Assembly (NCBI GenBank): GCA_002897635.1
Contig: BDTD01000022.1
Coordinates: forward strand, 1-64,000
Reading direction: 5' to 3'
Source of the DNA: a bacterium BMS3Abin11
Lineage (GTDB): Bacteria > Pseudomonadota > Gammaproteobacteria > BMS3Bbin11
DNA length: 64,000 nucleotides
Below are positions 1 to 64,000 of the stretch, in pieces; positions within the stretch are counted from its first letter, which is position 1; each line of letters begins with the position of its first letter. The notes beneath the pieces were generated by a model. That model searched no databases. It was not told the origin of the DNA and saw nothing but the letters and a program-made list of their open reading frames with translations. A program made the position numbers and the translations under genes.

Positions 1-243
1 GTACTGGTACCGGATTGTGTCAAATTGACGCCCACCAATCTTGAGGGCCTGTCCTGGATGCCGGCTGACTGCGCCTATCGTCGTTTGGCAGAAGGGCAGG
101 ATCTGGCATGGTGGCACCCCCTGGTTTCTGGTTCATCGGAGACAGTGCATGAATCGGGGGTTTCAGTACGGGGAAAGGTTGTTATTGAGACCGAGGTGGA
201 CAGCGATGAGCTGGAGGATCATATCGTCGACTGGGTTAGATAA
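1..243 (+). CDS. ycgN: YcgN/UPF0260 cysteine-cluster protein, C-terminal part
   Basis: The reading frame is open from base 1, so the gene starts outside the window and only about 80 C-terminal residues are present. It reads VPDCVKLTP, then a CAYRRLAEG segment, AWWHPLVSG, a VSVRGKV stretch and finally EDHIVDWV just before the stop. This succession matches the C-terminal half of the small YcgN (UPF0260) family, which carries a conserved cysteine cluster and whose biochemical role is not established. The first methionine-like codon inside the window (TTG at 25) is internal and not a start. The gene converges on trkH, and a heptad inverted repeat lies between them. The family call rests on remembered conserved blocks, since the N-terminal cysteines are out of view. 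Confidence 0.82.
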
Positions 244-246
244 GGA

Positions 247-302
247 TTTACGTTTTACGGTTTATGTTTTACGTAATACGTAAATCGTAAAACCTAAAAC
301 GC
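247..302. repeat. Heptad inverted repeat between convergent ycgN and trkH
   Basis: Eight consecutive 7-bp units fill this gap exactly: TTTACGT, TTTACGG, TTTATGT, TTTACGT, then AATACGT, AAATCGT, AAAACCT, AAAACGC. The first four and last four are roughly inverted copies, so the stretch can fold into an imperfect hairpin. It lies between two converging genes with no room for another terminator, so I infer a bidirectional terminator-like role. It belongs with the other heptad arrays in the window although its core heptamer differs. Confidence 0.7.
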
Positions 303-314
303 TATCCTGGTTCT

Positions 315-1766
315 TTAACGTTTCCAGAAGGCAGGCGTCAACACAACCAACAACGAAAATAATTCCAGTCTGCCAAGCAGCATGGTAAAGCTTAGTATCC
401 ACTTCCCGGTATCACTGATAGAGCGGTAGTTATCAGCAACCTCACCCAGGCCGGGCCCCAGGTTGTTGAGAGTAGCAGCGATGGCGGAGAAAGCGGTAAC
501 AATATCTGAGCCACTCACCATCATCAGCAGGCTGAGGCTAACGAAGCTGGCCACATAAAGGGCAAAAAAGCCCCAGACGGCGTTGATAACACTATCAGGT
601 ACCGGTCGCTTATTGAGCTTTATCGGCAGCACTGCACTGGGATGCAGCAGGCGGTCAATTTCACGACGGCCCTGACGCAGTAATAGCTCCACCCTGATCA
701 CCTTCATGCCCCCAGCAGTAGAGCCGGCACAACCACCGACAAAGCTGCCTATGATGAGAAGAACAGGCAATACTCCGGGCCAGTAATTTAAACTATGGGC
801 TGTAAAGCCGGTGCTGGTGACAGTTGTAATGACCTGAAACAGGCCATAGCGGACAGCGCTTGTGGTTTCTACAAAGGTTCCTTTGTAGATCAACAGGCTG
901 ATAGTGATCAGGGACAGGACAGACAGTATCAATAGATACGCCTTGACCTCGGAGTCGAAAAAATAATGCCTCAGGCTGCGACGATGTATGGCCAGGTAGT
1001 GTAGTGAAAAATTGATACCGGCCAGAAGCATAAACAACATCACGAGACCTTCGATTAGAGGGCTATTGAAGTAAGCGATGCTCGCATCATGGGTTGAGAA
1101 ACCACCTGTTGCCATAGTTGAAAAGCTATGGCCAATGGCATCAAATAGACTCATGCCAGCTGCAAAATAAAGTGTGGCGGCAAGTACGGTAAGACCGAAA
1201 TAGACGAGCCATAGAGCTTTAGCCGTTTCGGTAATGCGCGGTGTAAGTTTGTTATTTTTCATCGGGCCGGGCGTTTCAGCCCGGAACAACTGCATGCCGC
1301 CGACACCAAGAACGGGAGCAATTGCAACCGCGAGCACGATGATTCCCATGCCGCCTAGCCATTGTATTTGCTGACGATAATAAAGAATTGAGCGCGGCAG
1401 GTGATCGAGGCCGGTCAATACGGTTGCACCTGTGGTAGTCAGGCCGGACATGGACTCAAATACGGCATCAACGATAGACATTTGTGGGTCCTCTGACAGG
1501 ATGAACGGTACTGCGCCTGAAAGTGCCAGTACCAGCCAGAACAAAACGACGATGAGGAAGCCATCACGAATCCGCAGTTCATCTGATTGCCTTCGGTTGG
1601 GAAGCCACATCAGTGCGCCGAGCAGCAGCAGGCCACCCCATGACTGTAGAAATACCTGCAGGGTGCCGTCTTTGTCATACCAGCCGATAAACAAGGGTGG
1701 CAGCATGCTCACACTGAACATGATTATCAGGAAGCCAAGAACTTTAAATATGAGACGTGATTGCAT
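315..1766 (-). CDS. trkH: TrkH potassium uptake channel subunit
   Basis: A 483-residue polytopic inner-membrane protein, the usual length of TrkH. TrkH forms the K+-conducting pore and is gated by the cytosolic RCK protein TrkA. Visible selectivity-filter-like segments include SGLTTTGATVLTG (about residue 105), a FSTMATGGFSTHD segment (about 215), TTVTSTGFTAH (about 310) and a later NNLGPGLG segment near the C-terminus, giving the four pore loops of the superfamily. Hydrophobic helices occupy most of the rest. It is the last gene of the leftward run and starts 17 bp after trkA, so the two are almost certainly co-transcribed. Nothing looks broken. Confidence 0.95.
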   Translation of the reverse strand: MQSRLIFKVLGFLIIMFSVSMLPPLFIGWYDKDGTLQVFLQSWGGLLLLGALMWLPNRRQSDELRIRDGFLIVVLFWLVLALSGAVPFILSEDPQMSIVDAVFESMSGLTTTGATVLTGLDHLPRSILYYRQQIQWLGGMGIIVLAVAIAPVLGVGGMQLFRAETPGPMKNNKLTPRITETAKALWLVYFGLTVLAATLYFAAGMSLFDAIGHSFSTMATGGFSTHDASIAYFNSPLIEGLVMLFMLLAGINFSLHYLAIHRRSLRHYFFDSEVKAYLLILSVLSLITISLLIYKGTFVETTSAVRYGLFQVITTVTSTGFTAHSLNYWPGVLPVLLIIGSFVGGCAGSTAGGMKVIRVELLLRQGRREIDRLLHPSAVLPIKLNKRPVPDSVINAVWGFFALYVASFVSLSLLMMVSGSDIVTAFSAIAATLNNLGPGLGEVADNYRSISDTGKWILSFTMLLGRLELFSLLVVLTPAFWKR

Positions 1767-1783
1767 GTGGATCAGAACTAGAG

Positions 1784-3160
1784 TCAGATAAAAAATGCAC
1801 TGACCTGAAACAGGGCGACGACTTCATTGATGTGCTTTTTTTCCTGCACAAACAGGATAACGTGGTCTTTATCGACAATGACAGTATCGTGATGGGGGAT
1901 AATCACTTCGTCGTCACGCAGGATGGCGCCGATAATAGTACCTTTCGGTAAGGGGATTTCATCAATACTGCGACCGACGACTTTGCTTGATTTGTCATCA
2001 AGTGCGATAGCTTCAATTGCCTCTGCCGTACCCAGCCGCAGGGAGTGCACTGCCTCCAGGGCGCCGGTTCGAAACTTTGGCAATACGCTGCCGATGGTGG
2101 CCTGTTTCGGTGAATAGGCAATATCGATCATGGTACGCTCTATCAGATCTGCATAGGCAGTCCGGTTGACGATAGACATCACCCGGCGGGCGCCGAGTTG
2201 TTTTGCCAGCATGGCGGACAGGATGTTGGCCTCATCATCATTAGTGATGGCGCAGAAAACATCCATCCCGTCGATATTCTCCATCTTCAGCAGTTCTTCG
2301 TCTGCTGCGTCACCGATCAGGACTATAGTACGTTTGAGATGTTTTGAAACTTCATTGGCACGCTCAGGGTTATGTTCAATCAGCTTGACCTTGTAGTTTT
2401 TCTGCTCCAGTGCCTCAGCGAGCCGGAAGCCGATGTTGCCTGCGCCGGCAAGCATGATGGTATGTACCGGTTTGTCCAGCTTACGCATTTCACTCATCAC
2501 GGCACGGATGTGTTCTGTTGCAGCAATGAAAAAGACTTCATCATTCTCTTCAATCACAGTGTTACCATCAGGCATGATTGCCTGACCCTGTCGGTAGATG
2601 GCAACAACTCGCGTTTCGATACTGGATAAATGAACCTTCAGTTCGCGTAAATGATGGCCGACCAGGGGGCCGTCATTGTAGGCTTTGATAGCGACCAGTT
2701 GAATGCGGCCATTTGCAAAGTCCAGTACTTGAAGTGCACCGGGTCTTTCAATCAGGCGTTGAAGCTCGGTGGTGACTATCTGCTCTGGGCTGATTATGTG
2801 ATCAACACCCAGTCCTTCTGCAACGAAGGACGGGTCTTCGGCAAAATATTGCGTCGCACGGATACGCGCAATCTTCTTTGGCGTATGAAACAGAAATGCG
2901 GCAGTCCTGCAGGCAACGATATTTGTTTCATCACTATTGGTAACTGCGAGAATCAGTTCGGCATCGTCGCATCCCGCTTCTCGCAAGACATCCGGGTGCG
3001 ATGCATGGCCATGTACCGTGCGGATGTCAAAACGGTTTTGCAGCAGGCTCAGGCGCGCCTCGTCGATATCAACGAGGGTAATATCACCACCTGCCTCACG
3101 CGACAGTATTTCGGTAATGGATGTGCCTACCTGTCCGGCACCAAGAATGATAATTTTCAT
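1784..3160 (-). CDS. trkA: TrkA, regulatory NAD-binding subunit of Trk potassium uptake
   Basis: A 458-residue cytosolic protein with two tandem RCK modules. The first opens with the Rossmann motif MKIIILGAGQVG and the second repeats it around residue 235 as IMLAGAGNIGFRLAE. Each Rossmann half is followed by a TrkA-C type ligand-binding half. Two tandem RCK units are typical of proteobacterial TrkA, which binds NAD(H) and ATP/ADP and controls TrkH. The start codon overlaps the end of ntrX by 4 bp (3157-3160), implying translational coupling, and trkH follows 17 bp downstream. Placing K+ uptake inside an NtrYX operon is known in several proteobacteria, but a direct regulatory link here is only inferred. 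Confidence 0.95.
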   Translation of the reverse strand: MKIIILGAGQVGTSITEILSREAGGDITLVDIDEARLSLLQNRFDIRTVHGHASHPDVLREAGCDDAELILAVTNSDETNIVACRTAAFLFHTPKKIARIRATQYFAEDPSFVAEGLGVDHIISPEQIVTTELQRLIERPGALQVLDFANGRIQLVAIKAYNDGPLVGHHLRELKVHLSSIETRVVAIYRQGQAIMPDGNTVIEENDEVFFIAATEHIRAVMSEMRKLDKPVHTIMLAGAGNIGFRLAEALEQKNYKVKLIEHNPERANEVSKHLKRTIVLIGDAADEELLKMENIDGMDVFCAITNDDEANILSAMLAKQLGARRVMSIVNRTAYADLIERTMIDIAYSPKQATIGSVLPKFRTGALEAVHSLRLGTAEAIEAIALDDKSSKVVGRSIDEIPLPKGTIIGAILRDDEVIIPHHDTVIVDKDHVILFVQEKKHINEVVALFQVSAFFI

Positions 3161-4530
3161 GTTCGGCGGCTGTTCTTAGGATTAATATCCAGTGCCTTGA
3201 GTTTACGATAGAGGTGTGTTCTTTCCATGCCGACAATCTGGGCTAATTCACTGACGTTGCCGCCAACCTGTTTTAGATGGTGGAGTAAATAACTGCGCTC
3301 AAATTGATCACGAGCCTCACGCAGACTCTGGTTGTAATCAGGTGCTGGTTCAGATGACACCTCTGCTACCGTGCGTTTACCGAGTGCTGACTGCACCTCT
3401 TCAACGGTGACTTCTACTCCACGCTTTAATATCAGCAAACGTTGTATCAGGTTTTTTAGTTCGCGCACATTGCCGGGCCAGCTATACTGCCGGAGTATAC
3501 CTAATGATGGTGTTGAGAACTGGCGAGCCGGAAGATGCTCAACCCTGGTCATATAGTCGAGATAATATTCAATCAGCATGGATACGTCTTCCGGATGTTC
3601 ACGCAAAGGTGGTATCTGAATGGGTACAACATTTAGACGATAATAAAGATCCTCACGAAAATGGCCGGCAGTGACTTCCTCTTCAAGATTGTGCGTAGTG
3701 GCTGCAATAACACGTACATCCAGTTCAACGGGTGTGTTACCGCCCACGCGTAGAAAGCGGTTCTCCCGCAGGGCACCGATCAGCTTGGCCTGGGTCCCCA
3801 GATCCATGTCTGCAATTTCATCCAGAAGTAGTGTACCGCCCTTAGCCTGCTCAAATGAACCCGCCGTAACAAGGCCATCTTTTTCCGAGCCGAACATTTG
3901 AACGGCAATATTTTCTGCCGGGATGGCCGCCAGATTGATTGTCACCAGCTCGGCTTCAGCCCGTGGGCTGAGTTTATGTATCATGCGTGCGGCGATTTCC
4001 TTGCCGCTGCCAGGTTCGCCTGTGACCAGTACCCAGCTCTCGGTGTTGGCAACCAGCTTTATCTGCTCTCTCAGTTCTTGCATACTGCTGCTATCACCTA
4101 TCGGTTCATTGAGTGGTTGTAATTGCTGTCGCAGCTGAACATTTTCATTGCGTAACTGAACATTTTGCAGCGCCCTCTGTACAGTGACCATGAGTTTTGC
4201 CATGGAGAGCGGTTTTTCAAGGAAATCATAGGCACCATAGCGTATCGCTTCTACTGCAGTTTCAACATTGCCATGGCCCGACATCATAACGACTGCGGGG
4301 GGTATATCCTCGCCATCCATCCATTCTTTAAGCAGGCTAATGCCATCGGTGCCGGGCATCCAGATATCCAGCAATACAAGATCGGGCTTGAAATCACGTA
4401 GTACTTTACGTGCCTGTTCAGCGTTAAAGGCAGTTGCGATGTTGAAACCTTCATCTTCCAGGATTTCCTGTACAAGCCGACAGATTTCTGGCTCATCATC
4501 AGTGATTAAAATGCGTTTGTTATTCATCAT
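3157..4530 (-). CDS. ntrX: NtrX-family response regulator (AAA+, Fis-type HTH) lacking GAFTGA
   Basis: 457 residues in the order receiver, AAA+ ATPase and Fis-type helix-turn-helix. The receiver has the acidic pocket DDE at 11-13 and the likely phospho-acceptor D55 in LVLLDIW. The ATPase has Walker A GEPGSGKE at 171-178 and Walker B LLLDEI near 234. The C-terminal HTH includes VGMERTHLYRKLKAL. Between FGSEK (213-217) and FEQAKGGT, where sigma-54 activators carry GAFTGA, the sequence is DGLVTAGS, so the sigma-54 contact loop is not recognisable. Loss of GAFTGA is known for NtrX proteins and suggests a regulator acting at ordinary promoters. It pairs with the adjacent kinase (11-bp overlap). 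The NtrX name rests on architecture and kinase pairing. Confidence 0.88.
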   Translation of the reverse strand: MMNNKRILITDDEPEICRLVQEILEDEGFNIATAFNAEQARKVLRDFKPDLVLLDIWMPGTDGISLLKEWMDGEDIPPAVVMMSGHGNVETAVEAIRYGAYDFLEKPLSMAKLMVTVQRALQNVQLRNENVQLRQQLQPLNEPIGDSSSMQELREQIKLVANTESWVLVTGEPGSGKEIAARMIHKLSPRAEAELVTINLAAIPAENIAVQMFGSEKDGLVTAGSFEQAKGGTLLLDEIADMDLGTQAKLIGALRENRFLRVGGNTPVELDVRVIAATTHNLEEEVTAGHFREDLYYRLNVVPIQIPPLREHPEDVSMLIEYYLDYMTRVEHLPARQFSTPSLGILRQYSWPGNVRELKNLIQRLLILKRGVEVTVEEVQSALGKRTVAEVSSEPAPDYNQSLREARDQFERSYLLHHLKQVGGNVSELAQIVGMERTHLYRKLKALDINPKNSRRT

Positions 4531-6751
4531 TTTCCAGATACGTAATGTTGCTGCTCATTTGAGCTGTATATTTTAAAGGTAATTGAATAGTAAAACAGCT
4601 GCCGTTATTTTCCATATTTTTTACCCAGATAGTGCCACCATGTTCATCGATAATCTTTTTCACGATTGCCAGGCCCAGGCCGCTGCCTTTTTCTTTGCTA
4701 GTGACATAGGGCTCAAACAGGTTTTCCAGCAGTTTTTTCTGGATTCCTGGGCCATTATCTTCAAAACGGATGGTGACGATGCCTGTCTTCTTGCCAGTGC
4801 CTGATTGCGTGCTGACCAGCAGTTGTGCATGTTCGGTATGCTTTAGTGCATGAGTCGCGTTGACGATGAGGTTATTAAAAACCTGACGCATACGTCCTGA
4901 GTCGAGCATCATTGGTGAAATGGAATCATCCAGAGACAGTTTGATCTCGACCGGTTCATTATGTCCTTTATGGAGCTCGACGACATCAGCGAGTAACTGG
5001 TTCAGATCCACGTTGTGAATATTCATACTGACCGGTTGAGCATAGTTGGAGAAGGCATTCACCATCTCTTTCATCGATTCAACCTGTTCAGAGATGGTTC
5101 GGGTTGCACGATCCAGTGTTTGTTTATTGCTGTCATTGAGGGTATGCAGATATTTTTGTCTGATACGTTCAGCTGATAACTGGATAGGTGTCAGTGGGTT
5201 CTTGATTTCATGCGCAAGACGTCTGGCAACTTCTCCCCAGGCGGCATCACGCTGTGCCTGCAACATGCCGGTAATGTCATCGAAGACAAAGACATAACCT
5301 GATCCACCCGGTAGCTTTCCAGGCAGGCGCGTGCCACGACAGAATAGAACCTGTTTCCCGTGTGAACTGAAGAGAACCACTTCTTCGTTCCATTCAGGCT
5401 GATTCGATGACATGGTCTCGTCTAGAATGGCGAAAAAATCTTTTAGCGACGGAAGTGTCAGGGCCAGGGAATGTAAATCCTGATCATACAGTTCATTTAG
5501 CTTTTCTATATCCAGTATTTCACCGGCCCGGCTATTATGGGCACGCAAACGTCTGTTGGCATCAAAGGACAGGACCCCGGATGACAGGTGCTTGAGTATA
5601 GTTTCCAGATAAGTATGTTGTTCGACCAGCCTGGTCTGGCTGTGTTGCGCATTTTCGCGCGCTTTGGAGATCTGCTGGGTCATGCGGTTGAATGATTTTA
5701 ACAAAATTCCGAATTCGTCATTGGAGGTAACAGGTAGTTGTGTGTTGTAGTTGCCGTCGGCAACTGCCTGGGTGCCCTCAGCCAGCTCTCGCAATGGTGA
5801 TGCCAGGCGCCGGGCAGAGAAAGTAGCAGTCCAGACAGCAAGTAGCAATGTCATCAAACTGACCAGGCTTAATGTCATGATAAAACCGAATTTGATCGGG
5901 CCGCGCAGGTAGAGTAATCGATCATATTCACCGATAGCCGCATTGATGCTGGATTCCAGATTTGCAAAGCGCAGGGGAATCGGTTTGATTGCCTGCAGTA
6001 TATTCGGCGTCATACCCATCGATTTGGAGGGTACGAGAATGGCGATTCGAAGTATCTCGCCACCGTCTATGCCGGTTTCCTGATCTACGTAGACGCTCTG
6101 TGTGCTGAGTGCAGTGAAGACGCGCTCATCAGGCTGGGAAGGAAGTAATGTCCCTGGCTGCATGGAGCTGGAAGCAAGAATTCGGCCCCGCTGGGTAAAC
6201 ATAGCGGTTTCATTGTAGCCTTCATCACGCCGGATACGATCAAGCAGGCTGATTATTTCAAGGCTGTCAGTCGCTTCTTCTATATCCGGAACATAGCGCT
6301 TCAGAGTGTCGATCTGTCCTTCTTTCAACGATTTCAGAGATACCTGGCCAAGCAGAGTGGCATCGGACATCGCCTGCTCAATACGCACATCAAACCAGCT
6401 ATCGATGCCGTGGCTGAGAAACTGTATGGATATGTAATAGACGACAGAGAGAGGCAGAAAGGCAAGCAGTGTGAACATACCTACCATGCGTAAGGTGAGT
6501 CGTGAACCGATAACCTTCGCACGAACCTGCTTGATCAATTTGTAAATACTGCTGAGATTCAGTACGAGCAGAATGAAAATACCAACCAGGTTGATGACGA
6601 GTAGTGGTGCATAGAGTTCAGACAACTGTGCCGAATTTTGTGCGGCAATGCTGAGCAGTAAAAGAGCCGCTAACAATATTAACGACAGAATCAGCGCCGA
6701 TGCAGGACCGGTAATGATATTTTTTAGTGTTTGAGCGGCCATTCTGTCCAC
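4520..6751 (-). CDS. ntrY: NtrY-family membrane sensor histidine kinase
   Basis: 743 residues. There are hydrophobic segments near 18-37, 50-67, 88-110 and 287-308, with a periplasmic sensor region of about 170 residues before the last. A HAMP linker follows (about 305-360), then a PAS-like region (about 375-495). The HisKA domain contains the phospho-acceptor H514 in RRLAHEIKNPLTP, and a HATPase_c domain ends the protein with DNGPG and KGSGLGLAIV boxes. This four-helix, HAMP, PAS, kinase order is the NtrY pattern. Its target should be the NtrX-like regulator encoded immediately downstream with an 11-bp overlap. The alternative start at codon 4 cannot be excluded. The signal sensed is unknown; NtrY proteins have been linked to nitrogen and redox control. 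Confidence 0.9.
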   Translation of the reverse strand: MDRMAAQTLKNIITGPASALILSLILLAALLLLSIAAQNSAQLSELYAPLLVINLVGIFILLVLNLSSIYKLIKQVRAKVIGSRLTLRMVGMFTLLAFLPLSVVYYISIQFLSHGIDSWFDVRIEQAMSDATLLGQVSLKSLKEGQIDTLKRYVPDIEEATDSLEIISLLDRIRRDEGYNETAMFTQRGRILASSSMQPGTLLPSQPDERVFTALSTQSVYVDQETGIDGGEILRIAILVPSKSMGMTPNILQAIKPIPLRFANLESSINAAIGEYDRLLYLRGPIKFGFIMTLSLVSLMTLLLAVWTATFSARRLASPLRELAEGTQAVADGNYNTQLPVTSNDEFGILLKSFNRMTQQISKARENAQHSQTRLVEQHTYLETILKHLSSGVLSFDANRRLRAHNSRAGEILDIEKLNELYDQDLHSLALTLPSLKDFFAILDETMSSNQPEWNEEVVLFSSHGKQVLFCRGTRLPGKLPGGSGYVFVFDDITGMLQAQRDAAWGEVARRLAHEIKNPLTPIQLSAERIRQKYLHTLNDSNKQTLDRATRTISEQVESMKEMVNAFSNYAQPVSMNIHNVDLNQLLADVVELHKGHNEPVEIKLSLDDSISPMMLDSGRMRQVFNNLIVNATHALKHTEHAQLLVSTQSGTGKKTGIVTIRFEDNGPGIQKKLLENLFEPYVTSKEKGSGLGLAIVKKIIDEHGGTIWVKNMENNGSCFTIQLPLKYTAQMSSNITYLENDE

Positions 6752-7299
6752 TTGCTGTTAAGGTGCCAGGACGATGAAAAATAGGCTAGTGGACGCATCA
6801 TGGCTGGTAATTTACTCAGATCCAGCTTGATGCGTGTTTCGAGTATGTATTTTTTTTCAGGAAGTACTGGCTGTTCCAGGGGCAGGTTCAAATGTCTGAA
6901 TGCACCTAATCTTTCCAGTGCTGCATGTTGGCTACCGAAGCTTTCCTGCTGATCAAGCAGGTCTGGTCTGCTGATCACATACTCATCCGATACCGGTTTG
7001 TAGAAGATGGCAATAGGCACGATCCAGATAGCCACTTCCTTGTCCCATACATAATTACGTACCCGTTTGAGAACAAACTCCATGTTCAACTGCAGAGGGA
7101 TACTCTTACTCAGTGCTTTTCTTACATCACCAGTCAGGTTCAGGGTTAGCTTTCCATCAACCTGAATAGACTTACCGTCAAGGCGGGCTTCTATATGGTC
7201 AATTGTGAAGCCGCGACTGCTGGCAGCAAAGGACCAGAACGAGAGCAGCAGCAACAGATAAAGCGTGAGTTGTTTGTTAGTTTTTTTGCAGGCAAGCAT
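6724..7299 (-). CDS. DUF4390 exported protein
   Basis: About 191 residues. I place the start at the ATG at 7299 (MLACKKTNKQ), because the protein then begins with a basic stretch followed by a hydrophobic core (LTLYLLLLLSFWSFAASS), a good signal peptide. A longer reading frame exists to 7347 but lies deeper inside rsmB. The mature part is rich in beta-type alternation, with IDHIEARLDGKSIQVDGKLTLNL near its start. This matches the DUF4390 family, a small secreted or periplasmic protein commonly found between rsmB and ntrY. Function is unknown; the constant linkage suggests a role related to the membrane sensor. It overlaps rsmB at its start and ntrY at its end, so translation of all three is probably coupled. 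Confidence 0.78.
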   Translation of the reverse strand: MLACKKTNKQLTLYLLLLLSFWSFAASSRGFTIDHIEARLDGKSIQVDGKLTLNLTGDVRKALSKSIPLQLNMEFVLKRVRNYVWDKEVAIWIVPIAIFYKPVSDEYVISRPDLLDQQESFGSQHAALERLGAFRHLNLPLEQPVLPEKKYILETRIKLDLSKLPAMMRPLAYFSSSWHLNSKWTEWPLKH

Positions 7300-8605
7300 A
7301 AAAGAAGCCGTCCATCTGGTGTTCGCCAGGCAGAATTTGTATCCCATACTGGCGTGAGTGACCGTAGTTTACATCTATACGCAGTTCTTTTGCATGGTCT
7401 TCTTGTGACAGGAAGCTGTTGATAACATTTTCATTCTCCTGTGGCAGGATAGAGCATGTAGCGTAAAGTAACTTCCCGCCCACTTTCAGCAATGGCCACA
7501 GTGCGGACAACAGCTGTAATTGTTGTTGCGCCAGCTGTTCGATATCGGTGGCTCTACGAAGTAGCTTAATATCCGGGTGGCGACGAATAACACCGGAGCC
7601 TGAGCAAGGGGCATCCAGCAGGATGCGATCATACTTCTGACCAGACCACCATGTTTCCGGCCTGCAGGCATCTCCCTGCTTTACGTCAACTTTATGCCCC
7701 AGTCTCACCATGTTTTGATTGATAAGAAGGAGGCGTTGTGGATCCAGTTCCAGCGCGGTCAGCTTTACCTTACCACTTGATGCCTCTGCTATATGAGCCG
7801 TTTTCCCGCCAGGCGCGGCACAGGCATCGAGTACCTGCTGGCCATCCTGCAGATCGAGCAGACCGGCAGCAAGTTGCGGCGCTATATCCTGGACCGATAC
7901 CAGCCCATCGTCAAAACCGGGTAATCTTTCTATCCGGCAGGGTGCTTCAAGCGTAATGCCGGAGGGTGAAATATCACTGCCCAGTGCATGGATGCCGGAT
8001 GTTTTAAGCAGGCTGAGGTATTCCTTTCTGCAGCTACGCTGGACATTAATGCGCAGTGACATTGGCGCCTGTTTATTGTTTTCATCCGTAATATCCCGCC
8101 ATTGTTCAGGCCATGATGTCTGGATGATTTGCAACAGCCAGCCCGGGTGGGAGCTTACTGCAACCGGATGGCCGTTTATTTTATTGTTTAGCGAATCAGC
8201 CTGTCGCAGATAGTTTCTCAGTACGCCATTTACCAGACCTTTTGCCCATTTTTTCCTTATTGTGTAAACGATATTAACTGTTTCTGAGACTATCCCATGC
8301 CTGGCGATATCAGTTTTTGACAGCTGGAACAGCGCCGTTAACAAGAGAAAATGTATGTCCTGGTGTTTGCGCTGCAGGGGCTTGTCAAGTAACAGGGAGA
8401 GTATTACTTCCAGTTGTTGATACCAGCGCAGTGTGCCAAGGCAGATCGATCTGGCAAATGAAACATCGCGGGCATTTGCTAACTTATTAATGCCGGCATC
8501 CTCCAGGGCTCTGTCACTGTTTAATCCTTTTTCGGCCACAAGTTGCACGGCCCTGGTGGCAACAAGTCTGGCAGAGATTTTATCCTTGGTCTGGGTCAAT
8601 GGCAT
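7277..8605 (-). CDS. rsmB: RsmB, 16S rRNA m5C967 methyltransferase
   Basis: A 442-residue cytosolic enzyme that uses S-adenosylmethionine to methylate C967 of 16S rRNA. The N-terminal third is a NusB-like RNA-binding helical domain (residues 1-140). The catalytic Rossmann domain follows with the SAM motif VLDACAAPGGKTAHIAE, then DAPCSGSGVIRRHPDIK (motif IV, catalytic-type Cys) and LLYATCSILPQENE (motif VI, nucleophile Cys). Both cysteines are intact. It overlaps fmt by 10 bp at its start and the DUF4390 gene at its end, giving the common def-fmt-rsmB order. No anomalies seen. Confidence 0.96.
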   Translation of the reverse strand: MPLTQTKDKISARLVATRAVQLVAEKGLNSDRALEDAGINKLANARDVSFARSICLGTLRWYQQLEVILSLLLDKPLQRKHQDIHFLLLTALFQLSKTDIARHGIVSETVNIVYTIRKKWAKGLVNGVLRNYLRQADSLNNKINGHPVAVSSHPGWLLQIIQTSWPEQWRDITDENNKQAPMSLRINVQRSCRKEYLSLLKTSGIHALGSDISPSGITLEAPCRIERLPGFDDGLVSVQDIAPQLAAGLLDLQDGQQVLDACAAPGGKTAHIAEASSGKVKLTALELDPQRLLLINQNMVRLGHKVDVKQGDACRPETWWSGQKYDRILLDAPCSGSGVIRRHPDIKLLRRATDIEQLAQQQLQLLSALWPLLKVGGKLLYATCSILPQENENVINSFLSQEDHAKELRIDVNYGHSRQYGIQILPGEHQMDGFFYACLQKN

Positions 8606-9531
8606 TGTAGTTCCAGCATGGCTCCTGTATCCAGTCGCATGCCATTTAAGAAGTCAGCAGCGCACAGAGCTTTGCCGCCCGGGCGTTGTAATTTATTAAT
8701 ACATAAAACGCCTTTTCCACAGGCGATGCGAATACCGGACTTACCTGCCGACAGGATAGTTCCAGGTTCAGCTGACAAGCTTTCATCGCTGCATTCAGCC
8801 TGTGATATTCGTAACTTGATGCCCCTGTACCAGGTCTGTGTGCCGGGCCAGGGATAGAATGCGCGGATCCGCCGTTCTATCACCTCACAATCTTCTGACC
8901 AGTCGATATTACTCTCCTGCTTGCTGATTTTTCTCGCATAGCTGCTTAGTTCATTCTGCTGGGGAATCGCATTTTTCTGATAGTAGGCGAGATTCGACAG
9001 GACCTCTGTGATTGCCGTCGCACCGGCGTCGGCCAGCCGGTCATGCAGCTGTTGCCCGGTGTCTGTTTGTTCGATAATGACAGGATATTGTGCAAGGATG
9101 TCTCCGGTATCGAGACCGGAATCCACCTGCATGATGGTAATCCCTGTTTCTTTATCGCCGGCTTCGATTGCCCGATGTATCGGTGCAGCACCACGCCAGC
9201 GTGGCAGCAGGGAGGCATGTATATTTATACAGCCGTGTAATGGGATCTGCAGTATTTCGGGTGGCAGGAGAAGGCCATAGGCTGCCACGACCATGGCATC
9301 GGCAGAAAGGGCTTTCATCTTCATGGAGACATCTTTTAGCGTGGCGGGTTGTTCAATCACCAGGCCATGTTTCTGAGCACATTGCTTTATTGGGCCAGGG
9401 CGAGTTTTTCTCCCACGACCCGCCTGGCGGTCTGGTTGAGTATAGACTGCGACGACATCGTATCCGGTTGCAAGTAATGCTTCTAGAGCGGGAACAGAAA
9501 ATTCCGGCGTGCCGGCAAAAATGATTCTCAT
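8596..9531 (-). CDS. fmt: Fmt, methionyl-tRNA formyltransferase
   Basis: 311 residues, normal length. The N-terminal formyltransferase fold begins MRIIFAGTPEFSVPAL, contains the folate/catalytic segment HASLLPRWRGAAPI with the conserved His, and then SGLDTGDIL. A C-terminal OB-like domain begins around residue 205. The enzyme formylates Met-tRNA(fMet) from 10-formyl-tetrahydrofolate to make initiator tRNA. It lies 40 bp downstream of def, which removes the same formyl group from new proteins, and overlaps rsmB. It is part of the long leftward operon. Confidence 0.97.
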   Translation of the reverse strand: MRIIFAGTPEFSVPALEALLATGYDVVAVYTQPDRQAGRGRKTRPGPIKQCAQKHGLVIEQPATLKDVSMKMKALSADAMVVAAYGLLLPPEILQIPLHGCINIHASLLPRWRGAAPIHRAIEAGDKETGITIMQVDSGLDTGDILAQYPVIIEQTDTGQQLHDRLADAGATAITEVLSNLAYYQKNAIPQQNELSSYARKISKQESNIDWSEDCEVIERRIRAFYPWPGTQTWYRGIKLRISQAECSDESLSAEPGTILSAGKSGIRIACGKGVLCINKLQRPGGKALCAADFLNGMRLDTGAMLELQCH

Positions 9532-9571
9532 GGGGGATGGGTTGATTTGTCTGTATTTCGTGTAGTGGTTA

Positions 9572-10072
9572 TCAGGCGCTTCTTTGTGTTTTCAGCATCT
9601 TTTTTTTGATTCGATCCTGTTTCAGGTGTGATAGATAGTCAACAAATACTTTTCCATCTAGGTGGTCGATTTCATGTTGGAGACAAACCCCGAGCAGCCC
9701 TTCGGCTGCTAGCTCAAACGGTTTGCCATTTTTGTCCAGCGCACGCACATGGATTTTTTCGCCACGGCTGACCTGTACATAGATACCGGGAACTGACAGG
9801 CACCCTTCTTCCTGTTCGGTGTAACCTTCTGTGTGCGTAATCTCTGGGTTAACCATCGCTAGAAGTGAGTCCTTACTATCACTTATGTCTATAACAATAA
9901 TTCGTTCAAGTACATTCACCTGGGGCGCAGCCAGACCAATTCCAGGCGCGGCATACATGGTTTCAGACATGTCCTCAATCAATGTTTGAATACGGCTGTC
10001 AACCTGTTCAACCGGCCGCGCTTTAGCATGGAGTCGGTGGTCAGGATAGATTAGTATGTCTAGCAGTGCCAT
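9572..10072 (-). CDS. def: Def, peptide deformylase
   Basis: A 166-residue metalloenzyme with the three diagnostic motifs in order: GIGLAAPQVN (motif 1), EGCLSVPG (motif 2, metal-ligand Cys) and QHEIDHLDG (motif 3, HExxH metal ligands and catalytic Glu). It removes the N-formyl group from nascent polypeptides at the ribosome exit. It is the first gene of the leftward run and is divergent from the LysM gene across a 289-bp gap, so the operon promoter should lie there. Confidence 0.97.
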   Translation of the reverse strand: MALLDILIYPDHRLHAKARPVEQVDSRIQTLIEDMSETMYAAPGIGLAAPQVNVLERIIVIDISDSKDSLLAMVNPEITHTEGYTEQEEGCLSVPGIYVQVSRGEKIHVRALDKNGKPFELAAEGLLGVCLQHEIDHLDGKVFVDYLSHLKQDRIKKKMLKTQRSA

Positions 10073-10256
10073 ATAAGATATCAGGAAACGTGTCGTCGAA
10101 TTATACCCTTTGATAGAGAGAGATACCCTGAAGTGGGTCTGTTTTTTACCACTTTATAAGGGCAATTGACGAATAAATAGCAGAGAATGCTTGCCCTGAA
10201 CCTGTTCTGCAGTGTAAGTTAGAGCAAAATATGAAGAAATTACTTTAACTTGGTGC

Positions 10257-10262
10257 TATGAT
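10257..10262 (+). promoter_or_regulatory. Possible -10 box for the LysM gene
   Basis: The 289-bp divergent gap between def and the LysM gene (10073-10361) must hold promoters for both directions. A TATGAT hexamer sits about 100 bp before the LysM start codon. The -35 region about 17-18 bp upstream is a poor match, so this is a weak call. I see no clear hairpin or operator elsewhere in the gap. Confidence 0.25.
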
Positions 10263-10361
10263 TCTTTGAAAAACCGATGGAAGTGCGCCTTTTATAGATA
10301 GCCGACATGGCCAGATTCGGTGTATTCATCTAGACTGCCGGAAAAAGACGGGATAGACAAC

Positions 10362-11411
10362 ATGAAGATTCTTAACTCACTAAAATTTGCCCTTCTCCTG
10401 ACGGCTTTAGCTGTTTCTGCAGCCGTGAGTGCTGCCTCAGTAGAACTGGCTGACAATCACCCGGTAGATTATACCGTAGTAGAAGGTGACACCCTATGGG
10501 GTATCGCAGGGAAATTCCTCAAGGACCCCTGGCGCTGGCCGGAGATATGGCGTCAGAACAGCCAGATCCAGAATCCCGATTTAATCTATCCCGGCGACAG
10601 GCTAGTGCTTCGTTACAAGGATGGCCAGCCGTATCTGGAGCACCTTAGCGCACGTGAACGGGCTGTCAGGAAGGTAGTAAAAATGAGTCCAGTTATCTAT
10701 ATTGAGAAACTGGATAATGCTATCCCAGCTATACCACCACAGGTGATCATGGCTTTTCTGGAGGACAGGCAAATCTTCGAGTCACGAAATCTCGACAATC
10801 TACCCTATGTTACTGAAGGTATCAATCATGAAGTGGTGCTCGGCGCACTGAGTGATATGTATGTGCGCAAAATTGATGGTGTACCGGGTACAAAGTTTAA
10901 GATTATCAGAATGCGTGGAGCATTGGTAAATCCGAAAAATAAAAAGGTAATCGCTTACGAGGCGGAGACACTGGGTGAGGCGGAAATGATCCGACCAGGC
11001 GATCCTGCAAAACTCCGCATCATCAAGTCTAACAAAGAGATAAATCAGGGCGATCGTCTGGTACCGGCAATTCGTAAACTGACTTTGCCCTATTTTCATC
11101 CAAAGGCTTTTAGAGAACCTATTGAAATGGATATACTTGGCGCGGTATCGGAAATGGCTGAGTATGGTGCGGGTGATGTGATCACACTTTCTGCAGGCTC
11201 TGATCAGGGCCTGGAGCCAGGGGATGTACTGCAGACGATGCGTGACAGAGGCGTTCAAAAGGATCCTGTGACAAAACAAAAATACAGGTTGCCGATTGAA
11301 CGCAGTGGGATCGTAATGATATTTAAGACCTATGGAAAAATAAGTTATGGCCTGATTATGCGATCATCAATTGGTGTTGCTGTCAATGATAAGGTCGTTA
11401 ACATAGAGTGA
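10362..11411 (+). CDS. LysM-domain exported protein
   Basis: 349 residues from the ATG at 10362. That start gives a clean signal peptide (MKILNSLKFALLLTALAVSA, cleavage near AVSAAS). A longer frame begins at 10320 but would put a polar segment before the signal. A LysM domain spans roughly residues 35-80 (DYTVVEGDTLWGIAGKFL, then WPEIWRQN and NPDLIYPGDRL) and should bind peptidoglycan. The remaining 260 residues are unannotated to me but look beta-rich and recur in a family of LysM proteins encoded next to dprA in gammaproteobacteria. The role is probably envelope-related. It lies 62 bp upstream of dprA in the same direction. Confidence 0.85.
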   Translation: MKILNSLKFALLLTALAVSAAVSAASVELADNHPVDYTVVEGDTLWGIAGKFLKDPWRWPEIWRQNSQIQNPDLIYPGDRLVLRYKDGQPYLEHLSARERAVRKVVKMSPVIYIEKLDNAIPAIPPQVIMAFLEDRQIFESRNLDNLPYVTEGINHEVVLGALSDMYVRKIDGVPGTKFKIIRMRGALVNPKNKKVIAYEAETLGEAEMIRPGDPAKLRIIKSNKEINQGDRLVPAIRKLTLPYFHPKAFREPIEMDILGAVSEMAEYGAGDVITLSAGSDQGLEPGDVLQTMRDRGVQKDPVTKQKYRLPIERSGIVMIFKTYGKISYGLIMRSSIGVAVNDKVVNIE

Positions 11412-11473
11412 CACAGCCTCACGCTATCTGCTACTGATTCAGATAGCCAGACAGGGATAGTCTGGGAAAGCCG

Positions 11474-12619
11474 ATGGATGAAGAACTCACCGCATACCTG
11501 GCGTTAAACAGGGTCATTGGTGTTGGCCCTGCGGCCTTTTCAAATCTTTTACAATGTTTTAGTTCCGCAAGCGCAGTATTTGAGGCTAGCCGGGCACAGT
11601 TATCATGTATTCCCGGCGTCACAGATGATATAGTTGATTGCCTTCTCAAAGGGGTAGAAGCGACAAATGTTGAGCTGGATATTTTGTGGCTGGAAGAAAA
11701 TCCCTGTCATCAAGTTATTTTTTTCCAACATCAAGGTTATCCAGAACTGTTAGCCCGAATTCACCGCCCCCCCCCTGTGTTATTCCTGAAGGGTGATGCC
11801 GCATTGCTGCATACGCCACAACTTTCCATAGTCGGCAGTCGCAATCCCACGCCGGGTGGAATTGAGAATGCGCGCGCATTTTCAACTGAACTGGCTATCT
11901 GTGGTTTAACTATTACTTCAGGCCTGGCTGCTGGGATTGATGGTGCTGCTCATCAGGGGGCACTGGATGCAAAAGATGGAGATAAAAGCGGCAAAACAAT
12001 CGCTGTTGCAGCGACTGGCCTGGACAGAATTTACCCTTCGTATCATCGTGAGCTGGCGTACAGGATCGTAGAAAAGGGTTTGCTGGTATCGGAATTTCCG
12101 GTAGGGACAGGCCCTTTGCAAAGAAATTTTCCGCGTCGAAATCGTGTGATTAGTGGATTGTCACTGGGGACCCTGGTAGTAGAAGCGGCAAAACGAAGTG
12201 GTTCTCTAATTTCGGCCAGATGTGCGATGGAGCAGGATAGAGAGGTATTTGCCATACCCGGCTCAATTCATTCTCCACAGTCGCGCGGCTGTCACTGGCT
12301 TATTAAACAGGGTGCGAAACTGGTTGAGACTGCAGAGGACATTGCGGAAGAAATCCTGTTGATGCTGCCCAGCGTTCAGTTAGAGCTTCGAGATACAAAT
12401 AACAGTAAAATTGAGTGTGATGAGATAATCCTCGACCTGTCAGGGTCTGAACAGCTATTAATGGATGCACTGGGATTTGACCCGGTCACGCTTGATAGTC
12501 TTTTATCCCGTACTGGTATGGAGATTGATGAGCTGTCAGTGAACCTGAGTCAGCTGGAACTTAAGGGTTTGATCGATAGCTTGCCGGGAGGGAGGTTTAG
12601 TAGAAAGTTAAAAGTCTAA
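11474..12619 (+). CDS. dprA: DprA/Smf, DNA-processing protein for transformation
   Basis: 381 residues. An N-terminal helix-hairpin-helix-like region (about 1-75) precedes the Rossmann-type DprA domain, which has SIVGSRNPTPGG, SGLAAGIDGAAHQGAL, FPRRNRVISGLS and EVFAIPGSIHS. A small winged-helix-like DML1-type tail ends the protein. DprA loads RecA onto incoming single-stranded DNA during natural transformation. A run of nine C (11767-11775) encodes PPP in HRPPPVLF; slippage there would frameshift the gene. The gene is intact as read. Its last codons form one arm of a heptad inverted repeat. Confidence 0.95.
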   Translation: MDEELTAYLALNRVIGVGPAAFSNLLQCFSSASAVFEASRAQLSCIPGVTDDIVDCLLKGVEATNVELDILWLEENPCHQVIFFQHQGYPELLARIHRPPPVLFLKGDAALLHTPQLSIVGSRNPTPGGIENARAFSTELAICGLTITSGLAAGIDGAAHQGALDAKDGDKSGKTIAVAATGLDRIYPSYHRELAYRIVEKGLLVSEFPVGTGPLQRNFPRRNRVISGLSLGTLVVEAAKRSGSLISARCAMEQDREVFAIPGSIHSPQSRGCHWLIKQGAKLVETAEDIAEEILLMLPSVQLELRDTNNSKIECDEIILDLSGSEQLLMDALGFDPVTLDSLLSRTGMEIDELSVNLSQLELKGLIDSLPGGRFSRKLKV

Positions 12620-12672
12620 AGATGCTGCCGACTTTCAGTTTTCAGCCTTGAGTTTTAACTTTTTAACTTTGA
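12603..12672. repeat. Heptad-type inverted repeat at the dprA 3' end
   Basis: The end of dprA (AAAGTTAAAAGTCTAAAG) is partly complementary to a heptad-like run after the stop, built of units such as GTTTTCA, GTTTTAA, CTTTTTA and ACTTTGA. The two arms can pair across a short loop. This is a degenerate member of the window's heptad family and sits at a gene 3' end, consistent with a terminator role (inference). Confidence 0.5.
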
Positions 12673-12826
12673 GGCAGGCATCAGGGCCATTTATTTCACG
12701 TAGTTTTGTCATCCGTGTATGATTGTTGAACATTCTGTTATAATCCGATTTATATATAGAGGTTAATCTGCGATTTGGCGATGTTATTAACTAAAAGATG
12801 CCATCACTGCGTTGAAGTGACACCCC

Positions 12827-12851
12827 ACCGACAGATTTACATCTGTACGGT
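12827..12851 (+). other. Leader hairpin upstream of smg
   Basis: ACCG-ACAGAT, loop TTAC, ATCTGT-A-CGGT forms a 10-bp stem with one bulged A, ending 33 bp before the smg start. No T-run follows directly, so it is not a standard intrinsic terminator. A TATAAT hexamer at 12739-12744 upstream could be the -10 of the smg promoter, although no good -35 is visible; the hairpin would then lie in the 5' leader. A regulatory role is a guess. Confidence 0.4.
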
Positions 12852-12884
12852 AGGCTCTTCTTTCCCCTGGAACTCGACCCTGCC

Positions 12885-13376
12885 ATGAAAGACAATATGC
12901 TGGATGTGCTGATGTACATCTTTGAGAATTTCATTGAAGATGATTATGAGCAAAGTGAAGAGCCCGATGTTACGGCGCTAACTACAGAGCTTGGTCATGC
13001 CGGTTTCAAGCAGGGTGAGATCACTAAGGCATTTGAATGGCTGGAGGATCTCTCTGTACTTTGTGGGCAGGATGATTATCCCCATTCAATCAATACTGCT
13101 ACGTCCAGCACGCGGATCTATTCTGATCAGGAAGTAGAGAAAATATCTCTGTCGGCTATCGGCTTTCTCTCACGACTTGAATTTTATAAGATCATCACGC
13201 CATCAGTACGTGAGGTAGTACTGGATCGTGCCATGGCCCTGGAGTCTGAAAATATTGATCTGGATCAGATGAAATGGGTGGCAATGATGGTTCTTTACAA
13301 CCAGCCGGGAAGAGAGACCAACTACCTGTGGCTCGAGAATCTCCTGTTTGAGCTAGAACAGGATGTCCTGCACTAG
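12885..13376 (+). CDS. smg: Smg (DUF494) family protein
   Basis: 163 residues, acidic, no signal or membrane segment. It begins MKDNMLDVLMYIFENF and has EQSEEPDVTALTTELGHAGF and AFEWLEDL, matching the Smg/DUF494 family usually encoded between dprA and topA, as here. Function is unknown. The start follows CCTGCC with no strong ribosome site, so an alternative at the Met in MLDVLMY is possible but would lose conserved sequence. The TAG stop shares its G with the first base of an inserted MITE-like element at 13376, so the annotated C-terminus may have been set by that insertion. Confidence 0.9.
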   Translation: MKDNMLDVLMYIFENFIEDDYEQSEEPDVTALTTELGHAGFKQGEITKAFEWLEDLSVLCGQDDYPHSINTATSSTRIYSDQEVEKISLSAIGFLSRLEFYKIITPSVREVVLDRAMALESENIDLDQMKWVAMMVLYNQPGRETNYLWLENLLFELEQDVLH

Positions 13377-13537
13377 GAGTCTGTCGGATTTAGGATGATT
13401 CTACTGTGCTTGTGGGAAATCGGCTCATTTTCCCGATCATTCTCGTTAAATAGGCCAGCTATTTGCCTCAAATGATCGAGAAACTGATCTCGATTTCCCA
13501 CAATGCTCGCTACGAACACCTAAACCCGACAGACTCC
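13376..13537. mobile_element. MITE-like element, copy 1 (TIR GGAGTCTGTCGG)
   Basis: A 162-bp non-coding segment bounded by near-perfect 19-bp inverted repeats: GGAGTCTGTCGGATTTAGG on the left and, read on the other strand, the same sequence with G at position 13 on the right. An internal inverted pair (AAATCG and CGATTT blocks, ATCGAGAAACTGATCTCGAT) adds secondary structure. No open frame of note is inside. The same ends and nearly the same length recur at 25478-25638. The left end abuts TA, forming the smg stop TAG. No transposase is present, so it is probably mobilised in trans. Confidence 0.8.
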
Positions 13538-13736
13538 AAGGACTTTTATTTCCCATTAAGTACCTGTTTTTCTTAAAAATAATATAATATTCCTCGTCAA
13601 AATTTCTGATAGGGTTTGTTTTCTTATGCAGATCTTGGCAGAATCGCCGCTTGCTGTGATCCGCACAGCCCGTGAAACCCCTAGTGGCAATCACACGCCA
13701 TGAGGATCATTAAAACCGTGTTTGGAAGATGTGTCC

Positions 13737-16355
13737 GTGAGCGAAAATCTCGTTATTGTTGAATCACCGGCTAAGGCCAAAACCATAGAGAAATTCCTTG
13801 GTAACGGCTTTCTTGTGCTTTCAAGCTATGGGCACATACGGGATTTACCAAAAAAAAATGCCATAGATATTAATAACAATTTCGAAACCAACTACGAAAT
13901 TTCAAACGATAAAAAGAAGGTTATCGCTAATCTGAGAAAAGCCGTTAAAAAGGCTTCAATGGTCTGGCTGGCATCAGACGAAGACCGCGAAGGTGAGGCT
14001 ATTGCCTGGCATCTTGAAGAAGTGCTAGGTCTTAATGAAAAAAATTCACGCCGCATAGTGTTTCATGAAATCACCAGGCCGGCAATTTTAGAGGCAATTG
14101 AAAATCCCCGACGCATCGACAGGAATCTTGTCAACGGGCAACAGGCACGTAGAGTGCTTGACCGATTAATTGGCTTCGAATTATCGCCGGTACTCTGGAA
14201 AAAGATACAGACAGGGTTGTCGGCAGGCCGTGTGCAATCTGTAGCGGTCAGGCTGATTGTTGATCGTGAGCGAGAGATTGATAGCTTTGTAGCTGAGTCT
14301 TCGTTCAGAATAAGCGCTGAGTTCGATGCGGGTGACGGTGCTGTGCTATCTGCCCGTTTGCCCAAAGATAAAGTGAGTCTGGATGACGCTACAGCCTTTC
14401 TTAAAAGTGTCGCAGAGGCAAGTTTCATTCTTTCTGACATAACAAAGAAGCCAGCAAAAAAGTCACCGCGGGCACCTTTTACTACTTCGACTTTGCAGCA
14501 GGAGGCATCACAGAGGCTGGGCTTCTCAGTCAAACAGACCATGGTGATTGCACAGCGCCTTTATGAATCAGGCAAGATCACTTATATGCGTACTGATTCT
14601 GTTAACTTATCAAAGCTTGCAGTTGCCCAGGCAAGAGAAGTAATCGGCATTGAATTTGGTGAAAAATATATTCAAACCCGCGCCTATAAGTCAAAATCTG
14701 CTGGCGCCCAGGAAGCCCATGAGGCGATACGTCCGACGAATTTCTCAGTCGACAAGGTTGCGGGTGAAAGAAACGAGCAACGCTTATACCCGCTGATATG
14801 GCAACGGGCTATTGCATCACAGATGGCTGATGCAAAGCTTGAGCGCACAACTGCGACAGTAGAAATTTCTACAGTTGACGAGACGATGCAGGCCAGGGGA
14901 GAGGTGCTTATATTTGATGGCTTCCTGAAAGTTTATGGTAATGGTGAGAATAATGAAAGAAAGATGTTGCCACCTTTGCGCACGGGTCAGGACTTACCCC
15001 GTTTATTGATGCAGGCACAGGAGGTGTTCAGTCGCCCGCCCGCCAGGTACACGGAAGCCAGCCTGGTAAAAAAACTGGAAGAAATGGGTATAGGCCGGCC
15101 ATCAACCTATGCCCCTACCATATCCACTATTCAGAACCGCGGCTATGTCAATAAAGAAGAAAGGGAAGGTCGTGAGCGACTGGTTAGAGTTCGTGCGCTG
15201 AACGGTACAAAGCTTGTAAATAAAGACAAAACTGAAATCACTGGTGCCGAAAAATCCAAGTTGTTTCCTACCGATATAGCCGGCGTGGTGACTGATTTTC
15301 TGGTCAAATATTTTGATGAAGTCATCGACTTTAACTTCACCGCCCGGGTAGAGGACGAATTTGACAAAATTGCTGCTGGAGATTTGAAGTGGCAGGAAAT
15401 GATCGCAGCTTTTTACTGGCCATTTCACAAAGATGTGGAGAATTCGGAAGGTATTTCACGCGATGAAGCAATGCAGGCACGTTTGCTTGGTATAGATCCG
15501 AAGAGTGGTCGCCCGGTAAGTGTCAGGATCGGTCGTTTCGGCCCTTATGCGCAGATTGGTACCAGTGCAGATGAGGAGAAGCCTGTATTTGCAGGTTTAA
15601 GGCCGGACCAGCGTATGGACAAAGTTTTGCTGCAGGATGTTCTACCCCTGTTTGAGTTACCAAGAGTGTTAGGCGAAACGCCAGCCGGCGAAGAAGTTAT
15701 GGTCAGCACAGGCCGCTTCGGCTCCTATGTAAGCTTTGTCGACGCAGAAGCTAGAGACTTGCTTGATAAACAGGCAATTAAAGGCATAGATATAGTAAAA
15801 AATAATGTCTCAATCGAGCCGGAGGATCCGCACGTAATTAAGCTGGAACAAGCACTGGCTTTTATCAATGATAAGAAAAAATCAGATGCAGAGAAGGAAA
15901 TACAGCTTTTCGAAGGAGAGGCGGTGCAAATTCTTAATGGCCGCTGGGGGCCATTTATTACCGATGGATTCAAGAATGCCAAAATACCAAAGGACAGGGA
16001 GCCGGAGTCGTTAACTCTGGATGAATGTAAATCGATACTTGCTAAAACGACCAAGCAAAAAAAACGCCTCACACAACAGTTTTATGGTGGTGGATTTATC
16101 CTGATAAAAAATCCACAAGGTCGACCTGACGTAACGATTAAAGTTGCAGAAAATAAGTTGTCAAAAGTTCTAGAGCTGGTGGATGAACTGGAGTCCAGCG
16201 GAAAAAAAATACGCCTGATATCTGCCCGCGGCGCTAAAGCCATTAGAGCTGCCGAGAAACGAGGCACTACAGCAGGCAAAAAGAAAGCCGTTAAAAAGAA
16301 GGTAACAAAGAAGAAGTCGGTAAAGAAAAAAGCAGTAAAGAAAAAAGTAAAATAG
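13737..16355 (+). CDS. topA: TopA, DNA topoisomerase I with Lys-rich tail and no zinc fingers
   Basis: About 872 residues. I choose the GTG at 13737 because the protein then begins like the family (SENLVIVESPAKAKTI) and a GGAAG ribosome site lies 8 bp upstream; a TTG at 13722 gives five extra residues. The N-terminal TOPRIM domain has the LASDEDREGEAIAWHL acidic motif. The core has the catalytic Tyr in ITYMRTDSVNLS (about residue 290) and GIGRPSTYAPT. The C-terminal part has repeated topoisomerase I C-terminal units (RIGRFGPYAQIG, STGRFGSYVSF, NGRWGPFITDG) and ends in a lysine-rich tail. The four-cysteine zinc fingers of enteric TopA are absent; only one Cys is visible. It relaxes negative supercoils. 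Confidence 0.95.
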   Translation: MSENLVIVESPAKAKTIEKFLGNGFLVLSSYGHIRDLPKKNAIDINNNFETNYEISNDKKKVIANLRKAVKKASMVWLASDEDREGEAIAWHLEEVLGLNEKNSRRIVFHEITRPAILEAIENPRRIDRNLVNGQQARRVLDRLIGFELSPVLWKKIQTGLSAGRVQSVAVRLIVDREREIDSFVAESSFRISAEFDAGDGAVLSARLPKDKVSLDDATAFLKSVAEASFILSDITKKPAKKSPRAPFTTSTLQQEASQRLGFSVKQTMVIAQRLYESGKITYMRTDSVNLSKLAVAQAREVIGIEFGEKYIQTRAYKSKSAGAQEAHEAIRPTNFSVDKVAGERNEQRLYPLIWQRAIASQMADAKLERTTATVEISTVDETMQARGEVLIFDGFLKVYGNGENNERKMLPPLRTGQDLPRLLMQAQEVFSRPPARYTEASLVKKLEEMGIGRPSTYAPTISTIQNRGYVNKEEREGRERLVRVRALNGTKLVNKDKTEITGAEKSKLFPTDIAGVVTDFLVKYFDEVIDFNFTARVEDEFDKIAAGDLKWQEMIAAFYWPFHKDVENSEGISRDEAMQARLLGIDPKSGRPVSVRIGRFGPYAQIGTSADEEKPVFAGLRPDQRMDKVLLQDVLPLFELPRVLGETPAGEEVMVSTGRFGSYVSFVDAEARDLLDKQAIKGIDIVKNNVSIEPEDPHVIKLEQALAFINDKKKSDAEKEIQLFEGEAVQILNGRWGPFITDGFKNAKIPKDREPESLTLDECKSILAKTTKQKKRLTQQFYGGGFILIKNPQGRPDVTIKVAENKLSKVLELVDELESSGKKIRLISARGAKAIRAAEKRGTTAGKKKAVKKKVTKKKSVKKKAVKKKVK

Positions 16356-16363
16356 CCTTTTAG

Positions 16364-16555
16364 TTCCAAGTTCCAAGTTCCAAGTTCCAAGTTCCAAGTT
16401 CCAAGTTCCAAGTTCCAAGTTCCAAGTTCCAAGTTCCAAGTTTCAAGTTCCAAGTTCCAAGTTCCAAGTTTCAAGTCTACAAACTACAACCTTAAATCAG
16501 GGTCGCAGTGTTTTTGAAGTTCAACCTGGAACTTGGAACTTTCGACTTGGATCTT
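16364..16555. repeat. TTCCAAG heptad array with inverted arm (topA/mrcA junction)
   Basis: Sixteen perfectly phased copies of TTCCAAG run from 16364 to 16475, two of them TTTCAAG. A 50-bp spacer follows, then an opposite-strand arm (16523-16555) built of ACTTGGA, ACTTTCG and ACTTGGATC. Transcripts from either side could form long hairpins in several registers. The array fills almost the whole gap between the converging topA and mrcA. The array lies in an accidental minus-strand frame giving ELGTWNL repeats, which I do not consider a protein. Confidence 0.9.
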
Positions 16556-16558
16556 CTT

Positions 16559-19078
16559 TTAAAGAATATCCTCAGGCAATTCTTCACCCGTTTGTTCTTC
16601 AGGATTTAGTGGGTTGCCCAAAGTGCGATCGCCTGATTCAGGTTCCTGGCCAACCATGAAATATTCCAGCATAGCTCCAGGGTGGTCTTCGGAGACCCGT
16701 TTGCCGGTTTTTTTGTCGATATAGGCCGGGACAATGCCAACAGGTATATCGATGAGTTTTTCGGGTATGCCTTTCAGTGCCACTTTCATATAGTCAATCC
16801 ACACCGGTAGTGCTGCCCGCCCGCCTACTTCACGTCGCCCCATTGGGGCCGGTGTGTCAAAGCCAATATATACAGTCGTTTCTACTCCGGGGCCAAAGCC
16901 ACTGAACCAGGCATCCTGCTGGTCATTTGTAGTACCGGTTTTGCCAGCGATATCAGAGCGCCCCAATGATTTTGCTTTTCGTCCTGTACCGCTGCGTATG
17001 ACTTCCTGCAACATGCTCGTCATCAAAAAGGCATTTTCCCTGCTTATTGCCCATGGCGCATGATCAGGCACTTTCCGGTCTTCAGTTTGAGGCTCAGTGG
17101 CCGCACTCCCGCTATTCTCAACAGGGTTGATTTCCGATCCTGATGTGATCGGGGTACCCCTGTCAGTAAATTCAGAAAAGTTTTCATCATATTTAACAGC
17201 GGGTGCCAGCTCAACTGGAGTCGGGCATAGTTTACAGGATGTCAGTGCATCTGCCTGAAAGATGATGTTATGTGCCGAGTCTTCTATGCGATCGACAAAG
17301 TAAGGTTCAATGAGAAAACCGCCATTAGCAAATACTGCATAGGCTCGTGCTACTTCAATGGGTAACAGGGAGGCGGTACCGAGTGCAAGTGAAAGGTTCT
17401 GTGGTAGATATTTTGCTTTAAAACCGAATCTTTGCAGGTACTTGCGTGCTTTCTCGACACCAATAGATCGTAGCAGACGAATAGACACCAGATTGAGAGA
17501 TCGCTTCAGTGCCTCTCTCATGCGAGTAAGACCAAAAAATTTCCTACTATAGTTCTCCGGTCGCCAGGCGTTGCCGAGTGAGCCATCTCTGACTACAACG
17601 GGTGCCCCGCTAATCAGACTGGCGGGGGAAAAACCATTATCCAGCGCTGCAGAATAGATAAAGGGTTTAATGTTTGATCCTGGTTGTCGTCTTGCCTGTG
17701 TGGCACGATTAAATTTACTGGCAAAGAAGTTGAATCCGCCTGACAGGGCCAGTATGGCACCGTCATACGGTCTGAGTGAAACCAGGGCACCTTCGACGGT
17801 GGGTAGTTGCGATAGCTGCCATTCAGTTTCTTTATTTTGCCGCAAATAGACAATATCACCAGCAGTGACGATATCCGATGCAGTTTTTGGTTTGCTACCC
17901 AAAGTATTGGCATCCTTGTATTTTCTTGCCCAGGAATAGTTTTCTTTTTTTATCTCAACGATTTTTTCCTGCTTTGTATAGGCACCAATAATGTCATTTT
18001 TAGTGCCAAGTACGATTGCCGGCACCAGTTCACCGACGGACTGGTATTCAGAAAGTTGTTGATTCAGGCTATCCTTATCTGAACTAGTGTCGACTATGGC
18101 GTGGCCTATCGGACCGCGGAAGCCATGTCGTTCATCATAGGTGACCAGGCCCTTGAATAGCGCCTGGTTTGCAGCACGCTGGAAGTCTGCATTGATGGTG
18201 GTATAGACATTGTATCCAGCTGAATAGGTTTTTTCTTCACCATAATTTTTGACCATATAGTCTCGTACCATTGCTGCAATATATGGTGCATGAAGGTCAG
18301 GCTTAGTGGCGTGTTTTTTTGCTGTTACAGGAATTGTCAGTGCATTTTCATACTGATCCCGGGTAATGTAATTGAGTTTTAACATTCGCCCAAGGACATA
18401 ATTACGACGGTTTAATGCACGTACGGGATTGCTAATAGGATTATTGCTGGATGGCGCCTTGGGCAGGCCTGCCAGCATGGCGAGTTGTGCCAGGCCCAGT
18501 TCAGTAACAGGCTTGCCGTAATAGACCTGGGCAGCAGCACCAAATCCATAAGAGCGGTGACCGAGAAAAATTTTATTGATATACAATTCAAGGATCTGCT
18601 GTTTTTCCAGTTGTTTTTCCAGTTTGAATGCCAGTAACACTTCCTTAAATTTACGCGTATAGGTTTTTTCACGTGTTAGAAAGTAGTTGCGAGCCACCTG
18701 CATAGTGATTGTACTGGCGCCCTGCCCATGCTCGCCTGAACGGAAATTGGCGAGTATTGCACGCAGAATGCCGGTGAAGGAAACGCCGCCATGCTGATAA
18801 AAATTGGCATCCTCTGAGGCGAGGATGGCATTAAGCAGATTTTGAGGTGTATCTTTTATGGCTATGGGCAATCGACGCTTTTCGCCATACTCGGCGATAA
18901 GCTCACTATTTGCTGCGTAGATGCGCAATGGGACGCTGAGTTGAATCTGCATGATGTCTTCAGTCGCAGGAAGCTGGGGAAGGAAATAGAGAACCAGCGC
19001 GGCGAAGGCAAGAATACCTGCAAGAAAGAGCGCAATAAAGCTGGATAGCAGTCGGATAAATGTTTTATTTAAGCTCAT
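16559..19078 (-). CDS. mrcA: Penicillin-binding protein 1A (bifunctional transglycosylase/transpeptidase)
   Basis: 839 residues, the size of class A PBP1a. An N-terminal membrane anchor (residues 10-34) is followed by the GT51 glycosyltransferase domain with EDANFYQHGGV, QGASTITMQVARN and KFKEVLLAFKLEKQ. An OB-like insert precedes the transpeptidase domain, which has the SXXK motif in RQPGSNIKPF, SLN in KRSLNLVS and KTGTT in AGKTGTTNDQ. It polymerises and cross-links peptidoglycan in the periplasm. The gene is divergent from pilMNOPQ, the usual gammaproteobacterial arrangement, and converges on topA through a heptad array. Confidence 0.95.
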   Translation of the reverse strand: MSLNKTFIRLLSSFIALFLAGILAFAALVLYFLPQLPATEDIMQIQLSVPLRIYAANSELIAEYGEKRRLPIAIKDTPQNLLNAILASEDANFYQHGGVSFTGILRAILANFRSGEHGQGASTITMQVARNYFLTREKTYTRKFKEVLLAFKLEKQLEKQQILELYINKIFLGHRSYGFGAAAQVYYGKPVTELGLAQLAMLAGLPKAPSSNNPISNPVRALNRRNYVLGRMLKLNYITRDQYENALTIPVTAKKHATKPDLHAPYIAAMVRDYMVKNYGEEKTYSAGYNVYTTINADFQRAANQALFKGLVTYDERHGFRGPIGHAIVDTSSDKDSLNQQLSEYQSVGELVPAIVLGTKNDIIGAYTKQEKIVEIKKENYSWARKYKDANTLGSKPKTASDIVTAGDIVYLRQNKETEWQLSQLPTVEGALVSLRPYDGAILALSGGFNFFASKFNRATQARRQPGSNIKPFIYSAALDNGFSPASLISGAPVVVRDGSLGNAWRPENYSRKFFGLTRMREALKRSLNLVSIRLLRSIGVEKARKYLQRFGFKAKYLPQNLSLALGTASLLPIEVARAYAVFANGGFLIEPYFVDRIEDSAHNIIFQADALTSCKLCPTPVELAPAVKYDENFSEFTDRGTPITSGSEINPVENSGSAATEPQTEDRKVPDHAPWAISRENAFLMTSMLQEVIRSGTGRKAKSLGRSDIAGKTGTTNDQQDAWFSGFGPGVETTVYIGFDTPAPMGRREVGGRAALPVWIDYMKVALKGIPEKLIDIPVGIVPAYIDKKTGKRVSEDHPGAMLEYFMVGQEPESGDRTLGNPLNPEEQTGEELPEDIL

Positions 19079-19180
19079 AGTAAGCTGTAATTTTAGACAT
19101 GGTTGAGGTGATAATTCTACGGGCGGTCAATTCTAAAGGTCTCAAAGGTGCAAAACCAGAAAAATAATTTGAGAAAGAAT

Positions 19181-19210
19181 TTGTCAAAGAAGGCTTTATT
19201 GTTCTATAGT
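19181..19210 (+). promoter_or_regulatory. Probable sigma-70 promoter of the pilM operon
   Basis: TTGTCA at 19181-19186 and TATAGT at 19205-19210 are separated by 18 bp and lie 66 bp upstream of pilM in the divergent gap with mrcA. Both hexamers are one or two changes from consensus. Nothing else in the 197-bp gap looks better for the rightward direction. Confidence 0.5.
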
Positions 19211-19275
19211 TGCATATAAATGTTAATCCAAAGTGGCACCTAAATACCATAAATTTTTGAAAACAAAGGAAAACA

Positions 19276-20337
19276 TTGGGCATTCTATCAAAAAAATCGA
19301 ATACAATTCTAGGGCTGGACATCAGTTCAACAGCCATAAAGGTGGTTGAGCTGGAGAAAAGTGGTAATAATTTCCGACTTCTTCACTACTCGATTGAGTC
19401 ATTACCGCAAAATGCAGTCACAGAAAACACTATTACTGACGTTGAGCAGGTAAGCAGCTCCATTACACGGGCTGTCAAGCGTTCTGGTGCACGATCCAGA
19501 AACGTTGCCACAGCGATTCCTGGTACACATGTAATTTCGAAACGTATTTTCATGCCTCATGGTCTGCGTGAAGACGAACTTGAAAACCAGATTATACTGG
19601 AAGCGGATCATTATATTCCTTATCCGCTTGATGAAGTAAATATGGATTTCGAAGTACTGGGAGCTTCTGCTGATAATCCAAGTGAAGATGAGATTTTACT
19701 TGTTGCCTGCCGAAAAGAAATTGTTGATGACTACGTAGCAGTCCTTGAGGATGCAGGGCTGACACCGGTGATACTCGATGTAGAATATTACGCTGTTGAG
19801 AATGCATATGAGCAGATAGTTCAGGATTTACCCGGTGGCGGGATGGAAAAATTGACTGCGATAATGGACTTTGGTGCTACTACTCTGCATGTTAACGTTA
19901 TTCAAAATAATCGCTCTATCTATACTCGAAATCACAGTTTTGGTGGCAACCAGCTTACCGAAGAAATTCAGCGGCGCTATGGCCTGTCGTTTGAAGAGGC
20001 TGTGCAGGCGAAAAAAGTAGGTGGCTTGCCGGATAATTATCAACCGGAAATATTACGTCCCTTCATGGATGCTATGTGTCAGGAGGCGATGCGAGGTCTG
20101 CAGTTTTTTTATTCTTCTACTCCGCATGACAAAGTCGACAGTATCATGCTTGCTGGTGGTTGTGCACAGATCCAGGGGGTTGATGAACTATTGGCCAGTA
20201 AAGCTGGTCTGCCGGTGGATGTAGCTAATCCATTTTCCAGTTTGTCCTTATCACCCAAGCTGAAGGCCCAGACGCTGGCACTGGATGCTCCGTCACTTAT
20301 GGTCGCGTGTGGCCTGGCTTTGAGGGGGAGCAAGTAG
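19276..20337 (+). CDS. pilM: PilM, type IV pilus assembly ATPase-like protein
   Basis: 353 residues with an actin/FtsA-like fold. GLDISSTAIKVVEL near the N-terminus is the phosphate-1 motif, IMDFGATTLHVNVI (about residue 195) the phosphate-2 motif, and IMLAGGCAQIQGVDELL the adenosine motif. PilM is the cytoplasmic ring partner of PilN in the alignment subcomplex. The start is a TTG preceded by AAAGGAAAA, a good ribosome site; a Met start nearby would cut the conserved N-terminus. It heads the pilMNOPQ operon, and its stop abuts the pilN ATG. Confidence 0.95.
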   Translation: MGILSKKSNTILGLDISSTAIKVVELEKSGNNFRLLHYSIESLPQNAVTENTITDVEQVSSSITRAVKRSGARSRNVATAIPGTHVISKRIFMPHGLREDELENQIILEADHYIPYPLDEVNMDFEVLGASADNPSEDEILLVACRKEIVDDYVAVLEDAGLTPVILDVEYYAVENAYEQIVQDLPGGGMEKLTAIMDFGATTLHVNVIQNNRSIYTRNHSFGGNQLTEEIQRRYGLSFEEAVQAKKVGGLPDNYQPEILRPFMDAMCQEAMRGLQFFYSSTPHDKVDSIMLAGGCAQIQGVDELLASKAGLPVDVANPFSSLSLSPKLKAQTLALDAPSLMVACGLALRGSK

Positions 20338-20937
20338 ATGTCACAACTAAATCTGCTTCCATGGCGAGAACTTCGCCGTAAGGAAATCGACGCACAGGTT
20401 AGAAATATCGCCATTGGTGTTGCATTGTTAATGGCCATTGTTGTCTATTGGGGCTATTTGTACATGAATGGTCTAATTGAAGAACAGGACCAACGAAATT
20501 CTTATCTTGGGCAACAGATAAAGAAGGTCGAGGCCGAATTGCAGGAAGTCAATAAAGTCAAAAAGAAGAAGGCTGATCTGATCTCGCGCATGGAAGTGAT
20601 ACAGAGACTACAATCTGACCGAACCAGGATGGTTAAGTTGTTTGATGGCCTGGCTAAGAACTTACCTAAAGGAATGTACCTGACTCTGTTTGGGATTAAG
20701 GGTAATCAGATTACTATACAGGGGGCTGCAGACTCCAATGGCACCATTTCAAAGTTTATGCGATTGATAGAGGCGGCGGAAATTTTTACTACACCAAATT
20801 TGAATGTAATTAATATCAAAAACGATAAAGGTTTACGAGTAAGTAACTTTACACTTAAATTTAAATTCATTAAAGCCAGGAAGAAAGCAAAGCAGGTGGC
20901 CGCGAGTATTCAGGCTAAGCCAGGAGGAGTTAAGTAA
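20338..20937 (+). CDS. pilN: PilN, type IV pilus inner-membrane alignment protein
   Basis: 199 residues. It begins with the conserved PilM-binding N-terminus INLLPWR-type sequence (MSQLNLLPWRELRR), followed by one membrane helix (about 22-42), a coiled-coil stretch rich in Glu and Lys (45-85) and a periplasmic ferredoxin-like domain. It links cytoplasmic PilM to periplasmic PilO. It starts directly after the pilM stop, and its own stop overlaps the pilO start by one base. Confidence 0.94.
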   Translation: MSQLNLLPWRELRRKEIDAQVRNIAIGVALLMAIVVYWGYLYMNGLIEEQDQRNSYLGQQIKKVEAELQEVNKVKKKKADLISRMEVIQRLQSDRTRMVKLFDGLAKNLPKGMYLTLFGIKGNQITIQGAADSNGTISKFMRLIEAAEIFTTPNLNVINIKNDKGLRVSNFTLKFKFIKARKKAKQVAASIQAKPGGVK

Positions 20938-21584
20938 TGCGCGCGGCTGACTTTGCGTTCAGAATCGACGATATCAAAAATGCTGATATCAATGATCCTT
21001 CAACCTGGCCAGTGTCTCTGAAAATGCTACTGATTCTGGTTGGTGCTGGGGCAATACTGTTTGCCGGTTACTGGTATATTATCAAGGATCAGATACTAGA
21101 ACTAGAGACTCGTGAACAAAAGGAACAGAGCCTGAAAGCTACCTTCATTGAGAAAAAGAAGCTCGCGATAAATCTCCCCGCATATAAGAAACAAATGGAA
21201 GAAATCAGGCAACGCTTCGGTTTACTGTTGCAGCAATTACCGAACAAGACTGAAGTGCCTGAATTATTGATTGATATTACCCAGGCGGGTCTTGGGCAGG
21301 GGCTAAAATTTAATCTTTTTGATCCTGGCAATAAGAGTGTAAAAGATTTTTATGCTGTTTTGCCAATCAAAATTAATGCAACCGGAACATATCATCAATA
21401 TGGCGATTTCATCAGCGAACTGTCTACGCTGTCCAGAATTGTTACGGTAGGGAATGTGAAAATAACCCGCAAGGGGGATAGCTTGAATATGGCAGCTGTT
21501 CTGAATACTTATCATTATCTTGATGAGGGCAGCACTGGAAGTGTTATAAAGAAGAAAGGTCCGAAATCGAGGGCACGCAGATGA
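20937..21584 (+). CDS. pilO: PilO, type IV pilus alignment protein
   Basis: 215 residues with a short cytoplasmic N-terminus, one membrane helix (about 28-46), a coiled-coil stretch and a periplasmic domain containing PNKTEVPELLIDITQAGLGQGL, a typical PilO block. It forms heterodimers with PilN and contacts the lipoprotein PilP. The start overlaps pilN by 1 bp and the end overlaps pilP by 4 bp. Confidence 0.94.
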   Translation: MRAADFAFRIDDIKNADINDPSTWPVSLKMLLILVGAGAILFAGYWYIIKDQILELETREQKEQSLKATFIEKKKLAINLPAYKKQMEEIRQRFGLLLQQLPNKTEVPELLIDITQAGLGQGLKFNLFDPGNKSVKDFYAVLPIKINATGTYHQYGDFISELSTLSRIVTVGNVKITRKGDSLNMAAVLNTYHYLDEGSTGSVIKKKGPKSRARR

Positions 21585-22102
21585 TCAGAAAAATCGCATT
21601 TCTTGTCCTGTCTTTACTAGTGATTTTGCTAACAGCTTGCCAGAAGACTGAGAAAGAAAACCTCGTACAGTTTGTTGCAAATTCGAACAAGATGAAGGCA
21701 AAAGAAATTGAACCATTGCCTAATATCAAACCTGTAGAACCTTTTGCATATAGTGCTCAGGAATTTAATGATCCTTTTAGTATAGAAAACCTGAAACCCA
21801 GGCGAGTAATTTCAGCGCGCACAGGCGTAGGGCCTGATACGAATCGTCGGCGAGAGCCACTGGAAAATTATCCACTTGATTCTTTGTCTATGGTTGGAAC
21901 CTTATTCAGAGAGAATGAGAAGCGGGTAATTATACAAACACCTGAAGGCGCGGTTCAAACTGCAGTGGTAGGCAATTATCTTGGGCAGAATTACGGCAAA
22001 ATCATCAGTATAGATGAAAATAAAATTGTAGTAGAAGAACAGGTATTAAACTCAGCCGGAACATGGGTTGGGCGTGATGCAAGTATAAAAGTTGATCGAT
22101 AA
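21581..22102 (+). CDS. pilP: PilP, type IV pilus lipoprotein
   Basis: 173 residues. The signal sequence ends in the lipobox LLTAC, so Cys20 or so should be lipidated. The mature protein has a flexible N-terminal linker followed by a small beta domain with LSMVGTLFRENEKRVIIQTPEG and VGNYLGQNYGKI, characteristic of PilP. It bridges PilNO to the secretin PilQ. The start overlaps pilO by 4 bp, and pilQ follows 21 bp after the stop. Confidence 0.94.
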   Translation: MIRKIAFLVLSLLVILLTACQKTEKENLVQFVANSNKMKAKEIEPLPNIKPVEPFAYSAQEFNDPFSIENLKPRRVISARTGVGPDTNRRREPLENYPLDSLSMVGTLFRENEKRVIIQTPEGAVQTAVVGNYLGQNYGKIISIDENKIVVEEQVLNSAGTWVGRDASIKVDR

Positions 22103-22123
22103 GTTGATACTTTTTAAGAGTGT

Positions 22124-24790
22124 ATGACAATGAAAATGACATCGCATATGAAACATAAAAATCAAGCCGGCACTGTAGCTCTTCTCACAGGGCTTCTATT
22201 TACACCAGGTATCGAGGCGGCTGAACTGTCAGCCTTACACTGGAAATCCTCACTGGGCGAGGATGCTGTGATAGCTACTGTCGATGAAAGGGTGAAGGTG
22301 AAAACATCTGAACTTGATGGAGGAAAACGATTGCGTGTCAGTTTCCCTGCCACAAGCATGGTTGCAGATTTAAAGCCACTATTGGGGAAAGGTCTGGTTA
22401 AGTCTGTCGAAGCAGTGAAAGACAACAAGTCTGTGCAAATCGACCTTGTTACCAGTATTCCTGCCCATATAAGTGTTATCTCGATACCCGGCGGCTACCG
22501 GATCAGCACGGAGCCTGCAGTCAGCACTGCACCCATTGCCGAATCCGGCCCCACCGTCATCCCGCTGGCTATGACCTCAGACATTACTGGTGCGGCTACC
22601 GCCACAGTTGAGCCTGCGGAAGTAGAGCCTACGAATACAATGCCTTCGAGCGGTGCAGCGGTTACTGAAAACAGTATAAAGCAAATTACTTTTAGCCGAA
22701 TTAGTGGTGGACGCGTTCAGGTGAACATTCAAATGGATGCACGGCCAGATGAACCAGCCATATTTGTGACTAAGAACCCATCCAGAATTGCTATGGACTT
22801 TTTTAGTACCCGAAATGGCCTTGGTAAGAATACTTTAAATGCAAGCGAAGGCGTTCTACACAGCATAAATGCAGTAGAGGTTGCTGATCGCACCCGGGTA
22901 ATTCTAAATCTTGACCGGAATACTGCCTATCAGACTGAAATAACAGACAGTGGTCTAACTTTGATACTTGATCCTGAAGCGGTCAAAGCTGCATCAAGAA
23001 CGGCGGCAAAGCAGATGAAATTCTCAGGCAGCCTAGTAGAGAATAAGGTACACAAGATTGAAGGGATTGATTTTAGACGAGGCCCACAGGGTGAGGGAAA
23101 TATAACTGTCACCCTGTCCGATCCAGAAGTCGGTATTGATATTGATGACGAGAAAGGCCAGGTTGTTATTGATTTCAACAAAACAGCCATCCACGAAGAC
23201 CTGGAACGTCGTCTTGACGTTATGGATTTTGCTACTCCTATCCGGACCATAGATACATTCAGGGAAGGGAAGGGAACCAGGATGGTAATATCTGTCAATG
23301 GTGACTATGATCAAATTGCCTATCAGACCGGCAATACATTTACCGTCAGTGTGCGCAAATTGACTAAGAATGAGCTAAAGGTGGAAGATGAATTTGGCTA
23401 CTCCGGCGAGCGTCTTTCGCTGAATTTCCAGAAAATTGATGTACGTTCAGCGCTACAGGTGATTGCGGATTTTACCGGCCTGAATATTGTGACCAGTGAT
23501 ACGGTAAAGGGTAGTTTAACCTTGCGTTTGCAGGATGTGCCCTGGGATCAGGCACTGGATTTAATACTGAAGACCAAAGGTCTGGCGAAACGTGAGAAAG
23601 GAAATGTGTTCTGGATTGCTCCAGCAAAGGAGATCGCCGCACGAGAAAAGGCAGAACTGGAAGCATTAAAGAAAACGCGTGAGCTTGAGCCACTCATTTC
23701 AGAACTGATAGAGATAAATTATGCATCAGCCAAGGATATTGCCAAGTTGTTAAAATCGATTAAGGCAATTGAAGGTCCGTTTACAAATAATTCGCAGGGA
23801 AATCCATTTTCCTCTGTCTCAGTAAGTGAAATACCAACAGAATCAAACAGTCTGTTATCCGAACGCGGCAGTGTCACTGTTGATGAGCGTACGAATACAT
23901 TGCTTATTCAGGATACGCCTTCAAAAATCAGGGAAGTTAAGAAGCTGATCAGTAAGCTTGACCAGCCTGTTAAACAGGTATTGATCGAGACACGCATTGT
24001 TGAGGCAAGGGACGGTTACAGTAGGACCCTGGGTGTACGCCTGGGGATAACAAATCTTAACAAGAACTTTAACCTTGGTAATAGTAATAACTCAGCCGGT
24101 GAGGCGATAGCTTCTGGCACCATTGATAGCGCAACGGCTGCGGGTAGTTCATTTGATACCAATGGAGATTTTCAAGTAGCGACTGACGGCCTGAACGTCG
24201 ACCTCGGTTCAACCGGTCTGGGTAACTTTCTGGCCAGCACAGTCGCCTTCACACTGGCAAAATTTGCCGATGGCTATGGCCAGGTTCTTGGTATAGAACT
24301 CCAGGCCTTGCAGGCAGAGGGCAATGGTAAGCTGATCTCCAGCCCACGCCTGATTACTGCCAACAACAAGGAAGCACACATCGAACAGGGACAGGAGCGA
24401 ATTTTCACAACAAACGTCCTTGGTGTTGGCAGTGTGGTAACCAAAAAAGCAGTGCTTGGTTTAAGAGTGACTCCCCATATCACACCAGACAATCGCATTA
24501 TCATGGATGTCTTTATAACAAAAGACAGTTTCACATCACCTACCGAGCCAACGATAGACAAGAAGGAAATTCAAACCCAAATTCTTCTGGATCATGGTGA
24601 AACGGCGGTAATTGGCGGAATATACCAGCAGACACTCGGTAAAGATGTGACAAAAGTGCCATTACTGGGTGACTTGCCGGTAATAGGTGTGCTTTTCCGC
24701 AATAAGCAAATTGTAGATAATAAAACAGAATTGCTTATCTTTTTGACACCAAAAATCATTACACCATCGTTTGGTCTGCTCGGCAGCTAA
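22124..24790 (+). CDS. pilQ: PilQ, type IV pilus outer-membrane secretin
   Basis: 888 residues, somewhat longer than average. After a signal peptide (ending near GIEAAE) come two AMIN domains (about 35-125 and 185-270, the second followed by further repeat sequence), an STN-like/N0 domain with LSLNFQKIDVRSALQVIADFTGLNIV, N1 repeats and the C-terminal secretin barrel. The secretin has VLIETRIVEARDGYSRTLGVRLG, ISSPRLITANNKEAHIEQG and the final VPLLGDLPVIGVLFRNK motif. It forms the outer-membrane gate for the pilus. A strong terminator follows the gene. Confidence 0.95.
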   Translation: MTMKMTSHMKHKNQAGTVALLTGLLFTPGIEAAELSALHWKSSLGEDAVIATVDERVKVKTSELDGGKRLRVSFPATSMVADLKPLLGKGLVKSVEAVKDNKSVQIDLVTSIPAHISVISIPGGYRISTEPAVSTAPIAESGPTVIPLAMTSDITGAATATVEPAEVEPTNTMPSSGAAVTENSIKQITFSRISGGRVQVNIQMDARPDEPAIFVTKNPSRIAMDFFSTRNGLGKNTLNASEGVLHSINAVEVADRTRVILNLDRNTAYQTEITDSGLTLILDPEAVKAASRTAAKQMKFSGSLVENKVHKIEGIDFRRGPQGEGNITVTLSDPEVGIDIDDEKGQVVIDFNKTAIHEDLERRLDVMDFATPIRTIDTFREGKGTRMVISVNGDYDQIAYQTGNTFTVSVRKLTKNELKVEDEFGYSGERLSLNFQKIDVRSALQVIADFTGLNIVTSDTVKGSLTLRLQDVPWDQALDLILKTKGLAKREKGNVFWIAPAKEIAAREKAELEALKKTRELEPLISELIEINYASAKDIAKLLKSIKAIEGPFTNNSQGNPFSSVSVSEIPTESNSLLSERGSVTVDERTNTLLIQDTPSKIREVKKLISKLDQPVKQVLIETRIVEARDGYSRTLGVRLGITNLNKNFNLGNSNNSAGEAIASGTIDSATAAGSSFDTNGDFQVATDGLNVDLGSTGLGNFLASTVAFTLAKFADGYGQVLGIELQALQAEGNGKLISSPRLITANNKEAHIEQGQERIFTTNVLGVGSVVTKKAVLGLRVTPHITPDNRIIMDVFITKDSFTSPTEPTIDKKEIQTQILLDHGETAVIGGIYQQTLGKDVTKVPLLGDLPVIGVLFRNKQIVDNKTELLIFLTPKIITPSFGLLGS

Positions 24791-24818
24791 TGCCCTCTGT
24801 TTAAGCAGGTTTATGTTC

Positions 24819-24856
24819 AAGCACTGTAGCCTTTTTGGGGCGCAGTGCTTTTTTTT
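24819..24856 (+). terminator. Rho-independent terminator after pilQ
   Basis: AAGCACTG (24819-24826) pairs with CAGTGCTT (24843-24850) across a 16-nt loop and runs directly into a T-tract. It should end the pilMNOPQ transcript, implying that aroK has at least partly separate transcription here. Confidence 0.88.
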
Positions 24857-24962
24857 ATCTGCTTATTATGCTTTTCGGGTTATCATTCCCTTAAGGCCTT
24901 GCAGAGACATGGCATGTAATCAAAGTTTCCTTAATCATTAAAAAGTAAAAGAAGTTTCGCAA

Positions 24963-25478
24963 ATGTCTGAAAATATCTTTCTTGTCGGCCCCATGGGGGT
25001 TGGTAAAACAACTATCGGATCCCATCTTGCACGAAAGCTGAAGTATGATTTTGTTGATTCGGATACCGAAATTGAGAAACGTACCGGCGCATCCATCGGT
25101 CTGATTTTCGATATCGAAGGCGAGGAAGGTTTTCGGAAACGTGAAGCACAGATGATAGAAAAATTAACCCAAAAGCGGCATATTGTTTTATCTACTGGTG
25201 GCGGCTCAGTGCTTGACGAAATATCAAGACAGAATTTGCGAAGTAAAGGTTATGTGGTCTATCTAAAAGCATCGGTGGAAATACTTTATGAGAGACTGAA
25301 AAAGAGTCGAAATCGACCACTGATGGAAACAGAGGATAAACAAAAGGTGATTGAAGGCCTGTTGGCAGAACGCGAACCGCTTTATCTGGCTGTTGCAGAT
25401 ACTACCATTGTTACAGACGGGCGTTCGGCGCAGGATGTCGCGCGAGAGATATTTAACCAGCATGAAAAACATGACTAG
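24963..25478 (+). CDS. aroK: Shikimate kinase AroK
   Basis: 171 residues. Walker A is GPMGVGKTTIG, followed by the shikimate-binding DSDTEIEKRTG, the GGG motif in STGGGSV and the lid RNRPLM. It phosphorylates shikimate with ATP in the chorismate pathway. It sits between the pilQ terminator and aroB, the standard order, but a 161-bp MITE-like element now separates it from aroB. Its TAG stop shares its last base with that element. Confidence 0.97.
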   Translation: MSENIFLVGPMGVGKTTIGSHLARKLKYDFVDSDTEIEKRTGASIGLIFDIEGEEGFRKREAQMIEKLTQKRHIVLSTGGGSVLDEISRQNLRSKGYVVYLKASVEILYERLKKSRNRPLMETEDKQKVIEGLLAEREPLYLAVADTTIVTDGRSAQDVAREIFNQHEKHD

Positions 25479-25638
25479 GAGTCTGTCGGGTTTAGCTGTT
25501 TTGGAACTAAATTAACGAGATCGAATAAAATGAGTTTATCATGTGAGGAGAATGGTTGTTCCATTTGACGATCAGGATAAGCTCAGTTTATCGATATTCG
25601 TGGATTTTGAACGAAACATGTTAAGCCCGACAGGCTCC
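25478..25638. mobile_element. MITE-like element, copy 2 (TIR GGAGTCTGTCGG)
   Basis: 161 bp, bounded by GGAGTCTGTCGGGTTTA on the left and, on the other strand, GGAGCCTGTCGGGCTTA on the right. The ends match copy 1 at 13376-13537, and the length differs by one base, although the interior has diverged. TA flanks both sides, consistent with a TA target duplication as made by IS630/Tc1-type transposases (inference). It lies between aroK and aroB, which are normally adjacent. Confidence 0.8.
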
Positions 25639-25674
25639 TAGTGTGATTAAAATGATTTACCCATACACAGAATA

Positions 25675-26757
25675 ATGACGACACTTATTGTAGAGCTTGG
25701 AGATCGCAGCTATCCGATCTATATTGATCAGGGCCTGCTGGGCAATACTGAACTGATCAGGCCATTTATAGCTGGGCAACAGGTGATGGTCGTTAGCAAT
25801 GAAACAGTGGCACCTCTATACCTCGAAACACTTTTACAGTCACTTGCTGGCCTTCAGGTAACCACCCACATATTGCCTGATGGTGAGGAATTCAAGAACC
25901 TTGAGGTTCTTGACAGCATATTCGATGCCCTGCTACGGGTTCCATGTGACAGGCAAACTACGATGATAGCTCTGGGTGGTGGTGTAGTAGGTGATATTTC
26001 CGGTTTTGCCGCAGCCTGCTATCAGCGTGGTATCCCTTTTATTCAGATTCCAACTACATTACTGGCGCAGGTGGATTCCTCCGTCGGTGGTAAGACAGCG
26101 GTAAACCATCCTCGTGGAAAAAATATGATTGGTGCATTTTATCAGCCACGCTGTGTGATTGCCGATATCTCTACCTTGAATACCCTTGATGACAGGCAGT
26201 TGTCAGCCGGTCTGGCTGAAGTAATCAAATATGGTTTGATCCGGGATCTGGAGTTCATCAACTGGCTGGAAAAAAATATTGATCGTTTGTGTCAAAGAGA
26301 CCCTGATGCCCTTGCAGAGGCCATTCGATGGTCATGCAGAAGCAAGGCGGAGATTGTTGCAGAAGATGAGCTGGAGGGAGGTGTCAGGGCCCTGCTCAAT
26401 CTCGGTCATACCTTTGGCCATGCGATAGAGGCAGGCATGGGCTATGGCAACTGGTTGCATGGAGAGGCTGTCGCCACCGGGATGTTAATGGCGGCAGACT
26501 TGTCGCATCGTTCAGGCTGGATCAGCAGGCTGGATGTGACACGGATTGCAGAACTGCTTATACGTGCTGGATTACCTGTAACTCCTCCGGCAGAACTTGA
26601 TGTTGAGCGCTATCTGAAGCTTATGATGGTGGATAAAAAGGTTCATAATGGGCACATTCGCCTGGTGCTGCTGAAAGACATTGGCAGGGCCTTTATCAGT
26701 GATGACTATGACCATGTACTTTTACGAGAAACACTGGCAAGTCGTTCACTTTTCTGA
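25675..26757 (+). CDS. aroB: 3-dehydroquinate synthase AroB
   Basis: 360 residues, standard size. The NAD-binding region contains [20 protein letters not shown] and [21 protein letters not shown]. The metal site includes the conserved Glu in [10 protein letters not shown] and the histidines in [12 protein letters not shown] and [12 protein letters not shown]. It converts DAHP to 3-dehydroquinate. The next gene, a dNTPase, starts 12 bp after its stop. Confidence 0.97.
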
Positions 26758-26769
26758 CGGACTGATTCC

Positions 26770-27918
26770 ATGCAAAAGCTGGCGCCCTATAGTGCATATT
26801 CTGAATACAGTAGAGGTCGACAGTACACAGAGGACTCTCCCTCGTACCGGTCTGAATATCAGCGTGATCGAGATCGCATTGTTCACTCAGTGGCATTCCG
26901 GCGACTGGAATACAAAACTCAGGTCTTCGTCAATCATGAAGGCGATCTGTTTCGCACCCGCCTGACGCATTCCATTGAAGTTGCCCAGATCGCAAGATCA
27001 ATAGCGCGTGAACTGGATTTAAACGAGGATCTGACAGAAGCCATTTCTCTGGCACATGACCTGGGCCACACCCCTTTTGGGCACAGTGGGCAGGATACAT
27101 TAAACGCCTGCATGAAGGATTACGGTGGCTTTGAGCATAATTTACAGTCATTACGTGTGGTGGACGTATTAGAGCAGCGCTATGCCGAGTTTCAGGGCAT
27201 CAACCTTACTTTTGAAACCCGCGAAGGCATACTCAAGCATTGCTCAAAAAAAAATGCTGCCGAACTTGGTGATGTCGGGCAACGTTTTCTGCGGAGCAGA
27301 CAGCCGGGTCTGGAGGCACAGCTTGCCAACCTTGCAGACAGCATTGCCTATAATAATCATGATGTAGATGATGGCCTGCGTGGTGGCCTGATTACCGTTG
27401 AGCAACTGCGTGAAATACGGTTATTTGCCATACAGTGCGAGACGGTAAGTAAAATATACCCACAGCTGGATACTCGTCGAATGATCAATGAGACGGTGCG
27501 GCGCATGATCAATTATCTGGTTGTCGACCTGATTGAAACCTCCAGGGCACGTTTGCTCGACTCGGGTGTGAGCAGTATTGATGAAGTAAGAAATTATCCA
27601 GAACCGATATTGATGCACAGTGATGCCGTGGCAAAAGAGTCACTGGAGTTGAAGCGGTTTCTTCAACGAAATTTATATGAGCATTATCGTGTGTTGCGTA
27701 TGAGTAAAAAGGCTGGGCGCGTGATCAACAAAATGTTTCAGGCATTTATGGAAGACTATCGTATATTACCGACCCAATATCATGAATTGTCGGCAGAGTT
27801 GCCCGATAATTCAGAAAGCATGCGGGCCAGGATCGTTGCAGACTATATTGCCGGTATGACAGATCGTTTTGCCATCAATGAATATCGCCGTCTGTTTGAG
27901 CCTGGTGAATTGACATAA
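26770..27918 (+). CDS. dgt: dGTPase-like HD-domain triphosphohydrolase
   Basis: 382 residues. The HD domain has H and HD metal ligands in [17 protein letters not shown] and [16 protein letters not shown], and the family start [28 protein letters not shown] is present. It matches the shorter, type-2 dGTP triphosphohydrolase-like family, which converts dNTPs to nucleosides and tripolyphosphate; substrate preference cannot be read from sequence. It probably follows aroB in one transcript. A 15-bp tandem duplication (27910-27939) covers its stop codon. Confidence 0.93.
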
Positions 27919-27939
27919 TAGAAATTGACGTAATAGAAA
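27910..27939 (+). repeat. 15-bp tandem duplication at the dgt stop
   Basis: TTGACATAATAGAAA is followed immediately by TTGACGTAATAGAAA, a single-base variant. The first copy encodes the last residues and double stop (TAA TAG) of dgt. The second fills the gap to sthA and brings AGAAAA close to the sthA ATG. Confidence 0.9.
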
Positions 27940-27940
27940 A

Positions 27941-29338
27941 ATGAACGATACGCATTATGATGTCATCGTAATCGGTAGTGGCCCGGGTGGTGAAGGAGCT
28001 GCGATGAAGCTAGCCAAGAGTGGCTGTCGGGTTGCACTGATTGAAAGAGACGACAGGACGGGTGGCAGCAGCACCCATCGTGGCACCATCCCCAGCAAGG
28101 TATTGCGTCATGTAATACAGATGCTGGCGGATTACCGCAGAAACCCGTTATTCAAAGGCGTTACTGAACACATCAGGCCTGACTATACTGCCTTGCTACA
28201 GAATGTTGAGAGGGTCATTGAACAACAGGTGCAGCAGCTTAACCGTTACTGCGAGCGAAACCATATAAGGGTGTATCATGGCCATGCGAGTTTTGTTGAT
28301 GCACATCAGGTAAAGTTAAGTAGTAGCACACAGGATGAAAAAATACTAAAGGCAGACGCTTTCGTTATCGCTACAGGTTCGCGCCCCTATCATCCGCAGG
28401 ATATTGATTTTAACCATCCTCGTATCCATGACAGCACCAGTATTTTGCAGCTTGCGCATACGCCGTATTCTCTAAGCATCTATGGTGCCGGTGTCATCGG
28501 CTGTGAATATGCCTCTATATTCTGTAACCTCGATGTGAAGGTGAACCTGGTCAACTCACGGGACAGGCTTTTGTCATTTCTTGATGACGAAATTACCGAT
28601 GCCCTGAGCTATCATTTGCGTGATCAGGGTACGGTGATTCGACATAATGAGGAATATGCCCGGGTAGAGACAAAAGATGATGGGGTTATTCTACATTGTC
28701 GTTCAGGAAAAAAAATCAAAACGGATATGCTGTTATGGGCAAACGGGCGTACGGGTAATAGTGATAAGATGGGACTGGAAAGTCTTGGCCTGGAGATAGA
28801 TAGCCGCGGCTGTATCGATGTTGATGAAAATTATCAGACTAAAATTGCGCACATTTATGCCGTCGGCGATGTGATTGGTGCACCCGGTCTTGCCAGTGCC
28901 AGTTATGATCAGGGGCGATATGCTGCTGCGAGGATTGTTGATCCACAGGTTGACTGGCAGCTGGACAGAGAATTTCCGACTGGTATCTACACTAGCCCGG
29001 AGATCAGCTCGCTGGGAAAAACAGAGCGTGAATTAACGGCTGAGAATATTCCCTACGAAGTAGGTCAGGCGAATTTCAGTTCTATTGCCAGGGCACAGAT
29101 AGCCGGACATACGGTCGGTATGCTAAAGCTGCTATTCCACCGGGAAACACTGGAACTGCTTGGTATACATTGTTTTGGTGAGAGCGCATCAGAAATAATA
29201 CATATCGGTCAGGCAATTATGAACCGTCGGGGTAAAGCTAATACCATCCGTTATTTTACCGAAACAACCTTTAACTACCCAACTATGGCAGAGGCCTATC
29301 GTGTTGCTGCCCTGAATGGTTTGAATAGAAACTTCTGA
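27941..29338 (+). CDS. sthA: Soluble pyridine nucleotide transhydrogenase SthA
   Basis: 465 residues of the pyridine nucleotide-disulfide oxidoreductase fold. The FAD motif is [19 protein letters not shown] and the NAD(P) motif is [14 protein letters not shown]. The redox-active CxxxxC of dihydrolipoamide dehydrogenase is replaced by [11 protein letters not shown], which together with the GTIPSK context identifies SthA rather than Lpd or glutathione reductase. It transfers hydride between NADPH and NAD+ in the cytosol without proton pumping. The proton-coupled enzyme PntAB is also encoded in this window. Confidence 0.92.
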
Positions 29339-29357
29339 GAAAAAAGGGAGATGAAAT

Positions 29358-29945
29358 ATGAGCGGTGAGTGGATATCTATTGGAATAATCGTGGCGGTGC
29401 TGTTTTATGGCATGGTGCTCTATAATAAGCTGGTTGGCTTGCGCAATGGTGTAAAAAATGGCTTTGCGCAGATCGATGTACAATTAACACGCCGTTATGA
29501 TCTGATTCCAGCTTTGATCGAATCTGTTAAAGGTTACATGAAACACGAGCGTGAAACACTGGATGCTGTTGTTAAGGCAAGAAATGCTGCAGTCAGTGGC
29601 TTGCAGGCAGCAGCAGCGGATCCGGTAAATGCACAGGCTATTGCGGAGTTGTCGGGTGCAGACAATGCATTGAGTGGAGTGCTGGGTCGTCTGTTCGCCC
29701 TGTCTGAGTCCTACCCTGACCTCAAGGCCAGTGAGAATATGCGGGATTTTCAGGAACAACTTGCGACCACTGAAAACAAGGTGTCCTTTGCCCGACAGGC
29801 CTTCAATGATGCCGTGATGTCTTATAATAATGCTATTGAAATGATGCCCAGTTCGATCATAGCCGGCTGGTTCAAGTTTATGCCGAGTGCTTTCCTTGAA
29901 ATCGAATCAGAAACGAAACGTGAAATGCCGGAAGTTAAGTTCTAA
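29358..29945 (+). CDS. lemA: LemA family protein
   Basis: 195 residues with a single N-terminal membrane helix (about 5-22), then the LemA block YNKLVGLRNGVKNGFAQIDVQLTRRYDLIPALIE and a long helical body with ENKVSFARQAFNDAVMSYN. LemA proteins are membrane-anchored helical bundles of unclear function, usually paired with an M48 metalloprotease or a TPM-domain protein. Here the M48 protease follows 24 bp downstream. Confidence 0.93.
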   Translation: MSGEWISIGIIVAVLFYGMVLYNKLVGLRNGVKNGFAQIDVQLTRRYDLIPALIESVKGYMKHERETLDAVVKARNAAVSGLQAAAADPVNAQAIAELSGADNALSGVLGRLFALSESYPDLKASENMRDFQEQLATTENKVSFARQAFNDAVMSYNNAIEMMPSSIIAGWFKFMPSAFLEIESETKREMPEVKF

Positions 29946-29969
29946 TAAAACCGGTTAATACATCACAGA

Positions 29970-31928
29970 ATGAATTTTTTTCAGCAACAGGAACAGGCGC
30001 GGGCTAAGACCCGTCGATTGATATTTGTCTATATTCTGGCTGTGGCGGTAATTGTCGTTGCACTGGATGCAATATTTCTGCTGGTCAAATATTTTACCCT
30101 AAGTGAAACTGTACAACCGCTGGCCGGACTCGCCAATATAAAAGCTTTAATAGTAGCCGATACAAATTCCCTGTTGTTGTTTTCGCTAGGTATCATCGCC
30201 TTCATTGGCCTTGCCAGCCTGTACCGTATGATGAGTTTACGAGGCGGAGGCAGTAAGGTTGCTTTAGGGCTGGGGGGGGCGCGTGTAGATGGAAACCACC
30301 CGGACCGGAAGGTTAGAAGGCTGGTTAATATAGTAGAAGAAATGGCTATCGCTTCAGGCCTGCCGGTGCCACAGGTGTATGTACTGGAGCAGGAATCAGG
30401 TATCAATGCCTTCGCTGCTGGCCACCAGCCGGAGGATGCAGTGGTAGCAGTGACACGTGGTGCACTGGAAATCTTCAAGCGTGACGAATTACAGGGCGTG
30501 CTCGGGCATGAATTTAGCCATATCCTGAATGGCGATATGCGGATGAACATACGTCTACTCGGGCCTTTGTTCGGCATTACGCTGATTGGTGCGATGGGCG
30601 GCATACTGCTTCGTAGCACAGCCTATAGAAGAGTCCGGTCCAGCCGGGGATCATCCGGTGGTGGTGTACTGGTAGTGCTTCTGCTTGGGGTCAGCCTGAC
30701 CGTCATTGGTTATATTGGACTACTGGCAGGCAGAATGATCAAGGCGGCTATCTCACGCCAACGAGAGTATCTTGCCGATGCCTCTGCGGTACAGTTCACC
30801 CGTGATAATAACGGTATAGGGGGTGCGCTGAAAAAAATTGCAGCCTGGGCACATGGTTCAACACTGACGGATGCAGGAGTGGAAGAAGTCAGCCATATGC
30901 TTTTTGCGAATGGCCTGAGGAAGCAATTCAGTGGTTTGTTCGCCACCCATCCACCGATACAGGATCGTATACAACGCATAGGAATGCATTTCAGTAATCA
31001 GGAACTGGCTAAACTTGCTGCTGAAATGCAAAACATAGATGTCGGTACAGCCACACAGGTATCTGCAGAGGTACCGACTACAGAGACACAAGCCGGGTTC
31101 ACTGCCGAAACTGTTTCCGGCTTTGCGGATAGTGTTGCCCCAGGCTTTGATGGGGAATCTCTGCAGACTGCACGAACTGTGATCAAGCAAGTACCGGACA
31201 GAATACGAAGTGAGGTGGAATCAATCGACACAGTGCGCGAGGTAGTGCTTGCCCTGTTGCTGAGTGAAGACCATGAAGTAAAAGACCGGCAGATGGAGGT
31301 AATTCGTGCTGCAGGCTCAGCTCTCGACTGGCAGCGTATCATTACTGTCAGGCAGCAGCTGGACAGTTTATCAGATGAGCTGCGACTGCCTATACTGGAT
31401 CTGGGTTTTCCGGCAGTCCGCCAGCTGACATGGCAACAGCGAATGGATTTTTCTACGCTGGTAGTAAAATTGATTCCACTTGACGGCAAAGTCAGTAGTT
31501 TTGAGTATATGCTGTCGCGATTATTGTTGCAGATGTTGGAAGAAAATCACCGTCCAGCCCCCCGCAGCGGTACAAAAAAGATCAAGCTTGTTCGTCTGCA
31601 GTACCATCTGCGTACCCTGTTTTCTGTCGTGGCAATCTTTGGTCATGATACTGAGAAACAGGCTATACGCGCCTACAATGCTGGAATGAATAGTCTATTT
31701 GATCAACAATGGCCCGAATATTACCTGCCAGCAGACTGGGCTGCACATTTTGATGCAGCGCTGGATGCCATAGACCGGGTACGACCTCTGATCAAGGAAG
31801 AGATCATCAAAAGCCTGGTCGTCATGATCAGTTTCGATCATGACTATCGAATCGAAGAATATGAAATGCTGAGAGTTATTTCTGCATTGTTGCATTGTCC
31901 TATGCCACCAGTACCTGATGGGCGTTAG
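29970..31928 (+). CDS. M48 family membrane metalloprotease with long C-terminal extension
   Basis: 652 residues. Two membrane helices (about 17-38 and 68-85) precede the M48 catalytic domain with the zinc motif HEFSH in GVLGHEFSHILNGD. A further hydrophobic hairpin (about 195-260) is followed by the third-ligand region REYLADASAVQFT. Residues beyond about 340 are not protease: a low-complexity linker and then a helical domain that I do not recognise with certainty but that resembles TerB-like helical repeats. This long form paired with LemA is common in proteobacteria. It is distinct from HtpX, which is only about 290 residues long. Probable role in membrane-protein quality control (inference). 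Confidence 0.88.
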   Translation: MNFFQQQEQARAKTRRLIFVYILAVAVIVVALDAIFLLVKYFTLSETVQPLAGLANIKALIVADTNSLLLFSLGIIAFIGLASLYRMMSLRGGGSKVALGLGGARVDGNHPDRKVRRLVNIVEEMAIASGLPVPQVYVLEQESGINAFAAGHQPEDAVVAVTRGALEIFKRDELQGVLGHEFSHILNGDMRMNIRLLGPLFGITLIGAMGGILLRSTAYRRVRSSRGSSGGGVLVVLLLGVSLTVIGYIGLLAGRMIKAAISRQREYLADASAVQFTRDNNGIGGALKKIAAWAHGSTLTDAGVEEVSHMLFANGLRKQFSGLFATHPPIQDRIQRIGMHFSNQELAKLAAEMQNIDVGTATQVSAEVPTTETQAGFTAETVSGFADSVAPGFDGESLQTARTVIKQVPDRIRSEVESIDTVREVVLALLLSEDHEVKDRQMEVIRAAGSALDWQRIITVRQQLDSLSDELRLPILDLGFPAVRQLTWQQRMDFSTLVVKLIPLDGKVSSFEYMLSRLLLQMLEENHRPAPRSGTKKIKLVRLQYHLRTLFSVVAIFGHDTEKQAIRAYNAGMNSLFDQQWPEYYLPADWAAHFDAALDAIDRVRPLIKEEIIKSLVVMISFDHDYRIEEYEMLRVISALLHCPMPPVPDGR

Positions 31929-32023
31929 TTCCAGCTAAAACGGCTCCTGAAAACACCTTATGGGCACTGAATGTCTGAATCTGGTAGGATACCGGCTCAG
32001 AAATTAGACCAGATGATGAGTAC

Positions 32024-32392
32024 ATGAGACTAATTAAGGCTATTACTACACCGGCATCAATATCAAGCCTGCTGGCACTGATCGTTTTCAGCGTTACTGC
32101 CGCAATAGCAGGAGCGGCTGAAAAGAATGGAGCTCCCGTTTTCAGTTCCGAAGATGTCGATCCTGCATTGATTGATGAAAACCTGGAGCCGGAAATTAAA
32201 ATCCAGCAGTTCGATAACCGTGAAGTGCAGGAATACAGTATCAACAATCATGTCTATATGATTAAGATCACACCAAAGAACGGTTTCCCCTATTATCTTG
32301 TCGATCCTAACGGTACCGGTGAGATGGAATACAAACGGGACACTGTCGGTCTTGAAGTTAACCCGCCACAGTGGACACTGTTTCGATGGTAG
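32024..32392 (+). CDS. DUF2782 exported protein
   Basis: 122 residues with a signal peptide (hydrophobic 14-31, cleavage near AGAAE) and a small domain containing IQQFDNREVQEYSINNHVYMIKITP and GFPYYLVDPNG, ending WTLFRW. This matches the DUF2782 family of small periplasmic proteins of gammaproteobacteria and relatives, often seen near polA. Function is unknown. It sits alone between the M48 gene and the binding protein, with gaps of 95 and 47 bp. Confidence 0.8.
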   Translation: MRLIKAITTPASISSLLALIVFSVTAAIAGAAEKNGAPVFSSEDVDPALIDENLEPEIKIQQFDNREVQEYSINNHVYMIKITPKNGFPYYLVDPNGTGEMEYKRDTVGLEVNPPQWTLFRW

Positions 32393-32439
32393 TCTCCTGT
32401 CCCATGACACAATACCTAACCCAACATGAGTAGATTATC

Positions 32440-33465
32440 GTGATGACATTAAACAAACTACTTCTCATCGCATTATTGCTAACTGGTTTGACGATGCAAG
32501 TCGGTGCTTACGCAAGCAGTCTTGAACAAGTAAAAAAGCATGGGGCTGTTCGATGCGGCATCAATAAAAATTTGCCTGGTTTCGCTGAAAAAAACAGTAA
32601 GGGAGAATGGTCGGGACTGGATGTGGATATATGCCGTGCAGTAGCAGCTGCTGTATTCGCTGATGCATCAAAGGTTGAATATATTCCTGTTTCGACAAAA
32701 GATCGATTCAAGTCGCTGTCTTCAGGAAAGTTCGACATTCTGTCACGAAATACGACGTGGAATTTATCGCGAGATACCGGAAAGAAAATTACTTTCACCG
32801 GCATCAATTACTATGATGGTCAGGGCTTTATGGTACCTGTTGAATCCGGCATACGCAGCGCCCTGGAACTAAATGGCTCAACCATTTGCGCAGAAAAGGC
32901 AACAACGCATATCGGTAATCTCAAAGACTATTTCCTGCTTAACCGAATGAAGTATCGTCTCAGGACATTTGACTCTGCGCAGGCATCATTACAGGCCTTT
33001 GAGCAGGGCCAGTGTGATGTAATTACTTCAGACCAGTCATCATTATATTCACTGCGTACAAAATTAAAGAATCCACAGTCAGCAAAGGTACTGGCTGAAG
33101 TCATTTCCAAAGAGCCCCTGGGTCCTGCTGTTGCCGATGGGAATTCTAACTGGGAAAAGATCGTCCGCTGGAGCCTGTTTGTCATGCTGGATGCTGAGGA
33201 AGCAGGTATCTCTGAAAAGAATGTAGATCAGGTAAAAAGGTTATCGCGTGTACCTGCTGTACGGCGTTTGCTTGGGCTGGAAAAAAACACAGGCAGTAAT
33301 CTTGGCCTGAATAAAGACTGGTCATACAACATCATCAAACAGGTCGGCAATTATGCCGATTCATTTGATCGAAATGTGGGGAAGGGGTCGCCGCTTAAGG
33401 TTAAGCGCGGGTTGAACGCCCTGTGGCGTAATGGCGGGTTGCATTATGCGCCACCGATTGATTAG
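32440..33465 (+). CDS. Amino-acid ABC transporter substrate-binding protein (AapJ-like), orphan
   Basis: 341 residues with a signal peptide ending near AYASS and the solute-binding family 3 fold: LEQVKKHGAVRCGINKNLPGFAEKN, GLDVDICRAVAAAVF, PVSTKDRFKSLSSGKFDILSRNTTW and CDVITSDQSSLYSLR. It matches the general L-amino-acid-binding AapJ subgroup. A GTG (32440) is followed at once by an ATG (32443), either of which may be used. The expected permease and ATPase genes (aapQMP) are not adjacent; the next sequence is an accessory patch starting 2 bp after the stop. Either the rest of the operon was lost or displaced, or the protein works with a distant transporter. Confidence 0.88.
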   Translation: MMTLNKLLLIALLLTGLTMQVGAYASSLEQVKKHGAVRCGINKNLPGFAEKNSKGEWSGLDVDICRAVAAAVFADASKVEYIPVSTKDRFKSLSSGKFDILSRNTTWNLSRDTGKKITFTGINYYDGQGFMVPVESGIRSALELNGSTICAEKATTHIGNLKDYFLLNRMKYRLRTFDSAQASLQAFEQGQCDVITSDQSSLYSLRTKLKNPQSAKVLAEVISKEPLGPAVADGNSNWEKIVRWSLFVMLDAEEAGISEKNVDQVKRLSRVPAVRRLLGLEKNTGSNLGLNKDWSYNIIKQVGNYADSFDRNVGKGSPLKVKRGLNALWRNGGLHYAPPID

Positions 33466-33466
33466 G

Positions 33467-33593
33467 GTGCTGGCGCACGGTTTTGATTTCTTTTTTATTC
33501 TATTTCTAGATTTAATCTGAGCTTTTCGCCCTTCATGGGCGAGTTCATTTCTTTTGAACGCTCAAAAGAAACAGAACCAAAGAAAAACCGCCC
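33467..33593 (+). repeat. Left terminal inverted repeat of the accessory patch
   Basis: It comprises an outer 14-bp block, a diverged T-rich middle and an inner 71-bp block identical to the right copy at 35571-35641. Perfect identity over 71 bp at 2 kb distance suggests recent duplication or gene conversion. Confidence 0.85.
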
Positions 33594-33641
33594 AACATGC
33601 TTGCCCATATAAAAATCAATATGGGTTCCCTGCGATGCTCA

Positions 33642-33971
33642 GATGAGCTGGCGGGGTGTGAACTCAGGCATGTGTGGTGTAGCGACTTATCTGCACCTAT
33701 CAGCGCGGTGAGTAACCATTAGCTGTAAGGCACGTTTCGCCGGGAATGGCATGCCCTTTCCAAGAGACGTAACGCCGCAGATGATGGTTACTCGCCTCGC
33801 CCGAAGGGAGCCCCACAAATGACTCAACCCTGCGTTACAGCCTTTGTTAAGGGAACAGCCATTAACTGCAGGCTGTGCCTTGTCTTGAGCCATTTGTGGG
33901 ACTCTGATATGTACAGATAAGTCGTTACACCACACTACCTCAAACAGCACACCCCGAAACCCCAGCTCATC
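33642..33971. repeat. Structured inverted-repeat element E1
   Basis: About 330 bp without a credible gene. Imperfect outer arms of 60-70 bp (33642-33703 and 33904-33971) share GATGAGCTGG, GTGTGGTGTA and CGACTTATCTG blocks in opposite orientation. The core holds two hairpin units in opposite orientation (33727-33780 plus, 33829-33881 minus), a CCCGAAGGG mini-hairpin and an enclosing stem (33808-33821 with 33891-33904). The core is clearly homologous to that of E2 at 52573-52838, but the outer arms are not. Confidence 0.85.
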
Positions 33972-34124
33972 CTGCGCTTCTCGGCAAGCCTGAACGGGAA
34001 TTGAAGATCAAAACCTAAGATCAACCTCAAAAACAATCAAAATCGGTGATGAATCCATTGTTAGTATTTCACGATTGTCCGCCATCGACCCAAAGACGAG
34101 TTTTTTGTTAGCCATTTCAACAAA

Positions 34125-34397
34125 TCATGCTGCCACATCAATAGTAACGCTAAGGCCTAGCCGTATAGCAAAATCAATCAGCATGTCTAAACGAAAGTCG
34201 TTGATTTTTCCTTTCCGCAAGGCCGACACGCGAGGTTGTGTTGTTTGCAAACGTTCAGCAATATCGGCTTGCTTCTCACCGCATTGATCCAGCTTTGCGT
34301 TGATTTCAATCATCAACTGAGAACGCAGTTTCATGTTTTCCTGTTTAACGGGATCATCTTCCAGTGCATCCCAAACGCTATCAAATTGAGTCGTCAT
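34125..34397 (-). CDS. HTH (XRE-type) antitoxin
   Basis: 90 residues. The C-terminal half is a helix-turn-helix, with KQADIAERLQTTQPRVSALRKGKI and then LDMLIDFAIRLG. It resembles the small XRE antitoxins that pair with Gp49-like RelE-fold toxins. Its ATG shares one base with the toxin stop (TAATG), so translation is coupled. It should bind the toxin and repress the shared promoter. Toxin-first order is that of HigBA-type modules. Confidence 0.88.
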   Translation of the reverse strand: MTTQFDSVWDALEDDPVKQENMKLRSQLMIEINAKLDQCGEKQADIAERLQTTQPRVSALRKGKINDFRLDMLIDFAIRLGLSVTIDVAA

Positions 34398-34726
34398 TAT
34401 TGAGTCTCCTGCATCACGGTTTTTAAGCGCTGCTTTGCAATATCTAAATCTTTCTGTGCTGTCTTTTGTGACTTCTTTTTAAAAGCATGTAAAACAAACA
34501 CCGTATCGGAATATTTTGCTACATATATAACACGGTATATGCCTTGCTCATCATTGATACGGATTTCTCCTACACCCACACCAATTGTCTTTATAGGCTT
34601 CCAGTCAGTAGGTTCTACTCCACGCTGAACCTTATCCAACTGAAACCCTGCTTCACGCATAGCATTCTCTGGAAACCGTTTTAAATCGTTGAGAGAACGC
34701 CCCACAAATGAAATCCGTTTCATCAT
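34397..34726 (-). CDS. RelE/HigB-like toxin (phage Gp49-like family)
   Basis: 109 residues, basic. KRISFVGRSLNDLKRFPENAMREAGFQL, then a GVGEIRINDEQGIYRVIYVAKY segment and VFVLHAFKKKSQKT form the conserved core of the Gp49-like toxin family, which cleaves mRNA at the ribosome. The KTxxxD-type tail (KTAQKDLDIAKQR) is intact. Two ATG codons stand in tandem at the start; either could be used. It is the first gene of the module. The name higB fits by fold and order, but I leave the symbol empty. Confidence 0.88.
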   Translation of the reverse strand: MMKRISFVGRSLNDLKRFPENAMREAGFQLDKVQRGVEPTDWKPIKTIGVGVGEIRINDEQGIYRVIYVAKYSDTVFVLHAFKKKSQKTAQKDLDIAKQRLKTVMQETQ

Positions 34727-34753
34727 TAAATGTACAATGTCCTAAAAATTAGA

Positions 34754-34793
34754 TTATATATGTAAACGTATAAATATACTAGTACATATATAA
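34754..34793 (-). promoter_or_regulatory. Inverted-repeat operator candidate upstream of the toxin-antitoxin pair
   Basis: TTATATATGTA (34754-34764) and TACATATATAA (34783-34793) are perfect inverted copies with an 18-bp AT-rich spacer, 28 bp upstream of the toxin start. The region also contains -10-like TATAAT on the minus strand. Autorepression by the antitoxin through such a site is typical of these modules; the specific assignment is inference. Confidence 0.5.
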
Positions 34794-34799
34794 AAGAAT

Positions 34800-35130
34800 C
34801 CGCAGCGTGTAGCTATAGGTAAAATTCGGTACGACGATCCGTAGGTTGTGGGTGAGGAACGAACCCCAACAAACCCAACCCAGGCCAGGTTGTGTCTCAT
34901 TCCCACGCAGGACGTGTGAACCAGATTAGAAATCAGAAATATAAATCTATTTAGATGGTTATTACATAGTTAAATAGGCTTGACCCGTTTTTGTTTATAG
35001 GAGTGGCATGTAGCGGAAGATTGATCGTGCAGGACGGGAGATCCAGTACGGTGGTGTTTTGCAGCACCAACAGTTTTATATAAGCCTTAACCGGCGAAGT
35101 TAACACTGGCTGTACTGGAAGTCTGAGGGG
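34800..35130. other. Non-coding stretch with intergenic-repeat fragments
   Basis: No gene is visible. One part (about 34841-34885) reads like the common GTAGGTTG...CCCAACC intergenic repeat type. Another (about 34900-34920) is a TTCCCACG/CGTGTGAA hairpin of the type seen in many proteobacterial repeats. From about 34980 the sequence resembles the 5' flank of a group II intron reverse transcriptase (see the pseudogene at 35137). Confidence 0.4.
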
Positions 35131-35136
35131 TTCATA

Positions 35137-35289
35137 GTACCGATTGAGGGTGAGCGACAACATAACGACACCCGAGGAAAGGAACCCTGCTTTGTTCACG
35201 CTTACCGAAGAGTAAAGGACGGAGATGATTGCTTAATGCTAGACACATCTCAATGCTCGAAAGCGATCGTCAGGGCACTCCAGAGGTAG
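35137..35289 (+). pseudogene. Possible remnant of a group II intron reverse transcriptase N-terminus
   Basis: An open stretch of 50 codons reads VPIEGERQHND, TRGKEPCFVHAYRRVKDGD and SKAIVRALQR before a stop. It is preceded by CTGGAAGTCTGAGGGGTTCA, like the sequence that leads into the maturase of several bacterial group II introns. No RT catalytic domain, YADD motif or domain V hairpin follows. I therefore call it a decayed fragment. It could also be chance similarity. Confidence 0.35.
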
Positions 35290-35570
35290 CTAGAAAGCGG
35301 TAGTTATAATTTGCAACAGGCAGAGGTTTCAATATCTGTTTTGACTCACAATCTCTTTTTGGGTTGTCGAACACGGGTGAAAGAGAATCGCGCCGAGGCG
35401 GCGCTCCTACGGGGTTTGATCCTTTCTTTTGACTTTGACCTCCATCCCCTTTTGGGTTGTTGAGCACTGGAAGTCTGGGCCGGAATAGTGCGGTGCATGT
35501 TTGAGCGTAGCGAGTTCACCGCGCCCGGTTCAGGCTGAAGCGCGCAGAGTAGCCGAAGGCCAACACGATG
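35290..35570. other. Non-coding repeat-rich stretch
   Basis: No gene is seen. TTTTTGGGTTGTCGAACAC (from about 35355) and TTTTGGGTTGTTGAGCAC (from about 35450) are a diverged direct repeat about 95 bp apart. The segment 35503-35570, rich in GCGCGC-type words and leading into the right inverted repeat, resembles a type of proteobacterial intergenic repeat I have seen elsewhere, but I cannot name it. Confidence 0.4.
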
Positions 35571-35700
35571 GGGCGGTTTTTCTTTGGTTCTGTTTCTTTT
35601 GAGCGTTCAAAAGAAATGAACTCGCCCATGAAGGGCGAAAAACAAGTGCTAATTCAAGCAGAGAAAAATAAAGAAAAAAAAGCTAGCCGTGCGCCAGCAC
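35571..35700 (-). repeat. Right terminal inverted repeat of the accessory patch
   Basis: The inner 71 bp (35571-35641) are an exact inverted copy of 33523-33593, and the outer 14 bp (35687-35700) of 33467-33480. The right end stops 8 bp before the 3' end of the zinc-ribbon gene. Confidence 0.85.
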
Positions 35701-35708
35701 AAAACCAA

Positions 35709-35900
35709 TCAAACCATACACGCCATATCCTGCCCGCAGCAAAGCGGTGACTTGATCTTGCCGTGTCCATTCGGACATTCCGACACCTGTACTTCAGATC
35801 CATCATCCAGCTTCAGTGTCGCGTTAACCAACGGTGCATCACATTCACCACAGGTAGCGTTAACACTCATACCGCATAAATCACATTTGTAAGTAGCCAT
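35709..35900 (-). CDS. Small zinc-ribbon-like protein
   Basis: 63 residues from the ATG at 35900, chosen because the protein then begins MATYKCDLCGM; a ribosome-site-like AAAGGAT precedes it. Cysteines are arranged CDLC, CGEC, then SEC and a CC pair with a final C, enough for one or two zinc or iron sites. There is no signal peptide. It resembles short uncharacterised zinc-ribbon proteins seen in sulfur-oxidising and other proteobacteria; I cannot give a function. It is separated from hemE by a heptad inverted repeat. Confidence 0.7.
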   Translation of the reverse strand: MATYKCDLCGMSVNATCGECDAPLVNATLKLDDGSEVQVSECPNGHGKIKSPLCCGQDMACMV

Positions 35901-36004
35901 GGTTTTATCCTTTTGTAAGTTTTGAAATCGTTGATTCAATATAACAATGGGAGATAACGCTGTCTATTCTGATCACCTGTTGGAGTGTGGGGAAATTGCT
36001 TTAA

Positions 36005-36112
36005 AGTTCCAAGATCCAAGTTCCAGGTTCCAGGTCTAAATTCAATAACAGCGGCCCAGATTATTAGATTGTGTTTTGTGTACTTGGATCTTGGAACTTG
36101 GATCTTGGAACT
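36005..36112. repeat. Heptad inverted repeat at the hemE 3' end
   Basis: A 21-bp arm beginning AGTTCCAAGATCC (36005-36025) is perfectly inverted at 36092-36112, with further imperfect heptads (TTCCAGG) inside. The right arm overlaps the first two bases of the hemE stop codon complement. It probably acts as the hemE-gltDB terminator (inference). Confidence 0.85.
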
Positions 36113-37175
36113 AAAGATGATAAGGCCGACTAAGCGTATGCACAGCTTCAATCAAAGCCGCAGCATGATCCGGGTCGACTCCCGGGTGTATGCCGTGGCC
36201 GAGGTTGAAGACGTGGCCATTACCTTTGCCGAAGCTGGCAAGGGTTTTGCCGACTTCTTCACGGATTCTGTCGGGTGAGGCATACAGCACACAGGGATCG
36301 ATATTGCCCTGCAGGGCAACGCGGTCACCTACTCTTGCCCGGGCATCGGACAGATCTGTTGTCCAGTCCAGGCCAAGTGCGTCGCAGCCGCTGTCAGCCA
36401 TAGCTTCCAGCCATTGGCCGCCTCCTTTGGTGAACAGCACCACCGGGACATCACTAGTAGCAGGATCAGATTTTAGTTTACTGACAATTTGGCTCATGTA
36501 GGATAAAGAGAATTCACGATAGGCTGCAGGTGATAATGATCCGCCCCAGGTATCGAAGATCATGACTGCCTGTACACCGGCAGATATTTGCGCAGATAGA
36601 TAGACGCTGACACTGTCTGCAAGGACGGCTAGAATTTTGTGCAGTAGATCAGGGCGGTTGAACATCATTGATTTGATGCGTGAAAATGTCTTGCTGCTAC
36701 CGCCTTCAACCATGTAGGTGGCAAGCGTCCAGGGGCTGCCGGAAAAGCCAATCAGGGGCACCTGGCCGTCCAGTTCACTGTGTATCAGTGATACTGCGTC
36801 GGTGACATAGCGTAGCTTATCAGAGGGGTCAGGTGCGGCGAGCTTATTGACGGCGGTTTCATCGGTGACCGGGTGTTTGAAGCGTGGGCCTTCGCCTTCC
36901 TCAAAGTATAGACCCAGGCCCATGGCATCGGGTATGGTCAGGATATCGGAAAATAGTATCGCCGCATCCAGCGGGAAGCGTTCCAGCGGTTGCAGAGTGA
37001 CTTCGCAGGCCAGCTCTGGATTCTGGCACAGTGACATGAAGTCTCCGGCCTTGCTGCGGGTAGCGCGATATTCAGGCAGATAACGACCTGCTTGTCGCAT
37101 CATCCATACTGGTGTTACATCTACAGCTTCACGGCGCAGGGCACGCAAAAAACGGTCATTCTTTAGTTTAGTCAT
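36111..37175 (-). CDS. hemE: Uroporphyrinogen decarboxylase HemE
   Basis: 354 residues, standard length. Signature 1 [16 protein letters not shown] lies near the N-terminus. The catalytic Asp region [16 protein letters not shown] and signature 2 [18 protein letters not shown] follow, and GLDWTTDL and [14 protein letters not shown] are near the end. It converts uroporphyrinogen III to coproporphyrinogen III in heme synthesis. It lies 12 bp downstream of gltD and is likely co-transcribed with gltBD. Confidence 0.97.
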
Positions 37176-37187
37176 GGTAGCCTTTTA

Positions 37188-38630
37188 TTATCGCGGTAGA
37201 TCACTGCTGCCCATCAAATATTCATCGACTGCTCTGGCAGCCTGGCGACCTTCGCGTATCGCCCAGACCACCAGCGACTGACCACGGCGCATATCACCGG
37301 CGGCGAATACCTTGTCGACCGAGGTCTGGTAGTCGGCTGTGCTGGCATTGATATTGCCGCGATTGTCCTGCGCCAGTTCCAGTTCTTCTATCATGCCCTG
37401 ATGGACAGGATGCACGAAACCCATGGCGATGAAGACACGTTCGGCCTTAAGTTCGAATTCTGAACCGGCGATCTCTGACATCTGCCACTGTCCATTCTCA
37501 TCCTCTTCCCATTCAACCTTGATGCAGGTTAGGCCAGTCAGTTTACCATTTTCACCTTTGAAGCACTTTGTGGCGACACTCCACATGCGTTCACAGCCTT
37601 CTTCCTGTGAACTGGAAGTGCGCAGTTTATTCGGCCAGTCGGGCCAGGTCAGCGCCTTATTTTCTTTCTCTGGCGGCTTCGGCATGATTTCAAGCTGAGT
37701 AACGGATTTTGCTCTCTGGCGGTTAGAGGTGCCGATACAATCTGAACCGGTATCGCCGCCGCCGATGACCACTACATCAAGATCCGTCGCAAGAATAGCT
37801 TCTTCTGTAGAGATTTCGTCACCAGCTAAGCGCTTATTGGATTGTGCAAGGAAATCCATGGCGAAATAAACACCGTCCAGTTCTCTGCCTTCAACAGGCA
37901 GGTCACGGGGTTCTTCGGAGCCGCCCGTTAATACTAAGGCATCAAACTCAGCAATGAGTTTTCTGGCCGGAATTTTTACCCCGATGTGAGCATTGGTTTT
38001 AAATTCAATGCCTTCGCCCCTCATCTGGCTCATACGACGGTCAATCAGTGATTTGCTGAATTTGAAGTCCGGTATACCATAACGTAACAGGCCGCCGATG
38101 CGATCATTCTTTTCAAACACGGTAACATCATGCCCGGCACGCGCCAGTTGCTGTGCGGCGGCCAGACCGGAAGGCCCTGAACCCACTATGGCGACCTTTT
38201 TGCCACTGCGATGGCTGGCGATCCGTGGTTTTATCCAGTCCTGCTCCCAGGCATGATCGACAATGGCACATTCAATCGTCTTGATTGTCACCGGCACATC
38301 AACGATGTTCAATGTACAGGCGGCTTCACAGGGTGCAGGACAGATACGGCCGGTAAATTCAGGGAAGTTATTGGTCGAATGCAGAACTTCAATTGCAGCG
38401 CGCATGTCGTCTTTGTAGACCAGATCATTCCAGTCCGGGATGATGTTGTTGACTGGGCAGCCCTGATGACAGAAGGGGATGCCGCAGTCCATGCAGCGTG
38501 CACCCTGCTGCTGCAGTATGTTTTTCTCCAATGGAATAACAAATTCATGAAATCCGACCAGCCGGTCAGCGACTGGCACATAGCGTCGTTCCTGTCTTGG
38601 GAATTCAATGAAGCCTGTAATTTTACCCAT
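37188..38630 (-). CDS. gltD: Glutamate synthase small subunit GltD
   Basis: 480 residues. The N-terminal iron-sulfur region has [23 protein letters not shown] and [13 protein letters not shown] cysteine sets. The FAD motif [21 protein letters not shown] and the NADPH motif [15 protein letters not shown] follow, and [14 protein letters not shown] closes the FAD site. It passes electrons from NADPH to the large subunit for glutamate formation. It lies 42 bp downstream of gltB. Confidence 0.97.
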
Positions 38631-38672
38631 TACTCTTCTCCAATGTTCTTTTCCTGTACCGTCCTGGCTTGT

Positions 38673-41600
38673 TCAGGCTGTTTTGCACTGCTGCTGCGTA
38701 TTTAATTCCTGCAGTGCACGACGGTATTCAACCGGCATGATCTTGACGAAGCGGGGTAAAGTCTCAGACCAGTTCTCAAGGATCTCATGGGCACGGTTGC
38801 TGTTCGTGTAATGTAAATGCTGTTTGATCAATTGCTGTAGACGGATGGCATCAAAGCGCGTCATGTCATGGCTGACATCCACCCGGCCATGGATTTCCAG
38901 ATCACCACCCTGATGCTCGAGGGCCTCCAGTGCATCATCTTCTTCAGGAATGGCTTCCAGTTCAACCTGAGCAAGGTTGCAGCGGGATTCAAAATCACCG
39001 TCTATATCCAGCACATAGGCAATGCCGCCACTCATGCCAGCAGCAAAGTTACGACCGGTAGAGCCCAGCACCACCACGATGCCGCCGGTCATGTATTCAC
39101 AACCGTGGTCACCGACAGCTTCCACTACCGCTGTTGCACCGGAGTTGCGTACGGCAAATCGTTCACCGGCAACCCCGCTGAAAAAGCATTCACCTTCGAT
39201 GGCGCCGTACATGACCGTATTGCCGACGATAATATTCTCCTCTGCCGCTATCGGTGATTCCGCCGGTGGATAGATGATAATACGACCACCACTGAGGCCT
39301 TTGCCGACATAGTCATTGCCTTCGCCGGATAGTTCTATTGTCACACCATGAGCGAGGAAGGCACCCAGACTCTGGCCTGCCGTGCCTTTGGCCCGGATAT
39401 GTATGCAGTCATCCGCCAGACCAGCCATACCATATTTTTGCGCCACTTTGCCGGATAGCATGGTGCCAAAGCTGCGGTTGTAGTTATGAATATCGATTTC
39501 GATATTAACGTATTCTTCATTGTTTAAGGCGGGCTGCGCCTGCGCGATCAGTGTGTTGTCGATGACCATGTCCAGACCATGGTCCTGACCGGTGGTATTG
39601 TAAATATCTTCAGCCGATGCTGCATCCGGTTTTCGCAGCAGGCGGGAATAGTCGAGCCCCCCTGCCTTCCAGTGATCAATCGCCTTGTGCATGTTCAGTC
39701 TGTCCATCTGGCCGATCATTTCATCGAACCTGCGGAAGCCCATTTGTGCCATTAGCTGACGTATCTCTTCAGCGACAAAGAAGAAGTAGTTCACCAGATG
39801 TTCGGGTTTACCGGTAAAACGCTTGCGTAGTTCCGGATCCTGGGTGGCGACACCCACCGGACAGGTGTTGAGATGGCACTTGCGCATCATGACGCAGCCT
39901 TCGACGATCAGGGGTGCCGTGGCAAAACCAAATTCATCGGCACCCAGTAGTGCGCCGATGACCACATCACGACCCGTCCGCATACCACCATCTACCTGAA
40001 CCGCGATTCGATTACGCAGGTTGTTCATCACCAGGGTCTGATGTGTTTCAGCCAGACCGATCTCCCACGGGCTGCCGGCATGTTTAATCGAGGTTAGCGG
40101 GCTTGCTCCGGTACCGCCATCGTAGCCGGCGATGGTGACATGGTCGGCGTGGGCCTTGGAGACGCCGGCAGCTACCGTGCCGACGCCGACCTCTGAGACC
40201 AGCTTAACGCTGATGCGTGCCTCAGGGTTGACGTTTTTAAGATCAAAGATCAGCTGGGCAAGATCTTCAATGGAATAGATGTCATGATGTGGTGGCGGTG
40301 AAATCAGACCCACGCCCGGTGTTGAATGCCGTACACGTGCAATTTCCGCATTTACCTTGTGGCCGGGCAATTGACCGCCTTCACCCGGTTTGGCACCCTG
40401 CGCCATTTTGATCTGTATATCATCGGCATTGACCAGATATTCTGTCGTTACGCCAAAGCGACCGGAGGCGACCTGCTTGATGGCAGAACGGGCTGAATCG
40501 CCATTTTCCATCGGCTGGAAGCGCTGGCTTTCTTCACCACCTTCACCTGTATTGGATTTACCACCAATACGGTTCATGGCAATGGCGATAGAGGAGTGCA
40601 CCTCATAGGAGATAGAGCCGTAGGACATAGCACCGGTAGCGAAACGTTTGACGATTTCTCTGGCTGGCTCAACCTCGTCCAGTGGCACGGATTGAGCTGA
40701 AGTATCGATTTCAAACAGTCCGCGCAAGGTCTTTAAATCTTTATTCTGCTCATCGATTAAACGGGAAAATTCAGTAAAACTCGCGGCATCATTGGCGCGC
40801 GTGGCATGCTGTAGCCTGGCGATGGTATCGGGTGTCCAGATATGGCTTTCACCACGCAGACGAAAGGCATAATCACCACCGGTATCAAGATGTCTGCGGT
40901 AGATTTCTCTGTTGCCATAAGCGTTATCGTGCCACTCAACAGCAGAACGGGCGATGGCAGCCAGGCCAACACCTTCGATGGCGCTGGCGGTGCCGGTGAA
41001 ATATTTGTCGACAAAGGCTGAGGACAGGCCGACGGCATCAAATATCTGTGCGCCGCAGTAAGACTGATAAGTTGATATACCCATCTTGGACATAACCTTT
41101 TTCAGACCTTTACCCAGTGCTTTGAAATAACGTGTGCGAGCTTCTTTAAATTCCAGCCCATCCAGTTTCTTCGCTGTCATGTTGCGCAGAGTCTCAATTG
41201 CCAGATACGGATTGATGGCCTCAGCACCGTAACCGGCCAGCGTGGCGAAATGATGCACTTCAAGGGCAGCGCCGGTTTCGACTACCAGGCCGGAGCTGGT
41301 TCGCAGTCCACTGCGAATCAGGTGGTGATGCACGGCAGAGGTTGCCAGCAGAGCGGGGATGGCTATATTGTCGGTATCCACGCAGCGATCTGACAGGATC
41401 AGGATATTACTGCCGTCATTGACCGAGTCTTCGGCTTTTTTGCACAGTGTGTTGATGGCTTGTTCCATGCCACGGGCACCGGCTGTAACGGGGTAGCAGA
41501 TATCCAGTGTTACAGTACGAAAGGCGCCATTACTGGCGTCTTCGATGTGGCGTATGGCTTCAAGTTCGGCATTGTCCAGTACAGGCTGACAGACTTCCAG

Positions 41601-43295
41601 CCGCATATGTTTGCCGGCTTCATGCAGTCCCAGAAGGTTGGGGCGCGGGCCGACCAGTGATACTAGCGACATCACTATTTCTTCACGAATTGGGTCGATT
41701 GGCGGGTTGGTGACCTGGGCAAAATTCTGCTGGAAAAAATTGGCCAGCGGTTTAGCCCGTGAGGACAATACGGCAGGTGGATTGTCGGCACCCATGGAGC
41801 CGGTTGCTTCCTGCCCGGTGACAGCCATCGGTGTTAACAGGAATTTAATGTCCTCCTGCGTGTAACCAAAGGCCTGCTGGCGATCCAGCAGTGTCTCGGT
41901 ATCCGGTTCCATCGGGCTGATATCGGTATTTAGCTTTTCCACTGCCAGCTGGGATTTATCCAGCCATTCCTGATACGGGTAAGCATTGCTGAGCTCGGAC
42001 TTCAGTTCCTCGTCATCAATGATGCGCCCCTGTTCAAGATCAATCAGGAACATCTTGCCAGGTTGCAGACGCCATTTCTTGACGATTTTTTCTTCCGGGA
42101 TGTCGAGTACACCCATTTCAGATGCCATCAGCACCAGGTTGTCCTCTGTAATCAGATAACGGGCAGGCCGCAGGCCATTCCGATCCAGCGTAGCACCAAT
42201 CTGGCGGCCATCCGTGAAGGCCACTGCTGCAGGGCCATCCCAGGGTTCCATCAGGGCGGCGTGGTATTCATAAAAGGCGCGGCGTTTGTCATCCATTAAG
42301 GGGTTGCCGGACCAGGCTTCGGGTATCAGCATCATCATCGCATGTGACATCGAATAACCGCCGAGTACAAGTAGCTCAAGGGCATTGTCGAAACAGGCCG
42401 AATCCGACTGATTCTCATCAATTAAGGGCCATATTTTTTCCAGATCATCGCCAAACACTTCGGAGGCCATGGAATGCCGGCGTGCCGCCATCCAGTTGAC
42501 GTTACCGCGCAAGGTATTGATTTCACCATTGTGCGCGATCATGCGGAAAGGTTGTGCCAGATCCCAGGTCGGGAAGGTATTGGTCGAGAAGCGCTGATGC
42601 ACCAGTGCCAGCGAGGACTCCATGCGTGTGTCATTAAGGTCTTTATAAAAGGAGCCGACCTGGTTAGCCAGCAGCATACCTTTATATAGCAGCGTGCGTG
42701 ATGACATGGAAGCAATATAGAAAGCTTTGCCAACAGGCATGTCAGCTTCGACAACACTGTTTTCAATCTGTTTGCGGATGATGAACAGTTTACGCTCAAA
42801 GGCATTTTGATCCTTGCAGTTGCTGCCTTTACCGACAAATAACTGACGGATACCGGGTTCCGTCGGTAGTACAGTATGGCCGAGACCGGCGTTATCGACC
42901 GGTACATCACGCCACCCCAGTAATACCTGGCCTTCCTGCTGAACAAAGGATTCGATCATTTTGATACAGCTGGCCGCGGTTGCCTGATGCGGCGGTAAAA
43001 AAACCATGGCAACACCGTAGCTACCCTCATCCGGTAAAGTAATATTTATCTCTGCACAGGCGCTGCGCAGAAAGCTATCTGGCAGCTGCATTAGAATACC
43101 CGCACCGTCGCCGGCAAACTTGTCTGCACCAACCGCGCCGCGATGGGTCAGGTTACGAAGAATTTCCAGACCCTGCTCAATAATAAGGTGGCTTTTGCGA
43201 CCTTTTATATCCGCAACAAATCCAACACCACAGCTGTCGTGTTCATTTTTTGGGTCATAAAGTCCCTGGCGGGGTGGCAAGCTGCCTTGGTACAT
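38673..43295 (-). CDS. gltB: Glutamate synthase large subunit GltB
   Basis: About 1540 residues. I place the start at the ATG at 43295 ([15 protein letters not shown]) because an AGAGG ribosome site precedes it by a few bases; a longer frame starts at 43322. Processing of the N-terminus would expose the nucleophile Cys in HDSCGVGF, the glutamine amidotransferase site. The central and FMN synthase domains contain [41 protein letters not shown] and [14 protein letters not shown], which includes the 3Fe-4S cysteines. The C-terminal GXGXG beta-helix has [12 protein letters not shown] and the repeated GE-type blocks. It makes two glutamate from glutamine and 2-oxoglutarate. Confidence 0.97.
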
Positions 43296-43884
43296 ATTCA
43301 ACCTCTGTCCTGTTTCTTTCAATGGGGTGATTGTAAAACATCCCGCTACTTATTCTGGTTCCAGCCCGATTTATCTCGGATCAAAGCCTGGTCTCTTTGG
43401 ATGCTTGATGAGGGTCGCAGGGCAGGCAGGTCATTGCAGTAAAGAACAACATCCTGATATTGACTCGATCTAGCAAACAGCCGACGGAAGATAACGAAAA
43501 TGAGGGATTTTTTCCAGTATTTTAGGACAAAGATTTATCAATATGCCCAATTATTGGATTCTTAATGGTATTTATTTCCTCCGTGTTCTCTGTGCCCTCG
43601 GTGGTAAAAAACCTTGAAGTTGAAACTTGAAGATAAAATCAAAACCCCTCATCACAGAGGACAAGGAGGGCACAGCGGTTTTTGTGTTGGTATTTCCTGG
43701 ATCAAATATTGGAGTTGAAACAGAATCTGAATTATCCAGAATTAATAGGGTGCCCTTAAGAATTACATTAAACAGATAATTATTTAATCTGCCTGATATT
43801 TAGTGTTTTAACGCATCCGTGTAACCAGTACAATCCGTTGCTGGCATAATTTATTTTCATCTATGGGTTCTATGGCAGAAAGCT
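43296..43884. other. 589-bp divergent gap gltB/pntAA
   Basis: No gene is seen. It holds the promoter regions of gltB (leftward) and pntAA (rightward), neither of which I can place with confidence. It also contains an inverted heptad repeat of the CTCTGTG type (43576-43685) and a CAGATAATTATTTAATCTG dyad upstream of pntAA. Confidence 0.5.
43576..43685. repeat. CTCTGTG-type heptad inverted repeat
   Basis: Heptads read TCCTCCG, TGTTCTC, TGTGCCC, TCGGTGG on the left. Inverted counterparts CACAGAG, GACAAGG, AGGGCAC, AGCGGTT lie about 50 bp to the right. Between them is a TTGAAGT, TGAAACT, TGAAGAT heptad run. Unlike the other inverted heptads it lies in a divergent gap. Confidence 0.7.
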
Positions 43885-44994
43885 ATGAAAGTCGGTATTT
43901 GCAAGGAAAACGAAAAAATTGAAAGCCGTGTGGCGGCGACACCGGATTCAGTCGGGCGACTAATCAAACAGGGACTCGAGGTTATTGTAGAACAGGGTGC
44001 CGGATTCCGCGCCGGTTATCCGGATGCTGATTATGAGACTGCGGGTGCCAGTGTCGGTACCAGTAAGGATATCTGTGCAGCGGATTTTATTTTCAGTATC
44101 AACCTGCCCTCTGCAGCAGTACTGAGATCGATAAAGTCAGGTTCTATGCTGGTGACTCTACCAGGGCTCTGTGAGGATGACGGTACGCTTAAGTCACTGG
44201 CAAAAAAAAATGTCGATGTTCTGGCGCTTGAGCGCATCCCCCGAATATCCCGCGCACAGTCAATGGATGTGTTGTCATCACAGGCGAATATCGGCGGTTA
44301 TCGAGCCGTACTCGAAGCGACCGTGCAGTATAAACGTTTCTTCCCCCTGATGATGACTTCAGCCGGTTCGGTAAAACCTGCACGCGTCGTCATCCTCGGT
44401 GTAGGTGTAGCGGGTTTGCAGGCTATTGCGACTGCACGCAGACTGGGTGCGCAGGTCTGGGCCTATGATGTGCGCCCGGAAACCAGCGAACAGGTAGAAT
44501 CGCTGGGCGCAAAATTTATTGAGCTTGACCTCGGAGAAGAAGGGTCAGGTGAAGGAGGCTATGCCAGAGAATTATCGGACGAAGCCAAAAAGAAACAGCA
44601 GCAGATGCTCTCTGAGGAACTGCAGAAAGCCGATATACTGATATCCACTGCAGCCATCCCCTGCCGTCCTGCCCCACGTTTGATACTTGAAGAAACAGTA
44701 AAAGGCATGCGAGAAGGCTCGGTAATTATTGATATGGCAGCGGCCACCGGTGGCAATTGTGAGTTAACAGAGGCAGGTTCGGTCATCGTCAAACATGGTG
44801 TCACTATTGTGGGTCACACCAACTATCCTGCAATGGTCTCAGCAGATGCCAGCAGCTTTTTTGCACGCAATCTGGTTAATCTGATGGAATTACTGGTGAC
44901 AAAAGAAGACGAAAAGCTGGTGCGCCCTGACTACATGGAAGACGAAGTAACCAAAACCGCATTGGTCGTCCACCATGGCGAAGTACGGTTTTAA
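43885..44994 (+). CDS. pntAA: NAD(P) transhydrogenase subunit alpha part 1 (PntAA)
   Basis: 369 residues, the soluble NAD(H)-binding domain I of proton-translocating transhydrogenase. It has the alanine dehydrogenase/PNT N-terminal block VGICKENEKIESRVAATPDSV, the RIPRISRAQSMDVLSSQANIGGYRA signature and the Rossmann motif VILGVGVAGLQAIATARRLGA. The membrane part is encoded separately downstream, giving the split alpha subunit typical of many environmental proteobacteria. The enzyme uses the proton gradient to reduce NADP+ with NADH. Confidence 0.95.
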   Translation: MKVGICKENEKIESRVAATPDSVGRLIKQGLEVIVEQGAGFRAGYPDADYETAGASVGTSKDICAADFIFSINLPSAAVLRSIKSGSMLVTLPGLCEDDGTLKSLAKKNVDVLALERIPRISRAQSMDVLSSQANIGGYRAVLEATVQYKRFFPLMMTSAGSVKPARVVILGVGVAGLQAIATARRLGAQVWAYDVRPETSEQVESLGAKFIELDLGEEGSGEGGYARELSDEAKKKQQQMLSEELQKADILISTAAIPCRPAPRLILEETVKGMREGSVIIDMAAATGGNCELTEAGSVIVKHGVTIVGHTNYPAMVSADASSFFARNLVNLMELLVTKEDEKLVRPDYMEDEVTKTALVVHHGEVRF

Positions 44995-45095
44995 GTAGAA
45001 AATGAATTCTTTTTTTCGAATGAAAAATATTGTTTTCAGTATGATTTTATTCCCAATCTCTATTCAAAGACCAGGCTTCGTCACAAGATTCAAAA

Positions 45096-45126
45096 CCTCA
45101 GTGCTTTCTGTGTCCTCTGTGGTTAA
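45096..45126 (+). repeat. CTCTGTG-type heptad run between pntAA and pntAB
   Basis: CCTCAGT, GCTTTCT, GTGTCCT, CTGTGGT, TAA. This is the same heptad style as at 43576-43685 and 49559-49580, here without an inverted partner. It ends 17 bp before the pntAB start. Confidence 0.6.
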
Positions 45127-45143
45127 TGCTTTTGGAGAAAAAT

Positions 45144-45458
45144 ATGACAGAAACTATTACAGCTAGCGGTATGTCTCCCGCGGTAGTCGCACTATTCATT
45201 TTCGTGCTCGCCTGTTTTATCGGCTATTACGTCATCTGGGGCGTCACACCTTCTCTACACACACCATTGATCTCGCTGACCAATGCTATCTCCGGCATCA
45301 TCATTGTCGGCGCCATACTGGTGACTGGTTCTGAAGGTGCAACGGCGCTGGAGCAGGGGCTGGGTTTTGTTGCCGTAACCCTGGCATCGATTAATATATT
45401 CGGGGGTTTTGCGGTAACCCAGCGCATGCTGTCGATGTTTCGCAAGAAAGAAAAGTGA
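45144..45458 (+). CDS. pntAB: NAD(P) transhydrogenase subunit alpha part 2 (PntAB)
   Basis: 104 residues from the ATG at 45144 ([10 protein letters not shown]), which is preceded by TTTTGGAGAAAA, a strong ribosome site; a frame from 45126 is possible but less likely. Three or four hydrophobic helices follow, with [30 protein letters not shown], the conserved PNT transmembrane block. It completes the membrane domain with PntB, whose gene starts 18 bp downstream. Confidence 0.94.
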
Positions 45459-45476
45459 TCAGGAAGAGATAAGAAC

Positions 45477-46865
45477 ATGTTGAATGCCAATACGCTCGCG
45501 ATCGTCTATCTGATCTCTGCTGCCCTGTTTATCCTTGGTCTGAAAGGCTTAACCTCTCCATCAACGGCCAGACGGGGTAACTATCTCGCCATGCTTGGTA
45601 TGGTACTGGCGATAGTGGCTACCCTGTTTAATCCAGTGGTGCAAAATTATTCTCTGATCTTTGCCGGCCTGGTTATCGGTGCCGTGACAGGTATCGTAGT
45701 TGCCCTTAAGATCGACATGAAAGCCATGCCGCAGCTGGTAGCTGCCTTTCATAGCCTGGTGGGCCTTACAGCCGTGCTGGTGGCGATAGGTACGTTTGCA
45801 GAATATGCCGCCAGCGGTCTTGTTGACCGTATCATGCTGGTGGAGCTCGGTGTCGGTTCGTTCATCGGTGCGATCACATTCACCGGTTCATTGATTGCTT
45901 TTGGTAAGTTGCAGGGCATATTCAGCGGTAACCCGGTTGTCTTCAAAGGCCAGCATCTGCTGAATCTTGCGCTGGGCCTGGTGGCATTGGCACTGGTGAT
46001 ACGGTTTTCACAGAACAGTAGTTTAACTACCCTGATATTGATTACGGTAATTGCCCTGGCACTGGGTTTTCTGCTGATCATTCCGATTGGCGGCGCGGAT
46101 ATGCCGGTAGTTATTTCGATGCTGAACTCCTACTCAGGCTGGGCAGCAGCAGCGACCGGCTTCACATTGCAGAATAATGCCCTGATCGTAACCGGCGCAC
46201 TGGTGGGTTTTTCCGGGGCTATCCTTTCCTTCATCATGTGCCGTGCCATGAACCGCTCTTTCATCAGCGTCATACTCGGTGGTTTTGGTGGTTCGGATGG
46301 CGAAGAATCCACTGCCATGCAGGCTGCCAACCAGGGTGTTAAAAGCGCTGCAGTAGAAGACCTTGCCTTTATGATCGAAAATGCCAATCGGCTAATCATC
46401 GTGCCGGGCTATGGTATGGCCGTCGCCCAGGCACAGCATGCCCTGAAGGAATTGACTGATATCCTCAATGAAAAAGAGATAGAGGTAAAGTTTGCTATCC
46501 ATCCTGTCGCCGGTCGTATGCCGGGGCACATGAACGTCCTGCTGGCTGAATCAGATATCCCCTATGATCAGGTGGTAGAGATGGAAGAAATCAATCCTGA
46601 ATTCAGCACTACCGATGTTGCACTGGTAGTCGGTGCCAATGACGTCACTAACCCGGCCGCCAAAACCGACAAATCCAGCCCGATCTATGGCATGCCAATC
46701 CTCGACGTAGAAAAGGCAAAATATGTTTTTGTCATCAAGCGCAGCATGCGCCCCGGTTATTCAGGCATTGAAAACCTGCTGTATTTCAGGGATAACTGCT
46801 CGATGGTGTTTGGAGATGCCAAGGAAGTTTGTGAGGCGCTCGTTGCCGAATTGAAGAATGGTTAA
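45477..46865 (+). CDS. pntB: NAD(P) transhydrogenase subunit beta (PntB)
   Basis: 462 residues. The first 270 are polytopic membrane sequence with MPVVISMLNSYSGWAAAATGF. The C-terminal domain III binds NADP(H) through VPGYGMAVAQAQHALKEL, HPVAGRMPGHMNVLLAE, VGANDVTNPAA and IKRSMRPGYSGIENLLY. It completes the PntAA-PntAB-PntB proton pump. A long TTCCAAG heptad array begins 7 bp after the stop. Confidence 0.97.
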   Translation: MLNANTLAIVYLISAALFILGLKGLTSPSTARRGNYLAMLGMVLAIVATLFNPVVQNYSLIFAGLVIGAVTGIVVALKIDMKAMPQLVAAFHSLVGLTAVLVAIGTFAEYAASGLVDRIMLVELGVGSFIGAITFTGSLIAFGKLQGIFSGNPVVFKGQHLLNLALGLVALALVIRFSQNSSLTTLILITVIALALGFLLIIPIGGADMPVVISMLNSYSGWAAAATGFTLQNNALIVTGALVGFSGAILSFIMCRAMNRSFISVILGGFGGSDGEESTAMQAANQGVKSAAVEDLAFMIENANRLIIVPGYGMAVAQAQHALKELTDILNEKEIEVKFAIHPVAGRMPGHMNVLLAESDIPYDQVVEMEEINPEFSTTDVALVVGANDVTNPAAKTDKSSPIYGMPILDVEKAKYVFVIKRSMRPGYSGIENLLYFRDNCSMVFGDAKEVCEALVAELKNG

Positions 46866-46871
46866 CTGCAG

Positions 46872-47059
46872 TTCCAAGTTCCAAGTTCCAAGTTCCAAGT
46901 TCCAAGTTCCAAGTTCCAGGTCGAAAGTTCCAGGTTCCAAGTTCCAGGTTCCAAGTTCCAAGTTCCAAGTTTAAAGCTCCAAGTATTAGGACTAAGGACT
47001 AAAAAAGAATAGTTCTTTTGATTTTGTCTTGGAACTTGGATCTTGGAACTTGGAACTTC
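46872..47059. repeat. TTCCAAG heptad array with inverted arm (pntB/gmd junction)
   Basis: From 46872 the 7-bp phase is kept for at least 18 units: seven TTCCAAG/TTCCAGG, one TCGAAAG, six more TTCCARG, TTTAAAG, CTCCAAG, TATTAGG, ACTAAGG, ACTAAAA. The phase therefore continues while the core shifts toward the AAGGACT type found at 56741-56857. After a short spacer an opposite-strand arm (47028-47059) with CTTGGAACTTGGATC lies next to the gmd stop. The array fills the convergent gap. Confidence 0.9.
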
Positions 47060-47064
47060 TTCCC

Positions 47065-48195
47065 CTACTCATGTCGATCAAATGTCCTGAATCCACTGGA
47101 CTGACATAGTGCATCGCGCCTGGATTCTTCAAGATCTGACCGAACCATCTCGGTGACCATTTCCTCGAAGGATATGCGTGGTTCCCAGCCGAGTTGTTCG
47201 CGTGACTTTGTCGCGTCGCCTAATAGTGTTTCGACTTCACAGGGGCGGTAGTAGCGAGGATCTACCCGGACGATGACGGTGCCGATAGCTGGGTATTTTC
47301 CCGGGAGTTCATCCTTGTTATTGTCCAGGTCTTCAATAATACCGACTTCTTCAATACCTTCGCCCTGCCAGCGCAGAGTGATACCTAGTTCTTTTGCCGA
47401 CAGGTCAACAAATTCTCTAACCGAATGTTGTATGCCGGAAGCAATGGCAAAATCTTCGGGCTCGTCCTGCTGCAGAATTAGCCATTGGGCCTCGACATAA
47501 TCTTTCGCATGGCCCCAGTCACGTTTGGCGTCCATGTTGCCGAGGTATAAGCAGTCCTGCATGCCCAGGGTGATTCTTGCCAGGGCGCGAGTGATCTTCC
47601 GGGTAACAAAGGTTTCACCGCGTATCGGCGATTCGTGATTAAACATAATGCCGTTACAGGCAAACATGCCGTAGGCTTCACGATAATTGACAGTGATCCA
47701 GTAGGCATAAAGTTTGGCGACCGCATACGGTGAGCGGGGATAGAAGGGCGTGGATTCTTTCTGTGGTATTTCTACCGCTTTTCCAAACAATTCTGATGTT
47801 GAGGCCTGGTAGAAGCGACAGCTTTCCTGTAGACCAAGCAAACGGATGGCCTCCAGTACACGTAATGGACCCAGTGCATCGGAATTGGCCGTGTATTCTG
47901 GTTCCTCAAAGGAGACCGCGACATGGCTTTGTGCCGCCAGGTTATAGACTTCATCAGGCTGTGTCTGCTGGATGATTCTGACCAGGCTGCTGGAATCCGT
48001 CATATCACCATAATGCAGAATAAATTTCTGTTCCGCCTCATGTGGATCCTGATACAGGTGATCAATGCGATCAGTATTAAACAACGAGGTGCGTCGTTTG
48101 ATGCCGTGGACAATATAGCCCTTATTTAGCAGGAACTCGGCAAGGTAGGCGCCATCCTGGCCTGTAATACCGGTAATCAGTGCTGTTTTACTCAT
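47065..48195 (-). CDS. gmd: GDP-mannose 4,6-dehydratase Gmd
   Basis: 376 residues of the short-chain dehydrogenase fold. The NADP motif is [19 protein letters not shown]. The catalytic residues lie in STSELFG (Thr, Glu) and [16 protein letters not shown] (Tyr, Lys). The substrate region [19 protein letters not shown] reads SPIRGE where I expect SPRRGE, a single change. It makes GDP-4-keto-6-deoxymannose for fucose, rhamnose or perosamine sugars of surface glycans. The usual partner (fcl/wcaG or rmd) and glycosyltransferases are not adjacent, so the gene is an isolated member of the pathway. Confidence 0.95.
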
Positions 48196-48357
48196 TTCAA
48201 TGTGTTTTATGGTTAGTATGGTCAGCCGAAAGTCAGAAATTCGATCGATTCTAACAACAATTTGGATTTATATCGCATGATGCAGATCAATTTATTTTCT
48301 ACTGCGATGCGTATACTGGCATTTGGAATATGAAATAGAAATTACTGGAATTACTCA

Positions 48358-49536
48358 ATGTTGGTAAAATTTGAAGAGCTGGGCAAAAAACCGGATCCCG
48401 GTATGCCGCTGCTGCAGTTGGGCTTCCGCCCTTTTTTTCTTTTGGCAGGGATCTCGGCTGTATTGCTGATTCTGATCTGGATCTTATTGTTTTCTGCAGT
48501 CGGCCCTGATACTGTTTACGGCACTGTTTACTGGCATGGACACGAAATGGTTTTCGGATATGTTATGGCAGTGGTTGCGGGATTTTTATTAACCGCAGTA
48601 AAAAACTGGACCGGCAGGCAGACACTAAACGGTATTCCACTACTAGCGCTTTCTATATTGTGGTTAGTTGCCCGTCTATTACCATTTTTCCCGGCATCCA
48701 TCCCCTACTGGCTGGTCGCAACAATCGACCTGTCGTTTCTACCTGCTCTTGCTGCAGCTATTTTGCCTTTGCTATTGAAAACAAAGAATTACCGTAATCT
48801 GATATTTATCGGTATTATTTTACTGCTTACCGCCGCCAATATTGTCTTTCATTTTGGAGTAGCAGGCGTTCTGGCCTCTGGCCAGGCCTATGGTCTCTAT
48901 GCCGCCGTTTATACAATACTGCTGCTGATCAGCATTATGGGAGGGCGTGTTATCCCATTCTTTATAGAACAAGGCGTAAGTGGAGATTTTACACGCAAGA
49001 GCTACCCTGCTATCGAAATTAGCGCAAGCGCTGTACTACTTTTACTTGGTATATTGCATACAGTAGGTGCCATAGGTATACCCGCGGTAATCATTGCTCT
49101 GTTGGCAGCAGTCCTGCATTTAATCCGGCTGTCTGGCTGGTATGTAAAAGGTATCTGGCGTGTTCCGCTGCTCTGGGTGCTGGTGCTGGCCTATGGCTGG
49201 ATTATCGTTGGACTGTTCCTGATGGCACTGGCCATGGCTGGATTATTTGCCATATCGCTGGCATTTCATGCACTGACCATAGGCGGCATTGGCCTGATGA
49301 CGATGGGTATGATGGTCAGGGTTTCCATGGGGCACAGTGGAAGAAGACTGGTAGCGCCTGCCTGGCTTCCTGCTGCCTTTGCAGCACTTAACCTGGCGGT
49401 ACTGGTCAGGGTGTTCCTGCCGATGCTGATGCCGATAGAGAGTTATCCTTTACTGGTATTGATTTCAGCATTGATCTGGGTGTTTGCGTTTACTATTTTT
49501 GTTTTTCGGATGGCGCCGATTTACTTTTTACCGTAA
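48358..49536 (+). CDS. nnrS: NnrS family membrane protein
   Basis: 392 residues, about twelve hydrophobic helices. Conserved histidine-containing blocks are visible: LLQLGFRPFFLLAG at the N-terminus, YWHGHEMVFGYVMAVVAGFLLTAV, GGRVIPFFIEQG and FHALTIGGIGLMTMGMMVRVSMGHSGR. NnrS is a heme/copper membrane protein linked to nitric oxide stress and denitrification. No NnrR/FNR-type box is obvious in the short divergent gap with gmd. No denitrification genes are in the window. Confidence 0.92.
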   Translation: MLVKFEELGKKPDPGMPLLQLGFRPFFLLAGISAVLLILIWILLFSAVGPDTVYGTVYWHGHEMVFGYVMAVVAGFLLTAVKNWTGRQTLNGIPLLALSILWLVARLLPFFPASIPYWLVATIDLSFLPALAAAILPLLLKTKNYRNLIFIGIILLLTAANIVFHFGVAGVLASGQAYGLYAAVYTILLLISIMGGRVIPFFIEQGVSGDFTRKSYPAIEISASAVLLLLGILHTVGAIGIPAVIIALLAAVLHLIRLSGWYVKGIWRVPLLWVLVLAYGWIIVGLFLMALAMAGLFAISLAFHALTIGGIGLMTMGMMVRVSMGHSGRRLVAPAWLPAAFAALNLAVLVRVFLPMLMPIESYPLLVLISALIWVFAFTIFVFRMAPIYFLP

Positions 49537-49580
49537 ATCGTAAATCATATTAAGGATACCTCTGCATCCTCTGCGGTTAA
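49533..49580 (+). repeat. Mixed heptad run after nnrS
   Basis: GTAAATC GTAAATC overlaps the nnrS stop, resembling the TTTACGT/AAATCGT type at 247-302. It is followed at 49559-49580 by CCTCTGCATCCTCTGCGG of the CTCTGTG type. The remaining gap to miaB (49581-49724) shows nothing I can name. Confidence 0.55.
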
Positions 49581-49724
49581 TATTTTCGGTTTTCCATACG
49601 ATCTTTTCTTTACTGAGAAGATCCTGGTAATGCGCACAAACAGTACTGCAGAATGTAAATTTTACTGGTATTTTCCTGTGATTCCAGTTAGCTTATCCAT
49701 CCGAAACACTATTCCCGCACTTTA

Positions 49725-51125
49725 ATGTCCAGATACCGGCCCGCTGAGGCTATCAAAACCGGTCAGAAGCTCTTTATCAAGACCTTCGGCTGTCAGATGA
49801 ACGAATACGATTCCAGGCGCATGGCAGATATGCTAGCGAAATCGCATGGGCTTTCTGTGACGGCAGATCCTGAACAGGCCGACGTGTTGTTGCTGAACAC
49901 ATGCTCTGTACGAGAGAAGGCACAGGAAAAGGTATTTTCCCAGCTGGGCCGATGGCGTGAATGGAAGCTGGAGAATCCTGATCTGGTGATAGGCGTCGGC
50001 GGTTGCGTAGCCAGTCAGGAAGGTCAGGATATCCTTGATCGGGCACCCTATGTGGATATCGTATTTGGCCCGCAGACCCTGCATAGACTTCCGCAGTTGA
50101 TCAACGAATGCCGGCATGATCATCGCAGTGCGATTGATACCAGTTTTCCTGAAATTGAGAAATTTGATGTCCTGCCTGAGCCAAGGGCAGAAGGGCCAAC
50201 AGCATTTGTTTCTATCATGGAGGGCTGTAGCAAGTACTGCAGTTTCTGTGTTGTGCCCTATACTCGTGGAGAAGAATTCTCGCGTCCTTTTGATGACGTA
50301 CTGGCCGAAATTGTTACCCTTGCCGAACAGGGTGTGCGTGAAGTCAATTTACTGGGGCAGAACGTAAACGCCTATCGGGGAGATATGCATGATGGCTCGG
50401 TTGCCGATCTTGCATTACTGATACATTATGTAGCTGAGATCGAGGGTATTGAGCGTATACGTTTCACCACTTCGCACCCACTGGAATTTACTGATTCATT
50501 GATTGATGCCTATGCCAGTATCCCCAAACTGGTTGATCATCTGCATTTACCCGTACAGTCAGGTTCGGACCGCATACTCTCACTGATGAAAAGAGGTTAT
50601 ACCACACAGGATTACCTGCAGATTATTGAAAAACTGAAACAGGTGCGCCCGGGTATTAGTCTATCTTCTGATTTCATCATAGGATTCCCGGGCGAGACGG
50701 TGGCAGATTTCCAGTCCACGATGGATCTCATAGAAACCCTGGACTTCGATCATTCCTTCAGTTTTATTTATAGTGCGCGACCGGGCACGCTGGCGGCAGA
50801 GCTTGAGGATGTGGTACCGATGGCTGAGAAAAAACAACGCCTTGCCGTAGTACAGAAAAAGATACTGGAAAATGCTGCAGGGTTTAGCCAGGACATGGTG
50901 GGCACGATACAAACTGTTTTGGTATCGGGTATCTCAAAGAAAAGTGACAGCGAGATATCCGGCCGTACAGAGAATAACCGGGTGGTCAATTTTACCGGTC
51001 CGGCCCGCTACATTGGTCAGATGCTTGATGTCAGGATTACCGATGCCTTACCAAATTCATTGCGCGGCGTGGTCGATGGCATTGAGGCCTCCCGCACCAT
51101 TCCGGTTCAGTGTTTAACAGGATGA
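49725..51125 (+). CDS. miaB: MiaB, tRNA-2-methylthio-N6-dimethylallyladenosine synthase
   Basis: 466 residues. The N-terminal UPF0004 domain carries three cluster cysteines ([37 protein letters not shown]). The radical SAM motif CSKYCSFC lies in [27 protein letters not shown] domain ends the protein. It adds methylthio groups to i6A37 of tRNA using two 4Fe-4S clusters. It heads the miaB-ybeZ-ybeY-corC-lnt block, and ybeZ follows 10 bp downstream. Confidence 0.97.
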
Positions 51126-51135
51126 TTGCTGCAGC

Positions 51136-52128
51136 ATGAGTGTGTCTGAACCGGTTCATCATTTTTCTCTTCAGTCATCCGACAACAAGATACTGGCGAC
51201 GCTATGCGGCCAGTTTGATACAAACATCAAACAGATTGAGAAATATTTTGATACAAAAATCATGCATAGAGCGGGGGATTTCACAGTCTTTGGTGGCAAG
51301 AAGCTGACACATAAAGTTGAGGCTGTTGTTCAAGATTTGTATGCGCATGTGGTGGATGGCGAAGAGCTGGATACTGTTGCAGTTCACATCGCATTGCAGC
51401 ATTTGTCGCAAAAAAAAGGTGAAGCTGATGAAATCATGACCATCAGAACACCGCGAGCGAAAGTCCGGTTACGCAACCCGCGTCAGCAGGCCTATGCCAG
51501 AAACATTATCTCGCATGATATCAATTTTGCCATAGGTCCGGCCGGCACAGGCAAGACCTACATTGCCGTGGCCTGCGCCGTTGAGGCGCTGGAAAAAGAA
51601 GAGGTCAGCCGCATAGTACTGGTACGGCCTGCAGTAGAGGCCGGTGAACGATTGGGTTTTCTACCGGGGGATCTTGAACAGAAGGTCGACCCCTATTTAC
51701 GTCCCCTCTATGATGCACTATATGAAATGCTCGGTTTTGAGCGAGTCGATCGCCTGCTTGAACGCCATATAATTGAGATCGCACCACTGGCCTATATGCG
51801 TGGCAGAACATTAAATGATGCTATGGCGATACTTGATGAAGCACAGAACACAACGGAAGAACAAATGCGCATGTTTCTGACACGCATAGGTTGTGGTTCG
51901 CGCTCTATTATCACAGGGGATGTGACGCAGACCGACCTGCCGCGTTCACAGCGTTCCGGCCTGGTACATGCGATCGACGTTCTCAGCGGGATAAGCGAAA
52001 TTAAATTTAATTATTTCTACTCTACGGATGTTGTCAGGCATCCGTTAGTACAAAAGATTGTTGAGGCTTATCAACTTGTTGATGAGAAGAAAATAAGTGG
52101 GGCCAATGGTGATGTCGCTGAAGATTGA
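51136..52128 (+). CDS. ybeZ: PhoH-like ATPase YbeZ
   Basis: 330 residues. An N-terminal KH-like domain (about 20-90) precedes the PhoH ATPase with Walker A GPAGTGKTYIA, VRPAVEAGERLGFLPGD, Walker B MAILDEAQN and TGDVTQTDLP. YbeZ works with YbeY in rRNA maturation. The ybeY start lies inside its last codons, so the two proteins are translationally coupled. Confidence 0.95.
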   Translation: MSVSEPVHHFSLQSSDNKILATLCGQFDTNIKQIEKYFDTKIMHRAGDFTVFGGKKLTHKVEAVVQDLYAHVVDGEELDTVAVHIALQHLSQKKGEADEIMTIRTPRAKVRLRNPRQQAYARNIISHDINFAIGPAGTGKTYIAVACAVEALEKEEVSRIVLVRPAVEAGERLGFLPGDLEQKVDPYLRPLYDALYEMLGFERVDRLLERHIIEIAPLAYMRGRTLNDAMAILDEAQNTTEEQMRMFLTRIGCGSRSIITGDVTQTDLPRSQRSGLVHAIDVLSGISEIKFNYFYSTDVVRHPLVQKIVEAYQLVDEKKISGANGDVAED

Positions 52129-52579
52129 TCTGCAGCTTGCACTGAATGATGAAAAAATACCCGATAAGGCACGATTTCAGGTATGGGCGGATGCGGCGGC
52201 AGACGCCTGTCGGTGTACTGATAAAGAACTGACTATTCGCGTGACCGATACAGTGGAAGGTGCAGAGATGAATGATCGTTACCGGCATAAGCCGGGTCCT
52301 ACCAATGTTCTGTCTTTCCCGTTTGAGGACCCGCCTGGAGTAAAAACCAGTATTCTTGGAGACCTTGCGATCTGTGCGCCTGTGGTTCAGCGTGAAGCTG
52401 TAGAACAGCATAAATCCTCCGATGCACACTGGGCACATATGCTGGTTCATGGCGTGCTACACCTTTGCGGCTATGATCATATTGATCAGTCAGGGGCTGA
52501 CGAGATGGAATCACTGGAAACCGGCATTATTACCGGGCTGGGTTTTCCTCCACCTTATGATGAACAGAAGCAAGTGTAG
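52106..52579 (+). CDS. ybeY: YbeY endoribonuclease, rRNA maturation factor
   Basis: 157 residues if the ATG at 52106 is used; the ATG at 52112 is equally possible, both preceded by an AGTGGGG ribosome site. The zinc motif is HMLVHGVLHLCGYDH, the H-x3-H-x5-H signature of the family. RYRHKPGPTNVLSFPFE and LGDLAIC are the other conserved blocks. It acts in 16S rRNA 3' processing and ribosome quality control. The stop TAG lies inside the left terminal repeat of element E2. Confidence 0.95.
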   Translation: MVMSLKIDLQLALNDEKIPDKARFQVWADAAADACRCTDKELTIRVTDTVEGAEMNDRYRHKPGPTNVLSFPFEDPPGVKTSILGDLAICAPVVQREAVEQHKSSDAHWAHMLVHGVLHLCGYDHIDQSGADEMESLETGIITGLGFPPPYDEQKQV

Positions 52580-52838
52580 TGTATTGCGTTGTTTGGCGAT
52601 ATAGAATCCCGCAAAAACCGCAAGTCAAGGCGTAGCTCGTCGGCAATGGTCACTCCCTTGCCAAGAGCTACAACGCAGGATTGCTGTTTTTGCGGGATTC
52701 CCTTCGGGCACAAAGAGAAGCCGTCATCTGCAGCGTTACGTTCCTTGAAAAGGGGATGGCCATTTCCTGCGAAACGATGCCTTGCAGCTAACGGCTTATC
52801 GTTGCGCTATTTCGCCAAACAACGCAATACACTACACT
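52573..52838. repeat. Structured inverted-repeat element E2
   Basis: 266 bp with perfect 27-bp terminal inverted repeats (52573-52599 and 52812-52838, beginning AGTGTAGTGTATTGCG). The core has a perfect 15-bp stem (GAATCCCGCAAAAAC at 52604-52618 with 52686-52700) enclosing a hairpin unit (52627-52679), a CCCTTCGGG mini-hairpin, and a second hairpin unit on the other strand (52729-52782). The core matches that of E1 (33642-33971) in reverse orientation, while the terminal repeats differ. It separates ybeY from corC, ending 9 bp before the corC ATG. Confidence 0.9.
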
Positions 52839-52847
52839 AGAGAAAGC

Positions 52848-53720
52848 ATGAAGAAAAAACTTAAAAAGCCACGACCTCGATTGCGTTCCTGGTTGTCTCG
52901 ATTAGGGTTGTCTCTGCTCGGAAAATCCATGGAACGCGAAGACATAATTAAGATTCTGCGCACGGCCGCTGAGAAACAGTTCATCGGCTTTGATGCGCTG
53001 GATATGATTGAAGGTGTTTTTCAGGTATCCGATATGCAGGCGCGGGACATTATGGTGCCGCGTTCGCAAATGGTGGTACTGGAAAGAGATGTGTCTCCGG
53101 AAGATTGCCTGCCGGTGATGAACGAGCATGGCTATTCGCGTTATCCGGTGATAAAGGAGGACCGTGACAATGTCATCGGCGTGCTGCTTGCCAAAGATCT
53201 GTTACGTTACTTTGACAGTGATCAGCAGCAACGGTTTGTTTTTAAGGACATCCTGCGCGAGGCAGTGTTTGTACCCGAGAGCAAGAGGCTCAATGTTCTG
53301 CTGGCAGATTTCCGTGCTAATCGTAACCACATGGCCATTGTTATGAATGAATACGGCGGCGTTGCGGGTCTGGTCACCATCGAGGATGTGCTGGAGCAGA
53401 TTGTCGGTGATATCCAGGATGAGTTTGACTACGATGAAGATGACGGGATGATTCGCAGAACGGATGATGGCTTTGTCGTTAAGGCTCTGACTACACTCGA
53501 CGATTTTAATGAATATTTTGGCAGCGGTTTTGGTGCAGGGGACATTGAGACTATCGGCGGCCTGGTCACCAATAGCTTTTCGTATCTTCCGGAACGCGGT
53601 GAGTCTGTCGAGATAAACGGCTTTCGTTTTACTGTGTTGCACTGTGATAGCCGGCGCATCAATCTGCTTAAATTGACGGAAATAGAGAACCCGGAGCCTT
53701 CACAGGAAGCATCAGCATGA
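52848..53720 (+). CDS. corC: CorC/HlyC family CBS-domain protein
   Basis: 290 residues from the ATG at 52848 (MKKKLKKPRPRLRSW), with AGAGAAAG just upstream; the frame extends back into element E2, but that part is not conserved. Two CBS domains (about 60-180, with MVPRSQMVVLERD and FREFRANRNHMAIV-type blocks) are followed by the CorC_HlyC transporter-associated domain (from about 200). There is no membrane domain, as in CorC of enterics, linked to magnesium and cobalt resistance. It overlaps lnt by 4 bp. Confidence 0.93.
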   Translation: MKKKLKKPRPRLRSWLSRLGLSLLGKSMEREDIIKILRTAAEKQFIGFDALDMIEGVFQVSDMQARDIMVPRSQMVVLERDVSPEDCLPVMNEHGYSRYPVIKEDRDNVIGVLLAKDLLRYFDSDQQQRFVFKDILREAVFVPESKRLNVLLADFRANRNHMAIVMNEYGGVAGLVTIEDVLEQIVGDIQDEFDYDEDDGMIRRTDDGFVVKALTTLDDFNEYFGSGFGAGDIETIGGLVTNSFSYLPERGESVEINGFRFTVLHCDSRRINLLKLTEIENPEPSQEASA

Positions 53721-55225
53721 TCAAACCACGGTGGCAGGGTGCCATCGTTTTTGCTGCTGGTGCCGGTTTGGTGTTGTCCTTTGCACCTTTTAAGCTGTTT
53801 CCACTGGCCATCCTTTTCCCGGCCATACTGTTTTATTTCTGGTCTGCTGCAACTCCACTACGGTCGGCCTGGCTTGGGTTTCTGTTTGGTCTCGGCCTGT
53901 TTGGCGTGGGTGCTTCCTGGGTCTACGTTTCGATCCATGAATTTGGTTTTATGCCAGCACCGCTGGCTGTAGTTCTTGTTTTTCTATTTGTTGCTTTTCT
54001 TTCTCTCTTCCCTGCCATTGCGGGCTGGCTACAGGCGCGCTTGCTGCACCCGAGCTGTTACCGCCTGATTTTTGCTGCACCGATATTCTGGGTGTTGGCA
54101 GAGTGGTTTCGCGGCTGGCTGATGACAGGTTTCCCCTGGTTGAATCTTGGCTATTCACAGAGCAACAGCGTGTTGATGAATTTTGCACCCTTAGTAGGCG
54201 TCTACGGCATGAGCCTGGCCGTAGCTATTCTGTCAGCTTTACTGGTGGCGGTAATACGCTATAAAGGAAAATACAGATTTCTGGCGAGCGCCCTGTTTAT
54301 CACGATATTTATAGCTGGATGGCTCAGTGGCAAGTTGGAGTTTGTCAAAGTTTCCGGTGCCGAGGTAGATATCGCGCTATTACAGGGTAATGTGCCATTG
54401 AAAGAAAAATGGCAGGCGGGTGCCACAAAAAAAATCATTGCGCGTTATGTAGATTTGAGTCGATCTGTAGTCAATGAAAGTGCTGTCATCGTCTGGCCGG
54501 AAGGCGCGGTACCAGAGAGTTGGCAGCGTGCATTACCTGTGCTTGAAGACTCGCTGCCGCGCAGACTGGATGGTAGTTTACCGGATTACCTTATTGGCAC
54601 AATCGACATACCTGCGAATGATGAATATTACAATGCTGCGATCATAATCAGCGATAAAGTTAAATCACCCGGGCCGGATGGAATCTACAGAAAACAGCAT
54701 TTGGTCCCCTTCGGTGAATTCCTGCCATTTAAACCGTTATTCGGCTGGGTAGTCAAATACCTGGAAATCCCGATGTCAGATTTTTCCAGTTGGCATGGGG
54801 CTCAACCCGATATGGTGCTTGCCGGCTGGCCAGTGGCAGTCAGCATTTGTTATGAAGATGCCTTTGGTGAAGAGCTGGCACCTACCGCCGGTGACGCGGC
54901 GTTCCTGATCAACATCTCTGAAGATGCCTGGTTCGGCGATTCACTGGCTTCGCACCAGCGTCTGCAGATGGCACAGATCAGGGCACGGGAAACTGGTCGA
55001 TACTTCGTTAGAGCCGCCAACACCGGCTTCACCGCAGTGATAAATGAAAAAGGTGAAATCACATCGATACTGGAACAGTTTGTGCCCGCAGTGTTGCAGG
55101 CGAAAGTCCTTCCGATGACAGGTTTGACACCTTATGTAAGATATGGGAATAAACTATTTTTGTTGTTGCTTGGGTTATGGCTACTGCCAGCTTTGTATTT
55201 CAGGTTTTGGAAAAAAGAAGGGTAA
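53717..55225 (+). CDS. lnt: Apolipoprotein N-acyltransferase Lnt
   Basis: 502 residues. Six hydrophobic N-terminal helices (1-210) are followed by a periplasmic nitrilase-type domain with the catalytic triad: Glu in WPEGAVPES, Lys in YRKQHLVPFGEF and Cys in VAVSICYEDAFG. A last membrane helix ends the protein. It adds the third acyl chain to lipoproteins. The stop codon lies at the foot of a heptad hairpin. Confidence 0.96.
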   Translation: MIKPRWQGAIVFAAGAGLVLSFAPFKLFPLAILFPAILFYFWSAATPLRSAWLGFLFGLGLFGVGASWVYVSIHEFGFMPAPLAVVLVFLFVAFLSLFPAIAGWLQARLLHPSCYRLIFAAPIFWVLAEWFRGWLMTGFPWLNLGYSQSNSVLMNFAPLVGVYGMSLAVAILSALLVAVIRYKGKYRFLASALFITIFIAGWLSGKLEFVKVSGAEVDIALLQGNVPLKEKWQAGATKKIIARYVDLSRSVVNESAVIVWPEGAVPESWQRALPVLEDSLPRRLDGSLPDYLIGTIDIPANDEYYNAAIIISDKVKSPGPDGIYRKQHLVPFGEFLPFKPLFGWVVKYLEIPMSDFSSWHGAQPDMVLAGWPVAVSICYEDAFGEELAPTAGDAAFLINISEDAWFGDSLASHQRLQMAQIRARETGRYFVRAANTGFTAVINEKGEITSILEQFVPAVLQAKVLPMTGLTPYVRYGNKLFLLLLGLWLLPALYFRFWKKEG

Positions 55226-55339
55226 TAAGTTCCAAGATCCAAGTTCCAAGTTCCAAGCTTACAGATTTAAACCAAAATTCAGTAACACAGTTTTTTGACT
55301 TATTACTTGGATCTTGGAACTTGGATCTTGGAACTTATT
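55224..55339. repeat. Heptad inverted repeat (lnt/mgtE junction)
   Basis: Arms of 27 bp (55224-55250 and 55313-55339), built of AAGTTCC and AAGATCC heptads, are perfect inverted copies separated by a 62-bp loop. The left arm begins at the last two bases of the lnt stop and the right arm ends 1 bp before the mgtE stop. This placement is what a shared bidirectional terminator would need (inference). Confidence 0.9.
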
Positions 55340-55340
55340 T

Positions 55341-56696
55341 CTACGTTAAAAAAATCGTCGCCAGGCCAAGGAAGCTGGCAAAGCCAACCACATCTGCGAC
55401 GGTCGTCAGTGCAACGCCACCTGCCAGGGCAGGGTCTATGCTCATGCGACGCAGTATGCTGGGCAGCAGGGCGCCGAACAGGGCGGAGCTGGTCATAGTG
55501 ATGGTCATTGCGGCACCGATAATTATTGCCAGAGACAGGTTGTTAAACCACAGAAGGGTGATTAATGTTACGACCAATGCCCAGATAAGGCCGTTTACGC
55601 TGCCAACCAGTAGTTCCTTGATAAAAACCTTGCGCACATTCTTGTCTGTGATGGTGCCGTTTGACAGGCCACGGATTACTACTGTCAGGCTTTGTATGCC
55701 GGCATTGCCGCCCATGCTTGCGACCACAGGCATCAGTACTGCCAGGGCCACCAGACCGCTGATGGTTTCCTGAAAGCGACCGATAACGGCTGAGGCAATA
55801 AAGGCGGTGATGAGGTTTACCCCCAGCCAGACTGCACGACTGCGCGAGGTGCGAATGACCGGCGCGAATATATCCTCTTCCTCATCCAGACCGGCAGGCG
55901 CCATGATACGTCTATCGGCTTCATCCTGGATGACATCAACGATATCATCAACGGTAATACGGCCCAGCAGGCGGTGCTTATCATCAACTACAGGCGCAGA
56001 CATTAGATTATAGCGGGCGAATGCCTGTGCGACTTCAGTCTGTGACTGCTCAACAGAAAAAGTACGAATGTGGGTGTTGGTGATCTCATCAATACGCTGT
56101 GCGTCGTCAGCTGTTACCAGATCAGACAACAGTAGCGCGCCAATCAGTTTATTATTACGATCGACGACAAACAACTTATCCGTGTATTCCGGTAATTTGT
56201 TCAGCATACGCAGATATCGACGGGTCACAGCAACGGTGACACGTGGCCGGATTGCCACCGCATCGATATCCATCAGTCCGCCGGCACTATCCTCAGCATA
56301 GGACAGGACGGCGTTCAGTTGATCACGTTTTTCCCGATCTGCGACATACAGCACTTCCGCGATGACATCATCGGGAAGTTCCGGGATCAGATCGGCAATT
56401 TCATCGGTGTCGAGACTTTGTACTGCGGCGGCCAGCGAATGGGTATCCATTTCGGCCATCAAGCCTTCGCGCACACCTTCCGACAGTTCAATCAGGCTTT
56501 CACCACGGCGTAAATTGTCGATATACGGCCAGACTAACTCACGCTGTTCAGGCGGGATGGACTCCAGCAGACGGGCGATATCAGCAGGGTGTAATTTCTG
56601 CAGATCATCCTCAATTTGTTCGATGCCAGACTCGTTTAGCACAGTGATGATGTGCTCAATCAGGTCTTCGACATTATTGGGGCTTGCTGCAGTCAT
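55341..56696 (-). CDS. mgtE: MgtE magnesium transporter
   Basis: 451 residues from the ATG at 56696, preceded by GGAG at good spacing; a TTG at 56711 would add five residues. The N-terminal helical MgtE domain (about 10-130) is followed by two CBS domains (130-260) and five membrane helices with PVVASMGGNAGIQSLTVVIRG, the conserved pore sequence. It conducts Mg2+ and is gated by cytosolic Mg2+. It stands apart from ptsI by a 164-bp gap with a heptad array. Confidence 0.95.
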   Translation of the reverse strand: MTAASPNNVEDLIEHIITVLNESGIEQIEDDLQKLHPADIARLLESIPPEQRELVWPYIDNLRRGESLIELSEGVREGLMAEMDTHSLAAAVQSLDTDEIADLIPELPDDVIAEVLYVADREKRDQLNAVLSYAEDSAGGLMDIDAVAIRPRVTVAVTRRYLRMLNKLPEYTDKLFVVDRNNKLIGALLLSDLVTADDAQRIDEITNTHIRTFSVEQSQTEVAQAFARYNLMSAPVVDDKHRLLGRITVDDIVDVIQDEADRRIMAPAGLDEEEDIFAPVIRTSRSRAVWLGVNLITAFIASAVIGRFQETISGLVALAVLMPVVASMGGNAGIQSLTVVIRGLSNGTITDKNVRKVFIKELLVGSVNGLIWALVVTLITLLWFNNLSLAIIIGAAMTITMTSSALFGALLPSILRRMSIDPALAGGVALTTVADVVGFASFLGLATIFLT

Positions 56697-56740
56697 GGTG
56701 GCTCCGCTCAAGGTTGGGCGGAGTTTATCAGATCGTGGTC

Positions 56741-56857
56741 AAAGATGAAGGACAAAGGACTAAGGACTAAGGACAAAGGACAAAGGACAAAGGACTAAGG
56801 CAGTAGTGGTATTGACCTGCTTTTAGTCTTTCGTCCTTAGTCTTTTGTCATCTTTTG
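56741..56857. repeat. AAGGAC-type heptad array at the ptsI 3' end
   Basis: Seven phased units of (A/T/G)AAGGAC from 56747, then TAAGGCA. An opposite arm (56821-56857) contains CTTTCGT, CCTTAGT, CTTTTGT heptads. The ATGAAGGAC side can pair with the GTCCTTAGT side. It lies just after the ptsI stop, between two genes read leftward, so it marks the 3' end of the PTS operon. Confidence 0.85.
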
Positions 56858-56860
56858 AAG

Positions 56861-58549
56861 TTAAATCTCTTTCCCCGCCAGTAGTTTGCGAGAAACTTTT
56901 TTCGCCTTGTTGACATCAAGCTGCCGGATAATAGCCTTGACTTCGAGCAGGTTGGCGGGATCCATGCTCAGCTGCCGTAGACCGAGGCCCAGCAGGACTT
57001 CAATCAGCTTCGGGTCACCGGCCATTTCACCACAAAGGGTCACCGGAATTTTAGCCTTATTGGCTGCGAGTACCGTCATTTCTATTAACCTCAGTACGGA
57101 AGGGTGCAGTGGGTTATATAAATAACTGACCTCATCGTCTACACGGTCTATGGCCAGGGCGTACTGGATAAGGTCATTGGTGCCGATGGAAAAAAAATCC
57201 AGATGCGGAGCGAACAGGTCTGCTGCAATGGCAGCGGCCGGCACCTCTATCATTCCACCAATTTGCATCTTGGGATTAAACGGGATACTTTCCTCTCTTA
57301 ACGCCTTGCGGGTTTCCTTTATCAGTGTCAGCACCTGAAACAATTCGGGCAAACTTGACATCATAGGGATCATCATCCGCACACGTCCATGAGCCGAGGC
57401 ACGCAGGATTGCACGTAGCTGGGGAATGAACATTGACGGGCTGCCAAGGCTCATTCTTATTCCACGCAGTCCCAGTGAAGGGTTGAGGGTCGTTTCGCTA
57501 TGACTCTCCAGCTGTTTGTCCACACCCAGATCCATGGTGCGAATGGTGATGGGTTGTTTGTTGAAACGGCGTATGACACGCATATAAGCATTGAAATGAT
57601 CACTCTCAGTTGGAATTTCCTCCCGGTTCAGATAGAGAAATTCTGTACGAAATAGACCAATCCCGGCTGCTCTGACATTCAGTGCCTGGCGAGTGTCCTG
57701 CGGCAGGTCGATATTGGCCAGAAGGCTGATGCGTTCACCGTCCTGTGTGACTGACGGACTTTTTATCAATGCATCAAGTTTGCGTGTATGCTCCAGCGTT
57801 AGTTTTTTCAGCTTACGGTAGGCCGTCAGTGTGTTTTTGTCTGGTGCAATAATGACATCGCCGTTTCGCCCGTCAACAATCAGCTTGTCGCCGTGACGGA
57901 TATAACGGGTAGCTGCGTGCAGGCCGACGACAGCCGGAATGCCCAGGCTTCGAGCAAGGATAGAAGAGTGAGATATAGGGCTGCCGAGATTGGTCAGGAT
58001 CCCGCGAATATTACGTGATTTCATGGCAAGGGTATCAGCCGGTGCAAGGTCACGTGAAACAATAATTGGGTCAGAGAACTCATTACTGATATCCGTGCTG
58101 CTTATCGGCTCTCTACCCATCAAGTTCTTTTGTATGCGATCCACCACCTGTCGGATATCGTCACCCTTGGTGCGTAAATACTCGTCTTCCATGGCTTCAA
58201 AAACGTCTATCAAGGACCGGCTTTGTCGGGCAATCGCCTGTTCTGCATTGATCTGTAGACGGGTGACGAGTTCTTCCGGCTGTTGCGCCAGCATCGGATC
58301 ATCCAGCATCATAAGATGGGCCTCGATAAAGCCAGTGGCTTCCGGTGGTGAGTCAGCAGTAATCTGCTTGCGAATCTGGATCATCTGCATACGCGTAGCA
58401 GCGATGGCCTCGCGCAGCCGGCGCACTTCATCACTGATGTGTTTCTTTGCTATCAGGTACTCGGGGACTTCTGATGATTCCTGAGACACAACACAGGCAG
58501 TACCGATGGCGATTAGCCTGCCGATCCCTGAGCCGTGCATGGACAACAT
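56861..58549 (-). CDS. ptsI: PTS enzyme I (phosphoenolpyruvate-protein phosphotransferase)
   Basis: 562 residues. It has the HPr-binding N-terminal helical region and the phospho-His in GSPISHSSILARSLGIPAVVG. Next comes the PEP-binding TIM barrel with GIGLFRTEFLYL, TIRTMDLGVDKQ, LRGIRMSLGSP and SIGTNDLIQYALAIDR. The catalytic Cys lies in TLCGEMAGDP. It takes phosphate from PEP and passes it to HPr. It overlaps the HPr gene by one base (TAATG). No sugar EIIBC genes accompany it, so a regulatory role is most likely. Confidence 0.95.
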   Translation of the reverse strand: MLSMHGSGIGRLIAIGTACVVSQESSEVPEYLIAKKHISDEVRRLREAIAATRMQMIQIRKQITADSPPEATGFIEAHLMMLDDPMLAQQPEELVTRLQINAEQAIARQSRSLIDVFEAMEDEYLRTKGDDIRQVVDRIQKNLMGREPISSTDISNEFSDPIIVSRDLAPADTLAMKSRNIRGILTNLGSPISHSSILARSLGIPAVVGLHAATRYIRHGDKLIVDGRNGDVIIAPDKNTLTAYRKLKKLTLEHTRKLDALIKSPSVTQDGERISLLANIDLPQDTRQALNVRAAGIGLFRTEFLYLNREEIPTESDHFNAYMRVIRRFNKQPITIRTMDLGVDKQLESHSETTLNPSLGLRGIRMSLGSPSMFIPQLRAILRASAHGRVRMMIPMMSSLPELFQVLTLIKETRKALREESIPFNPKMQIGGMIEVPAAAIAADLFAPHLDFFSIGTNDLIQYALAIDRVDDEVSYLYNPLHPSVLRLIEMTVLAANKAKIPVTLCGEMAGDPKLIEVLLGLGLRQLSMDPANLLEVKAIIRQLDVNKAKKVSRKLLAGKEI

Positions 58550-58818
58550 TACTCGTCCTCTCCAAATCGACTATTGATTAGTTCGAGTAGTGCCCTTGCC
58601 GCCGCAGTTTCATCTGTGCCATTTACCTCTAACAGCAGATTCGTACCCTGTGAGGCGGCCAGCATCATAATACCCATGATGCTTTTGCCATTGACGCTCT
58701 GTTCGTCGTAGACAAGAGAAATATCACTGTCATAGGATGATGCCAGTTTGACAAAGCTGGCTGCCGCTCGTGCATGAAGACCAAGCCGGTTGATGATACG
58801 GATCTGTTCGCTGATCAC
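58549..58818 (-). CDS. ptsH: HPr phosphocarrier protein
   Basis: 89 residues. H15 in NRLGLHARAAASF is the enzyme I phosphorylation site, and S46 in NGKSIMGIMML is the site used by HPr kinase. Both are intact, and hprK is encoded four genes upstream in transcription order. It overlaps the EIIA gene by 4 bp and ptsI by 1 bp. Confidence 0.96.
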   Translation of the reverse strand: MISEQIRIINRLGLHARAAASFVKLASSYDSDISLVYDEQSVNGKSIMGIMMLAASQGTNLLLEVNGTDETAAARALLELINSRFGEDE

Positions 58819-59231
58819 AGGAACCTGCCCTCTGTGGTGGGTGCATCGCTGGTTATGGATATACCCATAACGCCTCCCTCCTCGGCAAAATGCGACAGTG
58901 TGACAAGATTTTCATCTCGGTGATGTAGTACACGCAAAAGCATCGGCAAGTTAAGCCCACTGACTAATGAAACCCGGGGCGGCTCAACGAATTGCCGGGC
59001 AATGTTGAAGTGTGTGCAACCGCGTAGATCGGTCAGAATCAGGCATTGTCCTGCTGATATTAGTTGCTCGATGGCTTTTTCTATCTGTCCGGGCAGAATG
59101 TTGGCAGTATCCGGGTCATCATATACATTAATCACTTTAATCTGCTCAACTGATTGATTCATTATATGCCCTGCAGCCTCGAGCAGTTCATAACCTATCC
59201 GGCCATAGGTAAGCAGAATGATACCGGTCAT
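58815..59231 (-). CDS. EIIA-Man-like PTS protein with Tyr in place of the active His
   Basis: 138 residues, with the mannose-family EIIA fold: MTGIILLTYGRIGYELLEAAGHIM at the start, then a CLILTDLRGCTHFNIARQF segment (usually DLFGGTPSN in sugar-specific homologues) and GLNLPMLLRVLHHR. The phosphorylated His of the family lies in a T-H-G motif near residue 9-10. Here the motif is T-Y-G (ACC TAT GGC, complement at about 59202-59210). One C-to-T change (CAT to TAT) would explain this. It sits between rapZ and ptsH with 4-bp overlaps on both sides. It may act as an unphosphorylatable adaptor (inference). Confidence 0.88.
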   Translation of the reverse strand: MTGIILLTYGRIGYELLEAAGHIMNQSVEQIKVINVYDDPDTANILPGQIEKAIEQLISAGQCLILTDLRGCTHFNIARQFVEPPRVSLVSGLNLPMLLRVLHHRDENLVTLSHFAEEGGVMGISITSDAPTTEGRFL

Positions 59232-60073
59232 ATTAGATCCCTGTGCTGTAGATGTACTCTTGAGGCATCATTTTTTAATTTCTCTGCCAGTTGTTCTGCT
59301 ACATAAACAGAGCGATGGCGACCGCCGGTGCAGCCGATGGCGATAGTGATGTAGCTCCGGTTCTCTGTCTCAAAAGCCGGCAGCCATTCACTCAGAAAAT
59401 TGTATATATGGTCAATCATAGCTGCAGTTGAGGGTTTAGATTTGAGAAAGTTGATAACGTCCTGATCAACGCCCGTTTGCTCGCGTAAGCACTTCTCCCA
59501 GTAGGGGTTGGGCAGGCAGCGTACATCAAAGACAAAATCTGCATCACTGGGATTGCCGTGCTTATGGCCAAATGAAACAATCTGTAGCATCATTGAGGCA
59601 CCGTCTCGTACACCCACCAGGTCACGAACCTTACTGCGCAGTTCATGCGGGGTAATGTGGCTGCTATCAATTTCCATATTGGCGCTTTGTGCCAGCGACG
59701 CGAGCAGTTGATGCTCCTGTCGTATGCCCTCTATCAGTGATATTGACATGTCGGTCAATGGATGACGTCTGCGTGTTTCGCTAAATCGCTTGATCAGGGT
59801 CTTTTCATCGGCATACAGGTAAAGTATACGAAATTCTATACCAAGCCGTTTAAGGTCCGCCAGACTGTCTGGCAAAGATTCCAGGAAATGACGGTTGCGA
59901 ATATCTATGCTAACAGCAGCACGGCTATCCGGGTTGTGCATCAGGCTGGCAGCAAAATGCGGCAGCAGGTTGGCAGGTAGGTTATCAATGCAATAATAAC
60001 CTATGTCTTCCAGCGCCTGCAGGGCAACTGTTTTACCAGAGCCTGACAGGCCGCTGACTATAGTTAGATCCAT
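59228..60073 (-). CDS. rapZ: RapZ/YvcJ-family nucleotide-binding protein
   Basis: 281 residues. Walker A GLSGSGKTVAL stands at the N-terminus. Conserved RETRRRHPL-type sequence (SETRRRHPL), DVRCLPNPYW and the C-terminal AIGCTGGRHRSVYVAEQLA follow. In E. coli RapZ binds small RNAs GlmY and GlmZ and controls amino-sugar synthesis; here that RNA partner is unknown. The linkage to ptsN and rpoN is standard. Confidence 0.95.
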   Translation of the reverse strand: MDLTIVSGLSGSGKTVALQALEDIGYYCIDNLPANLLPHFAASLMHNPDSRAAVSIDIRNRHFLESLPDSLADLKRLGIEFRILYLYADEKTLIKRFSETRRRHPLTDMSISLIEGIRQEHQLLASLAQSANMEIDSSHITPHELRSKVRDLVGVRDGASMMLQIVSFGHKHGNPSDADFVFDVRCLPNPYWEKCLREQTGVDQDVINFLKSKPSTAAMIDHIYNFLSEWLPAFETENRSYITIAIGCTGGRHRSVYVAEQLAEKLKNDASRVHLQHRDLI

Positions 60074-60082
60074 CGTTATTGT

Positions 60083-61039
60083 TTAACACGTCGTTGAGTT
60101 TATAACATCTTGCTGGATTGTAATGAAATCCTCAACCGCATTATAACCGCGACTCACCAGGATCTGGTTGCGAACCGCTGCTTCAATCATGACAGACAGA
60201 TTCCGACCGGAAGTTACCGGAACGGTAATTTCAGGAATCTGTATACCGAGAATGTTTCGATGGCTTTCCTTCTGGTGCAGGCGGTCCATGGTGCTTAGTC
60301 GCTGAGGATCCATGCGCTGCAGATTGACAATAAGTTCAATTCGTTTTGTCAAACGCGTGGCTGCTTCACCGAACATTTCGTGAATATTGAGTATCCCCAG
60401 TCCACGTACTTCCAGAAAATGGTTGAATTTCGGGTTGCAGTAACCTTCCAGGTGTTCGGGCGAGGTACGACGGATGGTAATAGCATCGTCTGCGACCAGG
60501 TGATGCCCCCTGGCAATCAGCTCGAGTGCAAGTTCACTTTTGCCTACACCGCTTTCACCGGTAATTAATACCCCATGCCCCATCACTGAGAGTAATACAC
60601 CATGCATAGAAGATTTGGGTGAAAGGGCGCGTGCAAGATAGAACTGTAAATGATAGATCAACTCCGGTGCAGGCAGCTGGCTGACAATTAATGGCATATC
60701 GGCTTCATCTGCGATTAGTAACAGGTTCTGAGGCACATCCATGCCGTCACTGATAATGACCAGCGAAGTACGGGGCTGATGAAAAATGCGGGATTTCGTA
60801 CTGGATTGGTGCTGTGCATCCAGTTGATTTAGATAGTTAAGTTCTTCAGTGCCGATGATCTGAACGCGGTTTGCATGGACGGTGTTCAGATAGCCGACCA
60901 GTGCCATGCCAGACCAGCGCGCATCGGGTGCTTCGAGGCTGCGTTTGTCACCATTTTTCCCTGCAGCCCAGTGTAACTTCAGTCGTTCTTTGCGGGACTC
61001 AAAGACATTTCTGGCTGTTAATGCCGTCCGTGGGGTCAT
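60083..61039 (-). CDS. hprK: HPr kinase/phosphorylase HprK
   Basis: About 318 residues from the ATG at 61039 (MTPRTALTARNVFE), which follows the ptsN stop by 1 bp; an upstream ATG at 61060 inside ptsN gives seven more residues. Walker A GESGVGKSELALELI and the family signature LEVRGLGILNIHEMFG are intact, as are the catalytic HHLVADD residues. It phosphorylates or dephosphorylates HPr at Ser46. Presence of HprK is unlike E. coli but seen in many other proteobacteria. Confidence 0.95.
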   Translation of the reverse strand: MTPRTALTARNVFESRKERLKLHWAAGKNGDKRSLEAPDARWSGMALVGYLNTVHANRVQIIGTEELNYLNQLDAQHQSSTKSRIFHQPRTSLVIISDGMDVPQNLLLIADEADMPLIVSQLPAPELIYHLQFYLARALSPKSSMHGVLLSVMGHGVLITGESGVGKSELALELIARGHHLVADDAITIRRTSPEHLEGYCNPKFNHFLEVRGLGILNIHEMFGEAATRLTKRIELIVNLQRMDPQRLSTMDRLHQKESHRNILGIQIPEITVPVTSGRNLSVMIEAAVRNQILVSRGYNAVEDFITIQQDVINSTTC

Positions 61040-61040
61040 G

Positions 61041-61574
61041 TCAATAGTGACCCTCACCATTTACAGACAAATCAAAAGTTTCTCGAATCAGGGATGGATC
61101 TGTGGTTTCCAGTAATTTCTGCCTTTTTTCATCATTGCGAAATATACCGGCCAGGCTGGCAAGCAGATTAAGATGCTCCTCTGTCGCATTCTCAGGTACC
61201 AGAATGGCGAAGACCAGGTTCACCGGCAGGTGGTCCACAGCATCAAAATCCAGAGCATTCTTTAGATGAAGGAAGACACCGACGACATCTTCCAGACCGG
61301 CAATACGCCCGTGGGGCAGGGCCACACCGTTGCCAATCCCGGTGCTACCCAGATTTTCACGTTCAATCAGCGTGCGGAAGATCTGCCTGGCATCGATATT
61401 CGGCAGGCGTTCTGCAAGCATATTCGCGATTTGTTCCAGCAGTCTTTTTTTGCTGGTAGTTTGATGGCCTATGACTATTCCGCCACGATCGAGAATCGCC
61501 CCTATATCTGGAGCATCATCTTGCTTGTTTCCATGCATGGCGGGATGGCGAATACTGGCGTGACTGACTGACAT
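61041..61574 (-). CDS. ptsN: EIIA-Ntr, nitrogen PTS regulatory protein
   Basis: 177 residues. The phospho-His is in GNGVALPHGRIAGL. LNLLASLAGIFRNDEKRQKLL is also typical. A 20-residue polar extension precedes the domain; a second ATG at 61538 could remove part of it. It receives phosphate from HPr and regulates potassium transport and stress functions in other proteobacteria. Notably trkAH are in this window, although far away. Confidence 0.95.
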   Translation of the reverse strand: MSVSHASIRHPAMHGNKQDDAPDIGAILDRGGIVIGHQTTSKKRLLEQIANMLAERLPNIDARQIFRTLIERENLGSTGIGNGVALPHGRIAGLEDVVGVFLHLKNALDFDAVDHLPVNLVFAILVPENATEEHLNLLASLAGIFRNDEKRQKLLETTDPSLIRETFDLSVNGEGHY

Positions 61575-61577
61575 TAT

Positions 61578-61883
61578 TTATTCAATCGTATTTCTACGAT
61601 GATCCTTTATTTTTTCTTTGTGTTTGATGACCTGGCGGTCAAGTTTACTGGACAGAGCATCAATTGCGGCATACATGTCACCATCTTCAGAATTTGCATG
61701 AATTGTCGCACCACTGGCATTGATCGTTGCTTCGGCAATTTGTCTGCTTTTTTCTACTGACAACACAACATGAGTCGTCGTGACGTGATCAAAATGACGA
61801 TGGACGCGCTCCAGCTTTTCCGTGACATAATCATAGAGGGCATCGGTAACTTCTATGTGCTGACCAGTGATATTTAATTGCAT
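61578..61883 (-). CDS. hpf: Hibernation promoting factor (HPF, short form)
   Basis: 101 residues from the ATG at 61883 (MQLNITGQHIEV), chosen for its GGAG site and fit to the family; another ATG at 61898 overlaps the rpoN stop. The beta-alpha-beta fold is visible through LYDYVTEKLERVHRHFDHV and DGDMYAAIDALSSKLDRQVIKHKEK. It binds the 30S decoding area and dimerises or inactivates ribosomes in stationary phase. Confidence 0.95.
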   Translation of the reverse strand: MQLNITGQHIEVTDALYDYVTEKLERVHRHFDHVTTTHVVLSVEKSRQIAEATINASGATIHANSEDGDMYAAIDALSSKLDRQVIKHKEKIKDHRRNTIE

Positions 61884-61897
61884 AGTGAAAGACTCCA

Positions 61898-63397
61898 TCA
61901 GAGTGTTAGCGATTTACGCAGGTTGGAAGGGGGAATACTCATTAATTCCCGGTATTTGGCGACGGTACGCCGGGCAACACACATGCCTTGCTGTGATAAT
62001 AGTTCAGCTATGCGGTTGTCACTTATCGGTTTATCGACCGGTTCATTATTCACCAGTTTTTTAATATGGGATCGAATGGCTGTGGCCGAGCAGGTTCCAC
62101 CGTCAGTTGTACTAACATGGCTGGAAAAGAAATATTTCAGTTCAAAGACACCCATATGGGTCTGCATATATTTGTTTGTTGTGACACGCGAAATAGTAGA
62201 TTCATGAAATTCCAATGCATCAGCAATATCATGTAATACCATAGGTTTCATCGACGCATCGCCATGCTCGAAAAAGTCCTGCTGGCGCTTGATGATCTCA
62301 TTAGCCACCTTCATCAGCGTGTCATGCCGGTTTTGCAGGCTTTTTATATACCAGCGTGCTTCCTGCAGGTTTTCCTTAAGGTATCGATTGTCCGTACTGT
62401 TATCGCCTCGCTTTATCAGACTTTGGTAATAGCGGTTCACCTCAAGTTTTGGCAAGGCATCTTCATTTAAGCGTGCATACCATTTCCCATTAATTTTTTT
62501 TACCGAGATATCCGGAATAATATAGCGCGCCTCTGAGGGGTTGATGATACTGCCGGGCCGGGGGTTGAGGCTTTGAATCAGTGTGATTGCACCACTCAGA
62601 GCAGCCGGGCTGCCCTTTAATACACGTTTAAGTTTTGTCATATCCCGATGTGCCACCAGGTCGAGATGCTTGTCCGCAATAGTCATGGCGGTCGACCGGT
62701 AAGCTGTGTCATCAGGCAGGTGCCTTAGCTGTATCTGTAATGAATCCGCTAGATCAACGGCCGCAACACCAACAGGATCGAAATTCTGGATTTGATGCAG
62801 CATGGCCATTACTTCATCCAGTTCGATGGCGGGTTCAGCATCCAGTGACTGGGTAATATCCTCGATCGAGAGAGTCAGATAACCATCACCGTTCACTGCT
62901 TCTATAATCGTTCCTGTGATCAGCTGATCGCGGCTCGACAGGGAAAGCATACGCATCTGCCATTCGAGATGGTCATGCAGAGTAGTCGGTGATGAATTTC
63001 GGCTATCCACGTCCATGCCGCTCCAGTCGTTTTCCCGGTTGTTACTGCGTGTGCTACGAGGAATATAACTTTCATCATCCCAGGTATAGTCTTCTTTCAG
63101 TTCATCGCCTGCGGTCCCCTGCTCAAAAACATCATCAGTCTCTTTGTTGGTGGTCGGTTCATCCTTGCCAGACCTCAGCTTTTCGTTGTTGTTATAGATC
63201 TCTTCATCATCTGTTACTGCAGGGTCTGATGTAGCTTCGTTGTTATCAGCTGTGTCAAGCATAGGATTATTGTCGAGGGCTGACTGGATCTCTGTTCTCA
63301 GATCAACAACGGATAATTGCAACAGACGAATGGCCTGTTGCAGCTGTGGTGTCATGGCCAGTTTCTGGCCAAGTTTGATTTCCAGAGTCTGTTTCAT
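61898..63397 (-). CDS. rpoN: RpoN, sigma-54 RNA polymerase factor
   Basis: 499 residues. Region I is glutamine-rich (MTPQLQQAIRLLQLS), followed by an acidic region II (about 50-130). The core-binding domain follows, then the HTH with FHESTISRVTTNKYMQTHMGVFELKYFFSS, and the RpoN box ARRTVAKYRE near the C-terminus. It directs polymerase to -24/-12 promoters with enhancer activators. It stands after lptB and before hpf as usual. Confidence 0.97.
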   Translation of the reverse strand: MKQTLEIKLGQKLAMTPQLQQAIRLLQLSVVDLRTEIQSALDNNPMLDTADNNEATSDPAVTDDEEIYNNNEKLRSGKDEPTTNKETDDVFEQGTAGDELKEDYTWDDESYIPRSTRSNNRENDWSGMDVDSRNSSPTTLHDHLEWQMRMLSLSSRDQLITGTIIEAVNGDGYLTLSIEDITQSLDAEPAIELDEVMAMLHQIQNFDPVGVAAVDLADSLQIQLRHLPDDTAYRSTAMTIADKHLDLVAHRDMTKLKRVLKGSPAALSGAITLIQSLNPRPGSIINPSEARYIIPDISVKKINGKWYARLNEDALPKLEVNRYYQSLIKRGDNSTDNRYLKENLQEARWYIKSLQNRHDTLMKVANEIIKRQQDFFEHGDASMKPMVLHDIADALEFHESTISRVTTNKYMQTHMGVFELKYFFSSHVSTTDGGTCSATAIRSHIKKLVNNEPVDKPISDNRIAELLSQQGMCVARRTVAKYRELMSIPPSNLRKSLTL

Positions 63398-63440
63398 GCT
63401 GGATTGCCGTTATTGTTCAGCTTGCTACGGCTTATGTTTG

Positions 63441-63454
63441 TCATATTAATATGA
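63441..63454. promoter_or_regulatory. Perfect 14-bp palindrome upstream of rpoN
   Basis: TCATATTAATATGA is its own reverse complement. It lies between the promoter candidate and the rpoN start, 44 bp from the start codon, where a repressor could act. The protein that might bind it is unknown. Confidence 0.35.
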
Positions 63455-63463
63455 CCCCCTCGG

Positions 63464-63495
63464 ATTATATTCTCTCTCTACTGGGGGCTTGTCAA
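63464..63495 (-). promoter_or_regulatory. Candidate sigma-70 promoter of the rpoN operon
   Basis: Read leftward, TTGACA (63490-63495) is followed 20 bp later by TATAAT (63464-63469). Both hexamers are consensus but the spacer is 3 bp too long. A GAATAT at 17-bp spacing overlaps the same place. I take this as the probable promoter, with the spacing noted as unusual. Confidence 0.45.
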
Positions 63496-63768
63496 TCAGA
63501 ATGATTTATATGCCCGCATGTATTTATGTAATGACTGCTTTGAGAGAACTCAAGTGTTGCGCCTGATCCCTCGCATATTTTAAGTGTAGACGTAAAATGG
63601 AAACAGTGTGGCTTGAAGGTTCCTTAATAATTCATAGATAATCATATTGGAGCAAAAACTTGCCCTTTCTGTGATAAGAATCTTCGCAATAGCTAGCTCA
63701 CATGCGACCCTTGCCCTGATATGACAGGTGCTGAATCACAATCTGACACAGCCATGGTGAGTGGTACC

Positions 63769-64000
63769 CTACAGGTGGAAATTATGACCGAGATAGACTT
63801 CGCGGACTTCTTTGTGCGAGAGAACCTCTTCTGCACTGCCGGCAGTCAGCACCTGACCGTCACTGAGAATGTAGGCCCGGTCACAGATACCGAGCGTCTC
63901 ACGCACGTTATGGTCAGTGATCAACAGGCCTATGCCCATATTCTTCAGCTGTGAAATAATTTGTTGAATATCACCTACTGAGATGGGGTCAATACCCGCG
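63769..64000 (-). CDS. lptB: LptB, LPS export ABC ATPase, C-terminal part
   Basis: The frame is open to the window end, giving 76 C-terminal residues. The start of the visible part reads [19 protein letters not shown], just after the Walker B Asp-Glu region. [24 protein letters not shown] contains the H-loop His, and [13 protein letters not shown] is the typical LptB end. LptB powers lipopolysaccharide extraction from the inner membrane. It should be followed by rpoN on the same strand, as seen. Confidence 0.95.

Follow-up and report, generated by a model that had tools for sequence, protein, structure and literature searches.

E1 and E2, two repeated elements in the 64,000-nucleotide stretch of bacterial DNA analysed here (the window), are best read as non-autonomous, MITE-like transposons belonging to a large group in Pseudomonadota, with ends served in trans by transposases and an internal arm kept for recognition of its folded strand. 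The probability of this reading is roughly 0.75. The inverted ends would pair as an outer stem around one or two internal arms, transposases would act in trans on those ends, and the ends would follow whichever transposase is at hand. The arm would be kept because it is recognised as a folded single strand, most likely by a protein aiding persistence or movement of the element. Recognition of a folded single strand is likely, whether as RNA or as DNA. The group is apparently new to description: searches of the literature, some of them with the end sequences entered as text, turned up no account of it in an incomplete library from which most subscription journals are missing. A covariance-model search, a covariation test and comparisons with Rfam and with REP/RAYT repeats, all proposed in an earlier note on the window, were carried out and are reported below.

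Layout of E1 and E2

E1 and E2 share one plan, two arms in opposite orientation between 32-nt inverted ends with a complementarity of 97% in E2 and 91% in E1 (Table 1). With both strands read, E2 has the boundaries, inverted ends and opposed arms that the earlier note gave it; the inverted repeat is 32 nt in place of the 27 bp stated there, and the unit measures 49-51 nt, not 53-54 nt. Each arm is a long stem that holds a conserved AAGGC/AACGC internal loop, another stem, another internal loop rich in A and a TGG-N-CCC-type loop. Within the window, the covariance model matches these four arms and no others, with E values from 1.6e-20 to 3.9e-17. The ends of E1 and E2 had been called unrelated; both carry AGTGTRGTGT (E1, AGTGTGGTGT...; homologous E2, AGTGTAGTGT...), and the two elements align over their whole length, as they also do with 11 other copies from the host and related genomes.

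Table 1. Positions of the two elements, their parts and associated features (plain numbers are window positions; C numbers are other places)
Feature	Position	Strand	Remarks
E2, 266 bp	52573..52838	.	between ybeY and corC-like gene
E2 left terminal inverted repeat	52573..52604	+	
E2 arm A	52605..52698	+	enclosing stem and unit; model R1 match, 89.8 bits
Unit in E2 arm A	AAGGC 52627-52631, AACGC 52672-52676		
E2 linker CCCTTCGGG joining both arms	52700..52708	+	sequence
E2 arm B, opposite orientation	52711..52805	-	unit 52733-52783; model R1 match, 77.3 bits
E2 right terminal inverted repeat	52807..52838	+	
E1 proper, 264 bp	33672..33935	.	
E1 left terminal inverted repeat	33672..33703	+	
E1 first arm	33705..33797	+	model R1 match, 77.4 bits
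E1 linker CCCGAAGGG	33800..33808	+	sequence
E1 second arm, opposite orientation	33810..33903	-	model R1 match, 90.7 bits
E1 right terminal inverted repeat	33904..33935	+	
Host-repeat palindrome, left half, outside E1	33642..33671	+	copies without E1 elsewhere
Host-repeat palindrome, right half, outside E1	33936..33971	+	copies without E1 elsewhere
Host-repeat copies in G000	C30:28911, C23:54724, C19:2604, C14:34604, C3:20622		
Target duplication TGAA	C3:15236		
Target duplication TAAA	C9:32644		
Target duplication CTAA	C6:89523, C7:60450, C3:51521, C18:101920		

The upstream ybeY-like ORF takes its TAG stop (52577-52579) from the left end of E2. In the related genome G003 the orthologous gene gap lacks E2, and there the ybeY-like ORF ends ...CTGTAG with a stop of its own and has a C-terminus different from that in the window.

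The outer repeat of about 65 bp earlier ascribed to E1 is made up of its own 32-nt ends together with the arms of another palindromic repeat. That E1 sits inside another repeat stands, this composite being present at two places, but E1 and E2 do not serve as an example of unrelated ends. The host repeat, GATGAGCTGGCGGGGTGTGAACTC...CACACCCCGAAACCCCAGCTCATC, occurs without E1 at the five places in Table 1 and at others; it has a 68-bp palindrome and flanks that are conserved, about 260-275 bp when C30 is compared with C23. The second composite of E1 and host repeat (C15:106844-107174) is 92% identical to that in the window, and the two places align locally over about 545 bp, approximately the extent of E1 and its host repeat together, beyond which the flanks do not align. 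Since the alignment stops at the composite edges, it appears that E1 and the host repeat spread together, either by moving or through recombination between host-repeat copies. Such spread may be one route to new outer ends, their later use by a transposase being hypothetical.

End families, mobility and range

The first reading's interpretation is partly supported, and its claim that one fold is carried by elements with different ends holds in a wider form. In the host genome at least five kinds of end surround the arm: GTGTRGTG (E1 and E2), GTRCTCYTTCAA, ACTAAGCCGAACC, GGRACCTCTGATYAAT, with one or two arms, and GGGCACCTCTATTAAT, one-armed and about 165 bp. Other genomes add CTAGTGTCCTGTC, TAGTGGGCCAC, TAGGGTCTGTTGMCGTTTC, TATACCCAAGCC and others. 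Terminal inverted repeats are present in all end families, and the copies read are 52-415 bp long. In Pseudomonas profundi, TAGGGTCTGTT ends enclose 52 bp without an arm, about 155 bp with one arm (two copies read, one with an internal N), 266 bp with two arms, or about 363 bp with a further hairpin within an arm loop.

Several individual loci illustrate rearrangement of arms and ends. Within P. profundi and Stutzerimonas nitrititolerans (L224-L243), identical ends surround no arm, one arm or two, and some copies carry an extra hairpin inserted in an arm loop. At C16:21878-22330 of G000 (L223), insertion of a GTGTTCCTTCAACC element in a GTGTAGTG element gives four arms in a row. A chimeric remnant at C25:77553 of the same genome (L220) has the left end GTGTAGTG and a right end resembling the ACTAAGCC family.

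Two end families, GGGCACC and GGRACC, are flanked on both sides by equal, non-palindromic 4-bp words (examples in Table 1) and are MITEs by the usual criteria, a matching insertion sequence having been found for one of the two. The resident insertion sequence L316, with an IS5-family transposase (NF033581, E 6.3e-72), has the ends GGGCACCTCTATTTAGT/GGGCATCTCTATTTAGT with ATAA duplicated on both sides, and shares its 13 terminal bases, GGGCACCTCTATT, with the one-armed GGGCACC family. No arm was found within L316. These MITEs are probably moved in trans by an IS5-type transposase.

The end family of E1 and E2 passes as MITE in part. The elements of the group are short (<500 bp) and non-coding: by simple ORF calls in the host genome, 65 of 66 placed copies are intergenic, 50 between tandem, 10 between divergent and 5 between convergent genes. 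At termini of the E1/E2 type, AG...CT, a T precedes and an A follows in 55 of 80 copies, which were picked for AG...CT from many end types and genomes; a 2-bp TA duplication would look the same there as a blunt insertion between T and A. A search of the host genome for an insertion sequence with the ends of E1 and E2 (GTGTRGTG) gave none: solo ends occur, and no pair surrounds a transposase. Four places with solo ends were read as candidate parts of an autonomous element; none brackets a transposase, and one is chimeric between two end families. IS630/mariner was set aside as mobiliser in the host genome, which has no DDE_3 gene. In Pseudomonas and Stutzerimonas, the matches listed include no pair of TAGGGTCTGTT ends 1-3 kb apart that would mark an autonomous element, short spacings being the only ones present.

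Cataloguing of repeats by sequence or by ends misses the group: nucleotide search of the 2.67-Mb host genome gives about ten related places only, whereas the covariance model gives 112 arm matches at E<=0.1, almost every one with an E value well under that limit, in about 84 places. Of 299 sampled Pseudomonadota genomes, 59 also contain model matches (E <= 1e-5). Counts for named genomes are 76 arms in Stutzerimonas nitrititolerans GL14, 107 in Sedimenticola hydrogenitrophicus SN1189 and 51 in Thiohalobacter thiocyanaticus. Among the matches listed in a pattern scan, the arm is present in Stutzerimonas, Pseudomonas, Marinobacter, Alcanivorax, Microbulbifer, Thioalkalivibrio, Thiohalobacter, Sedimenticola, Ca. 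Thiodiazotropha, Wenzhouxiangella, Comamonas, a Rhodocyclales MAG and a zetaproteobacterial MAG. One Pseudomonas copy matches four plasmid records. No arm was found in E. coli genomes or in phages, and the exact arm pattern has no match in 2.9 million viral contigs. The group is one of Pseudomonadota, mainly Gammaproteobacteria, and is mainly chromosomal.

Comparison with Rfam gives no match at the curated score in the window, E2 yielding sub-threshold noise only. If the arm has a function of its own, Rfam lacks a widespread structured motif, and the end families would offer a natural experiment on transposase switching by non-autonomous transposons. Tentatively, and at somewhat less than even odds, the arm may be a structured module able to pass between elements, a motif of folded RNA or single-stranded DNA with its own function, swapped among unrelated small transposons that differ in ends and in target duplications across Pseudomonadota, with selection acting on the module and not on the ends.

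The folding strand and its possible role

The stems of the arm covary while its loops are conserved, as the earlier note had proposed from four units, and the score lies far above both shuffled and slid controls. Alignment A1, comprised of 47 diverse arms with their enclosing stems and the basis of the arm covariance model, displays both-sided change in 29 of 32 pairs, with 90.3% of cells paired (57.0% shuffled) and 493 compensated cells (151 in shuffles). Its covariation score is 0.813 against 0.202 shuffled, 0 of 500 shuffles being as high, and is <=0.18 when the partner is slid by 1-3 columns. For the 101 model-found arms, in an alignment fitted to structure, the score is 1.011 against 0.230. 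A1 was collected with a pattern fixing AAGGC and AACGC, so that their invariance in A1 is by construction and the model inherits this bias. Among 37 arms less than 75% identical, and with the model still leaning toward AAGGC/AACGC loops, the CAAGGC and AACGC columns are 83-100% conserved, compared with about 27-62% in the enclosing stem.

Wobble pairs distinguish the two strands. Across 56 distinct enclosing stems of 18 pairs each, read on the AAGGC strand, 861 cells are Watson-Crick, 78 are G.T/T.G and 14 are A.C/C.A; three columns hold 49 of the 78 wobble cells, and without those columns the counts are 29 and 10. Since an A.C on the AAGGC strand corresponds to a G.T on its complement, the bias indicates that it is the AAGGC strand that folds, and folding of this strand is what is kept.

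The arms may be kept as RNA, the sense arm folding in read-through transcripts where it would stabilise or protect the message or recruit an RNA-binding protein, making insertions less harmful. Wobble tolerance on one strand with recurrent U.G positions is typical of RNA, and arms in opposite orientation would place one in sense whichever way the element is read. The location of nearly all placed copies outside called ORFs, most between tandem genes, is consistent with such a role, and transcripts of other MITE families are reported to act on neighbouring mRNAs (PMC2229807). However, the arm has no Rfam match, and in one-armed copies the folding strand is antisense to tandem neighbours in 18 cases versus 5 (23 cases, crude gene calls), which, small as the numbers are, does not favour a role in the mRNA of the neighbours. 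We consider an RNA role of this kind somewhat unlikely.

The antisense bias fits better with arms that work as single-stranded DNA hairpins in transposition or replication, for example as the binding site of a transposase or host protein, comparable to REP hairpins and the ends of IS200/IS605. Folding is strand-specific, as such a role would have it, and the host genome has ten Y1 transposase matches. Against this, the hairpins have no GTAG foot, the 4-bp duplications of two end families and the IS5-type ends are not Y1 features, and the fetched flanks of Y1 genes hold no arm, for which reason Y1 transposases were rejected as partners of the arm. A role as single-stranded DNA in these processes is unlikely. 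The ten matches include C9:163028, C36:49183, C5:37694, C23:2322 and C37:50238; several are alike and small (111-147-aa frame), with no arms nearby.

Mutational correction of palindromes could account for some of the stem covariation. The full form of this explanation, in which the fold is under no selection and template switching with gene conversion re-matches palindromes to give apparent covariation, draws on the outer ends, which also covary within elements, and on armless 52-54 bp copies and nested hairpins, which show that palindromes are easily made and lost here. Correction would also mend mismatched internal loops, yet these remain unpaired and conserved, and it should act equally on both strands, whereas the wobble counts differ as 78 to 14. 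Covariation without selection is quite improbable.

Comparison with known repeats

The elements are not REP/BIME. Mobilisation by RAYT transposases as repeats of that type is very improbable: though palindromic, mostly intergenic and with units in opposite orientation, in a genome with Y1 genes, they are 160-400 bp long with long inverted ends, their aligned copies have no GTAG or CGTC foot on a 20-40 nt hairpin, the fetched Y1-gene flanks are without arms, and DDE-type 4-bp duplications already contradict it for two end families. The earlier note's view of a fold kept on one strand by compensatory change is upheld; its likening of the elements to BIMEs is not supported. REP/BIMEs with RAYTs (PMC3733652, PMC2817692) are likewise extragenic palindromes, occur as opposite dimers and are possibly recognised as single strands; they differ in their 20-40 bp units, tetranucleotide foot and Y1 transposase, in place of the inverted ends and IS5-type features seen here.

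Three further sets of repeats are set apart by description. The Caulobacter CIR repeats (PMC2229807) also have two long stem-loop arms with a linker, but are about 110 bp, alphaproteobacterial, contain GANTC and have no end-to-end stem. The R0, R2, R6 and other intergenic repeats of P. fluorescens (PMC2718517), alike in their intergenic location, inverted repeats, IS-like ends and hairpins, differ in their listed sizes and structures (a single inverted repeat). QMITE1 and QMITE2 of Coxiella (PMC5896051) are likewise MITEs of Gammaproteobacteria, fold stably and occur in about 50 copies; their duplications have other lengths, and QMITE1 is reported to be without relatives elsewhere.

Type II MITEs (PMC10969869), e.g. 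MITEAba12 with ISAba12 (PMC6382973), are similarly short, non-coding and present in many copies, with target duplications and the ends of a resident insertion sequence. Among the elements here, two families carry 4-bp duplications and others have TA at their ends. The usual definition of a MITE rests on its ends, whereas here a structured internal arm is common to several end families and to several classes of Pseudomonadota.
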